From Herpetosiphonaceae bacterium (GTDB lineage: Bacteria; Chloroflexota; Chloroflexia; Chloroflexales; Kallotenuaceae): a DNA stretch of 53,701 bases. How positions within the stretch are numbered: position 1 is the first letter of the stretch; each line of letters begins with the position of its first letter. The notes under the pieces were generated by a model. It searched no databases. It saw only the letters and a list, made by a program, of their open reading frames with translations, and was not told the origin of the DNA. The stretch is taken from assembly GCA_036374795.1 (NCBI GenBank), contig DASUTC010000349.1:1-53701 (forward strand), given 5' to 3'. The translations under genes and the position numbers were made by a program. Shown piece by piece: positions 1-53,701 of the stretch.

Positions 1-632
1 CCCTGGTCCGCGCCCCGGTACAACTGCTCGACCTTCGCCAACGCCAATCGGAGCGGTTGCAGCACCTCTTGTTCGGGCACGTCGTCTTCGGGAAAGTCTA
101 CCAGCGCCGTCAGATAGGCCAGCGCGCCGATTAGCTCATCCCGCGCCGCGCGCACCTCCCGCGACAAACGCCCGCCAAGCTGGTCGAGCGCAAGCTGAAG
201 GCCGGTCTGGGTCCGCGCCTGGATCAGATCGAGCGTTGCCTCGGCCTGTGCCAGATCGATCCGCCCGTTGAGAAAGGCGCGCAGCGTAAACTCTCCCGGC
301 TCGGCCAGGCGCGCGCCAGCGCTCAGGGCCAGCTCAAGCGTCCGGCGCAGCGGCAGCGCGCCGCCGTGGCAGTGGATCTCGATCACATCCTCGCGGGTGT
401 AAGAGCGCGGCGCTCTGAAGTAGACCGCCATCGCCTCATCCACCGTCCGGCCCGCGTCGTCCACGATGCGTCCGTAGCGCATCATCTGCGGCCTGTAGCT
501 CGCGCTGCCGCGCATCGGCTTGAAGAGACGCTGCAACATGTCGAGCGCGTCGGGTCCGCTCAGCCGCACGATGCCCACGCCGCCCTCGCCCACGGGCGTG
601 GCAATCGCCGCGATTGTGTCAGTGTAAAGCAT
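1..632 (-). CDS. mnmE: tRNA modification GTPase MnmE, N-terminal part (cut by window edge)
   Basis: MnmE works with MnmG to place carboxymethylaminomethyl groups on U34 of certain tRNAs; it is a cytoplasmic, dimeric GTPase. About 210 codons are visible from the ATG at 632. They cover the N-terminal tetrahydrofolate-binding domain (the opening MLYTDTIAAIATPVGEGGVG, then IEIHCHGG near residue 80 and GEFTLRAFLNGRIDLAQAEA near 110-130) and the start of the helical domain. The G domain and the C-terminal catalytic cysteine lie outside the window. The start overlaps the stop of the diheme-protein gene by 14 bp, so the two are probably cotranscribed. Identity rests on several family motifs and is secure. 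Confidence 0.93.
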   Translation of the reverse strand, partial: MLYTDTIAAIATPVGEGGVGIVRLSGPDALDMLQRLFKPMRGSASYRPQMMRYGRIVDDAGRTVDEAMAVYFRAPRSYTREDVIEIHCHGGALPLRRTLELALSAGARLAEPGEFTLRAFLNGRIDLAQAEATLDLIQARTQTGLQLALDQLGGRLSREVRAARDELIGALAYLTALVDFPEDDVPEQEVLQPLRLALAKVEQLYRGADQ

Positions 633-1020
633 AGGATTCGATCTGCTGAGGCCGCCCTTCGATCGCCCAGCCGCCGTATCCCTGGCCGGTCTGAGGCAAT
701 CCCTGGAGATGGCAAAAGCCGCAGGTCGGCGCGGCGGGGTGATTCATCGGCGGCGCGTTCTCGGCGCTGGCTGCCGTGGTGTGGCACGCGATGCAGCTCT
801 CGGTGGGGACGGTAATGTCGTGGCCGGGCAGATTCTCGACATCCGGCCCGATCGCGGCGGCAATGCCCCAGGCCCACGCGAACAAGATCACCAGCGCCAG
901 CAGCAGGTACATCGTGCGCATCGGCCAGCTCCGCATCAGCTTACGGTAGCGCGCGCGCGCCGCCTCGATGTCGAACTGCGGCGGCTCGTCCGGTGCCGGA
1001 TGTGATGGTTGATTAGACAT
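619..1020 (-). CDS. Membrane-anchored diheme c-type cytochrome-like protein (133 aa)
   Basis: Residues 1-30 are polar. One hydrophobic helix follows (about 37-58, LLLALVILFAWAWGIAAAI). The outside domain carries two CxxCH heme-attachment motifs, CIACH near residue 77 and CGFCH near 101. This layout suggests an N-terminal anchor with two covalently bound hemes on the outer face, as in small electron-transfer subunits. No specific family was recognised. Histidines near the motifs (HPAAPTC) could be axial ligands, but that is inference. It lies between moeA and mnmE on the same strand and overlaps mnmE. The moeA link hints at a molybdoenzyme, but none is in the window. Confidence 0.8.
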   Translation of the reverse strand: MSNQPSHPAPDEPPQFDIEAARARYRKLMRSWPMRTMYLLLALVILFAWAWGIAAAIGPDVENLPGHDITVPTESCIACHTTAASAENAPPMNHPAAPTCGFCHLQGLPQTGQGYGGWAIEGRPQQIESYALH

Positions 1021-1030
1021 AATCTCTATC

Positions 1031-1123
1031 GGTTGTTTCGAGTTTCGAGTTCCAGATTCAACGTTTCGGGCTTAAAGTTTCCGTTGTTCTTTGTTCGCTT
1101 GTTCGTTTGTTCCCTTGTTCCTC
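1031..1123 (-). repeat. GAACAAA/GAAACTC spacer repeat tract (moeA to cytochrome gene)
   Basis: Read on the minus strand, this follows the moeA stop with a run of degenerate GAACAAG/GAACAAA units (1123-1081), then GAAACTT/GAACTCGAAACTCGAAAC units (1080-1031), and then the next gene. It is one of about ten related tracts in the window and has the direct two-part form. Confidence 0.8.
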
Positions 1124-1135
1124 AGACTGACGGCA

Positions 1136-2455
1136 TCAACAACAATCCGCCCCGGCGTCCGCTACCTCGAAGGTCTGATCCGGCGCGACCTCAGGCCAGT
1201 GCAGCATCAACACCGGCAGTTGGCTGCCCGGCGCGACGTGGGTCATGCCTTCGGGGACGATCATCAGGCCGTCGGCGTGCATCATCGACGTGAGCACACC
1301 GCTGCCCTGCTCGCCCGTGAGATGCGCCACCCAGAGGGTACCCGATTCGCCATCGCGCTGCTCGAGCCGCACCCGCACGTACTGCCGCCGGTCGGCGCGA
1401 TCGGTGAGCGAGCCGGTGAAGGTCGCGCGGATCACGGGCCGGACGTAGCCGTCGCGTCCCTGCATCTTGAGCAGCGCCGGACGCCCGAATAGCTCGAAGA
1501 CGACCATTGCCGAGACGGGGTTGCCGGGCAGCCCCAGCAGCGGCACGTCCGCGATGTGTCCGAACGCCACGGGCTTGCCGGGCTTCATCTTGACGCGCCA
1601 GAACTCCATGTTTCCGCGCTGTTGCAGCACCTTTTTGACCACATCGTAATCGCCCACGGAGACGCCGCCGGAGGTCAGGAACAGATCCGCGCCCCAGGCC
1701 AGCGCCTCGTTCAGCCGATCGTTCAGTTCGGTCTCGGTGTCGCGCGCGATCGGCAGTTGCAGCGCCTCGCCGCCAGCCGCGATCACCTGGGCGGCGTTGG
1801 AGTAGCCGTTGGCGTTGCGGATCTGACCAGGGCCGGGCCGCTCGCTCACATCCACCAGCTCATCGCCGGTCGCCAGGATCGCCACCCGGGGCCGCCGATA
1901 AACGGGCACAGTCGCCGCTCCCACGGTCGCCAGCACGCCGATCTCCGCCGGACGGATCAGTGTGCCGCGCCGCGCCACGGCAGTACCAGCGCGAACGTCC
2001 TCGCCTGCCGCCCGCACGCTTGCCCCGACGGGCACGCGCTTGAAGACGCGCACGCGTCCCTGCTGATGCAGCGCGTCGGGCCGCCCCTCGTCCGTCTCCT
2101 CGAACGGCACGACCGTATCGGCCCGTGGCGGCATCGGCGCGCCGGTCATGATCCGAATTGCCGTGCCCGGCTCGACCGCCACGTCGGCGGTGCCGCCAGC
2201 CGGTACTTCGCCTAAAATTCGCAATATCACCGGCCTGTCGACGGCGGCGCTCTGCACGTCCGCTCCCAGCACGGCATAGCCATCCATCGCCGAGTTCGCA
2301 AAGGGCGGCACGTCGATGTCAGCGCTTACGTCTGCCGCCAGCACCCGGCCAAGCGCCTGCAACAGCGGCACCGTCTCGGCGGAAAGTGGGGAAAAGTGGC
2401 GCAATAGCTCTGCCCGCGCCTCCTCAACCGAGCGCAGCACGATCGTATCCGGCAT
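1136..2455 (-). CDS. moeA: Molybdopterin molybdenumtransferase MoeA
   Basis: MoeA inserts molybdate into adenylylated molybdopterin, the last step of molybdenum cofactor synthesis in the cytoplasm. Family motifs are clear: PPFANSAMDGYAV near the N-terminus, ILATGDELV in the middle, TSGGVSVGDYDVVKK in the MoCF domain, LLGLPGNPVSAMVVFELF after it, and a C-terminal beta domain. The frame stays open upstream to 2500. ATG 2455 was chosen because GGAG sits 6 nt before it; ATG 2467 is possible. The protein (439 aa) has normal length and ends in an unusual Cys-Cys. No other cofactor genes are nearby. Confidence 0.93.
   Translation of the reverse strand: MPDTIVLRSVEEARAELLRHFSPLSAETVPLLQALGRVLAADVSADIDVPPFANSAMDGYAVLGADVQSAAVDRPVILRILGEVPAGGTADVAVEPGTAIRIMTGAPMPPRADTVVPFEETDEGRPDALHQQGRVRVFKRVPVGASVRAAGEDVRAGTAVARRGTLIRPAEIGVLATVGAATVPVYRRPRVAILATGDELVDVSERPGPGQIRNANGYSNAAQVIAAGGEALQLPIARDTETELNDRLNEALAWGADLFLTSGGVSVGDYDVVKKVLQQRGNMEFWRVKMKPGKPVAFGHIADVPLLGLPGNPVSAMVVFELFGRPALLKMQGRDGYVRPVIRATFTGSLTDRADRRQYVRVRLEQRDGESGTLWVAHLTGEQGSGVLTSMMHADGLMIVPEGMTHVAPGSQLPVLMLHWPEVAPDQTFEVADAGADCC
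2387..2401 (+). promoter_or_regulatory. Possible auxiliary MraZ-type half-operator inside moeA
   Basis: TGGGG, a 5-nt spacer AAAAG, then TGGCG. The 17-mer AAAGTGGGGAAAAGTGG at 2383-2399 also occurs exactly in the mraZ operator (2720-2736), about 330 bp downstream. The site lies in the moeA coding region, so coincidence is possible. Confidence 0.3.
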
Positions 2456-2672
2456 ACGTTGCTCCATCACCCGTCGATCTCCATGACAAATCCATGACAC
2501 TTTTTCATAGTTCCTCGGTCATAGCAGCAGTATAGCAGTGGGCCGATCGTCCGACAAGGACACCTGGCGAGCAGCCGCGCCTGGAGCCGATTCTTTAAAG
2601 GGAATAGAACATATGTGTCAAACCTATTTTGTGAGATTGTTCATCAAATCCCTAAATTAGTACCGTTGGCTC

Positions 2673-2702
2673 TTGAAAATGGAGTATAGTGTGATATATA
2701 AT
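2673..2702 (+). promoter_or_regulatory. Sigma-70-type promoter of the mraZ/dcw operon
   Basis: TTGAAA (2673-2678), an 18-nt spacer, and a perfect TATAAT (2697-2702), in an AT-rich stretch that stands out from the high-GC surroundings. Transcription should begin near 2709-2710, just before the MraZ repeats. Confidence 0.8.
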
Positions 2703-2713
2703 CGCAAAGTAGG

Positions 2714-2738
2714 TGGGGAAAAGTGGGGAAAAGTGGGG
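2714..2738 (+). promoter_or_regulatory. MraZ operator: three TGGGG repeats with 10-bp period
   Basis: TGGGG at 2714-2718, 2724-2728 and 2734-2738, separated by AAAAG. MraZ proteins are known to bind TGGGN repeats with 5-nt spacers upstream of their own gene. The repeats sit directly after the predicted transcription start, so MraZ binding should repress its own cluster. The site also shows that the open frame from 2713 is not the mraZ start. Confidence 0.85.
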
Positions 2739-2742
2739 AATA

Positions 2743-2756
2743 AGAACGAGTGTTCT
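2743..2756 (+). promoter_or_regulatory. SOS-box-like palindrome in the mraZ leader
   Basis: AGAAC-GAGT-GTTCT fits GAAC-N4-GTTC, the LexA box form known from Bacillus and other Gram-positives, with one extra paired base on each side. It lies between the MraZ operator and the mraZ ATG. A single match could be chance; no lexA gene is in the window. Confidence 0.35.
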
Positions 2757-2793
2757 AAAATCCCGGCTTTACAACGAAACGGGACAACGCCGT

Positions 2794-3225
2794 ATGTTTC
2801 TTGGGGAATACGAACATAGCATTGACTCAAAGGGCCGCGTTGCCGTCCCGGCGAAATTCCGCACTCAGCTTGAGGGCGGTCTGGTCGTTACACGTGGCTT
2901 CGAGCGCTGCTTGCAAGTATATCCCATGGAACAATGGCAGGCGTTGTCAGAGCGCGTCAGCAGCCTGCCGCTTGGCTCGACCGAAGCGCGCCAGCTGCGC
3001 CGACTCTTATTCGCCAGCGCGTTCGACACTGAGGTCGACAAGCAGGGCCGCATTCTGCTACCGGCTGGCCTGCGCGAGTACGCGAGCATTGGCGATACGG
3101 CGGTAGTGGCGGGCATGAACAGCTACTTCGAGATCTGGTCGCAGGAGGCGTGGGAAGCCGCGATGGAAGATCTCGACGAGTCGGCCAGCGTGATCGCGGC
3201 GCAGATGGCGGAGATTGGGATTTAG
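2794..3225 (+). CDS. mraZ: Division/cell-wall cluster transcriptional regulator MraZ
   Basis: MraZ is an AbrB-like DNA-binding protein that controls the dcw cluster; it forms rings from two tandem SpoVT/AbrB-like halves. The 143-aa product begins MFLGEYEHSIDSKGRVAVPA. The second half repeats the motif as DTEVDKQGRILLPAGLREYA near residue 75. ATG 2794 was preferred to the open upstream frame because the sequence before it is operator and leader DNA and because this start matches the family. It is the first gene of the cluster, and the operator upstream supports self-repression. Confidence 0.96.
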   Translation: MFLGEYEHSIDSKGRVAVPAKFRTQLEGGLVVTRGFERCLQVYPMEQWQALSERVSSLPLGSTEARQLRRLLFASAFDTEVDKQGRILLPAGLREYASIGDTAVVAGMNSYFEIWSQEAWEAAMEDLDESASVIAAQMAEIGI

Positions 3226-3304
3226 GGACGAAAGAACAGGGGAAGAAGCGCGCAACTGGGAACGTGGAGCGGGGAACTCGAAACTTAACAGCTAGAAAGC
3301 TGGA
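3226..3304 (+). repeat. Degenerate GAAC-type repeat tract between mraZ and rsmH
   Basis: After the mraZ stop come GAAAGAACAGGGGAAGAA, GGGAACGTGG and GGGAACTCGAAACTT, in the same order as the better-preserved tracts (GAACAAA-like first, GAAACTT-like second). Confidence 0.6.
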
Positions 3305-3307
3305 GCT

Positions 3308-4363
3308 GTGACAGAATTCGCGCACATCCCGGTGTTGTTCGAGGCGACGCTCGACGGTCTGGATATTCGACCAGGCGGCACCTACATCGATGGGACGCTT
3401 GGCGGCGGCGGGCACACGGCAGGGATGTTGGAGCGCGGCGCGGGGCACGTCCTGGGGATCGATCGCGATCCGGCGGCGCTTCAGGCGGCAGCGGAGCGGC
3501 TACGGCACGTCGGAGAGCGACTGACGCTGGTCCACGGCAACTTTCGCGACGTTGGCAGGCTGGCGCGGGCGCAAGGCTTCGAGCAGGTCGACGGCGTGCT
3601 GCTCGACATCGGCGTCTCGTCGCCGCAGCTGGATGTTGGGGAGCGCGGCTTCTCATTCGCCCAGGATGCGCCGCTCGATATGCGGATGGACCCCACGCAG
3701 GGGGTCACGGCGGCGGATCTGGTCAATACCCTGCCTGAGGCAGAGCTGGCGGATGTGATCTACCGCTACGGCGAGGAGCGCGCATCGCGCCGGATTGCGA
3801 AGCGGATCGTGGAGCGGCGACGCAGCGGCCCGATTAACAGAACGACAGAGCTGGCGGAGCTGGTGGCGCGGGCGGTCGGCGGAAGGAAGGACGAGCGCAT
3901 CCATCCCGCGACGCGCACGTTTCAGGCGCTACGCATCGCCGTGAACGACGAGCTGGAAGCGTTGGAGGAGGCGCTTCCCGCCGCGACAGAGCTTCTGGCG
4001 CTTGGTGGGCGGCTGGCGGTGATTACGTTTCACTCGCTGGAAGACCGCATCGTCAAAGAGTTCATGCGGCGCGAGTCGGCGGTGTGTCTGCTGCCGCCAC
4101 GGCTGTTTGCGGAACAGTGCCCGCATCTGGTCGCGCGCGGCGCGGGGCCGCGTCCATGTATCTATATCGGCAGCCGTGATTGCGACTACGCGCCGCGACT
4201 GGAGCAGGTGACACACAAGCCTGTCGGGGCGACAGCCCAAGAAGTGAGCGCGAATCCGCGCAGCCGCAGCGCAAAGCTGCGCATCGGGCAGCGGATCGCA
4301 GGCGAAAGAACAAAAGAACAAAAGAACAAAGGAACAAAGCGAGAACCAAAAACCGAGAGCTAA
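3308..4363 (+). CDS. rsmH: 16S rRNA (cytosine-1402 N4) methyltransferase RsmH
   Basis: RsmH methylates N4 of C1402 in 16S rRNA using SAM. Motifs: [13 protein letters not shown] at the start, the SAM loop [10 protein letters not shown] (about 28-37), [15 protein letters not shown] near 97, [29 protein letters not shown]-type sequence near 200, and [12 protein letters not shown] near 240. The start is GTG 3308, with GGAG only 2 nt away. The C-terminal tail after RIGQRIAGE is encoded by the GAACAAA repeat tract ([17 protein letters not shown]). It is unlike the family and is probably an accidental extension. The gene sits second in the cluster, as usual. Confidence 0.95.
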
Positions 4364-4463
4364 GAACCAAACCGAGAACCGGGTGCCACGCGGGTGCCTG
4401 GCGCACAAAGGAAGTGGGCACGCGGAACCTGAAACCTGAAACTTGGAACCTGGAACCTGGAAC
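4304..4463 (+). repeat. GAACAAA / GAACC / GAAACTT repeat tract spanning the rsmH end and the ftsL leader
   Basis: Octamer-like units of the AAAAGAAC type run from 4304 to 4338 inside the rsmH reading frame. GAACC units follow at 4341-4380, and GGAACCTGAAACCTGAAACT-type units at 4423-4463. This is the longest direct two-part tract in the window. The first part contains no T in the coding sense. Confidence 0.85.
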
Positions 4464-4487
4464 AGAGAAGATAAAGGAGATCCTCGT

Positions 4488-4862
4488 ATGGCGATTACAC
4501 AACAACCTCTGCCACTGCACACCGCGCGCGTTCGCCGCACGCAATCGCCCGGCAGCTACATGAAGCTCGGAGACTCCGGGCTGATCGTGGGCGCGGTTGT
4601 GATTGTGTGTATCCTGAGCCTCCTCTTCCTGGCGCAGACGGGTCGGGTGGCGACGGCTGGCTACCATCTTCAGGAGTTGGAGCGCGAGCACACGCAGTTG
4701 CTCCACGAGGCCGAGCAGTACAAGTACCGTATCGCCACGGCCAGCCGCCTGGACACGATCGCGGATCGTGCGCAGAAGCTAGGGCTACGCCCGGCGACCA
4801 ACGAGCAACTGCGCTACACCACGATCGAGCTGCCCGCCGTTCCTGTCGTCGCTTTCAACTAA
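4488..4862 (+). CDS. ftsL: FtsL-like division protein (124 aa)
   Basis: A small bitopic protein: cytoplasmic N-tail (1-25), one transmembrane helix (about 31-52, LIVGAVVIVCILSLLFLAQ), then a coiled-coil-like outside segment (LQELEREHTQLLHEAEQYKYRIA) and a short C-tail. Size, topology and position between rsmH and ftsI match FtsL, which bridges FtsQ/DivIB, FtsB-type proteins and FtsI. ATG 4488 was chosen because AAAGGAG lies 8 nt upstream; the longer open frame starts inside repeat DNA. FtsL sequences diverge widely, so the call rests mainly on topology and position. Confidence 0.85.
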   Translation: MAITQQPLPLHTARVRRTQSPGSYMKLGDSGLIVGAVVIVCILSLLFLAQTGRVATAGYHLQELEREHTQLLHEAEQYKYRIATASRLDTIADRAQKLGLRPATNEQLRYTTIELPAVPVVAFN

Positions 4863-4922
4863 CAAGCCTTATGGCGTGCAGTAGGCGCTGCGGGCGCGTG
4901 CTGTACGCCACGGTGAGCAACT

Positions 4923-6734
4923 ATGGCTCAGGTTTCTGCAACTCGACGTGCGGCGGTTCCGCGCTGGCGCATCAATATCATCCTGCTAGCGGTGTTCTTG
5001 ATGGGCATTCTGACCGCGCGGCAGCTTGTCTTGATCCAGGTCTATCAAGAGCTGAGGGGCAAGCAGCTCGACGAGCTGGTGAGCGGCGAGCTGACGAAGC
5101 ATGTCGTGTTGCAGCCCCGGCGCGGCACGATTACCGATCGCAACGGCGTGGCGCTGGCGATGAACGTCAACATGCCCAGCCTGTACGTCGATCCGACCAA
5201 GATCGCGGAGCCGGAGAAGATGGCGATCCTGCTCGCGCCGATCATCAGCCGCGAGGCGGCGGATCTGATTCCACTCCTGACCGACAAGCAGCGCGAGTGG
5301 GCACGGCTGGCCCGCTGGATCTCGCCTGAGGCCGCCGACCAGATCCGCAAGCTGGGCGACGACGGCGAGCTGCCGACCGGCCTGTTTTTGATCGACGAGG
5401 CCAAGCGTGTCTATCCGCAGGGCGAGTTCGCGTCGCGCATCGTCGGCGTCGCCAACTACGAGGGCACCGGCATCGCGGGCGTCGAGGCGTTCTACAACGA
5501 CGAGATCAAGGGCATTACCGGCACGCTGCGCGCCGAGCAGGATCGCGACCAGCGACCGATCTGGATTGCGCCGACGCAGATCGTCGAGCCGCAGGACGGC
5601 ATGGACGTGAAGCTGACGATCGATAGCACCGTGCAGAAGCTTGTCGAGGACGAGCTGCGGCGGGTGGTCGACGAGCAGCAGGCGGAGGGCGCGACGATCC
5701 TGGTGATGGAGCCGAGCACCGGCGAGATCCTGGGCATGGCGACTTGGCCGGTCTACGATCCGAACAAGTACACCGAGTACGAGCCGGAGAAGGTCAATCG
5801 CAACAACGCGCTGACCGATGTGTACGAGCCTGGCTCGACCTTCAAGGTGATCGTCACGGCGGTAGGCCTGCAAACCGGCGCATTCACGCCCGACACGACG
5901 GTGTACGACGGCGGCGTGATCGACCGCTACGGCTACTCGATCGGCAACTGGAACCGCGCGGGCAACGGCGCGCAGACGCCCGGCCAGATGTTGTACAACT
6001 CGTCCAACGTCGCGGCGCTCCAGTTCGGCGAGATGATCGGACGCGACAATTTCTATAAGTTCGTCAAGCTCTTCGGCTACGGCCAACTGACAGGCATCGA
6101 TCTCGGCGGCGAGGGCATGGGCATCGTCAACTGGCCCGAAGATAATCCCGACAACTGGAGCGATCTGACACTCGGCCAGAACGCCTTCGGCCAGGGCATC
6201 GCCGTCACGCCGATCCAACACCTGACGGCCATCTCGGCGATTGCCAACGGCGGCACGCTGATGTGGCCGCACGTCGTCAAGGAAAAATGCCTGGGCACGC
6301 AGTGTACGCCGGTCAGGCCGCGCGTGGTGCGGCGAGTTGTCGACCAGGGCGTCACCGACGCGCTGCGCAGCATGATGACCAAAAACGCCGAGCACTACGC
6401 CAACCTGATCTGGGGTCCGAGCACCGGCAACTGGGCCGACCAGCCGCTGGTGCCGGGCTACCACGTCGCCGCCAAGACCGGCACGTCGCAGATCGCGGTC
6501 AATGGCGGCTACGACAACAACAGCGTGATCGGCTCGGTGATCGGCTTCGCGCCCAGCGACAATCCGCGCATCGCCGTGCTGGTCAAGATCGATCGACCGA
6601 AGCGCGCGCAGTGGGGCATCGAGGCGGCGATCCCGGTCTATCAGCGGATCGTCACCAAGCTGATGTCGCACTTGCGCATTCCGCCCGATCCGCATTACGT
6701 CGGTCCCGGCCAGGTGATCGGCGGGCCGCGATAG
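4923..6734 (+). CDS. ftsI: Class B penicillin-binding protein FtsI (PBP2/3, septal transpeptidase)
   Basis: This septal peptidoglycan transpeptidase has one N-terminal membrane anchor (about residues 17-40) and a large outside part. The pedestal domain includes LQPRRGTITDRNGVALA near residue 62. The transpeptidase domain has the active-site SxxK in YEPGSTFKVI (about 302-311), SSN in YNSSNVAAL (about 360) and KTGTSQ (about 518). The 603-aa length is normal, and no PASTA domains follow. It should pair with FtsW, encoded downstream. ATG 4923 gives a typical short cytoplasmic tail. The order rsmH-ftsL-ftsI is the usual one. Confidence 0.95.
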   Translation: MAQVSATRRAAVPRWRINIILLAVFLMGILTARQLVLIQVYQELRGKQLDELVSGELTKHVVLQPRRGTITDRNGVALAMNVNMPSLYVDPTKIAEPEKMAILLAPIISREAADLIPLLTDKQREWARLARWISPEAADQIRKLGDDGELPTGLFLIDEAKRVYPQGEFASRIVGVANYEGTGIAGVEAFYNDEIKGITGTLRAEQDRDQRPIWIAPTQIVEPQDGMDVKLTIDSTVQKLVEDELRRVVDEQQAEGATILVMEPSTGEILGMATWPVYDPNKYTEYEPEKVNRNNALTDVYEPGSTFKVIVTAVGLQTGAFTPDTTVYDGGVIDRYGYSIGNWNRAGNGAQTPGQMLYNSSNVAALQFGEMIGRDNFYKFVKLFGYGQLTGIDLGGEGMGIVNWPEDNPDNWSDLTLGQNAFGQGIAVTPIQHLTAISAIANGGTLMWPHVVKEKCLGTQCTPVRPRVVRRVVDQGVTDALRSMMTKNAEHYANLIWGPSTGNWADQPLVPGYHVAAKTGTSQIAVNGGYDNNSVIGSVIGFAPSDNPRIAVLVKIDRPKRAQWGIEAAIPVYQRIVTKLMSHLRIPPDPHYVGPGQVIGGPR

Positions 6735-6750
6735 CGCCATGAGGCCGGGG

Positions 6751-6815
6751 GACGAACGTTCAAAGTTCGACAAACCCGACACCTGGAACTTGAAACTTGG
6801 AACTTGGGTCCTGGA
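6751..6815 (+). repeat. GAACTT/GAAACTT repeat tract between ftsI and murF
   Basis: GAACGTTCAAAGTTC, then CCTGGAACTTGAAACTTGGA-type units and GGGTCCTGG. It is mostly the second (GAAACTT) part of the bipartite pattern. It occupies the position where many dcw clusters carry murE. Confidence 0.75.
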
Positions 6816-6829
6816 GGCGTGACATAAGG

Positions 6830-6860
6830 TTGCTGTGAAATGCTGAACCCGTGCTACAAT
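6830..6860 (+). promoter_or_regulatory. Promoter for murF and downstream genes
   Basis: TTGCTG (6830-6835), a 19-nt spacer, and TACAAT (6855-6860) preceded by TGC, giving an extended -10. The hexamers fall inside a frame open from 6851, which argues that translation starts later, at GTG 6893. Confidence 0.6.
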
Positions 6861-6892
6861 GCGGCGCGTATTTCGTCGGAGAGTCGAAGCCA

Positions 6893-8350
6893 GTGATCGC
6901 ATTTGCAGACATGATTAAGAGTATGAACTTGCGAGGGAGCGTCGAGGAGGCGCTCCCGTCGCTACATGCGCAGCGCTCCTTCGCCAACGTCGTCATCGAC
7001 TCGCGGCTGGTCGACGCGGGCGATCTGTTTGTTGCGCTGCCCGGCGAGCACGCCGACGGGCATCAGTTCGTCGCCGATGCGCTGCGCCGGGGTGCGTTTG
7101 GCGTGCTCGTGCGGCGCGACTGGGCGGCGGAGCATGTGCAGGCGCTCGATCAGTCGGTGGCGATCGTCGCCGACGGCGACTCGCTGGCGCTGGTGCAGCC
7201 CGACCAGCCGATCGTCTTTGCGGTCGCCGATCCGCTGGCGACCTTGCAGCGGCTGAGCGCACGGCACCGGCAGCACATGACCGTGGACGTGATCGGCATT
7301 ACCGGCAGTGTCGGCAAGACCAGCACCAAAGAAGTGGCGGCTGCGGTGCTGCGGCAGCGCTTCAACACGCTCTACAGCGGCAAGTCCTACAACAACGAGA
7401 TCGGCGTGCCGCTGACGCTGCTGCGGCTGGAGCCACAGCATCAGGTGGCCGTGATCGAGATGGGCACGTACGGTCCCGGCGAGATCGCGCTGCTCTGCGA
7501 GCTGGCGCGGCCCAAGTACGCGATCCTGACCAACGTCGGCGTGTCGCATCTGGAGCGCATGAAAACGCCCGATACCGTCGCCGTGGCAAAGCGCGAGCTG
7601 GTCGAGGCGCTGCCCGCCGATGGCGTGGCGATCCTCAACATCGACGACCAGCGCGTGCGGGCGATGGCGGAGCGCACATCGGCGCGCTCGTTCTTCTATG
7701 GGATTGATCCGCAGGCCGACCTGTGGGCCGATCAGATCGAAAGCCGGGGCCTGGACGGTCTGGCCTTCACGGTGCATTACGGCGGCGAGACGCGGCGGTT
7801 CGAGACGCCGATGCTAGGGCGTCACGCGATCTACATCGCGCTGCCGAGCATCGCGGCGGGGCTGCTGCTGGGCCTGAGCTGGGACGAGATCGCCGCCGGC
7901 CTGTGCGATGCAGGCGTCCAGGCGCGGATCGTGGTAGTGCCGGGCCTGAATGGCGCGACGATTCTGGACGATACCTATAATGCGTCGCCCGCGTCGTGCC
8001 GGGCGGCCCTGGATTTGCTGGCACAGGTACCAGGACGCCGCACCGCCGTCTTCGGCGACATGGCCGAGCTTGGCCCGATCGAGGAATCGGGGCATCGCGC
8101 GGTGGGCCGTGCCGCAGCAGCCGTCGTCGACCGTCTGGTGGTGGTCGGCAGCAAGGCGCGCTGGATCGGTGAGGCGGCGCAGGAAGGCCCGAACGCTCCA
8201 GAAGTCTTCTTTACGCGCTCCAACGGCGAGGCCGTGGAGCTGCTGCGTCCGCTGTTGAGCGCCGACGATGTGATCTTAGTCAAGGGAGCGCGTGTCGCGC
8301 AGACCGAAGAGATCGTCGACGAACTGCGCGCAGGTGAAAGAGTTCGCTAA
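6893..8350 (+). CDS. murF: UDP-N-acetylmuramoyl-tripeptide--D-alanyl-D-alanine ligase MurF
   Basis: MurF adds D-Ala-D-Ala to UDP-MurNAc-tripeptide, the last cytoplasmic nucleotide-precursor step. Domains: N-terminal substrate domain (VIDSRLVDAGDLFVAL-type sequence, about 38-55), central ATPase domain with GITGSVGKTSTKE (about 134-146), and a C-terminal domain with DDTYNASPASCRAALD and FGDMAELG. GTG 6893 (485 aa) was preferred because GGAGAG precedes it and the upstream codons overlap a promoter; ATG 6911 is an alternative. mraY follows after 2 nt, so translational coupling is likely. No murE precedes it. Confidence 0.94.
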   Translation: MIAFADMIKSMNLRGSVEEALPSLHAQRSFANVVIDSRLVDAGDLFVALPGEHADGHQFVADALRRGAFGVLVRRDWAAEHVQALDQSVAIVADGDSLALVQPDQPIVFAVADPLATLQRLSARHRQHMTVDVIGITGSVGKTSTKEVAAAVLRQRFNTLYSGKSYNNEIGVPLTLLRLEPQHQVAVIEMGTYGPGEIALLCELARPKYAILTNVGVSHLERMKTPDTVAVAKRELVEALPADGVAILNIDDQRVRAMAERTSARSFFYGIDPQADLWADQIESRGLDGLAFTVHYGGETRRFETPMLGRHAIYIALPSIAAGLLLGLSWDEIAAGLCDAGVQARIVVVPGLNGATILDDTYNASPASCRAALDLLAQVPGRRTAVFGDMAELGPIEESGHRAVGRAAAAVVDRLVVVGSKARWIGEAAQEGPNAPEVFFTRSNGEAVELLRPLLSADDVILVKGARVAQTEEIVDELRAGERVR

Positions 8351-8352
8351 CT

Positions 8353-9471
<1,119 letters not shown>

Positions 9472-10896
9472 ATGGAGCTTCGAGGAAAACGCGCTTTAGT
9501 GATGGGCCTGGGCGTCCACGGCGGTGGGCTGGGCGTGACGCGCTTTTTAGCCGAGCAGGGCGCGCGCGTCACCGTCACCGATCTGCGCAGCGCCGAGCAG
9601 CTCGCGCCGACGCTGGAGCAGCTCAGGGACGTGTCCGTCGAGTATGTGCTGGGCCAGCATCGCGAGGCCGATTTTCGCAACACCGACATCGTGATCCGCA
9701 ATCCGGGCGTGCCCCGCGAGTCGCCCTACTTGCAGATCGCGCGGGAGGCGGGCGCGGCGGTCGAGATGGAGATGACGCTCTTCTTTCGGCTGTGTCCCGC
9801 GCCGATCATCGGCATCACCGGCACCAAGGGCAAGACGACCACGACGCTGCTGACCGGCGCGATGCTCAAGCAGCAGTTTCCTGATACCGTCGTGGCCGGA
9901 AACCTGCGCGTGTCGGCGCTGGCACAGTTGCCCAGGATCGGGCCGCGCAGCCCGGTGGTGCTGGAGCTGTCGTCGTGGCAGTTGGAGGGCCTGGGCGAGG
10001 CCGGCCTCAGCCCGCGCTTTGCCTGCGTCACCAACATCTCCGCCGATCACCTGGATCGCTACCCGTCGATGGCGTCGTACATCGAGGCCAAGCGCCAGAT
10101 CTTTTTGCATCAGGGCAGCGATGGCCTGGTGGTGCTCAACATGAACGACGCGACCGTCGCCGAGATGGCGAGCCGCGCGCCCGGCCACGTGGCCTGGTTT
10201 GCCGGTCACTACGGCGAGTTTGGCGAAGCCTTTGCGCGCAAGCACCCCCACGATCTGATGGTTGCCTGGAATAATCGCTTTTTGTTCTGGCAGGACAAGG
10301 ACAGCACCGAGATCGTCGTCGGCAAGCCGGAGGTACAACTGCCGGGCAAGCATAACCTGCAAAACATCGCGGCGGCGACGGCCCTGGCGGTCGCCTGTGG
10401 CGTCAAGGCCGAGCATATTCGCACGGCGATCCAGCGCTTTAGCGGCGTGCCCGATCGGCTGGAGCTGGTGCGCGAGCTGCACGGCGTGCGCTACATCAAC
10501 GATACAACGGCGACGACGCCGACGGCGGCGATCATGGCGCTGCGCAGCGTGGACGCGCCCAAGATCATGATCGTCGGGGGGGCGGATAAGCGGCTGGATT
10601 TCATGGAGCTTGCCCGTGTGCTGCTCAAACGGGCGAAGGCGGTGGTCCTGCTCAAGGGCGATGCGACGAACAAGCTGCTGGTAGCGCTGGACGCGGCCCG
10701 GCTGAACTTGCAAAGCCAGTGGTCGGAGCCGCTCGGCCCGTTCGATAACCTGCGCGCTGCGGTGGAGGCGGCGCAGGCCATGGCGGAGCCGGGCGATGCG
10801 GTGGTGCTCTCGCCGGGCTGCGCCAGCTTTGGCATGTTTAGAAATGAGTTCGATCGTGGCGAGCAATTTCGGCAGATCGTGCGGTCATTGTCATGA
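9472..10896 (+). CDS. murD: UDP-N-acetylmuramoylalanine--D-glutamate ligase MurD
   Basis: MurD adds D-glutamate to UDP-MurNAc-L-Ala. The N-terminal Rossmann-like domain starts [20 protein letters not shown]. The ATPase domain has [14 protein letters not shown] (about 115-128) and the metal/substrate segment [10 protein letters not shown] (about 165). The C-terminal domain has [17 protein letters not shown] and [18 protein letters not shown] near the end; these are all MurD signatures. Length 474 aa is usual. The ATG directly follows the mraY stop, and the last 4 bp overlap the rhomboid gene (ATGA). Confidence 0.95.
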
Positions 10897-11744
10897 GTGA
10901 GCGGCGCGAGCCAGACGATCGCGATCTGCGCGAGATGCTGTCGCGGCTGGAGCAGGAGTTTCATGCGCGTCCGCAGCCGCCGGATGAGTCGCCCGCGCAG
11001 GTGCCGATCGTCGAGGAGGCGTACGGCGCTCCCCGGCGCGTGCGGCTGACGCTGCCGCTCTCACAGCCGCGTGTGGTCTATGTGCTGCTGGCAGTGAATG
11101 TGATCATGTATGGCGTGTCGTCGCTGCTGGGCAATCTCGTCGGCTGGAACGATGCGCTGCTGATCCTGGGCGCGAAGTACAACCCGTTGATCGACGCGGG
11201 CCAGTGGTGGCGCTTGCTCACGCCGATGGTCTTGCACGGCAGCCTGATGCATCTGCTGTTCAACTCGTGGGCGCTGTATGTGCTCGGCACCGAGGCGGAG
11301 CGGGTGTATGGCACGCCGCGCTTCCTGGCGATCTACGGACTGTCGGGCCTGGCTGGCAGCATCGCGAGCTACGTCTTCAATCCGGCGGTGCTCTCGGTGG
11401 GCGCGTCGGGGGCGATCTTTGGGCTGCTGGGCGCGCTCGCGGCGTTCTCGTACACATCGCGGACATTCATCGGCGCGGAGGCGTCGAAGATGCAGCTAGG
11501 GCAGATGGCGACGCTGGCGGCGATCAATCTGGCGTTCGGGTTTATCGTGCCCAACATCGACAACTCGGCGCATATCGGCGGGATGGTCATCGGCGGCGTG
11601 GCGGGCCTGGCGCTGTCGCCGCGCTACGTGATCGAGCGGCGCAGCTACATGCCGACGGTCGAGCGGCGCGATCAGCCGCTGGTCGGGTGGCTTGTCGCAG
11701 CCGTACTGCTGGCTGGATTAGTGCTCTGGTTCGTGTTTGGGTAG
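10893..11744 (+). CDS. Rhomboid-family intramembrane serine protease
   Basis: Rhomboids cleave transmembrane segments within the membrane. The protein has a 50-residue polar N-tail and six or seven helices. Conserved features are [18 protein letters not shown] (HxxxN, about 110-127), the nucleophile motif GASGAIFG (Ser near residue 172) and the partner histidine in [11 protein letters not shown] (about 228), so the Ser-His dyad is intact. It overlaps murD by 4 bp and sits before ftsW. A rhomboid here is not part of the standard dcw set; a role in processing a divisome or envelope protein is inference. It could equally be an unrelated passenger. Confidence 0.9.
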
Positions 11745-11818
11745 CGCCTGAGACAGGCTGTGGTTTTTTGCGATGGCGTGGCTTCGTTGGTAGCCGTTGT
11801 GTTGGGAGGAAGTTCTTT

Positions 11819-13234
11819 ATGATCGATTCAAACCGCCGCCCACCCGATTACACGCTGCTGGCGCTGGTGCTGGGGCTGTCTGTGTTTGGCCTGGTGATGG
11901 TGTACAGCTCCAGCTTCTTTATTGCCGTCAACGAAGGTCACTCCCAGACGCACTACCTGATCCGGCAGTTGATGTGGATGACCGTCGGCGGCGCTGGCCT
12001 GCTGGTGGCGCAGCGGGTCGACTATCGGCTGTGGCGGCGGCTGGCGCTGCCGCTCTTCGGCACGACGGTCGGGCTGCTGATCCTGGTGCTGATGCTGCCG
12101 GAGAGCATGACGCGCGCCGGTGGTGCCGACCGCTGGATCAGGATCGGCGGCTTTCAGTTTCAGCCGACCGAGATCGCCAAGTTCGCGCTGATTGTGTATC
12201 TCGCGGCGTGGCTGATGGGCCGTGGCGATAAGCTGCGCTCGATGACGGTTGGCCTGATCCCGTTCGGCCTGATCGTCGGCCTGCTGGTCGGCATCATGTA
12301 CGCGCAGCGCAACATGAGCTCGGCGGTGATGCTGACGCTGATCGCGGTGGCGGTCTACTTCGCGGCGGGCGCGAATCTGGTACATATCGGCGTCGGCATG
12401 GCGGGCGCGGGCAGCGTCGGCTGGGTGCTGATCCAATCGCTGGCGCACGCGAGCGCCCGTATCCAGGTCTTCCGCGATCCCTGGGCCGATCCGCGCGGCG
12501 GCGGCTTTCAGCCGATCCACTCGCTCTACGCGCTGGCGTCGGGTAGCTGGTTCGGGCGCGGGCTGGGCCAGGGACGGCAAAAGTTCTTGTGGCTGCCATC
12601 GGCTCACGCCGACGCGATCTTCAGCGTGATTGGCGAGGAGCTTGGGCTGATCGGCACGCTGACGGTGATGAGCGCGTTTCTGCTGCTGGCGTATCGCGGC
12701 TATCGCATCGCGGCGCGCTCGCAAGATCCGTTTGCCGCGCTGCTGGCGGTGGGCATTACCAGTTGGATTACGTTTCAAGCGTTTTTGAATATGGCGGTGG
12801 TGTCGTCGCTGATCCCGTTCACGGGTCAAACGCTGCCCTTTATCTCGGTCGGCGGTACGTCGCTCGCGATGTGTTTGTTCGCGATGGGCGTGCTGCTCAA
12901 TATTTCAAAGCATGTCGATGATCAACGACCAGAACCAGTCGTCTCGCCCGTCGTCGAGCGTCCAGCCACAAGCGGGCCGCGCAAGCGACGAACGATCGGC
13001 CTCGTCCCGGCCTTCGCTGCTCTTGTGCGGCGGGGGAACCGGGGGCCACGTGTATCCGGCGCTCGCCGTAGCGTCAGCTTTGCCCGCACAAATGATCGCC
13101 AGGCTGTCGCCGTCACCGATCGCGGCTGGCGACGACTTAGCAGCAGCAGCCAGCGACAGCCGAAGCGTAGCGCAGCCAGGAAGCGCGACCGCAGCGGGTC
13201 CAGTCCCAGCGGCGGAACCTGGCGCAGCCGGTGA
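11819..13234 (+). CDS. ftsW: Septal peptidoglycan polymerase FtsW (with long basic C-terminal tail)
   Basis: FtsW is the SEDS-family glycosyltransferase that polymerises lipid II with FtsI. ATG 11819 has GGAGGA 9 nt upstream. Residues 1-362 form the ten-helix core with MVYSSSFF (about 22), RWIRIGGFQFQPTEIAKF (about 101-118), DAIFSVIGEELGLIGT (about 264-279) and GQTLPFISVGGTSLAM (about 336-351). After NISKHVDD the frame stays open for another 108 residues, rich in Arg and Ser, without family resemblance. This tail coincides with the first 323 bp of murG in another frame. It may be a by-product of the overlap rather than a functional domain. Confidence 0.94.
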   Translation: MIDSNRRPPDYTLLALVLGLSVFGLVMVYSSSFFIAVNEGHSQTHYLIRQLMWMTVGGAGLLVAQRVDYRLWRRLALPLFGTTVGLLILVLMLPESMTRAGGADRWIRIGGFQFQPTEIAKFALIVYLAAWLMGRGDKLRSMTVGLIPFGLIVGLLVGIMYAQRNMSSAVMLTLIAVAVYFAAGANLVHIGVGMAGAGSVGWVLIQSLAHASARIQVFRDPWADPRGGGFQPIHSLYALASGSWFGRGLGQGRQKFLWLPSAHADAIFSVIGEELGLIGTLTVMSAFLLLAYRGYRIAARSQDPFAALLAVGITSWITFQAFLNMAVVSSLIPFTGQTLPFISVGGTSLAMCLFAMGVLLNISKHVDDQRPEPVVSPVVERPATSGPRKRRTIGLVPAFAALVRRGNRGPRVSGARRSVSFARTNDRQAVAVTDRGWRRLSSSSQRQPKRSAARKRDRSGSSPSGGTWRSR

Positions 13235-14288
13235 GTCTGCGCCGCCCTGGCGGCTCGTCTATGTCGGCTCGTTCGGCGGGATGGAGGAGGGGCTGGTGAC
13301 GCGGGAGAGCACGCTACCATTTCGCGCGATCACGGCGGCGGCGGTGCGCGGTCGCGGGCCGCTGCAACTGGCGCGCAATAGCGCGCTGATCGCGCGCGGC
13401 ATTCGCGAGGCGCGCGCGCTGATCCGGCAGGAGCGACCGGCGGCGATTCTGGGCACCGGCGGCTACGTCTGTATTCCGCTCTTCGTGGCGGCCCGGCAGC
13501 TTGGCGTGCCGACGATGATCTATCTGCCGGATATTGTGCCCGGCCTGGCGGTCAAGGTGCTGGCGCGGATCGCCAATCGCGTGGCCTGCTCGTTCGAGCC
13601 GTCGCTGGCGTATCTGCCGCGCGGCAAGACGATCATCACGGGCTATCCCGCACGCGAGGAGCTGTTTACGGTCGATCGCGCGGGCAGCAGGGCGGCCTTC
13701 GGCATCGCCGATGACCTGCCGGTGCTGTTCGTGTATGGCGGCAGCCGAGGCGCGCGCAGCATCAACCGGGCGATCGAGGCGCTGCTGCCCGATCTGCTGA
13801 GCCTGGCGCATATCATCCATGTCTGCGGTCGCGAGGGCGATGAAAGCTGGCTGCGCGCGGCGGCGGACCGGCTGCCGGCGGAGCTACAGGCGCGCTACCA
13901 TCTGTTTCCGTATCTGCACGGCACGATGGTCCAGGCGTTCGGCGCGGCGGATCTGGCAATTGCGCGGTCGGGCGCTTCGACGCTGGCCGAGCTTCCGGCG
14001 GCACAGCTTCCGGCGGTGCTGGTGCCGTATCCGTACGTGCATCAGGACGAGAACGCCGATTATCTGGTGGCGCGCGGCGCGGCGGTCAAGGTGGCGGATA
14101 GCGCGATGCTCGGCGCGGGCAATCCCATCGACGGGCCGCTGTTCCGCGAGGTGCGGCGTCTGCTGACCGATCGGCAGGCGCGCGAGGAGATGGCGCGGCA
14201 GAGCGCGGCGCTGGCACGGCCCGATGCGGCGGCGTGTCTGGCCGATGAGGTGATCGATCTGGCGCTGCGGCAGGGGCATACGCGATGA
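12912..14288 (+). CDS. murG: Undecaprenyl-PP-MurNAc-pentapeptide GlcNAc transferase MurG
   Basis: MurG turns lipid I into lipid II at the inner face of the membrane (GT28 fold). The glycine loop CGGGTGGHVYPALAVA lies at about 39-54, TGGYVCIPLFVAA near 178, GGSRGARSIN near 276 and the UDP-GlcNAc site ARSGASTLAELPAA near 352-365. Unlike normal MurG, about 35 residues precede the loop, and an Ala/Pro/Ser-rich insert of about 50 residues (about 60-112) separates it from VYVGSFGGMEE. The N-terminal part lies inside ftsW. ATG 12912 or 12918 may be used. The length (458 aa) is about 90-100 more than usual. The stop overlaps the next gene (ATGA). Confidence 0.93.
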   Translation: MSMINDQNQSSRPSSSVQPQAGRASDERSASSRPSLLLCGGGTGGHVYPALAVASALPAQMIARLSPSPIAAGDDLAAAASDSRSVAQPGSATAAGPVPAAEPGAAGESAPPWRLVYVGSFGGMEEGLVTRESTLPFRAITAAAVRGRGPLQLARNSALIARGIREARALIRQERPAAILGTGGYVCIPLFVAARQLGVPTMIYLPDIVPGLAVKVLARIANRVACSFEPSLAYLPRGKTIITGYPAREELFTVDRAGSRAAFGIADDLPVLFVYGGSRGARSINRAIEALLPDLLSLAHIIHVCGREGDESWLRAAADRLPAELQARYHLFPYLHGTMVQAFGAADLAIARSGASTLAELPAAQLPAVLVPYPYVHQDENADYLVARGAAVKVADSAMLGAGNPIDGPLFREVRRLLTDRQAREEMARQSAALARPDAAACLADEVIDLALRQGHTR

Positions 14289-14935
14289 CACTTGTGTTCA
14301 ACAGCTTCCAGGCCTTGCTGGTCCCGTTCATTGTGATCTTCGGGCTGATCGGGTTGCGACGCGGCTTCTGGCGCGAAGTGGGCATTACCGGGGGCATGGC
14401 GCTGGTGCTGCTGGGAACGGTCATCTTCCCGACGGCGCTGATCAACTTTATCAATCGGATCATCATCAATATTCCGCGCGTCTTTGGCCTGCTGCTGAAC
14501 GTGGACGCGGAGGCGCTGCCGCCCGATCTGATCTTTGGCGATCCCGACAGCGGACGCTTCTTGCTGGCGCGCTTCGCGCTGTTTGTGCTCCTGGCGACGC
14601 TGGTCTATACCTCGCGCTACTCGTGGGCCTACGAGCTAGGGCGGGAAGGCCCCAGGCCACGCGCAACCCGGAGTGCCGGTCAGGCGCTCCTGGGCGGGGT
14701 CTTCGGCGCGATCACCGGGCTGCTCTGGTTCGTCGCGCTCAATAGCTTTCTGAACCAACTGCGGGCGCTGCGCAACGATCCGATCATTCCGCCGGAGGGC
14801 ACGACGCTGACGATCCCGACGATCGAGGATCTGTCGCCGGTGGTCGCGTTCGTGCCGACGCTCGTGGCGATTCTGCTGATTATTCTGCTGGTGCTGGCGT
14901 TTCTGCGGCTGCCGAATATCTGGAGAGGGCCATGA
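14285..14935 (+). CDS. CvpA-like integral membrane protein (216 aa)
   Basis: The protein has four or five hydrophobic helices (about 8-24, 32-56, 96-112, 134-155 and 190-210). Its opening IVIFGLIGLRRGFWREVGITGGM recalls the CvpA/colicin-V-production family, where a membrane helix is followed by a GxxxGxxxE-like start. The resemblance is limited, so the call is tentative. It overlaps both murG and murC by 4 bp, so it is surely cotranslated with the lipid II genes. A role linked to wall synthesis or division is inferred from that position alone. Confidence 0.75.
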   Translation: MTLVFNSFQALLVPFIVIFGLIGLRRGFWREVGITGGMALVLLGTVIFPTALINFINRIIINIPRVFGLLLNVDAEALPPDLIFGDPDSGRFLLARFALFVLLATLVYTSRYSWAYELGREGPRPRATRSAGQALLGGVFGAITGLLWFVALNSFLNQLRALRNDPIIPPEGTTLTIPTIEDLSPVVAFVPTLVAILLIILLVLAFLRLPNIWRGP

Positions 14936-16308
14936 GCCACTATCACGTGATCGGTAGCGCGGGCGCGGGCATGAGCGCCATCGCTCATATTTTGCTCGAT
15001 CAGGGGCATCAGGTCAGCGGATGCGATCAGCAGGCCAACGCGCTGACCCGCGAGCTGGCCGAGCGCGGCGCGACGATGTACGTCGGCCATGCGGCGGAGC
15101 ATCTGCGCGGCGTGGATCTGGTGGCGACCAGCTCGGCGCTGCGGTCGGAGCATCCCGAACTGATCGCGGCTCGTGAGCGTGGTATTCCGGTGCTGAAGCG
15201 CGCCGAGCTGTGGCACGAGTGGTCGCTGCACAAGCCGACGCTTGCCATCGCCGGGACTCACGGCAAGACGACGACGACGGCGATGTGCGCGGTGATCTTG
15301 AGCGAGCTAGGCGTCGATCCGGCGTATATCGTTCCGGCGGGCGGGCCGGTGCCGGGCTTGCAGCGCTTCGCGCGCTGGGGCGACGGCCCGTTTGTGATCG
15401 AGGCCGACGAGTACGATCGGCTGCTGCTTGGCCTGGTGCCACAGGTCGCAATCGTCACCAGCGTCGATTGGGATCATGTCGATATTTATCCGACGCGCGA
15501 CTCGGTCGAGCAGACGTTTGGGCAGTTCGTGCGGCAGGTGCGCGGCGCGGTGATCGGCTGTGCGGACGATCCCGGCGTGGAGCGGGTGCGCGCATGTAGC
15601 CCGGCGCTTGAGGCCGTCTGGCAGAGCTATGGCTTTGTCGAGGCCGCCGCCTGGCGGGTGGCCGATGTGAGCCTTTCGGATGGCTGGACGCGCTTCATGC
15701 TGCGCACGCCGACGGGAGAGTCGCTGAGCGGGCGGCTGCGCGTGCCTGGCAGACACAACGTGCAGAACGCGGCGGCGGCGGTCGCGGCGGTGGCCCAGTT
15801 TGGTATCGCGCCACAGGATGCACTACGCGCACTTGAGGCGTTTCACGGCGCGGCGCGGCGCTTCGAGTGGAAGGGCGAGACGGCGGGCGTCACGGTGATC
15901 GACGATTACGCGCACAATCCGGCCAAGGTGCGCGCGACGCTTCACGCGGCGCGGATGCGCTATCCCGACCGGCGGCTGGTGATCTATTTTCAGCCGCATA
16001 CCTTCAGCCGGACGGCGGCGCTGCTGCACGATTTCGCGGACTCGTTCGGCGATGCCGATGTGGTGCTGATCGGCGATATTTACCCGTCACGGGAGCACGC
16101 GACCGATTTTCCGGGCATCGACGCGACGTATCTCGCGCTGCATGTGCGTCATCCAGCCGTCACGGCGTCCGGCGATCTGGCACAGTCGGCGCGCGACCTG
16201 CTGGCGCTGCTTCATCCCGGCGATGTGCTGCTGACGCTCGGCGCGGGCGATGGCTATCAGGTTGGCGAGCGGATATTGACGGAGCTGGAAGAACAAAGGG
16301 GCCGCTAG
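14932..16308 (+). CDS. murC: UDP-N-acetylmuramate--L-alanine ligase MurC
   Basis: MurC adds L-alanine to UDP-MurNAc. The N-terminal dinucleotide-like loop is GSAGAGMSAIAHILLDQGH (about 7-25). The ATPase loop is GTHGKTTTTAM (about 108-118), followed by EADEYDR (about 158), HNVQNAAAAVA (about 278) and DDYAHNPAKVRAT (about 322), and FQPHTFSRTAAL in the C-terminal domain. Length 458 aa is normal. The last residues (LEEQRGR) are encoded by the first unit of the GAACAAA repeat tract. Start ATG 14932 overlaps the preceding stop. Confidence 0.95.
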   Translation: MSHYHVIGSAGAGMSAIAHILLDQGHQVSGCDQQANALTRELAERGATMYVGHAAEHLRGVDLVATSSALRSEHPELIAARERGIPVLKRAELWHEWSLHKPTLAIAGTHGKTTTTAMCAVILSELGVDPAYIVPAGGPVPGLQRFARWGDGPFVIEADEYDRLLLGLVPQVAIVTSVDWDHVDIYPTRDSVEQTFGQFVRQVRGAVIGCADDPGVERVRACSPALEAVWQSYGFVEAAAWRVADVSLSDGWTRFMLRTPTGESLSGRLRVPGRHNVQNAAAAVAAVAQFGIAPQDALRALEAFHGAARRFEWKGETAGVTVIDDYAHNPAKVRATLHAARMRYPDRRLVIYFQPHTFSRTAALLHDFADSFGDADVVLIGDIYPSREHATDFPGIDATYLALHVRHPAVTASGDLAQSARDLLALLHPGDVLLTLGAGDGYQVGERILTELEEQRGR

Positions 16309-16420
16309 GCCGGGGTGTGGGGAGTCCCCACCATTTCTTCTCTTTTCCGTGTGTTGTGGTAGGAAGAACAAAGGAACAAACAAGGGAACAAGGGGAAACC
16401 CTGAACTTGAAACTGGGAAT
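16288..16420 (+). repeat. GAACAAA / GAAACTG repeat tract between murC and murB
   Basis: GAAGAACAAAGG (16288-16299) spans the murC end. A GTGGGGAGTCCCCAC palindrome with pyrimidine-rich tail follows (about 16317-16350). Then come GAAGAACAAAGGAACAAACA-type units, GGGAACAAGGGGAA and GAACTTGAAACTGGGAA up to 16420. This is the same two-part order as at other spacers. Confidence 0.85.
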
Positions 16421-16427
16421 ATGTATT

Positions 16428-17417
16428 TTGAACCGTGAACTGAACAAACTAGAGCTGCTTGAGCACGAGCCGCTGGCGCGCTACACATCGTGGCGGATCG
16501 GAGGTCCGGCGCGCTACTTTGCCAACGCCGCCAGCGCCGACGATCTGCGCGATCTGATGCAGTGGGCGCAGGCCGAGTCGCTCCCGGTATTCATCCTGGG
16601 CGGCGGCACGAATATCCTGGTCGCTGATGGAGGCTATCCCGGCCTGGTGATCCGCAACCGCGCGGCCCAGTCGCGCATCGAGGAGCGCGGCGATGATGTC
16701 CGGCTCTGGATCGAGTCGGGCGCGCCGACGGCAGGCACGGCGCGGCGGCTTGCGGCGCAGGGCTACGGTGGCCTGGTCTGGGCCGAGGGCTTGCCCGGCA
16801 CGATCGGCGGCGCGATCTTCGGCAACGCGGGCTGCTACGGCGACGATATGGCCCACGATCTGATCCGCGCCTGGCTGCTGCGCGACGGCAATGTCGAGGA
16901 GTGGTCGGCAGCGCAGTTCGAGTATGGCTATCGCAGCAGCGCGCTGAAGCGGGCGCAGGCCCTCACCCTTAGCCCCAGCCCCACGCTCAGGCGGGCCTCT
17001 GCCGTCGCGGCGATGGGAGAGGAGAGGCAGGGTCGGGCCGAGGGCCTTGTGCTCCCAACAGTGATCCTTGCGGCGGAGATCCGCCTGTTTCGCGACGATC
17101 CGGCGCGGCTGTCCGCCGAGATGGCGGCGATTGCCGAGTCGCGCAAGAGCAAAACGCCCGCTGGCTCGTCGTGCGGCTCCGTCTTCAAGAATCCGGAGGG
17201 CACGACCGCCGGGAAGCTGCTGGATCAGGCGCGATTGAAAGGCACTCGTGTCGGCGGCGCGATCGTCTCCGACAAGCACGCGAACTATATTGTGAATCTC
17301 GGCGGCGCGACCGCCAGCGACGTGCTGCGGCTGACGGAGATCATGCGCGAGCGCGTGCTGGCCGAGTTTGGCGTCGCGATGGAGCTTGAGGTCCAGGTGG
17401 TGGGGGAACAGGTATGA
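16428..17417 (+). CDS. murB: UDP-N-acetylenolpyruvoylglucosamine reductase MurB, with an in-frame repeat insertion
   Basis: MurB is the FAD/NADPH enzyme that reduces UDP-GlcNAc-enolpyruvate to UDP-MurNAc. FAD-domain motifs: [13 protein letters not shown] (about 22-34), [20 protein letters not shown] (about 55-74) and [19 protein letters not shown] (about 122-140). The C-terminal part has [12 protein letters not shown] with the catalytic Ser region and a Glu near the end. Residues about 178-206 ([20 protein letters not shown] and on) are an insertion encoded by an 89-bp palindromic repeat between RSSALKRA and [14 protein letters not shown], which are normally adjacent. TTG 16428 is the likeliest start; no in-frame ATG precedes the conserved region, so this is uncertain. 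It overlaps ddl by 4 bp. Confidence 0.92.
16958..17046. repeat. Palindromic repeat element inserted within murB
   Basis: Ends are inverted (GGCCCTC at 16958-16964, GAGGGCC at 17040-17046). An inner pair GCCTCT/AGAGGC is present near 16994 and 17022. The sequence type (CCCTCACCC..CCCAGCCCC..GGAGAGG) resembles intergenic palindromes common in Chloroflexota genomes, but here it is translated. Confidence 0.7.
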
Positions 17418-18589
17418 CCAGAAAACCGCGTGTCGGCGTGGTCTTTGGCGGGCGCAACAGCGAGCACGAGGTTTCGCTGAAGTCGGCGCGCTCGGTCATG
17501 GAGGCGCTCGACCAGGATAGATATGAGATTGTGCCGATCGGCATCGACAAACAGGGCCGCTGGATGGTCGGCGGCGATCCCCTGCTGGCGCTGGAACAGG
17601 CCGCCGATCTCCGGCTGCTGACCCGCGATCCGCTGCCGGGTGTCGTGCAATCGACGCTGCCGCTGCATACCAGCAGCGGTCGGCTGCCCGACGAAAGCGC
17701 GCATGTCGAGCCGTCCTACGCGGCGCAGGCGGAAGCGCCGCTCGCGCCCCGTGGCGCGGACGCGGCTGAGCCGACGCCGATCCAGCAGCTCGATGTGATC
17801 GTGCCGGTGCTGCACGGCATGTACGGCGAGGACGGCGCGCTCCAGGGCTTGCTCGAAATCGCGGATGTGCCCTACGTCGGCTGCGGCGTGCTGGCGGCGT
17901 CCGTCGGCATGGACAAGGGCGTGATGAAAGCGGCATTCGCGGCGGCTGGCCTGCCCCAGGTGCCTTATCTGCTGGTGCGTCGCCGCGACTGGGAGCGCGA
18001 GCGCGAGGCCGTGCTCGATCAGGTCGAGGCAACCTTGCGCTATCCCGTCTTCACCAAGCCCGCGAATGCCGGATCAAGCGTGGGCGTGAGCAAGTGCCGC
18101 AGCCGCGCCGATCTGGCGGCGGGGCTGGATCTGGCCGCAGAGCACGATCGCCGCCTGATCGTCGAGCAGGGCGTGAATCCGCGCGAGCTTGAGGTGGCCG
18201 TGCTGGGCAACGACGACCCGCAGGCGTCGGTCGTCGGCGAGATCATCCCCGCCAACGAGTGGTACGACTACGCCGACAAGTACCTGGAAGGCCGCACCCA
18301 ATATCTGATCCCGGCTCCGATCGACGCGGCGACCTCCGATCGCGTCCGGCGGATGGCGGTCGATGCGTTCAGGGCGATCGACGGCGCGGGCCTGGCTCGT
18401 GTCGACTTCCTGCTCGACAAAGATAGCGGCGCGGTCTATCTCAACGAGGTCAATACGTTCCCAGGCTTCACCTCGGGCTCGATGTATCCCAAGCTCTGGG
18501 AAGCAACCGGCCTGCCTTATCCTAAGCTGCTGGACCGGCTGATCGAGCTGGCGCTGGAGCGGCACGCTGATCGAAGAACGCGGGAGTAG
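17414..18589 (+). CDS. ddl: D-alanine--D-alanine ligase
   Basis: This ATP-grasp enzyme makes D-Ala-D-Ala for MurF. Motifs: [17 protein letters not shown] (about 9-25), [16 protein letters not shown] (about 134-149), [15 protein letters not shown] (about 155-169), [13 protein letters not shown] (about 216-228) and [18 protein letters not shown] (about 343-360). The Tyr in [10 protein letters not shown] agrees with D-Ala-D-Ala rather than D-Ala-D-lactate specificity. The start overlaps the murB stop, and the end runs into a repeat tract. A stretch at about 70-118 is longer than in many homologues. Confidence 0.95.
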
Positions 18590-18664
18590 AACAAGCAAAC
18601 AAAGAACAAAGAACAAAGAGGTAGATGGTTTATTTGTTCTTTGTTCCGTTGTTCTTTGTTCTTC
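18589..18664 (+). repeat. Inverted GAACAAA repeat tract between ddl and ftsQ
   Basis: GAACAAGCAAACAAAGAACA-type units (18589-18620) face TTGTTCTTTGTTCCGTTGTT and CTTTGTTCTT (18634-18664) across about 14 nt, so the transcript can fold into a long imperfect hairpin. The closing half has the same TTTGTTCCGTTGTTCTT core as two other tracts. Confidence 0.85.
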
Positions 18665-18677
18665 CGAAGGATAACCA

Positions 18678-19550
18678 GTGGCGAACGTAGCAGAAAAACG
18701 TCGTGAGGCAGAAAAACGTCGCGAGGCTTCGCAGGCCCGGCCCGGTGTGCGGCGGGTGCTGCTGTGGAGCATCCGCAGCGGCAAGCTGCTGGCGCTGATC
18801 GTGCTTGGCGTGGCGGGCTGGCTGCTCTACGATGCCCTGACCTCGCCGGGCTACGTCGTGCGGACGGTGGTGGCGCGCGGCACGATGGCGCTCTCCAACG
18901 ATGACGTTCAGGCGCTCGCCGCCGTACAGGGCCAGTCGATCTGGCTGGTCCGCGATGCCGAGATCGAGTCGCGCATTCGGCAGAGTCCCTATGTCGAGCG
19001 CGCCAGGGTGCAGGTGCTCCTGCCCGATACGGTCGTGGTGCAGGTGACGGAGCGCCGCCCTGAGGTGCGCTGGACGCATAACGGGATTCCCTATGCCGTC
19101 ACCTGGGATGGCCTGGTGCTGGCGGGCCAGCCGCCCAGCAGCAGCACTGAGACGGCCAGGAGCGAGGGCATCGGCGGCTCCGCGACGCTCTCGCAGACCG
19201 ATGCGCTTTCGGGGACGGAGACGGCGCCCGGACCGGCGTTTGTCAGCAGCGTTGCGATCGTGGATACCACGCCGAACCGCGAGCTGAAGCCGGGCGATAA
19301 AGTCGATCCCGATGCGCTCGAAGTCGCCCGCCGCGTCACGCTGCGCGCTGCCGAGCTGCCGGTGCCGTTTCAGCGCATCGAGTGGGACGCGGGCCTGGGC
19401 GTGTCGCTGATCGTGGGCGACAACAAACAGGCGATCATCGGCAAAAGCGAGCGGCTGGACGAAAAGCTGGCGATCTTGATCCACCTGCTGCGCGAGAATA
19501 CGGCCTTCTCGGTCGTCGATCTGCGGACGACGACGCCGTACTACCGCTGA
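18678..19550 (+). CDS. ftsQ: Cell division protein FtsQ/DivIB
   Basis: A bitopic divisome scaffold: basic N-tail with the repeated AEKRREA (1-30), one membrane helix (about 37-55, LLALIVLGVAGWLLYDAL), a POTRA domain (about 60-125: VVRTVVARGTMALSNDDVQA then SPYVERARVQVLLPDTVVVQV) and the beta domain. Between about 150 and 190 a Ser/Thr-rich stretch interrupts the beta domain. Start is GTG 18678 with AAGG upstream. Position between ddl and ftsA matches FtsQ. Length 290 aa is usual. Confidence 0.92.
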   Translation: MANVAEKRREAEKRREASQARPGVRRVLLWSIRSGKLLALIVLGVAGWLLYDALTSPGYVVRTVVARGTMALSNDDVQALAAVQGQSIWLVRDAEIESRIRQSPYVERARVQVLLPDTVVVQVTERRPEVRWTHNGIPYAVTWDGLVLAGQPPSSSTETARSEGIGGSATLSQTDALSGTETAPGPAFVSSVAIVDTTPNRELKPGDKVDPDALEVARRVTLRAAELPVPFQRIEWDAGLGVSLIVGDNKQAIIGKSERLDEKLAILIHLLRENTAFSVVDLRTTTPYYR

Positions 19551-19696
19551 GGCGTATCCAGGCCGATGTTTAAGCGTTTAGATAGACGTACAGACGATCG
19601 TAAAGCATTTAGTACTGTCAGGAGCATACCAACTGTTTAGCGTTGATTAGGAATTTCGTCAGCACTTCCTGTAATCTTGGAGTAACAAACAGTTCG

Positions 19697-19725
19697 TTGC
19701 ATGGCACGATCGTCTATCGTATAAT
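19697..19725 (+). promoter_or_regulatory. Promoter for ftsA-ftsZ
   Basis: TTGCAT (19697-19702), a 17-nt spacer and TATAAT (19720-19725), in the 261-bp AT-rich gap after ftsQ. This gives about 80 nt of leader before ftsA. The rest of the gap shows no gene; a short open frame at 19643-19837 has no support. Confidence 0.75.
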
Positions 19726-19811
19726 CGTGGATAAGTTGATGGCTGGCTTTACAGTTAAAATTACAAATGCTTTCCGACCATCAGCCACCTTAACTGCCGA
19801 AAGGATGAACT

Positions 19812-21059
19812 ATGAATCGCACTGTCGTCGGCATTGACGTTGGAACCACCAAAATCTGCACCATGGTGGCCGAGGTCCGCCCCGATAGTCGGATTAACGT
19901 CCTGGGCGTTGGGCTGACACCCTCCAAGGGTCTTGATAAAGGGGTCGTCGTCAACATCGACGATGCGGTCAATGCGATTGCCACATCGGTCGAAAAGGCG
20001 GAGCGCCTGAGCGGCTACCGCATCGGCACGGCCTACGTCGGCATTGCCGGAAAGCACGTCCAGTCGCTCAACAGCCGTGGTGTCGTCGCGATCTCACGGC
20101 CCGACCATGAGATTACCACGATGGATGTCTCGCGGGCGGTCGAGTCGGCCCAGGCGGTGGCAATCCCGACGCAGCGCGAGATAATTCATGTGATCCCACG
20201 TGCCTATATCGTCGACGGCCACGAGAACATTCGCGATCCTGTCGGCATGTCGGGCTACCGCCTTGAGGTCGAGACGCATATCGTCACCGGCGAGGTCATG
20301 GCGATCCAAAATCTGATCAAGAGCGTCGAGCGCGCTGGTGTGATCATCGACGATCTGGTCTTGCAGCCATTGGCGAGCGGCGAGGCCGTGCTGACGGCGG
20401 AGGACAAAGATCGCGGCGTGGTGCTGGTCGACATCGGCGGCGGCACGACCGACATCGCGATCTTTATCCAGGGCGGCATCTGGCACAGCGTGGTGATCCC
20501 GGTCGGCGGCAACCACCTGACCAACGATATTGTGTATGTGCTGCACACGCCGCACAACACGGCGGAGTATCTCAAGCTCAAGTACGGCTCCGCAATCGCG
20601 AAAGAGCCTGAGGAGGGCGAGGAGGATCTGATCAAGACCGAGTCGTTCGCGCCGGGCGAGCACCAGGAGATCAGCCGCTACTATCTCAACCAGATTATCC
20701 AGGCGCGCGCTGAGCAGATTGTCGAGCTGATCGCCGCCGAGATTCGGCGATCGGGCTATGAGGGCCTGCTGCCTGCCGGGATCGTCCTCACGGGCGGCTC
20801 GTCGCAGCTTCCCGGCTTCGATGAGCTGGTACGCGAGATGTTAGGCATGCCGGTGCGGATCGGCACTCCGTCGAATCTCACCGGACTCTCCGACGCGGTC
20901 GACTCGCCGCCGTACGCGACGGGCGTCGGCCTCGTCAAATGGGGTATGACGAATGGGCTGCGACAGCCCGGCGGCTCGCTGACGTTGCCGCGCGAGCCCG
21001 GCAACTGGCGCAATGTCTATGATCGTTTCAAAGGTTGGCTAAAAGAATTTTTACCCTAG
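19812..21059 (+). CDS. ftsA: Cell division protein FtsA
   Basis: FtsA is the actin-like protein that tethers FtsZ to the membrane and recruits later divisome proteins. Motifs: VGIDVGTTKICTMVAEV (about 4-20, phosphate 1), the SHS2 (1C) domain around 80-170, VLVDIGGGTTDIAIF (about 205-219, phosphate 2) and GIVLTGGSSQLPGFDELV (adenosine, about 322-339). The C-terminal YDRFKGWLKEFLP is an amphipathic membrane-targeting helix. ATG 19812 has AAAGGATG upstream. It is followed by ftsZ after 78 nt. Confidence 0.96.
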   Translation: MNRTVVGIDVGTTKICTMVAEVRPDSRINVLGVGLTPSKGLDKGVVVNIDDAVNAIATSVEKAERLSGYRIGTAYVGIAGKHVQSLNSRGVVAISRPDHEITTMDVSRAVESAQAVAIPTQREIIHVIPRAYIVDGHENIRDPVGMSGYRLEVETHIVTGEVMAIQNLIKSVERAGVIIDDLVLQPLASGEAVLTAEDKDRGVVLVDIGGGTTDIAIFIQGGIWHSVVIPVGGNHLTNDIVYVLHTPHNTAEYLKLKYGSAIAKEPEEGEEDLIKTESFAPGEHQEISRYYLNQIIQARAEQIVELIAAEIRRSGYEGLLPAGIVLTGGSSQLPGFDELVREMLGMPVRIGTPSNLTGLSDAVDSPPYATGVGLVKWGMTNGLRQPGGSLTLPREPGNWRNVYDRFKGWLKEFLP

Positions 21060-21137
21060 TGCAGCGGGCAGTGGACAGCGTGGAGGGTCGCGACGACTCT
21101 GTACGCTGCTCACTTCCCACTGCGAGCGGAGGCAGGT

Positions 21138-22301
<1,164 letters not shown>

Positions 22302-22326
22302 CTCGATCGTCTGCAATCCCAAACAC

Positions 22327-22359
22327 AAGAGGCTGGACGCACACTCCAGCCTCTTTGTT
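22327..22359. terminator. Terminator after ftsZ
   Basis: AAGAGGCTGGA, loop CGCACAC, TCCAGCCTCTT, then TTGTT. A perfect 11-bp stem with a T-rich tail, lying between the convergent ftsZ and Ogt-Ada genes; A residues on the left flank make it usable from both sides. Confidence 0.85.
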
Positions 22360-22406
22360 ATGGCAGTATGCCCTTCGATCCCCATCGGCGAGGATCGTCG
22401 ATCGCG

Positions 22407-23219
22407 CTACGCGCCAATCGCGGGGCGGCACGTCTGGCACGGACGATAGCCTGCGGCGGTCGCCTCTTTGTCGGAGTGGAACGGCACAAGCTTCTGAGCA
22501 TCGGCGCGATGATGCATCCCCCCGCACGTTGGAAAACAAAACGTGTGCTCGGCCTCGTCGCCGAAGTAGCGCACGCCGGAGCGCGCCAGCCGCTCCAGCA
22601 GATCGGGATCGGCACCTTCGACCGTCAGCAGCTTATGCTTGTTCTCGCTGCCGAAAATGTAGTGGCCGATCCGCCCATCGCTGCGCACCACGCGATGACA
22701 CGGGATCAGCAGCGGAACCGGGTTGTGTCCCAGCGCCGAGCCAACGGCGCGCACCGCCTTGGGTCGTCCGATCTCACGCGCCACCCAGTGGTAGGGCCGT
22801 ACCTCGCCGCGCGGAATCTCCAGCGCCTTGAGCAGCACGGCGCGCTCGAACTCGGTGAGCTGGCGCAGATCGAAGCGCAGATCCGGGCGCGGCACGCCGC
22901 TCAGTTGCTCGTTGAGCGCCTCCGCCATCTCCGCTGGTAGCGTATCGACCGCATGAATCGAGCGCTGAAACCGATCGCGAAAGGCGGCCTCGAACATGGC
23001 CGCATCCTCGGCGTGGAGCACGGCGGAAATCCCACGCTCGTTGTAGGCCACGAAGAGCGGCCCGATCGGCGTGTCGAGGAAGGCGTACGCATCGCCCAGG
23101 CCCAGCCGGATCAGCACGCCCGGCAGCAGCGAGCCGGGTGCTGTCGCGGCCTCAAGCTGGCGCAGGCTGCGGACGAATTGGCGCGCTTCGGCGAGTGAGC
23201 TGTGATCGTGTGGGGCCAT
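22407..23219 (-). CDS. Methylated-DNA--cysteine methyltransferase with C-terminal Ada-type zinc domain
   Basis: The protein repairs O6-alkylguanine by transferring the alkyl group to its own cysteine. The Ogt core lies at about 45-205, with LIPCHRVVRSDG (acceptor Cys174). A domain like the Ada metal-binding domain follows at 226-266, with Cys228, Cys232, Cys261 and Cys264 (FCFPTC, then CQTC). In Ada proteins this zinc domain, which senses methyl-phosphotriesters, is N-terminal; here it is C-terminal and no AraC domain is present. ATG 23219 overlaps the sigma gene stop by 1 nt (TGATG), with AGGTGG upstream, so translation is coupled. It probably combines repair and damage sensing, but that is inference. 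Confidence 0.88.
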   Translation of the reverse strand: MAPHDHSSLAEARQFVRSLRQLEAATAPGSLLPGVLIRLGLGDAYAFLDTPIGPLFVAYNERGISAVLHAEDAAMFEAAFRDRFQRSIHAVDTLPAEMAEALNEQLSGVPRPDLRFDLRQLTEFERAVLLKALEIPRGEVRPYHWVAREIGRPKAVRAVGSALGHNPVPLLIPCHRVVRSDGRIGHYIFGSENKHKLLTVEGADPDLLERLARSGVRYFGDEAEHTFCFPTCGGMHHRADAQKLVPFHSDKEATAAGYRPCQTCRPAIGA

Positions 23220-23815
23220 CAATCCACCTCATGCATCTGTTGTTCTAAGGCCACGCGGAGCAGCCGCGTTCCGCGATGGACGTTTGCTTTGATCGTTCCC
23301 ACGGGCTGGCTCAGCAGCTCGGCCAGCTCGCCGTAGCCAAAGCCTTCGACGTGCCGCAGCACCACGGCGATACGGTAGCGCTCCGGCAGCGCTGCTACCA
23401 GCGCGCTCAGCTCGTGCTCGCGCTCGGAGCGCTCCAGCGCCACATCGGGTAGCTCGTGATCGTCGGCTAGCTCACCCTCCCGATCCTCTCCTACGTCGTC
23501 CAGCGGCACGAGCTTGAGCTGGCGACCGCGCACGCGGTTGCGAAAGACGTTCAGCGCGATCTGATACAGCCACGGGCGGAGCGCCAGCGTCGCTACCCGC
23601 TCCGGCGCGTAGCCCGCCAGCGCCCGGTACGCGCGCACGAAGGCATCCTGCGCGATCTCTTCGGCATCCTGCGGGCTGTGCGTGAGCCGCAGTGCGAACG
23701 CATACAGCCGATCCTGAAACGTCAGCACCAGGCGCTCGAAGCAGCTATCCAGATCGGCGGCCAGCGCCGCCTGGAGATCGGCGATCTGCGGATCGACATG
23801 CCGATCACTCACCAT
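23219..23815 (-). CDS. ECF-type RNA polymerase sigma factor (198 aa)
   Basis: Sigma region 2 lies at about 25-95 (FQDRLYAFALRLTHSPQDAE, then EIAQDAFVRAYRAL and RPWLYQIALNVFRNR). Region 4 lies at about 140-195 (LPERYRIAVVLRHVEGFGYG, then LSQPVGTIKANVHRGTRLLR). No region 3 is present, so it is an extracytoplasmic-function type. An acidic linker (DDVGEDREGELADDHELPD) joins the two. ATG 23815 fits family length; the frame is open 31 codons further. No recognisable anti-sigma gene is adjacent, but a 48-aa membrane protein overlaps its start by 11 bp and may play that part. The Ogt-Ada gene follows directly, suggesting a DNA-damage or alkylation response. Confidence 0.88.
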   Translation of the reverse strand: MVSDRHVDPQIADLQAALAADLDSCFERLVLTFQDRLYAFALRLTHSPQDAEEIAQDAFVRAYRALAGYAPERVATLALRPWLYQIALNVFRNRVRGRQLKLVPLDDVGEDREGELADDHELPDVALERSEREHELSALVAALPERYRIAVVLRHVEGFGYGELAELLSQPVGTIKANVHRGTRLLRVALEQQMHEVD

Positions 23816-23951
23816 GAACACCTCGCCAGCGCTGCCACTCTGTATCGGGCCTGGCAACCTCGATGCTGCTGTCGATACCCCAGCGCAGAGCGGCAAGATC
23901 GAAGGCAATCAGCCCGATCAGCAGCACGGCCAGGATCATTATCGCGACCAT
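23805..23951 (-). CDS. Single-pass membrane mini-protein (48 aa)
   Basis: Begins MVAIMILAVLLIGLIAFDLA, one hydrophobic helix, then a short polar tail (DSSIEVARPDTEWQRWRG). GGGAGGG lies 4 nt before ATG 23951, a very strong ribosome site. Its end overlaps the sigma factor start by 11 bp. No family recognised. Its position suggests it could act as a membrane partner of the sigma factor, but it is far smaller than known anti-sigma factors. Confidence 0.7.
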   Translation of the reverse strand: MVAIMILAVLLIGLIAFDLAALRWGIDSSIEVARPDTEWQRWRGVHGE

Positions 23952-24013
23952 TGTACCCTCCCCGGATGTTTCCGGCAGCCTCGTGCCCAACCAAGGCCGC
24001 TCCTGCCCTCGAT

Positions 24014-24265
24014 TCATCGCCCACGCGGCACGCCGATGCCGGCATCGTACGCATCTCCACACCATTCCAGCGGTGTGTAGCGGGCCTGAATACGCGCGCC
24101 CCATGTGCTAAGCCGCCGCCCAAACCAGACCAGCACCGGACCGTAAGATCGCGGCGTCGGCTGGCGCTGCGCCAGAACGATCCGCAGCACGTGCTGTCGC
24201 TCCGCTTCGTGCAGCAGATCCCTTTGTCGTTCTTGCACAAGCCAGTCGTTGTTCCAGTGCCACAT
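24014..24265 (-). CDS. Small protein of unknown function (83 aa)
   Basis: GAGGAGGC lies 4 nt before ATG 24265, which marks this as a real start within a longer open frame. The N-terminal half is a charged helix (NDWLVQERQRDLLHEAERQH); the middle has VLVWFGRRLSTWGARIQARY, possibly membrane-surface seeking. It contains one Cys near the C-terminus. It appears to open the operon of the 48-aa protein, the sigma factor and Ogt-Ada (62-nt gap). No function can be assigned. Confidence 0.65.
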   Translation of the reverse strand: MWHWNNDWLVQERQRDLLHEAERQHVLRIVLAQRQPTPRSYGPVLVWFGRRLSTWGARIQARYTPLEWCGDAYDAGIGVPRGR

Positions 24266-24408
24266 GACTGCCTCCTCGTTCGCATCCCGCGTCGGCCTGA
24301 CCAGGAGAGTCGAAGGAGCGCTGTGCCGTGAGCCTCGTCGATCGAGCCGCTTCGATCTCTCTATCTCCTGAAACACAGGTTATGCGATTTTGGTTGCAAT
24401 CTGGGGGG

Positions 24409-24482
24409 AGTTCCAAGTTTCAAGATCAGGGATCGGGGATCGGGGAGTTCAAACCGGAGGGCGCCCGGTTCATTGTTCTTCT
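24409..24482 (-). repeat. GAACAA / GAACT / GAAACTT repeat tract
   Basis: Read on the minus strand: GAAGAACAA overlaps the stop of the 255-aa gene, then GAACTCCCC, three GATCCC-like units and CTTGAAACTTGGAACT. It follows the same order as the other direct tracts, in gene orientation. Confidence 0.75.
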
Positions 24483-25237
24483 GTCGGCTCAAGCCGGATC
24501 GCAAGCTTGGCGAGCACCGCCTGGGCTAGCTCGAAGGCAGCCGCTGGGATCGTCCACGCCTCGGCCTTGTCGTAGGAGAGTAGCCTGAGGACTTCTTGAT
24601 GTGGTGGCGGGAGGAGCGCCTGACGCTGTGGGATCAGGTACACATCTTCTCGCGTGTGGTAGCGCAGCACTACAGGCTGCTCCTGGGCGATCTGCCCGTA
24701 GGCATGGAGCAGCGCGTCGGCTTCTTTGGCGGGCAGGAAGTTGATCTGGTCGCCGCTGGTGAGCGCGGCAATGTAATAATCCGCGTGGCCGCGTCCTTTC
24801 CGCCGCCGCACCGCCGCGCCCGATCGCAGCCAGACGGCGGGCTTGCCGCCGTGATCGACGACCGGCACGTCGCACCAGTGGAGCTGCGCGCGCTCGAAGG
24901 TTGCGATGTGCTCTTTGGGATGGCTCAGCAGCCGCAGGCCCGCAGCGCCAAGCGGCGGCACCGGCTGGACTCCGCGCAGCGCCGCGACGCGATCGGCCAG
25001 CGTGCGGACGTTGAATCCCCGCCCGCGCAGCCGCGCGATCAGCCCGTCGCGCCGCCAGGTGACAAGCTCGAAGAACTTGCCGACGGTGACGCCTTCGCCC
25101 TTCAGGAAGGGCCGCAGCTTGCCGTTGTTGATGATAAAGCGATCGGGACGAATTTCGTCGAGATCCGGTGGTTGCCAGGGTGCTGACATAGCTCTATCGG
25201 ACGCGCCAGGCGAGAGATCTCGCGCGCTCCCGATCAT
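24470..25237 (-). CDS. Conserved-looking protein of unknown function (255 aa)
   Basis: A soluble, mixed-charge protein with no signal peptide or membrane helix. Notable stretches are RPDRFIINNGKLRPFLKGEG near residue 30, TWRRDGLIARLRGRGFNVRT near 65 and HADYYIAALTSGDQINFLPA near 152. I do not recognise a family. ATG 25237 overlaps the ruvC stop (ATGA), which supports it; ATG 25189 is also possible. The last codons (GAA GAA CAA TGA) are the first unit of a repeat tract. Operon membership with ruvC and yebC is likely. Confidence 0.65.
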   Translation of the reverse strand: MIGSARDLSPGASDRAMSAPWQPPDLDEIRPDRFIINNGKLRPFLKGEGVTVGKFFELVTWRRDGLIARLRGRGFNVRTLADRVAALRGVQPVPPLGAAGLRLLSHPKEHIATFERAQLHWCDVPVVDHGGKPAVWLRSGAAVRRRKGRGHADYYIAALTSGDQINFLPAKEADALLHAYGQIAQEQPVVLRYHTREDVYLIPQRQALLPPPHQEVLRLLSYDKAEAWTIPAAAFELAQAVLAKLAIRLEPTEEQ

Positions 25238-25734
25238 CCCTCCTCTCGATAGCGCTCCAGAATCGGGCCGGTGTAGGCGTGGCAGATCGCAATCGCCAGC
25301 GCGTCGGCGGCGTCGTCCGGCTTGGGGATCGTATCCAGCCCCAGCGTGAGCCGCACCATATCCTGCATCTGTTTTTTGTCGGCGTGCCCGTACCCGGCGA
25401 CAGCCTGCTTGATTGCCATCGGGCGGTACTCCTGAATCGGAATGCTGGCATCGGCCAGCGCCAGCAGCGCGATCCCGCGCGCGTGGCCCACCGCCAGCGC
25501 GGTTGTCACGTTTTTGGAGAAGAATAGCTCCTCAATGCCCGCAGTCTCTGGCCGGTACTGCTCCATCAGCGCCACCAGGCCCCGGTGGAGCAGTTGGAGC
25601 CGCTGCGGCAGCGCCAGCTCCTTGGGCGTGGTCAGCGCGCCATAGTCCACACAGCGCAGCCCGCCCTGCCCATCTTCTTCGACGATGCCCCAGCCCATGA
25701 TCGCGGTGCCGGGATCGATACCTAGTGTACGCAT
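25234..25734 (-). CDS. ruvC: Holliday junction resolvase RuvC
   Basis: RuvC cuts Holliday junctions symmetrically, working with RuvAB. The four acidic catalytic residues are visible: Asp in LGIDPGTA (about 6), Glu in AGIEELFFSKN (about 66), and the Asp pair in PKPDDAADALAIAICHAY (about 139-142). HADKKQMQDMV is the conserved helix before them. 166 aa from ATG 25734 (an upstream in-frame TTG is less likely) is typical. It follows yebC on the same strand, a common pairing, though a 327-bp repeat-rich spacer lies between. Confidence 0.95.
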   Translation of the reverse strand: MRTLGIDPGTAIMGWGIVEEDGQGGLRCVDYGALTTPKELALPQRLQLLHRGLVALMEQYRPETAGIEELFFSKNVTTALAVGHARGIALLALADASIPIQEYRPMAIKQAVAGYGHADKKQMQDMVRLTLGLDTIPKPDDAADALAIAICHAYTGPILERYREEG

Positions 25735-26061
25735 AGACAATTAAGAACAACGGAACAAAGAACAAAGAACAGATGGCAGCCGAGATACCGTTGCCAATCC
25801 GATGTTCGATGGAAACAAAGCATAAACAGGAGGTTGACCTTGCTTGCCCTTTGCTCGTTCCTCTCCTTGCTAATCCATGATCCGGGAGCCGGTTCGAGAA
25901 ACACACGATTCCGCATCAGAAAGGGATATTGGGAGGACGCTCCCAAGCGCCCGCCTGACGGCTCGCAAGCTAGTTTTCATCAGAACAAGGAACAAAGAGA
26001 ATGCACCACGTCATACTCTTTGTTCTTTGTTCCGGGCGCCCTCTGGGCGTCTTTGTTCTTC
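25735..26061 (-). repeat. yebC-ruvC spacer: inverted GAACAAA repeats at both ends
   Basis: Read on the minus strand: GAAGAACAAAG right after the yebC stop, a GC-rich GCCC..GGGC palindrome, GGAACAAAGAACAAAGAG and its inverted copy CTCTTTGTTCCTTGTTCT (together about 26064-25982), then about 210 nt without a gene, then GTTCTTTGTTCCGTTGTTCT (about 25771-25742) just before ruvC. The central part holds no credible reading frame or motif. Confidence 0.8.
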
Positions 26062-26832
26062 TCAGGCCGACTCGGCAAACTTCTCGGCCAGGTCTTCCGA
26101 CACGTCCAGATTAGAAAAGACCTTTTGCACATCGTCCAGATCTTCGAGCTTTTCCATCAGCCGTAGCGCCTGCATGGCGGTCGTCTCGCTGTCGGGCGTG
26201 AACGGCGTGGTCGGCTTCATCAGCCGCTCGACATTGGTGATCGGCAAGCTCTGCGCCTGAAGCGCCGTCCGCACCGCGTTGAGATCTTCAAACGCGGTAT
26301 AGACCTCCACCTGATTGCCGTCGACCTCGACATCATCCGCGCCCGCGTCGATCGCCTGTAACATCACCTCGTCGGGATCGAACTTCTGGCCGTCGGGAAA
26401 CTCAAGCGTGATCAGACCTTTGTTCTCGAACATCCACGAGACTGAGCCGCTCTCGCCCAGGTTGCCGCCGCCCTTGGTAAAGGTCGAGCGCACTTCGGCA
26501 GCCGTGCGGTTGCGGTTATCCGTGGCCGCCTGCACGATGATCGCCACGCCGCCCGGCGCATAGCCTTCATAGTAAATTTCGTCGATCGCCGCTTCGCTGC
26601 CCTTGCCCATGCCCCGGTCGATCGCGCGCTGGATGTTATCGCTCGGCATGTTGTTCTGCTTGGCTTTGTCCACGGCCAGACGCAGGCGAAAGTTCATCTC
26701 GGGATCGCCGCTGCCGCCTTCACGCGCCGCGACCGTTATTTCACGCGCCAGCTTGGTGAAGAGCGCGCCGCGCTTCTGATCGAGAACGCCTTTTGTGCGA
26801 CGAATAGAGTGCCATTTGGAATGGCCTGACAT
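26062..26832 (-). CDS. yebC: YebC/TACO1-family regulator
   Basis: YebC-family proteins act in translation and as transcription regulators. The family start [20 protein letters not shown] is clear, followed by [38 protein letters not shown] (about 55-73), [13 protein letters not shown] (about 90) and the acidic C-terminal domain. ATG 26832 with AAAGGAG 9 nt upstream was chosen; the frame is open further upstream but without family resemblance. 256 aa is normal. Confidence 0.94.
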
Positions 26833-26946
26833 ACATCTATCTCCTTTGCAACAGCTTTTGCAGCCTTCATTATAGCCAGCCGCGCGACGATGGGCAACCG
26901 TGGCACAGTCCGCCCCGTCGCTCTTTATAGGCCGCGATCGGCCCTC

Positions 26947-26982
26947 GTGCAAACAGAAAGCCCACGGCCTAGACCGTGGGCT
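26947..26982 (-). terminator. Terminator after ftsH
   Basis: On the minus strand: AGCCCACGG, loop TCTAGG, CCGTGGGCT, then TTCTGTTTG. Perfect 9-bp GC-rich stem followed by a T-rich tail, about 20 nt after the ftsH stop. Confidence 0.85.
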
Positions 26983-27001
26983 GCCGTCGATTGGCGGATG
27001 C

Positions 27002-28999
27002 TTACAGCTCGGTGGCGGTGCTGCCCGGCGCAACCACGACGCTGTTCTGCGGCGATGGCAGCGGCGCGGCGCGTCCGTTGCCGCTCGGATCGTAGCGCTT
27101 GACGCGGCTCAAGATCTCGCGCAGCTCCTCGCCGCCCAAAGTCTCGATCTCAAGCAGCTTGTTCGACAGATCGTGCAGCACCTCGGTGTTCTGCTCCAGC
27201 ACGATCCGGGCTCGCTCGTGCGCGGTATCGACCAGCCGCTTCACTTCGAGGTCGATCTGGCGCGCCGTCTCCTCGGAATAGTTGCGCTGCTCCGAGATCT
27301 CGCGGCCCAGGAAGATCATCTCCTGCGCCTCGCCTAGCTGGATCGGGCCGAGCTTTTCGCTCATGCCGAAGCGCGTCACCATCGCGCGCGCCGTGCGCGT
27401 CACGGCCTGGATGTCGCTGCCCGCGCCCGTGGTGTAGTCCACCAGGATCAGCTCCTCGGCGGCACGACCACCCAGCGCGTAGGCCATCTCGGCCTCGAAC
27501 TGCTGCACCGTGCGATAGTTCTGATCGTCCTCAGGCAGGAACAGCGTATAGCCGCCAGCCCGTCCGCGCGGCACGATCGTGATCTTGTGGACCGGATTGG
27601 CCTTGGGCATTGCCGCGCCCACGATCGCGTGACCGGCCTCGTGATACGCCGTCAGCCGCTTCTCCTCAGGCGTCATCACCCGCGAGCGCCGCTCAGGACC
27701 GCCCAGCATCATGCGCTCGGTCGCATCCTCAAGATCGAGCATGCTGATGCGCTTCTTGCCGCGCCGCGCCGCGAGGATCGCCGCCTCGTTGACGATATTC
27801 GCCAGATCCGCGCCCGAAGCGCCCGGCGTCACCTTGGCGATCGCCTCCATGTTGACATCTTCGTTGAGCGGCTTGCCCTTGGTATGCACCTTGAGAATAT
27901 CCAGCCGCCCGCGAATATCCGGCGCGTCCAGAATCACCTGGCGGTCGAAGCGTCCGGGCCGCACCAGCGCCGGATCGAGCACGTCGGGCCGGTTGGTCGC
28001 CGCGATCACGATCACGTTGGTGTTGGTGTCGAAGCCGTCCATCTCGACTAGGATCTGGTTGAGCGTCTGCTCGCGCTCGTCGTGCGAGCCGCCCAGGCCC
28101 GCGCCGCGCTGCCGACCCACTGCGTCGATCTCGTCGATGAAGATGATACAGGGCGCGTTGCGCTTGGCCTGATCGAACAGGTCGCGCACGCGGCTTGCGC
28201 CCACGCCGACGAACATCTCGACGAACTCGGAGCCGGAGATCGAGAAGAAGGGCACGCCCGCCTCGCCCGCAACCGCGCGGCTAAGCAGCGTCTTGCCGGT
28301 GCCTGGAGGGCCAACCATCAGCACGCCGCGCGGAATACGCGCGCCGAGCTGCGCGAACTTATCGGGGAACTTCAAGAACTCGACCACCTCGGTCAGATCT
28401 TGCTTGGCCTCTTCCTGGCCCGCCACATCGGCAAATGTCACCGTCGGCTTATCGCCCGTGAACATCCGCGCGCGGCTCTTGCCGAAGCTGAGCGCCTGGT
28501 TGTTCGAGCCTTGCGCCTGGCGCATAAAGAAGACGAAGAACCCGATCAGCAGCAGCATCGGCAGCACCACCGTGAAGGCGCTCAGAATACCGCCCCACGC
28601 CGGTGGCTTCTCGGTGCTCAGCTCAGGCTCCTTGAAGTCGGGAATCGGCACATCCTGGCCTGCTGCCCGCTGCGCCAGAACCTTCTGTAGCTCGGTGCTC
28701 TTGACCGTCTCCAGATACTCTGCAACAGGAGTGCGGTCGCTCTTGGTGACGCGACCGGCGGGCTTGGCGTTCTCATCGCAGCCACCTTGGCGCGTATAGT
28801 AGGTGAGCGTGCTGCCGTCCGCCGACTCGACCAGTCGGCAGATGTCGCCCTTCAGCGCTCCGTCGATCACCTGGTTGAACGTCAGACCTTGCGATCCGGC
28901 AGTGCCCGTACCGTTGATATACTGTGCGATCAACGCCAGCGCTGCAACCAGGATAATAAGATAGACGAAGCTGTTACGCAGCCAGCGATTATCTCCCAT
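27002..28999 (-). CDS. ftsH: ATP-dependent zinc metalloprotease FtsH
   Basis: FtsH is the hexameric membrane AAA protease that degrades misfolded membrane proteins and some regulators. Two membrane helices (about 10-28 and 137-159) flank the outside domain. Then follow Walker A GPPGTGKT (230-237), the pore loop [15 protein letters not shown], Walker [16 protein letters not shown], the second-region-of-homology sequence [19 protein letters not shown] and the zinc site HEAGH near 455. 665 aa is typical. AAGGAACG precedes ATG 28999. The order tilS-hpt-ftsH is widely conserved. Confidence 0.97.
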
Positions 29000-29055
29000 G
29001 AGTCGTTCCTTTCGTGACTCGCTGCCTCTTACCCATCATCGGATGGGCATTGCAT

Positions 29056-29625
29056 TTACTGCTTTTGCGCGTACATCTCAGGATGCAGCACGCCTACATA
29101 CGGTAAATTCCGGTAACGCTCGGCATAATCCAAGCCGTACCCAACCACAAATTCATTAGGAATATCAAATCCGCTGTAATCGATCTGGACATCGGCTCTG
29201 CGTCGGCTGGGCTTGTTCAGCAGCGTACACACGCGCAGACTGGCAGGGTTGCGGCGCTGCAAGCTTTCCCGCAGGTAGGCCAGCGTCAAGCCGCTATCGA
29301 CAATATCTTCGACGATCAGCACATGCTTGCCGCCGATGTCGGTGTCGAGATCTTTGAGAATACGCACCACACCGCTTGTCTCGGTCGCCTGTCCATAGGA
29401 TGAGATCGCAATAAAGTCCAGCGTGATGTGCCGTTGCAAGGAGCGTGCCAGGTCCACAATAAACATAATCGAGCCTTTGAGCACGCCGATGAGCAAGAGC
29501 TCGCTCACATCGGCATAGTCGCGGCTAATCTGCTGCGCAAGCTCACGAATGCGCTGCTGGATGCGATCGTGATCCAACAAAACATAGGCGATCTCGTCGT
29601 GGATGTTTCCCTGATTATGCTCCAT
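29056..29625 (-). CDS. hpt: Hypoxanthine phosphoribosyltransferase
   Basis: This purine-salvage enzyme converts hypoxanthine (and guanine) plus PRPP to the nucleotide. The PRPP loop VLIVEDIVDSGLTLAYL (about 101-117) and the hood/flap region with SSYGQATETSGVVRILKDLD (about 74-93) are clear. The C-terminal segment DIPNEFVVGYGLDYAERYRN is the family signature. 189 aa, normal. It sits between tilS and ftsH on one strand. Confidence 0.95.
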   Translation of the reverse strand: MEHNQGNIHDEIAYVLLDHDRIQQRIRELAQQISRDYADVSELLLIGVLKGSIMFIVDLARSLQRHITLDFIAISSYGQATETSGVVRILKDLDTDIGGKHVLIVEDIVDSGLTLAYLRESLQRRNPASLRVCTLLNKPSRRRADVQIDYSGFDIPNEFVVGYGLDYAERYRNLPYVGVLHPEMYAQKQ

Positions 29626-29656
29626 CTGCTCCTCTCATGCTCTCCAAGCATCGTGC

Positions 29657-30676
29657 TCAAGCGCCCGTCTCGGCGCTGAGCCATAGCGTGGTACGTCGAA
29701 TGTGTAGCCAGAGCTTCTGCGGGAGTTGAACCCGCCGCCGTCCATCGACGATCGCCGCCAGGATCAGGTCGATGTGCCTGGCCTCAAGCTCGGCCTGCGC
29801 TGCGAGAAGCTGCGCCGCCTTACGGAGCAGCCTGCGCTGCAAGGCCCGGTGCAACTGCATAAAGTGCTGTCGGTCGAGCAGGATGCCATCGGCCTGTAGC
29901 TGGGCTACATCCTGCCAGGCGCGCTCCACCAGCTCGTTCAGCAGATCGTCCTCTTCGGCGCATACCCGTGCTGTACGCCCTAGTGTCGCCACAATACTAG
30001 GATTATACGTTTTTAACAGCGGAATAATGTGATCCCGAACACGATTCCGCAGGTAGATCGGCAATTGGTTCGAGGAATCGTAGCGCGGCTCAAGATGATG
30101 CTCGGCACAGTGTGCCTCGACCTGCGCGCGAGTCGTTTCGAGCAGCGGTCGAACCAGCGCGATCGGCGGCTGCTCCGGTTGCAGCAGGTCGACATCGGCG
30201 GTGCGCCTGGGCCGCATCGCGCCGAGTCCACTCGGACCCGCGCCGCGCAGCAGCCGCAGCAGCACGGTTTCGGCCTGGTCGTCGGCGGTGTGCCCCAGCG
30301 CGATCGTCTCCGCTCCGACCGTCTGCGCTGTCTCGACCAGGAAGCGCAAGCGTACGGCACGCGCGGTAGCTTCGATACCTGTGCGCCGCTCACGGGCGAT
30401 AGCCGCGACATCTTCACGGCCAAGCGTTACCGGCAAGCGCCACGCGGCGGCAGTGCGCGCGACAAACTCGGCATCGGCGGCGGAGTCTGGACGGAGCTGA
30501 TGATCCAGATGGGCGACATGCAGCCGCAGCTTCCGCTCCGGCGCGAGCCCGTGCAGCAGATGCAGCAGACACAGCGAGTCCGGCCCGCCCGAAACCGCCA
30601 CGACGACGGTCGCGCCCGTGCCCAGCAGCGCATACCGATCGCTGAAAGCGCTGACCTGCTCAAGAAGCGTTGCCAT
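29657..30676 (-). CDS. tilS: tRNA(Ile)-lysidine synthase TilS
   Basis: TilS converts C34 of the CAU-anticodon tRNA-Ile to lysidine, changing it from Met to Ile decoding. The PP-loop VAVSGGPDSLCLLHLLHG (about 26-43) binds ATP. HVAHLDHQLRPDSAADAEFV, ALGHTADDQAETVLLRLLRGAG (about 126-147) and YDSSNQLPIYLRNRVRDHII follow. 339 aa is typical of the shorter TilS forms. A tRNA gene with anticodon CAT lies 60 nt upstream on the same strand; it could be its own substrate or elongator Met. Confidence 0.94.
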   Translation of the reverse strand: MATLLEQVSAFSDRYALLGTGATVVVAVSGGPDSLCLLHLLHGLAPERKLRLHVAHLDHQLRPDSAADAEFVARTAAAWRLPVTLGREDVAAIARERRTGIEATARAVRLRFLVETAQTVGAETIALGHTADDQAETVLLRLLRGAGPSGLGAMRPRRTADVDLLQPEQPPIALVRPLLETTRAQVEAHCAEHHLEPRYDSSNQLPIYLRNRVRDHIIPLLKTYNPSIVATLGRTARVCAEEDDLLNELVERAWQDVAQLQADGILLDRQHFMQLHRALQRRLLRKAAQLLAAQAELEARHIDLILAAIVDGRRRVQLPQKLWLHIRRTTLWLSAETGA

Positions 30677-30685
30677 GCCGTGACC

Positions 30686-30722
30686 CGAAAATAACTAAAC
30701 CGGCTCCCTACGGAACCGGTTT
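30686..30722 (-). terminator. Terminator after the tRNA pair
   Basis: On the minus strand: AAACCGG, inner TTCC..GGGAG-type pairing, CCGGTTT, then AGTTATTTT. It ends the tRNA transcript just before tilS and may act as an attenuator if tilS is read from the same promoter. Confidence 0.75.
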
Positions 30723-30728
30723 CGATGC

Positions 30729-30805
30729 TGGTGCTGGGGGAGAGAATCGAACTCTCGACCTTGGGGTTATGAATCCCACGCTCTAACCATCTGAGCTACC
30801 CCAGC
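30729..30805 (-). tRNA. tRNA with CAT anticodon (elongator Met or TilS-dependent Ile)
   Basis: The full cloverleaf folds: acceptor GCTGGGG/CCCCAGC (7 bp), D arm GCTC..GAGC, anticodon loop TTCATAA, T arm GAGAG-TTCGATT-CTCTC, discriminator A and an encoded CCA (30731-30729). The G1-C72 pair excludes initiator tRNA. The anticodon stem closes with an A31-C39 mismatch. The sequence does not settle Met versus lysidine-modified Ile; the adjacent tilS makes the second possible. Confidence 0.9.
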
Positions 30806-30875
30806 GTGTGTTGGCTTGCAATGTGATTGCTCATGCTGCGATACAAGATGTACCAGCAACATGAGCAATTCAAGA

Positions 30876-30950
30876 TGGTAGCGGCGGCAGGATTCGAACC
30901 TGCGACCTTCGGGTTATGAGCCCGACGAGCTGCCACTGCTCCACGCCGCG
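30876..30950 (-). tRNA. Initiator tRNA-Met (CAT)
   Basis: Acceptor CGCGGCG with 3' CGCCGCT-A-CCA leaves positions 1 and 72 unpaired (C-U), the initiator hallmark, although C-A is the usual mismatch. The anticodon stem has the three G-C pairs GGG/CCC beside loop CTCATAA, also initiator-specific. T loop is TTCGAAT. CCA is encoded. It lies 70 nt upstream of the second CAT tRNA. Confidence 0.93.
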
Positions 30951-30962
30951 ACGACATAGGGC

Positions 30963-30991
30963 ATCATACCACGCCCTACACCGCTTGTCAA
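30963..30991 (-). promoter_or_regulatory. Strong promoter for the tRNA pair
   Basis: TTGACA (30991-30986), a 17-nt spacer and TATGAT (30968-30963) on the minus strand, giving a start about 6-8 nt before the initiator tRNA. The -35 box overlaps the stop codon of the M20-like gene. Confidence 0.85.
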
Positions 30992-32283
30992 ACGGCGATG
31001 CGCGTGATCAGCTCGATCAGCAGCCGGGTATGCGCCGTCAGATCGTCCAGCGGCACATGCTCGTCGGGGCCGAAGAGCGAGCTGGTCGGACGCTCCAGCC
31101 CGCAGCTTATCAGCGGCGCGTCCGGCGCGAGCACTGCGGCGGGCGCGGCAAATGGCGCGAGCGGCAGCACATGCGCCGGTTGTCCATAGATCGGCGCGGC
31201 AGCCTGCGCCGCATCGAAGGGTAGCTCCGCCGATTGGACCGGCCCGTACGCGCCGGGAAGCTGTGTCACCCGCAGATTGGTAAAGCCGCGCGTCTCCATG
31301 TGGGCCTTTAAAAGCTCCAGGAGTCGTGCCGGTTGCAGATCGTGTACGAGCTGAAATTGAAGCTCGGCGCTGGCACGCTGTGGAATCGATGGGACGCTGC
31401 CGCCGCCGACGCTCAGGCTGCTGATGTTGCAGGTTGGCGAGAAGGTTTCGGTCCGCGCCAGCATCGCGCCGCTGACTCCGGCCAAAAACTGGCTGACGCC
31501 CCAGGCATCGCGCCGCGCCTGATCGCCGACATCCAGGCGCTGTACGGCGTTGAGCGCCTGGCGGCTCGGCGGCACGATCTCGTCGTAAAAACCCTCGATC
31601 AGGATCTCCTCGAACTCGCTCTTGATGCTGCTGAGCGCCAGCACGAGCGTCCAGATCGGATTGTGTACGGTCGCGGCGTACGTGGGAGGCAGCACGGTGC
31701 TGGCCGTCGTCGCCTGAAGCTCGACCTGCAACAGACCTTTGACGCCGGTATAGAGCAAGGGCAATCCCGCGCCATCGAAGCCGCCGCCGCTCCACAGGCA
31801 GAGATCGCACGGCCCCAGCGTATCCTGCACCGCGCCGAGATGCGGGCTGCCGATCAGGCTCTCGCCTTCCACCACCACCACCACGTTCATCGGCAGGCGC
31901 TGGTTGATCAACGTCTGGAGCGCCGCCGCCCGCGCGACCAGCTCGCCTTTGACGACAGCGCCACGGGCGTACAGCTTGTTGTCCTCGATCGCGGGACGAA
32001 ACGGCTCGTTGGTCCAGCTCCGCCGCAGGCCGGTCGGCGGAACATCGTAGCGCCCATAGATCACCAGGGTCCGCTCGGCGCTGGCATCGTAGCGCCCGAC
32101 GACGATCGGCGCTCCCGACGCTGGAATCAGCCGACAATCAAGGCCAACATCGCGTAGAATCGCGACGACGCTATCGGCGCACTCGGCTAGTCCGCGCGCC
32201 TGCCCCGAAACGGAGGGCTGGGCGCAGAGGAGTCGAAGGTTGTTGAGCAGTACCTCTGGCTCTGGGCTGGCGGGATGGTTCAC
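30988..32283 (-). CDS. M20-peptidase-like protein with destroyed metal site (probable pseudoenzyme)
   Basis: Fold and order match M20 dipeptidases (ArgE/DapE/CPG2 type). The catalytic motifs are altered one after another: YGHYD is YGRYD (Arg78), the D-x-K-G loop is AVVKG (Val110), EGEEExGS is EGESLIGS (Ser142, Leu143 for base and ligand), and the SDT ligand region is WSGGGF. Only the late His (GPDEHVP) is kept. The frame is intact over 431 aa and lacks stops, so the protein is presumably made. GTG 32283 has AAGGAG 6 nt upstream and about 20 nt of leader; ATG 32298 is an alternative. A binding or scaffolding role is inference. Confidence 0.85.
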   Translation of the reverse strand: MNHPASPEPEVLLNNLRLLCAQPSVSGQARGLAECADSVVAILRDVGLDCRLIPASGAPIVVGRYDASAERTLVIYGRYDVPPTGLRRSWTNEPFRPAIEDNKLYARGAVVKGELVARAAALQTLINQRLPMNVVVVVEGESLIGSPHLGAVQDTLGPCDLCLWSGGGFDGAGLPLLYTGVKGLLQVELQATTASTVLPPTYAATVHNPIWTLVLALSSIKSEFEEILIEGFYDEIVPPSRQALNAVQRLDVGDQARRDAWGVSQFLAGVSGAMLARTETFSPTCNISSLSVGGGSVPSIPQRASAELQFQLVHDLQPARLLELLKAHMETRGFTNLRVTQLPGAYGPVQSAELPFDAAQAAAPIYGQPAHVLPLAPFAAPAAVLAPDAPLISCGLERPTSSLFGPDEHVPLDDLTAHTRLLIELITRIAV

Positions 32284-32309
32284 GCTGATCTCCTTCATGC
32301 GGGAGTCGT

Positions 32310-32338
32310 AGTATCATCGACCGTTATTATACTGTCAA
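32310..32338 (-). promoter_or_regulatory. Promoter for the M20-like gene
   Basis: TTGACA (32338-32333), a 17-nt spacer and GATACT (32315-32310) on the minus strand. The predicted start near 32303 would leave ATG 32298 without a ribosome site and favours GTG 32283. Confidence 0.7.
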
Positions 32339-32374
32339 GCCGATAGGCTGTAGCCCATGTTGGGAGAGGTTTCG

Positions 32375-32962
32375 ATGGATCACCACCTACGTCTCTTTAT
32401 CGCGATCGATCTGCCGCACGATGTTAAGCAGTTGCTACACGATCTGCAAGCGCAGCTCAGGCGGCAGACCCAGGCCGTACGCTGGAGCGATCCGCAGGGT
32501 ACGCACCTGACCTTGAAGTTTCTCGGCGGCACGCGCGCCGCGCTGGTGCCTGCGATCATCGAGGAGCTGGAGCGCGCCGCTGCGGGCCACCGCCCCTTTA
32601 CGCTGCGCACCGACGCGCTGGGCCTGTTTCCGAACCCGAAGCGACCGCGTGTGGTCTGGCTGGGCGTGACGGGCGATCTCGCGGCGCTTGAGCAGGTGCA
32701 GGCCGATGTCGAGCGACGGATCGCGCCGCTGGGCTTTCCAACCGAGCAGCGCCGTTTTAGCCCGCACCTGACGCTTGGCCGCAGCCCCAAAGATCCAACG
32801 CCCGACGCGCTTGCCTCGATGAGCCGCGCTGTGGCTCAGACCAGTGTACTACAGAAGATCGCATTTGCGGTCGACCAGATCGTGCTGATGCGATCCGAGC
32901 TGCGTCCGGAGGGCGCGCGCTACACGCCCGTGGCACATGCGCGGCTTGACGCCTCGGCCTAG
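32375..32962 (+). CDS. thpR: RNA 2',3'-cyclic phosphodiesterase (2'-5' RNA ligase family)
   Basis: A two-histidine (2H) phosphoesterase. Both HxT motifs are present: GTHLTLKFLGG (about 42-52) and FSPHLTLGRSP (about 126-136), with the hydrophobic opening LRLFIAIDLP and the ending VLMRSELRPEGARYTPV. ATG 32375 has GGGAGAGG 6 nt upstream; the longer open frame from 32357 lacks one. 195 aa fits the family. It hydrolyses 2',3'-cyclic phosphates on RNA; its physiological substrate is unknown. Confidence 0.92.
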   Translation: MDHHLRLFIAIDLPHDVKQLLHDLQAQLRRQTQAVRWSDPQGTHLTLKFLGGTRAALVPAIIEELERAAAGHRPFTLRTDALGLFPNPKRPRVVWLGVTGDLAALEQVQADVERRIAPLGFPTEQRRFSPHLTLGRSPKDPTPDALASMSRAVAQTSVLQKIAFAVDQIVLMRSELRPEGARYTPVAHARLDASA

Positions 32963-32973
32963 CTTGGTATAAT
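32946..32973 (+). promoter_or_regulatory. Promoter for the LOG-like gene
   Basis: TTGACG (32946-32951), a 16-nt spacer and TATAAT (32968-32973). The -35 box lies in the last codons of thpR. Confidence 0.75.
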
Positions 32974-33034
32974 GGCCCCGCTGATAGACCTGAAATAGGC
33001 TCCCCTGTGCGCCTCATGCTAGAAAGTACCCGCA

Positions 33035-33562
33035 TTGATAACACCACTCCGCATTGCAGTTTGTGGCCCCGGCCAGGCAGATACGCCGATACTGGCGCTT
33101 GCCGAAGCCGTCGGGCTTGGCCTGGCGCGCTCCGGCGCGATTGTGCTGTGCGGCGGCCTGGGTGGTGTGATGGAAGCGGTATGCCGGGGCGCGCGGCAAG
33201 CTGGCGGTCTTACCGTTGGTCTGCTTCCATCGACGGATGCACTCGCCGCAAATCCGTCGGTGGCGCTGCCGATTGTCACCGGAATGGGCGAGGCTCGGAA
33301 TGCGATCCTGATCCACAGCGCCGAGGCGGTCATCGCCGTTGGCGGCGGCTGGGGCACGCTCTCCGAGATCGCGCTGGCCCGTCGAGCGGGCCTAACCGTT
33401 GTGGGCCTGCAAAGCTGGGCACCCAGCGGCGCAGAGTCGCTCGTCGAGGCCGTGACAACACCTGAGGAAGCGGTCGAGCGCGCGGTAACGGCAGCCCGTC
33501 AGCGACGTGGTAGCGTCGGTTCAGCGGTCTATCACATTGACATCAGCGCTTCAAACGTATAA
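33035..33562 (+). CDS. LOG/TIGR00725-type nucleotide-binding protein (175 aa)
   Basis: A single Rossmann-like SLOG domain. It starts IAVCGPGQADTPILALAEAV, with IVLCGGLGGVMEAVCRGA near residue 40 and the signature AVGGGWGTLSEIALARRAG near 108-126 (the GGxGTxxE motif with PGG replaced by VGG). Related proteins bind nucleotides and act as cytokinin-type phosphoribohydrolases or as DprA-like proteins; which applies here cannot be told. TTG 33035 is the only plausible start, weakly supported. Confidence 0.8.
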   Translation: MITPLRIAVCGPGQADTPILALAEAVGLGLARSGAIVLCGGLGGVMEAVCRGARQAGGLTVGLLPSTDALAANPSVALPIVTGMGEARNAILIHSAEAVIAVGGGWGTLSEIALARRAGLTVVGLQSWAPSGAESLVEAVTTPEEAVERAVTAARQRRGSVGSAVYHIDISASNV

Positions 33563-33563
33563 T
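33537..33563 (+). promoter_or_regulatory. Promoter for the first glycoside-hydrolase-like gene
   Basis: Perfect hexamers TTGACA (33537-33542) and TATAAT (33558-33563), with a short 15-nt spacer. The -10 overlaps the stop codon of the LOG-like gene. Confidence 0.65.
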
Positions 33564-33627
33564 GAAGCCGCTTCTAACGATGTCTGCGTACTGGTTTTGG
33601 GCTGATACACGCCCCAAGGAGGAATCC

Positions 33628-35418
33628 ATGCGACGACGCGCGTCTGTCAGCGCTCTGCTCGTCTTGCTCGCCGCGCTGTTGGTGCTTCCAACGCTCGCCG
33701 AGGCAAGCCCGCCGCCCCCGCAAGTTCAATATTTTAAAGAGTCAGGCCATGCCGCGCATAACTGGTACTGGCAGTTCTGGAAGAGCACGCCGAATGCACT
33801 CCGCATTCTGGGCTATCCGATCTCAGAGCCGTTCGTGCAGGAGAGCTTTACCGAGCCCGGTAAGTTCTACCGCGTACAGTACTTTGAGCGCGCGGTGCTT
33901 GAAGAGCATCCAGAAAACTTTGGCCGCGACGGCAACCGATTCTATGTCCTGGGCCGCCTGCTTGGTAACGAGCTGATCAAGGGCCGCGAGAACGAAGAGC
34001 CCTTCAGGCCAGTCGCCTCGATCCCCTCCAACGCCAACCAGACCTGGTTCCGCGAGACTCAGCACACGCTGCGCAACGATGCCACCAGGGGTCCGTTCAA
34101 GTCGTTCTGGGAGCAGTACGGCGGCCTGCTGGTCTTTGGCTATCCCAAGTCGGAGCCGTTCCAGGAGCGCAACCCCGATACGGGCGAGACATACTGGGTG
34201 CAGTACTTCGAGCGCAACCGCTTCGAGTTCCATCCCAACGAGCGTGATCCAGCCTATCGCGTGCTGCTTGGTCGCCTTGGCGATCAGTATGCCAAGCAGA
34301 ATCCCGACAAGATCGATGGCGATGCGTTCAACTATCGCGAGCCTGCCGGCTCGCTGCCGGAGCCGTTCATCTACGGCTCGAACGCGCAGCTCTACTACGT
34401 CGATCGCGAGCGCACGCTGACACTTGCCAAGAACGCTTTCGAGGCCAACAACTACTCCGGCACCGGAACGTGGATTCGCCAGCAGGTGCCGTGGCAGGAT
34501 CACATGAACGCCGACGGCTCGATCGCCTGGGGTGAGCTTGATAAGGTCGTTGCGGAGGCGGACGCGAAGAAGGTCAGGCTGCTCTTCAGCGTCGTGCGCG
34601 CGCCCGGCTGGGCTACCTCGGACGGCGGGCATGGCATGCCCACCAGGGCAAACTTCGGACGCTTTGGACAGTTCATGGGCGCGCTCGCCACGCGCTACCG
34701 TGGCCGGGTCCACGCCTACGAGATCTGGAACGAGCAGAACTACGCCGTCGAGAATGGCGGTGTGGTCGCGGAAGCGCCGTTCTATGTCGATCTGCTGGTC
34801 ACAGGCTACAATGCGATCAAGGCCGCCGATCCGAACGCGATCGTCGTTTCGGGCTCGCCCACGCCCACTGAAACCAACAAGTCCAACGTCGCCTACAGCG
34901 ATCTGACCTACTTCCGGGCGATGTTCCGCGATCCGCGCTTCCGCGCGCACATGGATGTCGTCGGCGTTCACCCGGCAGGCACACTCAATCCGCCGGACTC
35001 GCTGCCCGATCCGGGCCGCAACATCACCAACATCTGCGACACCTGGAACGGCAACATGGAGTTCTACTTCCGCCGTCTTGAGCAGATCCGCCAGATCATG
35101 GTCGAAGAAGGCCTGTCGGATCGTCAGATGTGGGTGACGGAGTTCGGCTGGGCGACGCAGAACAACACGCCGGGCTACGAATACGGCCAGTGCAACTCGA
35201 TGGAAGAGCAGGCGCAGTACATCAAGCGCGCGATCGAGCTTGCTCGCTACAACTACGCTCCGTGGGTCGGCGCGATGTTTGTCTGGAACCTGAACTTTGC
35301 CGTGACGTGGCAGGGCGCTGGTAATCCGTTCCACGAGCAGGCATCGTTCGGTATCCTGAACCCCGACTGGAGCCCGCGACAGGCGTTCAACGCCATCCAA
35401 AATATGCCGAAGCCCTAA
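33628..35418 (+). CDS. Secreted glycoside-hydrolase-like protein with N-terminal repeat domain (596 aa)
   Basis: AAGGAGGA precedes ATG 33628. Signal peptide: basic start, LLVLLAALLVLPTLAEAS. Residues about 40-230 hold two copies of an aromatic-rich repeat (LGYPISEPF..QYFERAVLEEHPE and FGYPKSEPF..QYFERNRFEFHPN), each ending in a LLGRLG-like segment. Residues about 250-596 form a TIM-barrel domain of the clan-A type, with YEIWNEQN (acid/base Glu369) and MWVTEFGWAT (nucleophile Glu505). It is likely an outside polysaccharide hydrolase; the repeats may bind carbohydrate or wall. The substrate and exact GH family are unknown. The next gene is a paralogue of its catalytic part. Confidence 0.82.
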   Translation: MRRRASVSALLVLLAALLVLPTLAEASPPPPQVQYFKESGHAAHNWYWQFWKSTPNALRILGYPISEPFVQESFTEPGKFYRVQYFERAVLEEHPENFGRDGNRFYVLGRLLGNELIKGRENEEPFRPVASIPSNANQTWFRETQHTLRNDATRGPFKSFWEQYGGLLVFGYPKSEPFQERNPDTGETYWVQYFERNRFEFHPNERDPAYRVLLGRLGDQYAKQNPDKIDGDAFNYREPAGSLPEPFIYGSNAQLYYVDRERTLTLAKNAFEANNYSGTGTWIRQQVPWQDHMNADGSIAWGELDKVVAEADAKKVRLLFSVVRAPGWATSDGGHGMPTRANFGRFGQFMGALATRYRGRVHAYEIWNEQNYAVENGGVVAEAPFYVDLLVTGYNAIKAADPNAIVVSGSPTPTETNKSNVAYSDLTYFRAMFRDPRFRAHMDVVGVHPAGTLNPPDSLPDPGRNITNICDTWNGNMEFYFRRLEQIRQIMVEEGLSDRQMWVTEFGWATQNNTPGYEYGQCNSMEEQAQYIKRAIELARYNYAPWVGAMFVWNLNFAVTWQGAGNPFHEQASFGILNPDWSPRQAFNAIQNMPKP

Positions 35419-35440
35419 ATCTGGCGCGGCTATGTCGGAG

Positions 35441-35491
35441 GGAGGAGCGCAGGGCGGACTCAAGGATCGCTCTCGCTCTTCCTTTTTGTTT
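35441..35491 (+). terminator. Terminator between the two glycoside-hydrolase-like genes
   Basis: GGAGGAGCG (35441-35449) pairs with CGCTCTTCC (35474-35482) through one G-U, followed by TTTTTGTTT. The loop is long (24 nt). Confidence 0.65.
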
Positions 35492-35552
35492 CTCTGGTAC
35501 ACTGCCATCAATGAGACTACAGATGTGAGATGAGCCATCGAGGAGGCTATTG

Positions 35553-36887
35553 GTGAAAAAACGATCATGGCGCGGCAGACAATTGTGGGTCGGCCTCATG
35601 CTGATCGGCCTGCTCCTGCCGCTGCTGGCAGCCTGCGGCGGAGTCGCTCCCGTAACGCCCGCCGATCGCACAACCACTGCCGAGCCGTCAGCAGCTCCGG
35701 CAGCCACGACAGATACAACAGCGCCGTCGGACACGCCAGCGACGCCATCAGAGACAACCCCTACTGAATCATCTGCTCCTTCAGCCACAAGCGAGCCTCA
35801 GAATACGCCGGGTACAAATACATCTAATATTCCCGAACGTCTGGAGTTCGGCACTGCGGCGCATCTGTACTACACCGATGCCGACCGCGTGATGAAGCTG
35901 GCGGAGATCGCGGGCTTCGATTGGATTCGGCAGCAGGTCCCGTGGAAAGATACCGAGGTGCCAGACCGGACCTTCGGCTTTCAAGAGCTTGATAAGGTGG
36001 TCGATACGGTGGCGGCCTACAAGAAAAAGCTGCTGCTGAGCGTTGCCAAATCGCCGGACTGGGCGACTGGCCGACCAGGCGATAACGGCCTGCCCCAGAA
36101 GAAAGAAGATTTTGGACGCTTCGTGGAAGAGCTGGCGAAGCGCTACAAGGGCAAGATCCACGGGATCGAGGTCTGGAACGAGCAAAACCTGGCGGTTGAG
36201 AACGGCGGTCGCGTGGCGGCGGAAGACGCCGGGCGCTATGTCGAGATGCTGAAAGAAGCCTACACCCGCATCAAGGCCGTCGATCCGAGTATCGTCGTCG
36301 TGGTGGGCGCGCTCTCGTCGACGGGCGTCACCGAGATCAATACCGCCGTCGATGACATAACCTACTATAAGGCGATGTACACCTACAACGGCGGCGAGAT
36401 CAAGAACTACATGGATGCGCAGGGCTTCCACCCGGCGACGGCGCTCAACCCGCCCGACGCGCTGTGGCCCGACGAGCCAGGCCCCGGCCCGGGCTGGCAG
36501 GACAGCCGCACGCACTATTTCCGCCACATCGAGGACGTGCGCCAGGTGATGGTCGAGAACGGCGTCGGCGACAAGCAGATCTGGATCACCGAGATGGGCT
36601 GGGCTACCAAGAACAACACGCCGGGCTATGAGTACGGCAACCACGTCTCGCTTGAGCAGCAGGCCGAGTACCTGGAGGGCGCGCTGTTCCGCACCAAGAC
36701 GCAGTACCAGGATTTCGTGGGCGTTGTCTTTATCTGGAACCTGAACTTCGCGATCACGTCGGCGCAGGCCGGGAACGAGTTTCACGAGCAGGCATCGTTC
36801 GGCATCCTGAACCCCGACTGGAGTCCGCGTCCGTCATTCACCGCGATCCAGGGCTTTATCAACGCCGAGCGACGCGGCAACCAGTAG
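35553..36887 (+). CDS. Glycoside-hydrolase-like lipoprotein (444 aa)
   Basis: GAGGAGGC lies 6 nt before GTG 35553. The N-terminus is a lipoprotein signal: LLLPLLAACGG, with lipid-carrying Cys27. A Thr/Ser/Pro-rich linker (about 33-95) leads to a TIM-barrel domain paralogous to that of the preceding gene: IEVWNEQN (Glu210), WITEMGWATKNNTPGYEYG (Glu347) and HEQASFGILNPDWSPR are shared. It lacks the N-terminal repeat domain. It probably acts on the same kind of polysaccharide while anchored to the outer face of the membrane. The two arose by duplication. Confidence 0.83.
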   Translation: MKKRSWRGRQLWVGLMLIGLLLPLLAACGGVAPVTPADRTTTAEPSAAPAATTDTTAPSDTPATPSETTPTESSAPSATSEPQNTPGTNTSNIPERLEFGTAAHLYYTDADRVMKLAEIAGFDWIRQQVPWKDTEVPDRTFGFQELDKVVDTVAAYKKKLLLSVAKSPDWATGRPGDNGLPQKKEDFGRFVEELAKRYKGKIHGIEVWNEQNLAVENGGRVAAEDAGRYVEMLKEAYTRIKAVDPSIVVVVGALSSTGVTEINTAVDDITYYKAMYTYNGGEIKNYMDAQGFHPATALNPPDALWPDEPGPGPGWQDSRTHYFRHIEDVRQVMVENGVGDKQIWITEMGWATKNNTPGYEYGNHVSLEQQAEYLEGALFRTKTQYQDFVGVVFIWNLNFAITSAQAGNEFHEQASFGILNPDWSPRPSFTAIQGFINAERRGNQ

Positions 36888-36926
36888 CGACTACATCGCG
36901 CAGCCCCTCGGCTCAGCAGCGGATAC

Positions 36927-37024
36927 GAGCCTGCGGCAGCATGGTACGGCTCAGGTAAAAGTGTGTGCTTTTGCGCTGTCAGCGCAAAAGCACACACCAG
37001 ACAAGCGCAGGGACCGCTCTGCCG
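36927..37024 (+). repeat. Structured repeat element, copy 1 (constant ends, variable perfect hairpin)
   Basis: Left end GAGCCTGCGGCAGCA (36927-36941), 19 nt, a perfect 17-bp stem GTGTGTGCTTTTGCGCT / AGCGCAAAAGCACACAC with loop GTC (36961-36997), 15 nt, right end ACCGCTCTGCCG (37013-37024). Copy 2 at 46044-46145 has the same ends and spacings and a different stem. It lies 40 nt after the lipoprotein gene. Confidence 0.85.
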
Positions 37025-37074
37025 CACCCCGCAAGACCTCAGGCGTAAGCGCTGGACAATGCGCCTGACACAAA

Positions 37075-37102
37075 GCCCACCGGGCACGATAGCTCGGTGG
37101 GC
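37075..37102 (-). terminator. Terminator after the MoxR/DUF58 cluster
   Basis: GCCCACCG and CGGTGGGC around a 12-nt loop; on the minus strand TTTGTGT follows. It lies 40 nt past the DUF58 gene stop. Confidence 0.7.
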
Positions 37103-37142
37103 CTGTGCGCTCAGCGGATCGTGCGCGGCCTGATATGAGCCG

Positions 37143-38453
37143 CTACAGCACGCCCCTGGTTTTCAGCTCAAGATACTTGTTGATCACCGCCACCGACAGC
37201 TTATCGGCGGGAACGTCGAGCGTCAGCACGCCCGCGTGGTGCAGCGTATCGAGAATGATGCGCCGCTCGTCGAGAAGCTGCTCGGCGACCGCCCGCTGGT
37301 AGACATCGGTCGATGTGGCGGGCTGCTGGGCGGCGATGCGCGTGATGTTGGGATCGTTCATGATCACCAGCAGCGGCAGATGGTGCCTGGCGAGCCGGGC
37401 CATGTAGGCGATCAACGGCTGGGCCGCGTCGAGCGTCACCAGATCGCTGAAGACCACGATCAGCGACCGGCGCTTGTTCTTGACGCTGAGATAGCCGAGC
37501 GCGCGACGATAGTCGGCCTCCACTGCCTGCGACTCGATGTTGTAGAGCAGCTCAAGCATGGTGTAGAACTGGCCGCGTCCCTTGCGGGGCGCAAGGTACA
37601 CGCCCACCTCGTCGGCGAAGGTCAGCATGCCGATCTGATCGCCGCGCAGGGTGGCGACATAGCTGGTCAGCAGCGCCGCGTTGATCGCGTAGTCGAGCTT
37701 CTGAATATCGCCGATCGGCGGTCGCATGAGCCGCCCGGTGTCGAGGACGCAGATCACGTGCTGCGAGCGCTCTGTCTCGTACTCGATCGCGGTCAGCTTG
37801 TTGCGCCGCGCTGTCGCCCGCCAGTTGATGCGCCGGAACTCGTCGTCCGGCGTGTAGTCGCGCAGCCGCTCGAACTCAGTGCCGGAGCCGAAGACTTTGG
37901 CGTTGCGCAGCCCCAGCTCGGTCAGCAGGCCTTTGCGGGCCAGCAGATCGTACTTGCGCACATCGAGCACGTTGGGATAGACGCGCACGGCGTCGGCGGT
38001 GGGATAGCGCGCCTGGCGCACGAACGTGCCGAGCGTGGAGCGATAGCGCAGATTGGTATCGCTCCACTGGTAATCGCCGCGCTGCACGGGCGTGACATGG
38101 TAGCGCACCTCGGCGGCGGCCAGCGGTGGGATCGTCCCATCGAGCAGATCGCTGTCGGCGCGAAGCTGGAAGGGATACTCATCGCGCAGCTTGAAGCGGA
38201 CGGCGCGTGGGCTGGCGTTTTCCAGGTGGAGAGCGATCAGGTTGGGCACGCCCAGCGAGAGCTTCGACTCGTTGACGCGACGGATCGTGATCTGTTCGGG
38301 CTTCGTGCTGATCACATAATCGGCGATGACCAGGCCGAATAGCGCCACGAAGTACAGCACGGCCAGCCACGTCAACGGCTGCGCAAAGCTCGCGCCAGCC
38401 ACGACGACCGCGCCGAGCAGCAGCAAAAACAATAACCGTGGAGTAGGCAGCAT
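37143..38453 (-). CDS. DUF58 domain membrane protein
   Basis: Two N-terminal helices (about 5-20 and 25-45) anchor a cytoplasmic part. The DUF58 signature FGSGTEFERLRDYTPDDEFR, followed by INWRATARRNKL (about 210-240), precedes a von Willebrand-A-like domain with CVLDTGRLM, the first metal-site segment in altered form. ATG 38453 (436 aa) has GGAG 5 nt upstream; the open frame beyond it is translated repeat DNA. DUF58 proteins pair with MoxR ATPases, encoded directly upstream; such systems are thought to act as chaperones for envelope or secreted proteins. Confidence 0.88.
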   Translation of the reverse strand: MLPTPRLLFLLLLGAVVVAGASFAQPLTWLAVLYFVALFGLVIADYVISTKPEQITIRRVNESKLSLGVPNLIALHLENASPRAVRFKLRDEYPFQLRADSDLLDGTIPPLAAAEVRYHVTPVQRGDYQWSDTNLRYRSTLGTFVRQARYPTADAVRVYPNVLDVRKYDLLARKGLLTELGLRNAKVFGSGTEFERLRDYTPDDEFRRINWRATARRNKLTAIEYETERSQHVICVLDTGRLMRPPIGDIQKLDYAINAALLTSYVATLRGDQIGMLTFADEVGVYLAPRKGRGQFYTMLELLYNIESQAVEADYRRALGYLSVKNKRRSLIVVFSDLVTLDAAQPLIAYMARLARHHLPLLVIMNDPNITRIAAQQPATSTDVYQRAVAEQLLDERRIILDTLHHAGVLTLDVPADKLSVAVINKYLELKTRGVL

Positions 38454-38469
38454 GGTTCTCCGGCCTATG

Positions 38470-38574
38470 AGAGAACAAAGAACAACGGAACAGAGAACAA
38501 ACAAACGATGTACCTCTTTGTTCTTTGTCTGTGCTTCCTCGTCGTTGTTCTTTGTTCTTTGGTTGTCTGTTCTC
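38470..38574 (-). repeat. Inverted GAACAAA repeat tract between the MoxR and DUF58 genes
   Basis: Read on the minus strand: GAGAACAGACAACCAAAGAA-type units, then ACAAAGAACAAAGAGG, and after about 8 nt the inverted copy ending GTTCCGTTGTTCTTTGTTCT. It has the same closing core as the ddl-ftsQ and yebC-ruvC tracts. Confidence 0.85.
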
Positions 38575-38577
38575 CCG

Positions 38578-39525
<948 letters not shown>

Positions 39526-39578
39526 GAATGCTCCTCAAGCTGAGATGGTTGGAATTGAAGTCGATGCGTCTCGTCGCG

Positions 39579-40520
39579 TCAGGCCGCAACCTGGGCGTGC
39601 CACGCGGCCACCCGGCGCGCCATCTCCTCGCCGTCCTGCTCGCGGGCCAGATGGCGATGAAACATGGTCATCCAGATCGAGAGCGGCGGCAGCAGCACCA
39701 CCAGCGACGCGACGGTCAGCACGATTGTGAGCACATCGCTGGCGAGCGGCGGCAGCGTCAGGCCGAATCGCTCCTGCACGATCAGGATCAGCGCGATCAA
39801 CGAGCCGAGATAGGCCAGGCTGAGCGTGCCGAAGATCGCGCCCGCGCTCAGAAACATCAGCATGCTGCGTCCGAAGCGCGCCGTCAGCAGATCGACCGAG
39901 CGACCAGCCGCCGCCGACCAGGAGCGCTGCTCCAGCACGAACGCTTGCAGGGCATAGACGATGCTGACGAGCCAGCCGCCGAAGGCCATCAGCGACCAGA
40001 GCGTCGAAACCTGGCTGATCACGCTGGCAAAGGCAATCGCCGCCCCGGAAACCGCGCCGCTGCCGATCGTCGAAACCATGGCCGCGCTCAGCACCGAAAA
40101 GTAGAACAGCGGACACGAGATCATGATCGAGATCGTGCCCGCGAAGATCGAGGCGACGACGCTGAACACAAGATTGAAGAGGATCATCGCGCAGCCGCGT
40201 CCAGGGCTGATGCGCAGCGCGACGGGCAGCGAGATCGGCCTGCCGTCGAGCGCGGCGGCGGCGGCGCGTGATAATGCGGCGAAGGCATACAGCAGCAGCG
40301 GATAGCCGATCACCGTCAGCAGAAACAGCAGCAGAACGGTCCAGGCGGCGCTGGTGCCGAGCTGCGTGCGGATCAGCGCGCTACACAGCAGCGCGAACAG
40401 CGCGATCAGCACCAGCACGGCGGTTGCAACCAGCATAAAGCCCGACAGGTTGCGCCGGTAGAGTCGCAGCCCATCGTCAAGCACTTCCAGCACCGTGGGA
40501 AGCGCGCGTGTGCGATTCAT
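39579..40520 (-). CDS. Multi-pass membrane protein (313 aa), paralogue of the first gene of this cluster
   Basis: About six hydrophobic helices. The opening LEVLDDGLRLYRRNLSGFML closely parallels LGELLDESFRLYRSNFLTFV of the gene at 42677-43684, so both belong to one family of large polytopic proteins often found with MoxR/DUF58 genes. No enzymatic motif is visible. The start overlaps the preceding gene (ATGA). Function unknown. Confidence 0.8.
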   Translation of the reverse strand: MNRTRALPTVLEVLDDGLRLYRRNLSGFMLVATAVLVLIALFALLCSALIRTQLGTSAAWTVLLLFLLTVIGYPLLLYAFAALSRAAAAALDGRPISLPVALRISPGRGCAMILFNLVFSVVASIFAGTISIMISCPLFYFSVLSAAMVSTIGSGAVSGAAIAFASVISQVSTLWSLMAFGGWLVSIVYALQAFVLEQRSWSAAAGRSVDLLTARFGRSMLMFLSAGAIFGTLSLAYLGSLIALILIVQERFGLTLPPLASDVLTIVLTVASLVVLLPPLSIWMTMFHRHLAREQDGEEMARRVAAWHAQVAA

Positions 40521-41683
40521 CGCAGGCGGCCTTTCTCGTCGGCAAAGGCGTCGGCGGTGCGTACCAGGCGCACAAGCTGCTCGTCGCTCGCGGGACGCCG
40601 AAACTGCTCAAGCAGCGCGCGCAGCCGCGCGGCCTGCTCGTCGGACGCGCCGCGATAGCGCTGAAGCTCGTCGACGAACTTTGCATCATCGCCGGGCGGC
40701 ACAAAGCCGTAGGGCCGCGCCAGGCGGCGCTTGAGCTGGTTGAGATAGTGCTCCTGAATATAGGATTGCTTGCGGGCACGACGGAAGAGCATCGCCAGCG
40801 ATTGCACGTACTCCGCCGACGAGCGCCGCGCGACATCGGCGCGCAGCGGCACCGGTCGTCCGAAGCGCCGTCCGGTCAGCACGATATACAGCACCGTCAC
40901 CAGCACGGCGTAGAGCGCGGCCCAGCCCCACCACTGGCGCAGCACGACGCGACGCAGCGTTGGCGGCGTGTTGTAGCCGTGGTGATACTCATTGAAGAGC
41001 ACGGTCGCGCCGGGCGGCACGCGCGCCAGCAGGTTCAAGATCAGCGCCGCGCTGCCCGGCTCGCGTAGCCCGTCGTTGGTGAACGGAAACTCCGTCGCCG
41101 CCAGGTAGATATAGCCGCGTCCCTCTTGAATCCCAACCAGCGCGTCGCCGAGATCGGTGCTGAGCAGCGGCAGATAGTCGTCGCGGCCTAGCTCCAGCGC
41201 GCTCTGCGTGTTGACCGGCACGCTAACGACCGGCGGATCGGTCAGCAGCGGCTGGACCACATCGGCGCGCTCGACGAGATCGGCGTCGTCGTCGAAGACG
41301 ACCGAGGCATCGAGCTGATCAAGCAGCTCGTTGCGGTTCTGCTGCCACTGCACGGGCACGACCAGGATCAGCGTGCCGCCGTTGCGCACCCAGCGCAGCG
41401 TTTCCTCGGCCTGCTCCTCGGTGATCGGCTCCTCAGGCGCGATCGTAAACAGCGCGGCGGCTTCGTCGGGGATGCGCCACGCGGTGTATTCGAGGTTGAG
41501 CGCGTTGTAGCCCAGGGCTTGCAGCCAGCGCTGAAGGCCAAGCGCGCCCTCGCCGCCCGACGAGTGCGTCGAGCCGGTCTGTCCATCGTCCTGAATCTGG
41601 TTGCTGCCGGGACCATAGACGGTGAAGCCGATCAGGATGCCGAACAGGACCGTGATCAGCAGCAGATCGCGCCAGCGCCTCAT
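40517..41683 (-). CDS. DUF4350-type membrane protein (388 aa)
   Basis: An N-terminal helix (about 7-24), then an outside domain with GEGALGLQRWLQALGY (about 47-62) and LRWVRNGGTLILVVP, a pattern like the GATase-like DUF4350 fold, then FNEYHHGYNTPPTLRRV (about 235), one more helix (about 258-277) and a cytoplasmic C-terminal helical part. ATG 41683 overlaps the DUF4129 gene stop (ATGA); the longer open frame beyond it has no family resemblance. Genes of this type accompany MoxR-DUF58 pairs. Biochemical role unknown. Confidence 0.85.
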   Translation of the reverse strand: MRRWRDLLLITVLFGILIGFTVYGPGSNQIQDDGQTGSTHSSGGEGALGLQRWLQALGYNALNLEYTAWRIPDEAAALFTIAPEEPITEEQAEETLRWVRNGGTLILVVPVQWQQNRNELLDQLDASVVFDDDADLVERADVVQPLLTDPPVVSVPVNTQSALELGRDDYLPLLSTDLGDALVGIQEGRGYIYLAATEFPFTNDGLREPGSAALILNLLARVPPGATVLFNEYHHGYNTPPTLRRVVLRQWWGWAALYAVLVTVLYIVLTGRRFGRPVPLRADVARRSSAEYVQSLAMLFRRARKQSYIQEHYLNQLKRRLARPYGFVPPGDDAKFVDELQRYRGASDEQAARLRALLEQFRRPASDEQLVRLVRTADAFADEKGRLR

Positions 41684-42663
41684 GACTTTGGCTCCGTCCC
41701 GCGTAGCTGCTGGATCTGCGCCTCGTAGGCCAGAAAATCCTGCTCCGCGATCGGGCGCTTGCCGTACCAGACGTGCTCGAACGTGCCGACGACCGGCGCG
41801 AGCTGATCGGCGAGGGGCGCGTTGGCGCGGACCTGATCGAGATACTCGCGGTTGGTCAGCGAGCGATCGTAGCGCAGCAGCTTGCGCTCGTCCAGCCACA
41901 GCAGCGACGACAGGTACAGGTAGCGCACGGCAGTGCGGTAGTCGCCCGTGCGCGCCTGCGCCTGTGCCCGATCGAGCGCCTCGGTAGCCGTAATGTCTTC
42001 TTCTTCCAGGGCGGCCTCGGCGCGGGCTTTGGCATCGCGCACCAGCGATTGGCGCACGCCGCGAATAGCGTAGAAGACCAGCCCCAGCACCAGCAGCAGC
42101 CCGATCGTCAGGAGCGCCCAGCCCAGCGGCGAGAGCGAGCGGAAGCCGGTCGGCGGCCCTGCGGCTGGCGCGGGCGAGTTGTTCGGCAGCGAGCCGAACA
42201 GGCTGTCCAAGAAGTCCTCGATCGCCTGCCAGAACGATTGCCAGAAGCTGGTCCAGGCAGACGGAACCTCGCGGCTTTTGAAGGGCGGCTTGGCAAAAAC
42301 CTCGTCGAGCTTGGCAAGCGCGTCGGGATCGTGCGCATTGCGCGCCTGGCCGACGGCATCCAGAATCGCGCCCAGCCGCGCGGCGATGAGCTGATAGGGC
42401 GGCGGCTCCTCGCCGAGCGCCTCTGCCAGCCAGCCATTATCTACCGGCACCGTCGTGCCGTCGGGCAGCGCGATCTCATGGGCGGCAGCCAGCTCCAGGG
42501 CAACCTCGTCCAGCCCGATGCGGTCGGAGCGCGTCGCCGCCGCGTACGCCTCACGCGCCCACTGCTCATACTGCGCGAGCGTGGGCGGGGCAGACTGGGC
42601 GCTCACGCTGTGGACGAGGCCCAGGCAGAGCAGCGCGAGACTCAAGAAACGTCGTATATGCAT
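41680..42663 (-). CDS. DUF4129 domain protein (327 aa)
   Basis: Signal-like N-terminus (FLSLALLCLGLVHSVSA), an outside region of about 160 residues, a membrane helix (about 182-200, LGWALLTIGLLLVLGLVFYA) and the cytoplasmic DUF4129 domain with YRTAVRYLYLSSLLWLDERK, then LLRYDRSLTNREYL (about 250-284). DUF4129 is otherwise seen at the C-terminus of transglutaminase-like proteins. ATG 42663 places the start just after the preceding gene; ATG 42690 is also open. Part of the MoxR/DUF58 cluster. Confidence 0.85.
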   Translation of the reverse strand: MHIRRFLSLALLCLGLVHSVSAQSAPPTLAQYEQWAREAYAAATRSDRIGLDEVALELAAAHEIALPDGTTVPVDNGWLAEALGEEPPPYQLIAARLGAILDAVGQARNAHDPDALAKLDEVFAKPPFKSREVPSAWTSFWQSFWQAIEDFLDSLFGSLPNNSPAPAAGPPTGFRSLSPLGWALLTIGLLLVLGLVFYAIRGVRQSLVRDAKARAEAALEEEDITATEALDRAQAQARTGDYRTAVRYLYLSSLLWLDERKLLRYDRSLTNREYLDQVRANAPLADQLAPVVGTFEHVWYGKRPIAEQDFLAYEAQIQQLRGTEPKS

Positions 42664-42676
42664 GGCTACTCTATGC

Positions 42677-43684
42677 TCAGCGGCTCTCAAGCGGCGACAG
42701 GTCGGGGCCGGGCGCTAGGAGCGTGCTGGCCTGCTGCTCCAGATCGAAGCCTTCTTTGCGAATACGCAGATCGAAGTACATCAGCGTGTAGCTGATCATG
42801 CTGAAGGGCGTGGCGATCACGCTGAATACGGCTGAGACGACGCTGCTGATGACGAGCTGGATGCGTGGATCGACGTTCAGGAGCACCGTCGGCATCACGA
42901 TCACCATTGCCGGAACCGATACCAGGAAATACATCAGCAGCAGAATCACCAGCAGATAGCCGACGGTTCGCCAGAAGTAGCCCTGGGTCAAGTGCCAACT
43001 GCGCACCAGGCTGCTCCACGCGCCCTGCCCTTCGACCATCACCGCCTGCGAGGTGAAGAAGATCCGCACGAGCAGCGCCAGGATCAGCACCGAGATCACC
43101 GCCAGCAGCCCAAGGCCGAGCATGCCCAGGATGGCGATCCCGGCCAGGCTTTGCGCGCTGCTCTCGTCACTGATGCTCTGCCCGACGAGCAACACTCCTA
43201 ACAGTGCCAGCAGGCCGAAGACGCCGCCGGTGATCGCAGCGCCGATCAGCGTAGGAATCAGCCGCGCGCCGATCAGCGCCGCGCCGCGCCGCAGCGCAGC
43301 GCCGAAGCTCTCGCCGACGCCAGTCTCGCGCCCAAGATAGCGCTGCGAGATGCCATGCGCCAGCGCGCCTTCGAGGAGCGGCTGAAAGATCACGGTGTAG
43401 AACAGGCCCAGGCCCATGAGTCCCACGTACCAGAATAACATGTCGGAAAAGAACTGGAAGGGCGAGGCTTGCCCGAATGGGTTGCTCCCGCTGTTGGCCT
43501 GATTTTGTAATTCGGCGAGCTGCTCTTGCAGCGGATACTGCACGATAAAGCTGATGAGCGTATATGGCACGAGGATCAGCGCCGTGATGGCGACGAACGT
43601 CAGAAAATTGCTGCGGTAGAGACGGAAACTTTCATCTAATAACTCGCCGAGGCCAAGCTGGCGGATACGCGGACGAGTAAGCAT
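42677..43684 (-). CDS. Multi-pass membrane protein, first gene of the MoxR/DUF58 cluster (335 aa)
   Basis: About six transmembrane helices; the start RQLGLGELLDESFRLYRSNF and the end YFDLRIRKEGFDLE are typical of the glycerophosphodiesterase-membrane-domain-like family of polytopic proteins. No catalytic residues visible. It is paralogous to the gene at 39579-40520. AAGGAA precedes ATG 43684, and a promoter lies just upstream, so it leads the operon. Confidence 0.82.
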   Translation of the reverse strand: MLTRPRIRQLGLGELLDESFRLYRSNFLTFVAITALILVPYTLISFIVQYPLQEQLAELQNQANSGSNPFGQASPFQFFSDMLFWYVGLMGLGLFYTVIFQPLLEGALAHGISQRYLGRETGVGESFGAALRRGAALIGARLIPTLIGAAITGGVFGLLALLGVLLVGQSISDESSAQSLAGIAILGMLGLGLLAVISVLILALLVRIFFTSQAVMVEGQGAWSSLVRSWHLTQGYFWRTVGYLLVILLLMYFLVSVPAMVIVMPTVLLNVDPRIQLVISSVVSAVFSVIATPFSMISYTLMYFDLRIRKEGFDLEQQASTLLAPGPDLSPLESR

Positions 43685-43710
43685 TGCGGTTCCTTTCCGG
43701 GGTCTGGAGG

Positions 43711-43719
43711 ATTATAGCA
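43711..43719 (-). promoter_or_regulatory. Extended -10 promoter of the MoxR/DUF58 operon
   Basis: On the minus strand TGC-TATAAT, about 27 nt before the first start codon. No good -35 is seen, which fits an extended -10 promoter. Confidence 0.6.
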
Positions 43720-43735
43720 CGAGATAGCGCCGGGA

Positions 43736-43881
43736 TCATACGCCGTAGGTCTGGACGCGGACCCGGTACTTCTGCCGAATGATGGCCTGGATCGCCGGGC
43801 TTATGCGCCGAGCAACGGCCTGTGGTCGACGCTGCCGGTAGCCGGTGTGAAAAGATCCTGCTGAGGTGGACGGGCAATCAT
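43736..43881 (-). pseudogene. Possible small gene with a frameshift (about 50 codons)
   Basis: AAAGGAG lies 7 nt before ATG 43881. The frame reads MIARPPQQDLFTPATGSVDH and stops after 26 codons. A second frame continues with protein-like sequence, YRQRRPQAVARRISPAIQAI then IRQKYRVRVQTYGV, to a stop at 43736. One indel near 43830 would join them. This is a broken small gene or a coincidence; no family is recognised. Confidence 0.3.
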
Positions 43882-44326
43882 AACGTGCTCCTTTGATCGA
43901 TCTCCTGCCTTGGTGGTAGGGTGGGATGCGGCTGCTTTAATGAAAGCGATCGTCGCGGCTTTTTCATTGATCACAGAGGCAGTACGTAGCAGTTACGTTT
44001 GGAGTTGCGCCGCGCTGTATACGATTCTTTATCGTTGACACGGGCGCGCTTTGGTGATAAGTTGTACGTATCTTATCTTCCTACTCTTCTATCCTCTCTT
44101 CGGACTAAAAAGCGTTCGTTGCATGTGTCCTACGCTCCAGTAGGACCGCTCGATCTCGTGCAGAATCAAGACACTGTTCGGAAAACAACGTAAGCGATTC
44201 TGCATCTGCATGGGGAATGTTTGGGGACAAGCCCAAACCCCCGGCCTGTCAGCCCACCAGGCTGGTATCACAGTAGCTCCACTCACATGGTCCTGTTTGC
44301 GCTCGGTTTTCCAAAGGAGGTTAGCC
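43882..44326. other. Non-coding upstream region of the large secreted protein gene
   Basis: A 445-bp AT-richer stretch. It holds an AATGAAA..TTTCATT inverted repeat (about 43939-43969), a TTGACA box (44035-44040) followed 17 nt later by a weak TAAGTT, a pyrimidine-rich run (44071-44102) and a small GTTTGGG..CCCAAAC hairpin (about 44219-44238). I see no credible gene in it. Confidence 0.5.
44035..44063 (+). promoter_or_regulatory. Candidate promoter for the 561-aa secreted protein
   Basis: Perfect TTGACA at 44035-44040 with a weak -10 (TAAGTT, 44058-44063) at 17 nt. It would give a long leader of about 255 nt. Confidence 0.35.
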
Positions 44327-46012
44327 ATGGCGTTGCAGACACGGAAGAATCGCGCTGGCCGGTTGATCTTTGCGATCGTCGCCCTACTGACGATCATCGC
44401 CACGGCGGGAGCGGTGCAGGCTGCCCCGCAGGCGCAGCGCCTCAAGCCAAAGCCCACGTTCGCGAAGGAGGCTGCCTTCGACAAAACGGCGACGCTGCGT
44501 GAGATGGCCCAGCGCCCCCGCCAGCCGGTGGTGCCACGAGAGCTGCCGGAAGAGCGCGGCCCGGTCGTCGCCGATCGCGGGCACTCCGGCGATGGCGCGC
44601 TTGAAGCGGGCGCGGAGGCCGCCGTGCAGGCCGCGCAGATCCCCGCACCGCTGATCACCTTCGAGGGGCTGCGCAACACGGATAATCCGTTCCTGGTCAA
44701 TCCGCCCGATCCGGTCGGCGATGTCGGCCCGAACCACTATGTCGAGATGGTCAATCTTTCGTTCGCGGTCTACTCGAAGACGGGCACGCGGCTGCTCGGC
44801 CCGCTGCCGCTCGGCGTGCTCTGGGATGACTTTGCTGTGTCCGACTGTGAAGATCTCTCAGGCGATCCGATCGTGATCTACGATCAGCTTGCCGATCGCT
44901 GGATTCTTTCGCAGTTTACTACGCTCGGCCCCACCTTCTACAACTGCGTAGCGATCTCGCAGACCGGCGATCCGACCGGGGCCTACTACCGCTACGCTTT
45001 CTCATCGGGCGTGAACTTCCCCGACTATCCCAAGTATGGCGTGTGGAATAACTCGTATCTGCTGACCACGCGCGAGTTCGGGCCGGTCGACGAGTATGGC
45101 ATCGGCGTCTATGCGCTGGAGCGCAACAAGATGATCAACGGCGAGCCGAATGTCCGCACAGCCAGCTTCTTCCTCGACGCCGAGGTCGTGCCGATCTCGC
45201 TGATCGGCGATGGCCTGCTGCCGCCTGACATCGACGGTACGCGCCGACCGCTGGATCATGTCGCAGCGCCGATCGTCGGCACGCAGGACGACGACCACCC
45301 CTACGGCGCGACGTTCGACGCGCTCAACATCTGGAATCTCTTGGTGAGGTGGAACTCAACGCCCTCAGCCTCGCTTGAGCTGGTCAGCCAGATTCCGGTC
45401 GCGGAGTTCGACTCGATCTTCCCCTGCGCTCCGTCCTCCCGCGACTGTATTCCGCAGCCGGGCATTACGAATCCCGCCCAATACATCGACATTCTCTCCT
45501 ACCGGCAACGCCCGACATGGCGGCTTGCCTACCGCAACTTCGGCACCTACGAGGCGCTGGTGACGAACCAGTCGGTCGAGGCGCGGCCCGGTATCGCAGG
45601 CGTGCGCTGGTATGAGCTCCGCCGCGCGGGTGGTCAGTACTCGCTCTACCAGCAGGGCACGTTCGCCCCCGACGACGGCGTGCATCGCTGGATGGGCAGC
45701 ATCGCGATGGACAAGCGGGGCAACATGGGCCTGGGCTACAGTGTCTCTAGCTCGACGGTCTATCCCGGCATTCGCTACACCGGGCGGCTCAGAGGCGACG
45801 CGCTGGGCGCGATGCCGCTGGGCGAGGCCGTGCTGATCAACGGCTCCGGCTCGCAGCTTACCACCAACTCGCGCTGGGGCGACTACACCTCGATGAACAT
45901 CGATCCGACCGATGACTGTACGTTCTGGTACGTCAACGAGTACTACGAGACGACATCGCTGGCGGGCTGGCAGACGCGGATCGGCAGCTTCAAGCTGCCC
46001 GGCTGCCAGTAA
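44327..46012 (+). CDS. Large secreted protein of unknown function (561 aa)
   Basis: AAAGGAGG lies 8 nt before ATG 44327. Signal peptide: RAGRLIFAIVALLTIIATAG, then AVQAAPQ (cleavage about 33). The mature part opens with a charged region and then FEGLRNTDNPFLVNPPDPVG, DVGPNHYVEMVNLSFAVYSK, YDQLADRWILSQF, and later MDKRGNMGLGYSVSS and WGDYTSMNIDPTDDCTFWYV. The spaced Trp/Asp blades suggest a beta-propeller-like fold. Six or so Cys could form disulfides. No catalytic motif is recognised. It stands alone, followed by copy 2 of the structured repeat and a terminator. Confidence 0.75.
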   Translation: MALQTRKNRAGRLIFAIVALLTIIATAGAVQAAPQAQRLKPKPTFAKEAAFDKTATLREMAQRPRQPVVPRELPEERGPVVADRGHSGDGALEAGAEAAVQAAQIPAPLITFEGLRNTDNPFLVNPPDPVGDVGPNHYVEMVNLSFAVYSKTGTRLLGPLPLGVLWDDFAVSDCEDLSGDPIVIYDQLADRWILSQFTTLGPTFYNCVAISQTGDPTGAYYRYAFSSGVNFPDYPKYGVWNNSYLLTTREFGPVDEYGIGVYALERNKMINGEPNVRTASFFLDAEVVPISLIGDGLLPPDIDGTRRPLDHVAAPIVGTQDDDHPYGATFDALNIWNLLVRWNSTPSASLELVSQIPVAEFDSIFPCAPSSRDCIPQPGITNPAQYIDILSYRQRPTWRLAYRNFGTYEALVTNQSVEARPGIAGVRWYELRRAGGQYSLYQQGTFAPDDGVHRWMGSIAMDKRGNMGLGYSVSSSTVYPGIRYTGRLRGDALGAMPLGEAVLINGSGSQLTTNSRWGDYTSMNIDPTDDCTFWYVNEYYETTSLAGWQTRIGSFKLPGCQ

Positions 46013-46043
46013 CAGGACGTACGCGGTGGTCTGCCTGGGCCTT

Positions 46044-46145
46044 CGGCAGAGCGGTACGGGATTGGTTAAGGTTGTGTGGTAGTGTGCCCGAAGGGCACAC
46101 TACCACACAACAAAACCAGGGGATCTTCCTTGCTGCCGCAGGCTC
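46044..46145 (-). repeat. Structured repeat element, copy 2 (constant ends, variable perfect hairpin)
   Basis: In minus orientation: GAGCCTGCGGCAGCA (46145-46131), 19 nt, a perfect 19-bp stem GTTGTGTGGTAGTGTGCCC / GGGCACACTACCACACAAC around 3 nt (46111-46071), 15 nt, ACCGCTCTGCCG (46055-46044). The ends and both spacer lengths are identical to copy 1; only the stem differs, by 4 nt in total length. It lies 31 nt after the secreted protein gene. Confidence 0.85.
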
Positions 46146-46204
46146 AACGCCCTGTGAACAGAAATGGCCGCGTAACTCCTGTCAGTAAAACGTTCTCATC
46201 TCGC

Positions 46205-46240
46205 GGGACCGGCGCGGAGTCTAAGCGCCGGTCCCGTTTT
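46205..46240 (+). terminator. Terminator after the secreted protein gene
   Basis: GGGACCGGCGC, loop GGAGTCTAA, GCGCCGGTCCC, then GTTTT. Perfect 11-bp GC-rich stem, about 190 nt after the gene and just before the convergent glycosyltransferase stop. Confidence 0.8.
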
Positions 46241-46251
46241 CGTGTGTAGCG

Positions 46252-47283
46252 TCAGGATGCCAGCAGCGTGGTGACGACGTGCTCCCAGTTGATCTCGGCG
46301 ACGCGGGCGAGATTGTCCGCGCCTAAGCGCCGGGCGGTCGTCACGTCGGCCAACTGATCGATCCTGGCCGCCAGCGCGTCGGCCTCCGGCGCGGTGACAA
46401 AGCCGCTGATGCCATTCTGCACGAATTCGAGCACGCCGCCCGCGTCGGCGGTGGTGAGCACGGGCTTTCCGGCGGCAAACGCCTCGATCGTCGCCAGGCC
46501 GTAATCTTCGTCGACGGGCGCGTAGTAGACGGCGCGGCAGCGGGCAAAAAGATCGAGGGCTGGCGTATCCTCGACAAAACCGGCGAATTGCACCCGCTCG
46601 CCCAGGCCAAGCGCCTGCGCCAGCCGCCGCAGCGATTCCTGCTCCGGCCCGCGCCCGGCGATGATCGCGCGGAGCGGCGCGCGCGATCGGGCCAGCGCGT
46701 GGAGCAGCAGGTCGATGCGCTTGGCCGCATCCAGCCGCGAGATCGAGAGGATATAGTCGTCGAACGGCCCCGGCTTGAGGCGGCTCATCAGATGGCTTGG
46801 CGGGTAGAGCGGCATGGCCTGAAGATCGTTGAAGCGCCGCAGCCGGGCAGCGACGTTGCGCGAGATCGCAAAGAGCCGGTGGGCCTCGCCCAGCGTGCGC
46901 CGATCGAGCCGCTGAAGCAGCCGCCGCGCCTCGGCGTCGCCGGGCTGCGCGCCCCAGTCCGAGAGCCGCGTGCCGTACCAGTCGTACGCCTGCCGATGCT
47001 GATGGACCAGCCAGACGATCTTGCGCGGATGCCGGGCGGCGTACGACGGAAACTTGGTGCAGATGATCGCATCCACGGGCCGCCCGCCGACCTGCGTCAG
47101 ATCCAGCAGCCGCCATGTCAGCGCGCTCTTGAGCAGGTTCGGGCGCGGCGTCCATGCGAACGGTAGCGCGACAATTTCGGCCTCGTGGCCGTGGTCGCGC
47201 AGCGCATCGCGCAGGCCCTCGCTCAGCAGCTCAGCGCCGCCGCGCGCGAATGGAACCTGTGTTGTGCAGACAAGGATGCGCAT
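46252..47283 (-). CDS. GT4-family glycosyltransferase (343 aa)
   Basis: A two-domain GT-B enzyme. It starts MRILVCTTQVPFARGGAELL, with the loop that binds the acceptor. The C-terminal domain has YILSISRLDAAKRIDLLLHA (about 170-189), IIAGRGPEQESL and the EX7E donor site PVDEDYGLATIEAFAAGKPV (about 257-276). ATG 47283 was chosen because it fits the family; the frame is open 72 codons upstream, inside the next gene. It probably adds sugars to an envelope glycan or exopolysaccharide; donor and acceptor unknown. It lies 7 nt after the preceding glycosyltransferase. Confidence 0.88.
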   Translation of the reverse strand: MRILVCTTQVPFARGGAELLSEGLRDALRDHGHEAEIVALPFAWTPRPNLLKSALTWRLLDLTQVGGRPVDAIICTKFPSYAARHPRKIVWLVHQHRQAYDWYGTRLSDWGAQPGDAEARRLLQRLDRRTLGEAHRLFAISRNVAARLRRFNDLQAMPLYPPSHLMSRLKPGPFDDYILSISRLDAAKRIDLLLHALARSRAPLRAIIAGRGPEQESLRRLAQALGLGERVQFAGFVEDTPALDLFARCRAVYYAPVDEDYGLATIEAFAAGKPVLTTADAGGVLEFVQNGISGFVTAPEADALAARIDQLADVTTARRLGADNLARVAEINWEHVVTTLLAS

Positions 47284-47290
47284 CTGTTGG

Positions 47291-48457
47291 TCAGTCCGCG
47301 CCGAACACGGCGTCACAAAAGCGTGTGGCGACATCTTCCCAGCGACATTCACGCAGGACCCATTCGCGGCCCTGCTGGCCCAACTGCTGCGCCGTCGCCG
47401 GATCGCCGAGCAGCCGGTCGAGACTGGCCTCGAACTGGCGGTAGCCGCGAAACCACACGCCGCCGTTGGCCTGCTTGCAGTGCGCGACGGTGACAGCACA
47501 GTCGGCGTGGACCAGCACGGGCGTGCCTTGCAGCCAGGCCTCCATCACGACGATGCTGAAGCTCTCGAAGAGGCCGGGCATGCAGAAGATGTCGGTGGCG
47601 GCGTAGGCGTCGTGCTTGGTCTGCTCGCTCACAAAGCCCAGGTCGACGATCGACGAGCGCAGCGCGGGCGGCACCCGCAGCTCGCCTGATCCTGCCACGA
47701 GCAGCTTGACGCACGGGCCGCGCCGCGCGAGATACTCCTGAACATACGCCAGCAGCACCGGAAAATTCTTGGAGTGGTCGCGCCGCCCGGTGAAGAAGAC
47801 GAAGCGCCCATCGACGCCGTAGGATTCGCGGAAGCGCGCGCCATCGCCCCGCCGCGTCAGGTCGATGCCCTCGCCGACGACCGGCACGCGGCTACGGTCG
47901 AGATCGGCCAGACGGCAGATCAACTGCTGCTCAGGCTCACTATTCGCCAGCACCTTGCGCACGGTGCGCAGCAGGCGACGGGTGGTGCTGTAGTAGGCGT
48001 ACGGCTCGTCGTGCAGACACGGGATCAGGTAGCCGCGCTCCCCGGCGATCTGCGCGCCCCAGAAGCTCAGCGGAAACGCATACAGGAAAAAGGCCCAGCG
48101 CCGTCGATCGCGCTCCTGGGCCAGCGTATCCAGCAAGGCATCGCTGCCGGTGAGCGATTGGAGCAGGTTTAGCTCGTGGATCGGGTGCTGCGCCGCGAAG
48201 CGCCTGGTGATCTGCGCGCCTGTGCCGGTGCTGGGCGGGAAGCGCCGCACCCGAACGCCATCGACCTCGTCTTCGCCCAACGGGTAGTAGGGCACGAGCG
48301 GCGCGCGCGCGTCGCGGGCGGTGGTGCTCCAGACCTCGACGGATACGCCAGCCCGGTGGAGCGTCTGGACCAGATTGCGGGCCTGGGCTTCGGCTCCACC
48401 GGCGGTTTCGGAGCCGTACCACGGCAGCACGATCGCAACCGGCTCAGTCGCGCTCAT
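47291..48457 (-). CDS. GT4-family glycosyltransferase (388 aa)
   Basis: GT-B fold: N-terminal IVLPWYGSETAGGAEAQARN (about 8-27). The C-terminal domain has RFVFFTGRRDHSKNFPVLLA (about 206-225), LLVAGSGELR and a GT4 donor-site segment FESFSIVVMEAWLQGTPVLV (about 298-317). GGAG precedes ATG 48457. It overlaps the upstream small gene by 14 bp. Likely partner of the following glycosyltransferase in making one surface glycan. Confidence 0.88.
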   Translation of the reverse strand: MSATEPVAIVLPWYGSETAGGAEAQARNLVQTLHRAGVSVEVWSTTARDARAPLVPYYPLGEDEVDGVRVRRFPPSTGTGAQITRRFAAQHPIHELNLLQSLTGSDALLDTLAQERDRRRWAFFLYAFPLSFWGAQIAGERGYLIPCLHDEPYAYYSTTRRLLRTVRKVLANSEPEQQLICRLADLDRSRVPVVGEGIDLTRRGDGARFRESYGVDGRFVFFTGRRDHSKNFPVLLAYVQEYLARRGPCVKLLVAGSGELRVPPALRSSIVDLGFVSEQTKHDAYAATDIFCMPGLFESFSIVVMEAWLQGTPVLVHADCAVTVAHCKQANGGVWFRGYRQFEASLDRLLGDPATAQQLGQQGREWVLRECRWEDVATRFCDAVFGAD

Positions 48458-48827
48458 GTGCTCCGTCCCTGTCACGCGCTGCCTGTGCCGCGCGCGCGGC
48501 GACCACCGCGCCGCGCAGCGCCGCATCGGCCTGGATCAGCCCTTCAAGCGTTTCGAGCAGCGTGCGGTTGAACTCGTTTTGCTGCGTCACCGCAGGCTCG
48601 ACCGCGTGCGCGGCGATGCGGCGTACTACCCGATTGATGCGCACCCACAGCCGTTCGTAGGCCGTCCGCCCGATCAGCGGCGGTCGCGGCTCGACCATGT
48701 GATGCTCGCGCAGCAGCGGCAGGAGTTGCTGAAGCTCAAGCTGCGGGAAGCTCGGCTCAGGGCCAGCCTGGGCGGCAGCGGCGTCGATCTCGCGCTGGAG
48801 ATCCTCAGCGCGTAGCATGTCAGACAT
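48444..48827 (-). CDS. Small helical protein (127 aa), related to its upstream neighbour
   Basis: Predicted mostly helical, no signal peptide or membrane helix. The segment ERLWVRINRVVRRIAAHAVE, then TQQNEFNRTLLETLEGLIQAD, resembles RRALRWYIAPIVEQQNAYNN of the next gene, so the two share a module. Such modules precede glycosyltransferase or methyltransferase domains in some glycan clusters; the specific role is unknown. ATG 48827 fits the overlap with the upstream gene (8 bp). Confidence 0.7.
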   Translation of the reverse strand: MSDMLRAEDLQREIDAAAAQAGPEPSFPQLELQQLLPLLREHHMVEPRPPLIGRTAYERLWVRINRVVRRIAAHAVEPAVTQQNEFNRTLLETLEGLIQADAALRGAVVAARAAQAARDRDGAHERD

Positions 48828-49242
48828 TGGTTTCCGTATCGCTGGGTCGTGCGGGCGGGGTGCTCGCGGCGCGCAATTGGGCGATCTCGGCGGCAAGCTG
48901 GCGATTAGCATCGACCAGCAGGTGCAGCGTGCGCGCGACGGCGTTGTTGTAGGCGTTCTGCTGCTCGACGATCGGCGCGATGTACCAGCGCAGCGCGCGG
49001 CGGATCAACCGCTGTACAAAGACCTTGGCGCGCTGCCGGGGCGTGTGCCAGGTCAGCGGCCAGTGAGCGCTCACGGCTCGCAGCGCCTCCACCTCGGCAA
49101 CGGCCTCGCGCAGCTCGTCGAGATCGACGCCAAGCTGCGCGGCGTGCCGCGTTGTATCGTCCAGGCTGCCGCGCGCGGCGCGCACTTCGGCGCGGATCTG
49201 CTTCAAAATCGCGCCAACGTCAATTGGCTGTTCGGTACTCAT
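48820..49242 (-). CDS. Small helical protein (140 aa), head of the glycosyltransferase operon
   Basis: N-terminal amphipathic helix (PIDVGAILKQIRAEVRAARG), coiled-coil-like centre (LDELREAVAEVEALRAV) and the shared RRALRWYIAPIVEQQNAYNN module (about 80-99), followed by a further helix. No family assigned. A -10 element lies so close to ATG 49242 that the transcript may be leaderless; no ribosome site is visible. It heads a four-gene operon with two glycosyltransferases. Confidence 0.7.
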   Translation of the reverse strand: MSTEQPIDVGAILKQIRAEVRAARGSLDDTTRHAAQLGVDLDELREAVAEVEALRAVSAHWPLTWHTPRQRAKVFVQRLIRRALRWYIAPIVEQQNAYNNAVARTLHLLVDANRQLAAEIAQLRAASTPPARPSDTETNV

Positions 49243-49251
49243 CGGCTGGCG

Positions 49252-49260
49252 AGTATAGCA
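49252..49260 (-). promoter_or_regulatory. Extended -10 promoter for the glycosyltransferase operon
   Basis: On the minus strand TGC-TATACT, 9 nt before the ATG at 49242. No clear -35. It implies a leaderless or nearly leaderless mRNA. Confidence 0.5.
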
Positions 49261-49353
49261 TATGCGCGTCCGCCGCGCCAGACGACGCGATCACCTGTGG
49301 TAGCATAGGGCGTCAAACAGGTTGTTGTTGATGTTGACATAAAAGAGTGTGCC

Positions 49354-50649
49354 ATGAAAATCTTGCTGGTTGGCGGCGGTGGTCGTGAGCATGCCATCGC
49401 CTGGAAGATGCGGCAATCGCCGCTGCTGACGGAGCTGATCGTCGCGCCGGGCAACGCGGGCACGGCGGCGCTGGGGCGCAACGTGGCGGTCAAGGCGGAC
49501 GACATCGCGGGCCAGGTGGCGCTGGCGATGTCGGAGCGTCCCGATCTGGTAGTAGTCGCGCCCGATAACCCGCTGGCGCTGGGCCTGGTCGATCGCTTGC
49601 AGACGGCGGGGCTGCGCGCGTTCGGGCCGACGGCGGCTGCCGCGCGGATCGAGGCAAGCAAGGCGCTTGCGAAGGAGGTCATGGCGCGGGCGGGCATTCC
49701 GACGGCGGCCTTTAAGATCGTGGACGAGTACGCGGCGGCGGAACGATTCGTGCGCGAGCAGGATCGACCGTTCGTGGTCAAAGCCGACGGCCTTGCGCTC
49801 GGCAAGGGCGTGATCGTCGCGGACACGGTCGACGAGACGCTGGACGCGCTACGGTCGATCATGCAGCAGCGGGCCTTCGGCGCGGCGGGCGCGCGCGTGG
49901 TGCTGGAGGAGCGCCTGCGCGGCGAGGAGGTGTCGTTTCTGGCCTTCGCCGATGGCCGCATGGTCGTGCCGATGGTCGCCTCGCAGGATCACAAGCGGCT
50001 GCTCGACGGCGATCACGGGCCGAATACCGGCGGCATGGGCGCGTACGCGCCGGTCACGGCGATCGATCGGCGGCTGAGCATGGAGATCACGGCGCAGATC
50101 ATGCAGCCTGCGATCGATACGCTGGCCGAGATGGGGCATCCCTTCTCCGGCGTGCTGTACGCTGGGCTGATGCTGACCGAGGACGGGCCGCGCGTGCTTG
50201 AGTTCAACGCGCGCTTCGGCGATCCCGAAACGCAGGTGCTACTCCCGCTGCTGGAGAGCGATCTGGTCGAGATTATGCTGGCCTGTGTCGAGGGGCGGCT
50301 TACGCCCGACCTGGTGCGCTGGCGCGAGGGCGCGGCGCTGGGCGTGGTGCTCTCCGCCGAGGGCTATCCCGCGCAGCCGCGCAGCGGCGATCCGATCGAT
50401 CTGCCCACCGCGCTGCCTCCGGAGACGCTGGTGTTCCACGCGGGCACCGCTCTGCGCGACGATCAACTGGTGACGGCAGGCGGTCGGGTGCTGGCGGCGG
50501 TCGGGCTCGGCGCGACGCTGCCGGAGGCGCACGCGCGGGCGTATGGTCTGGCTGAGCAGATCATGTTCGCGGGACGCCACATGCGGCGAGACATCGGGCG
50601 GCGCGGCTTGCAGGCGTCTGGCGCAGCGGGACGGAGCGAGCAGGCATGA
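49354..50649 (+). CDS. purD: Phosphoribosylamine--glycine ligase PurD
   Basis: PurD joins glycine to phosphoribosylamine (purine pathway step 2), an ATP-grasp enzyme. Motifs: KILLVGGGGREHAIAWKM (2-19), KADGLALGKGVIV (about 144-156), SFLAFADGRMVVPMVASQDH then KRLLDGDHGPNTGGMGAYAP (about 193-232) and VLEFNARFGDPETQVLLPLL (about 285-304). 431 aa, normal. The stop overlaps purN (ATGA). No other pur genes are in the window. Confidence 0.97.
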   Translation: MKILLVGGGGREHAIAWKMRQSPLLTELIVAPGNAGTAALGRNVAVKADDIAGQVALAMSERPDLVVVAPDNPLALGLVDRLQTAGLRAFGPTAAAARIEASKALAKEVMARAGIPTAAFKIVDEYAAAERFVREQDRPFVVKADGLALGKGVIVADTVDETLDALRSIMQQRAFGAAGARVVLEERLRGEEVSFLAFADGRMVVPMVASQDHKRLLDGDHGPNTGGMGAYAPVTAIDRRLSMEITAQIMQPAIDTLAEMGHPFSGVLYAGLMLTEDGPRVLEFNARFGDPETQVLLPLLESDLVEIMLACVEGRLTPDLVRWREGAALGVVLSAEGYPAQPRSGDPIDLPTALPPETLVFHAGTALRDDQLVTAGGRVLAAVGLGATLPEAHARAYGLAEQIMFAGRHMRRDIGRRGLQASGAAGRSEQA

Positions 50650-51317
50650 TGGCACACGAGCAGGCAGCCGAGCAGCGTCCGTTCACGGTCGCGGTGCTGA
50701 TTTCGGGAAGCGGATCGAATATGCAGGCGCTGCTGGACGATCAGACCGGCTACACGGTCGGGCTAGTGCTGGCTGATCGAGCGGACGCCTACGGGTTGCA
50801 GCGCGGCCTCGCAGCCAGGGTGCCGACTGTGTGCGTTCCGCTGCTGAAGCCCAAAGACGCGGCGGCGCGGGCGCGCTGGGAGCAGCAGATCGCGGGGCTG
50901 CTCGATGTGTTCGATCCCGATCTGATCGTCATGGCCGGCTGGATGCGGGTGATGTCGGCGGCGTTTATCGCGCGCTTCGCCGGGCGGATCATCAACCAGC
51001 ATCCCGCGCTGCTGCCCGACGACGCGGTCGATACCTATCGGCTGGCGAGCGGCGCGACGATCCCGGCGATCCGTGGCGCACACGCCGTCCGCGACGCGCT
51101 GCGCCTTGGCCTGCCCACCACCGGCTGCACGATCCACTGGGTGACAGCCGAGGTCGATGTCGGCCCGGTGCTGGCGCGCAGCGAGGTGCCGGTGCTGCCC
51201 GGCGACGACGAGGCCGCGCTCCACGAGCGGATCAAGGCCCATGAGCGCCGGATGATCGTCGAGGTGGTGCGGCGGTTGGCGGGGGATGAAAGAACAAAGG
51301 GAGAAGCAAGAACCTAG
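50646..51317 (+). CDS. purN: Phosphoribosylglycinamide formyltransferase PurN
   Basis: PurN transfers a formyl group from 10-formyl-THF to GAR (purine step 3). VAVLISGSGSNMQALLD (about 15-31) is the phosphate loop. The catalytic residues are kept: Asn and His in IINQHPALLP (about 116-125) and Asp in TAEVDVGPVL. Compared with E. coli PurN the loop after HPALLP is longer (DDAVDTYRLASGATIPAIRG), which is unusual. The last residues (DERTKGEART) are encoded by a GAACAAA repeat tract. 223 aa. Confidence 0.92.
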   Translation: MMAHEQAAEQRPFTVAVLISGSGSNMQALLDDQTGYTVGLVLADRADAYGLQRGLAARVPTVCVPLLKPKDAAARARWEQQIAGLLDVFDPDLIVMAGWMRVMSAAFIARFAGRIINQHPALLPDDAVDTYRLASGATIPAIRGAHAVRDALRLGLPTTGCTIHWVTAEVDVGPVLARSEVPVLPGDDEAALHERIKAHERRMIVEVVRRLAGDERTKGEART

Positions 51318-51395
51318 AACCAAACGAAAGAACAAAAGAACAAAGGAACAAGGGAACAAGGGGAATCCGAACTTGAAACTTGAAACTTGAAACTC
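51288..51395 (+). repeat. GAACAAA / GAAACTT repeat tract between purN and the UbiA-type gene
   Basis: GAAAGAACAAAGGGAGAAGC in the purN end, GAACCTAGAACCAAACGAAA, AAAGAAC/AAAGGAAC/AAGGGAAC octamers (51327-51364), then CCGAACTTGAAACTTGAAAC units running into the start of the next gene. Best-preserved example of the direct two-part form, together with the rsmH-ftsL tract. Confidence 0.88.
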
Positions 51396-52241
51396 ATTCG
51401 AGAGGTTGCGCGGCGGCTGTGGAGCGTCTGCTCGCTGATGCATCCCGTGCCGGTGCTGTGTGTGCTGCTCAGCACGGCGATCTTTGCGCTCGTCGCGCGG
51501 TATCCGCCACATCTGCCGACCGTGCTGCGGCTGCTGGGCAGCATGGCCGGTATTCAGCTCGCGATCGGTGCGCTGAACGATTACGTCGATCTGCCGCTCG
51601 ACCGGCAGGCAAAGCCGTGGAAGCCGCTGGTGCGCGGCGATCTGCGGCCCCGCACGGCGCTGCTGATCGCGGCGGTGGGTCTTGGCGCGGCGCTGCTGCT
51701 CGTCGCTCCGCTGGGGCTGCGGGCCACGATGCTGGCGCTGCTCGGCGCTGGCGCTGGCATCGGCTATGACCTGCTGCTCAAAACAACGCGCTGGAGCTGG
51801 CTGCCCTACCTCGTGGCGCTGCCGCTGCTGCCGATCTGGGTCTGGACCACCGTGCGCGGCTGGGACGCGCGGCTGCTGACGCTCTATCCGCTGGGCGCGC
51901 TGCTCGTCGTCAGCCTGCACCTCGCGAACACGCTGCCGGATATTACGGCTGATACCGGCTATGGCGTGCGCGGCTTTGCGCATTGGCTCGGTCCACGCTG
52001 GGCTACGCGGCTGTGCTGGCTGAGCGCGGCTGTCTCGCCGCTGCTCGCGATCGTCGCGGCGCTGGCTGGCTGGGCCGATCTCCGGCGGGTGCTCCCGGCG
52101 GCGCTGCTTGCGCTGCTCCTGAGCGGCTTGGCGATCGGCTACGATGCTCGATCGCAGCGCTGCGACTGGCGAATCTTCTTCACGCTGCTGGCCGCCGCAG
52201 CGGTGACGCTCGGCCTGGGCTGGCTGCTGGCGCTCTCCTGA
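51387..52241 (+). CDS. UbiA-family prenyltransferase (284 aa)
   Basis: An integral membrane enzyme with about eight helices. The prenyl-diphosphate motif NDYVDLPLDRQAKPWKPL (about 63-80, NDxxDxxxD) is typical; the second aspartate-rich motif appears as NTLPDITADTGYGVRG (about 179-194). UbiA proteins attach prenyl chains to quinones, hemes, chlorophyll or lipids; which substrate applies here is unclear. TTG 51387 lies within the repeat tract; ATG 51438 (MHPVPVL) is a possible shorter start. Confidence 0.82.
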   Translation: MKLIREVARRLWSVCSLMHPVPVLCVLLSTAIFALVARYPPHLPTVLRLLGSMAGIQLAIGALNDYVDLPLDRQAKPWKPLVRGDLRPRTALLIAAVGLGAALLLVAPLGLRATMLALLGAGAGIGYDLLLKTTRWSWLPYLVALPLLPIWVWTTVRGWDARLLTLYPLGALLVVSLHLANTLPDITADTGYGVRGFAHWLGPRWATRLCWLSAAVSPLLAIVAALAGWADLRRVLPAALLALLLSGLAIGYDARSQRCDWRIFFTLLAAAAVTLGLGWLLALS

Positions 52242-52326
52242 CGCCGTCTCCGCACAGCTCCCGTTCTGGCATATCCTCTGCTGTATTCCTCGGCGTACGT
52301 CCCGATCAAGCTGACAGGATACACCT

Positions 52327-53701
52327 ATGAGTGAGCTACCGACCCACCATCTGGTTCGGCTCCGCCCCCGCAGCGAAACGCTCTACGTCAGTCAGGATCG
52401 CACGGTCCTGGCGATGGAGCGCGACGGCAACCTTGCCGACGGTCACGAGCATGGCCTCTTCGTCCATCAGACGCGGCTTCTGTCGCGCTACCGCTACCTG
52501 ATCGACGATCGTCCGCCGATCCCGGTGGTGCTCTCGAATGTCGAGCAGCACTCGTGGCTCGGCTACTACATCGCGCTGCCGCCTGGCTTCGACAGCGGCG
52601 AGCAGGATCAGGGCAGCGGCCAGGTGGAGCAGATCTCGCAGCAGACGCTTGAGCTGCGGCTCTCGCGCTACGTCGGCGCGGGCATGCACGAGGACATCGA
52701 TCTGACCAATTTCACGCAGCAGCCGACATCGTTTGAGCTTGCGCTGGAGGTGGATGCCGACTTTGCCGATCAGGCCGAAACCAAAGGCGAGCGGCAGCAG
52801 CAGGGCCGCATCGACCGGACGTGGCGTGAGCTGGGCGGTGGCGCGTGGGAGCTGAGCTTCGATTATCAGGTCGAGCAGACCTACGATCATCAGGGCAATA
52901 CCGGAACCGCCCGCCTGCACCGTGGTGTGACGCTGCGTATCCAGGATGCGACATCGCCGCCGTCATACGAGGATGGTCGGCTGACGTTCAAGGTTGAGCT
53001 AGCGCCGCACGGCACCTGGCACGCCTGTCTCAACGTCATCCCGCAGATCGACGGCGAGACGCTGGAGCCGCGCTACGGCTGCCGCTCGTTCAGCGGCATT
53101 CATGGCGAGCACGATCGGCGGCGCTACGCCTTCTTGAGCGCGGCGACCGTCTTCGCCACGCCTGAGAACGAGTCGCTCGCGCCAATCGTCGTGGGCACGC
53201 TGGAGCAGGCCAAGCGCGATCTTGTGGCGCTGCGCCTCTATGACCTCGATCGGCACGAGCACGCCTGGACGATCGCCGCCGGTCTGCCGATCTACACCGC
53301 GCTCTTTGGCCGCGATACGCTCACCGCCGCGTGGCAGGCCAGCCTCGTCAGCCTCGATCTGATGCGCGGCACGCTGCCTGAGCTGGCCCGCTGGCAGGGC
53401 ACCGAGGTCAACGACTGGCGCGACGAGCAGCCGGGGCGCATGCTGCACGAAGCTCACACCGGACCGCTGGCGATGCTCAACATCAATCCGCGCCGCCGCT
53501 ACTACGGCTCGATCACCACGTCGGGCTTCTATCCCGTGGCGGTTTCCGAGCTATGGCACTGGACCGGCGACGCCGACGCGGTGCGCCCGTACGTCGAGCC
53601 GGCGCTGCGCGCGCTGGCGTGGCTCGATCGCGAGCGCTTCCACGACGGCCTCTACACGTACCAGACGCGCTCGAGCGACGGCGTGAAGCATCAGGCATGG
53701 A
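52327..53701 (+). CDS. Glycogen-debranching-type (amylo-alpha-1,6-glucosidase) protein, N-terminal part (cut by window edge)
   Basis: ATG 52327 has AGGATA upstream. Residues about 15-215 match the N-terminal beta-rich domain of debranching-type enzymes (TLYVSQDRTVLAMERDGNLA, LFVHQTRLLSRYRYLIDDRP, DLTNFTQQPTSFELALEV). From about 310 the (alpha/alpha)6 catalytic domain begins: AWTIAAGLPIYTALFGRDTL (about 317-336), QPGRMLHEAHTGPLA and YYGSITTSGFYPV. The catalytic acids of the second half lie beyond the window. It probably trims alpha-1,6 branches of glycogen or related glucans. No stop is seen in 458 codons. Confidence 0.85.
   Translation, partial: MSELPTHHLVRLRPRSETLYVSQDRTVLAMERDGNLADGHEHGLFVHQTRLLSRYRYLIDDRPPIPVVLSNVEQHSWLGYYIALPPGFDSGEQDQGSGQVEQISQQTLELRLSRYVGAGMHEDIDLTNFTQQPTSFELALEVDADFADQAETKGERQQQGRIDRTWRELGGGAWELSFDYQVEQTYDHQGNTGTARLHRGVTLRIQDATSPPSYEDGRLTFKVELAPHGTWHACLNVIPQIDGETLEPRYGCRSFSGIHGEHDRRRYAFLSAATVFATPENESLAPIVVGTLEQAKRDLVALRLYDLDRHEHAWTIAAGLPIYTALFGRDTLTAAWQASLVSLDLMRGTLPELARWQGTEVNDWRDEQPGRMLHEAHTGPLAMLNINPRRRYYGSITTSGFYPVAVSELWHWTGDADAVRPYVEPALRALAWLDRERFHDGLYTYQTRSSDGVKHQAW

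Follow-up and report, generated by a model that had tools for sequence, protein, structure and literature searches.

The window, the whole 53,701-nt stretch of DNA analyzed here, contains two short units with identical ends and identical spacer lengths around hairpins of different sequence, both perfectly paired. What kind of element holds its ends constant while both arms of its stem change, and do such changes mean that the fold is kept? The original prediction had taken them in that sense, and had proposed a mobile hairpin element, a recombination site with exchangeable cores or a structured RNA.

Two hairpin cores and their sister copies

Both units were recovered as had been described, one on each strand, and consist of the following parts:

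36927..37024, + strand: core of copy 1, 98 nt, made of the 15-nt GAGCCTGCGGCAGCA, 19 nt, the hairpin, 15 nt and the 12-nt ACCGCTCTGCCG
36961..36997, + strand: perfect palindrome in the middle of copy 1, with a stem of 17 bp and the loop GTC
46044..46145, - strand: core of copy 2, 102 nt, with start (15 nt), spacers (19 and 15 nt) and end (12 nt) as in copy 1
46071..46111, - strand: perfect palindrome in the middle of copy 2, with a stem of 19 bp and the loop TTC (+ strand, GAA)

These two stems are the only perfect hairpins of more than 12 bp with loops of 3 to 10 nt in the window. In the 7.75-Mb genome, the exact two-end pattern occurs at two places only, copies 1 and 2, and a reversed control pattern at none. 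Shortening the ends raised this number to six, relaxing a base added one more family copy (L009), and a DNA similarity search recovered additional copies beyond the pattern matches. From the pattern and similarity searches of this draft genome, we estimate a total of about 25 copies, mostly decayed.

The fixed spacings did not hold outside the window. Further copies are 49 to 99 nt long; some have mismatched stems (L013, L014, L017, L045 and L046), and in others the palindrome is lost or truncated (L004, L005, L015, L016, L018 and L028). Long perfect stems persist in just three of the copies recovered from this genome, including the two of the window. Imperfect stems and variable spacings, which the original prediction had named as evidence against a conserved structure, are therefore found in the very genome of the window. 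Given the many copies of this genome in which the stem is mismatched or deleted, the data do not support a conserved functional fold. Independent insertion of the hairpin into the surrounding miniature inverted-repeat transposable element (MITE, see below) was also considered and rejected: L016 compared with L003 looks instead as if the hairpin had been deleted between the short ACCC repeats on either side of it.

The window displays other repeated features. Low-complexity AGAACAAA/GGAACAAAG tracts are present in intergenic regions on either strand (4301-4364, 16363-16410, 18588-18663, 25735-25775, 38470-38577 and 51315-51378), and similar tracts on other contigs (L059). A second low-complexity intergenic family, AACTTGAAACTTGGA-like with a period of 7/14 nt, was detected at 3255-3296, 4406-4475, 6760-6815, 16391-16432 and 51371-51394, and also in L060. 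Two tandem paralogues (33562-35418 and 35550-36887) share blocks that are 70-78% identical and about 1450 bp apart; a Pfam search assigned the second to Cellulase (GH5) and gave no match for the first.

Element ends, insertion sites and related insertion sequences

In a wider-flank alignment, the homology among sister copies extends about 40 nt past both core ends, up to terminal inverted repeats (TIRs), and the pair ACAGGAGTTACGCGG ... CCGCGTAACTCCTGT bounds an element of about 170 bp. The 98- and 102-nt units are the core of this MITE. The whole elements and the features next to them are:

36888..37055, + strand: whole MITE copy 1, from sister-copy alignment, outer limits approximate and TIRs decayed
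37041..37055, + strand: right TIR of copy 1, decayed; AGGCGTAAGCGCTGG matches 10 of the 15 bases of CCGCGTAAGTCCTGT, as deduced from alignment
37074..37104, no strand assigned: terminator-like hairpin belonging to the two genes around copy 1, separate from the MITE
46007..46011, + strand: target site duplication CAGTA, left of copy 2, perfect over 5 bp
46012..46182, - strand: whole MITE copy 2, 171 bp, from TIR-pair scan
46012..46026, + strand: TIR of copy 2, ACAGGACGTACGCGG, from TIR scan
46168..46182, - strand: TIR of copy 2, ACAGGAGTTACGCGG, matching the consensus perfectly, from TIR scan
46183..46187, + strand: target site duplication CAGTA, right of copy 2, perfect over 5 bp
46204..46236, no strand assigned: terminator-like hairpin of 12 bp followed by a T-run, separate from copy 2 and downstream of it

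In the sister-copy alignment, the left TIR of copy 1 is hardly recognizable; copy 1 is the older of the two. Copy 2 has inserted precisely at the stop codon (TAA) of the open reading frame upstream of it (44210-46012), the duplication providing TA and the MITE its first A. The whole of this copy folds as a nested hairpin (z = -7.6).

Scanning the genome of the window with the TIR pattern gave 38 matches, against 10 with a reversed control, and many of them pair as elements of about 105 to 171 bp; the pairs were viewed locus by locus, L062-L069 excepted. Target duplications were assayed on 56 related elements with both ends. An exact 5-bp duplication was present in 14 of them at one fixed offset (0.29 with shuffled flanks) and in 7 at the offset of a second subfamily (0.30 with shuffled flanks). 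The elements thus display what defines a MITE: TIRs, a duplication of constant length, short dispersed copies in number without a transposase gene, and empty sites.

The empty sites were found in congeners. Copies 1 and 2 each occupy the space between two convergent genes, immediately past a stop codon. In G058, the two genes that flank copy 1 have orthologues 63 bp apart, as compared with 255 bp, with no element between them; this space contains a strong GC hairpin followed by a T-run, the counterpart of the hairpin at 37074..37104. In G060, the gene preceding copy 2 is homologous up to the MITE border; its stop codon is followed, about 25 nt further on and with no MITE in between, by a terminator hairpin of the type found at 46204..46236. 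In these comparisons between species of one genus, the insertions of copies 1 and 2 are absent from the orthologous sites of G058 and G060, respectively.

These results bear on all three proposals. Mobility is borne out by the TIRs, the target duplications, the empty sites in congeners and the matching IS701-family elements described below. A recombination site, integron attC-like or a site-specific cassette site, would account for constant ends around a variable inner hairpin, but the elements have 5-bp duplications and TIRs of DDE-transposase type, they are single and dispersed with no cassette arrays, and their empty sites are simple; this proposal is almost certainly wrong. A functional structured RNA or terminator, with selection on the fold producing compensatory base changes, would suit the location of both copies past a stop codon between convergent genes, and also the strong two-sided covariation in Kouleothrix presented in the next section. 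However, the Rfam covariance-model search of the window gave no match to the hairpins, and two tRNAs only. Neither stem is followed by a T-run, as is the GC stem of an intrinsic terminator. Each element is adjoined by the terminator of its own site, also present in congeners without the MITE, so that the earlier statement that this is no ordinary terminator or simple repeat was correct. Moreover, the stem is mismatched, partly deleted or missing in many same-genome copies, those without a hairpin resembling direct-repeat deletions, and TIRs, target duplications and absence from congeners are not features of such an RNA. We consider a structured RNA or terminator very improbable.

Larger elements with similar ends were detected in related genomes. 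In K. aurantiaca, a 1272-bp element with the 18-bp TIR ACAGGACTTACGCGGTGG at both ends encodes one 401-aa DDE transposase, which matches IS701 models best, below their cut-offs, and Pfam DDE_5 above its cut-off; a search by sequence gave no relative of solved structure. In the same order, complete insertion sequences (ISs) of 1.06-1.12 kb carry the TIR AGGASTTACGCAGTT, and most are flanked by 5-bp duplications. Their transposases score 345-374 bits with the NCBIfam IS701 model (cut-off 250). One relative with the variant TIR AGGACTTTCGCT (L161) is in a genome of the window's genus. Because IS701-family ISs of this order have these termini and 5-bp duplications too, the MITEs look like non-autonomous derivatives of such ISs, and we infer from the shared ends that IS701 relatives mobilize them. 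An autonomous partner was not found in the draft genome of the window (G000): searching it with the K. aurantiaca transposase gave no match, and five DDE_Tnp_1 matches were rejected as none has the TIR. The lack of a transposase match fits with a decayed MITE population. A partner in the same genome is not strictly required, as MITEs can outlive it.

Another IS candidate, of 1.1 kb on contig C798 of the Kouleothrix MAG (L144), proved to be two MITEs bracketing an unrelated protein-coding gene. These belong to differing subfamilies and lie about 1 kb apart, in a composite-like arrangement.

Stem and loop changes among Kouleothrix copies

A core scan of 84,980 species genomes gave 67 matches, about 56 of them from one Kouleothrix MAG and the rest from K. 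aurantiaca and further Chloroflexota. Matches in Streptomyces and Asaia (L109, L125), with neither hairpin nor flanks, were set aside as probable chance occurrences in coding DNA.

In the Kouleothrix MAG, a fragmented assembly whose repeats could be partly chimeric and from which the palindrome data mainly come, 43 of 50 stems of at least 15 bp have no mismatch, and the 893 bp of stem contain 9 mismatches in all. Subfamily B (14 copies) has no mismatch in 251 stem pairs. Between its copies, 144 site differences are two-sided and none is one-sided, and two variable stem sites are present in all 8 combinations. In subfamily A, 1760 differences are two-sided and 80 one-sided. The flanks of the closest copies are still 6-10% divergent; among the 26 pairs whose flanks diverge by no more than 10%, the stem differs in 25, and both stems are perfect in 20 of these.

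The loop was also found to change orientation. Loops are reverse complements in 14 of the same 26 pairs, and the two orientations are about equally frequent (GGA 10 and TCC 8; TTT 7 and AAA 6). When loops were shuffled with column composition preserved, at least 18 distinct triplets were obtained in 5000 shuffles, as compared with the 11 observed, and the reverse-complement statistic was reached in 16 of 20000. Assembly k-mers are usually longer than stems of 17-19 bp, which makes an assembly artefact an unlikely source of the loop inversion. Similar hairpins are present in contigs of K. aurantiaca and of Chloroflexi bacterium L.E.CH.5, and in the latter L104 and L115 have opposite loops (GCA and TGC). 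Finally, L094 and L095 are mosaics in which halves of two subfamilies are joined across the hairpin, and L112 and L124 have arms of differing types, indicating that copies also exchange sequence.

Template switching during replication is known to produce both arm homogenization and inversion of the spacer or loop (PMC8604942; PMC8794818). The Kouleothrix copies display the same products: two-sided arm changes far outnumber one-sided ones, and loops are inverted. This combination points to replication template switching and not to selection on the fold, as selection on pairing does not predict loop inversion. Thus, of the original argument that complementary change means a conserved fold, the two-sided change stands and is strong in Kouleothrix, whereas loop inversion points to copying of DNA from arm to arm. 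Stems probably differ yet stay paired through copying errors that rewrite one arm from the other, template switching being deduced here from its products.

Some related elements have additional features. In L.E.CH.5, the right MITE end of L100, L104, L115 and L129 has an extra hairpin holding the TIR (TTACGCGGGTCGTC-TGCAA-GACGACCGCGTAA). In K. aurantiaca, L143 (about 378-546) is a MITE with a perfect central stem of about 37 bp, continuous with GGTACTT/AAGTACC inner arms, and TTATTGC is repeated in its flanks.

Origin of the perfect palindrome

Altogether, these elements very likely form a MITE family of Chloroflexota that is mobilized in trans by IS701-family elements and whose palindrome is kept by template switching. 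IS701-family transposases would recognize the ACAGGASTTACGCGG / TAGGASTTACGCAG termini, mobilize the MITE in trans and generate the 5-bp duplications. The MITE is a nested palindrome, with a perfect inverted repeat of 17-19 bp and a 3-nt loop innermost. The stem sequence would drift, and the arms would stay complementary as template switching copies one arm onto the other, within one hairpin or between copies, often with inversion of the loop at the same time. A copy whose palindrome is broken, or lost through slippage between short flanking repeats, would then decay. A host function for the hairpin would be unnecessary.

Other processes might also produce perfect stems. Gene conversion between copies, acting alone, would swap whole hairpins, perfect stems coming from perfect donors. 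It could explain many of the two-sided differences, and the 8 combinations in subfamily B, the L094/L095 mosaics and the mixed arms of L112 and L124 are all in its favor. It does not simply explain loop inversion, since a ratio of about 1:1 needs conversion in inverted register, which is intermolecular template switching, and it leaves unexplained why donors remain perfect; we judge it unlikely as the sole process. Selection on the DNA hairpin during transposition could also favor perfect stems, if transposition were aided by extrusion of the hairpin or by an internal protein site and only copies with perfect stems were recently mobile. Indeed, stems are mostly perfect in younger-looking families and few are so in decayed genomes, and the nested palindrome extends across the whole MITE. 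However, the hairpin-less L016 and L015 keep good TIRs and near-matching duplications (TATCG/TATTG and CAATT/GAATT, respectively). Moreover, stem sequence, stem length and loop orientation are free, and loop inversion is not predicted. We find such selection rather improbable.

Template switching itself might be either a background process or a conversion specific to the MITE, with an unusually high rate of rewriting and inversion, perhaps during transposition through hairpin or single-strand intermediates. The specific process seems doubtful, with a small chance of being correct; if it were real, every MITE would bear a self-perfecting, randomly oriented hairpin.

A literature search gave no description of this MITE family in Kouleothrix or Chloroflexi. 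The family is newly found; as a kind, MITEs with IS-matching TIRs are already known. Like bacterial IS-derived MITEs such as MITEAba12 (PMC6382973), it is short, noncoding, multicopy and mostly intergenic, with IS-shared TIRs and target duplications, but it differs by a perfect, hypervariable palindrome nested in inverted repeats and by IS701-type termini. It shares the AGGASTTACGCR termini, the 5-bp duplications and the bacterial order with IS701-family ISs (NCBIfam NF049921), whereas it is only about 170 bp long and has no transposase gene. Intergenic palindromic repeats of mobile origin are also known as REP/REPIN with RAYT (PMC3733652). In contrast to these, the MITE is longer, bounded by TIRs, flanked by target duplications and linked to a partner of DDE type, and the GTAG foot is not constant, being present in the L003 copy only. 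Template-switch hairpins (PMC8794818; PMC8604942) resemble it in arm homogenization, multi-base compensatory change and loop or spacer inversion. Those cases are single loci compared across taxa or strains, whereas in the MITE family dozens of copies scattered over a single genome serve as replicates.

Ordinary as mobile DNA, the element is valuable as a natural experiment: in dozens of copies of one palindrome within a genome, with constant flanks as a clock, stems are seen to change on both sides and loops to flip. Such data can tell whether "compensatory" change is due to template switching or to selection. They also caution that a functional RNA is not proven by covariation in intergenic hairpins of bacteria, and the MITEs record palindrome template switching in nature with unusual clarity.
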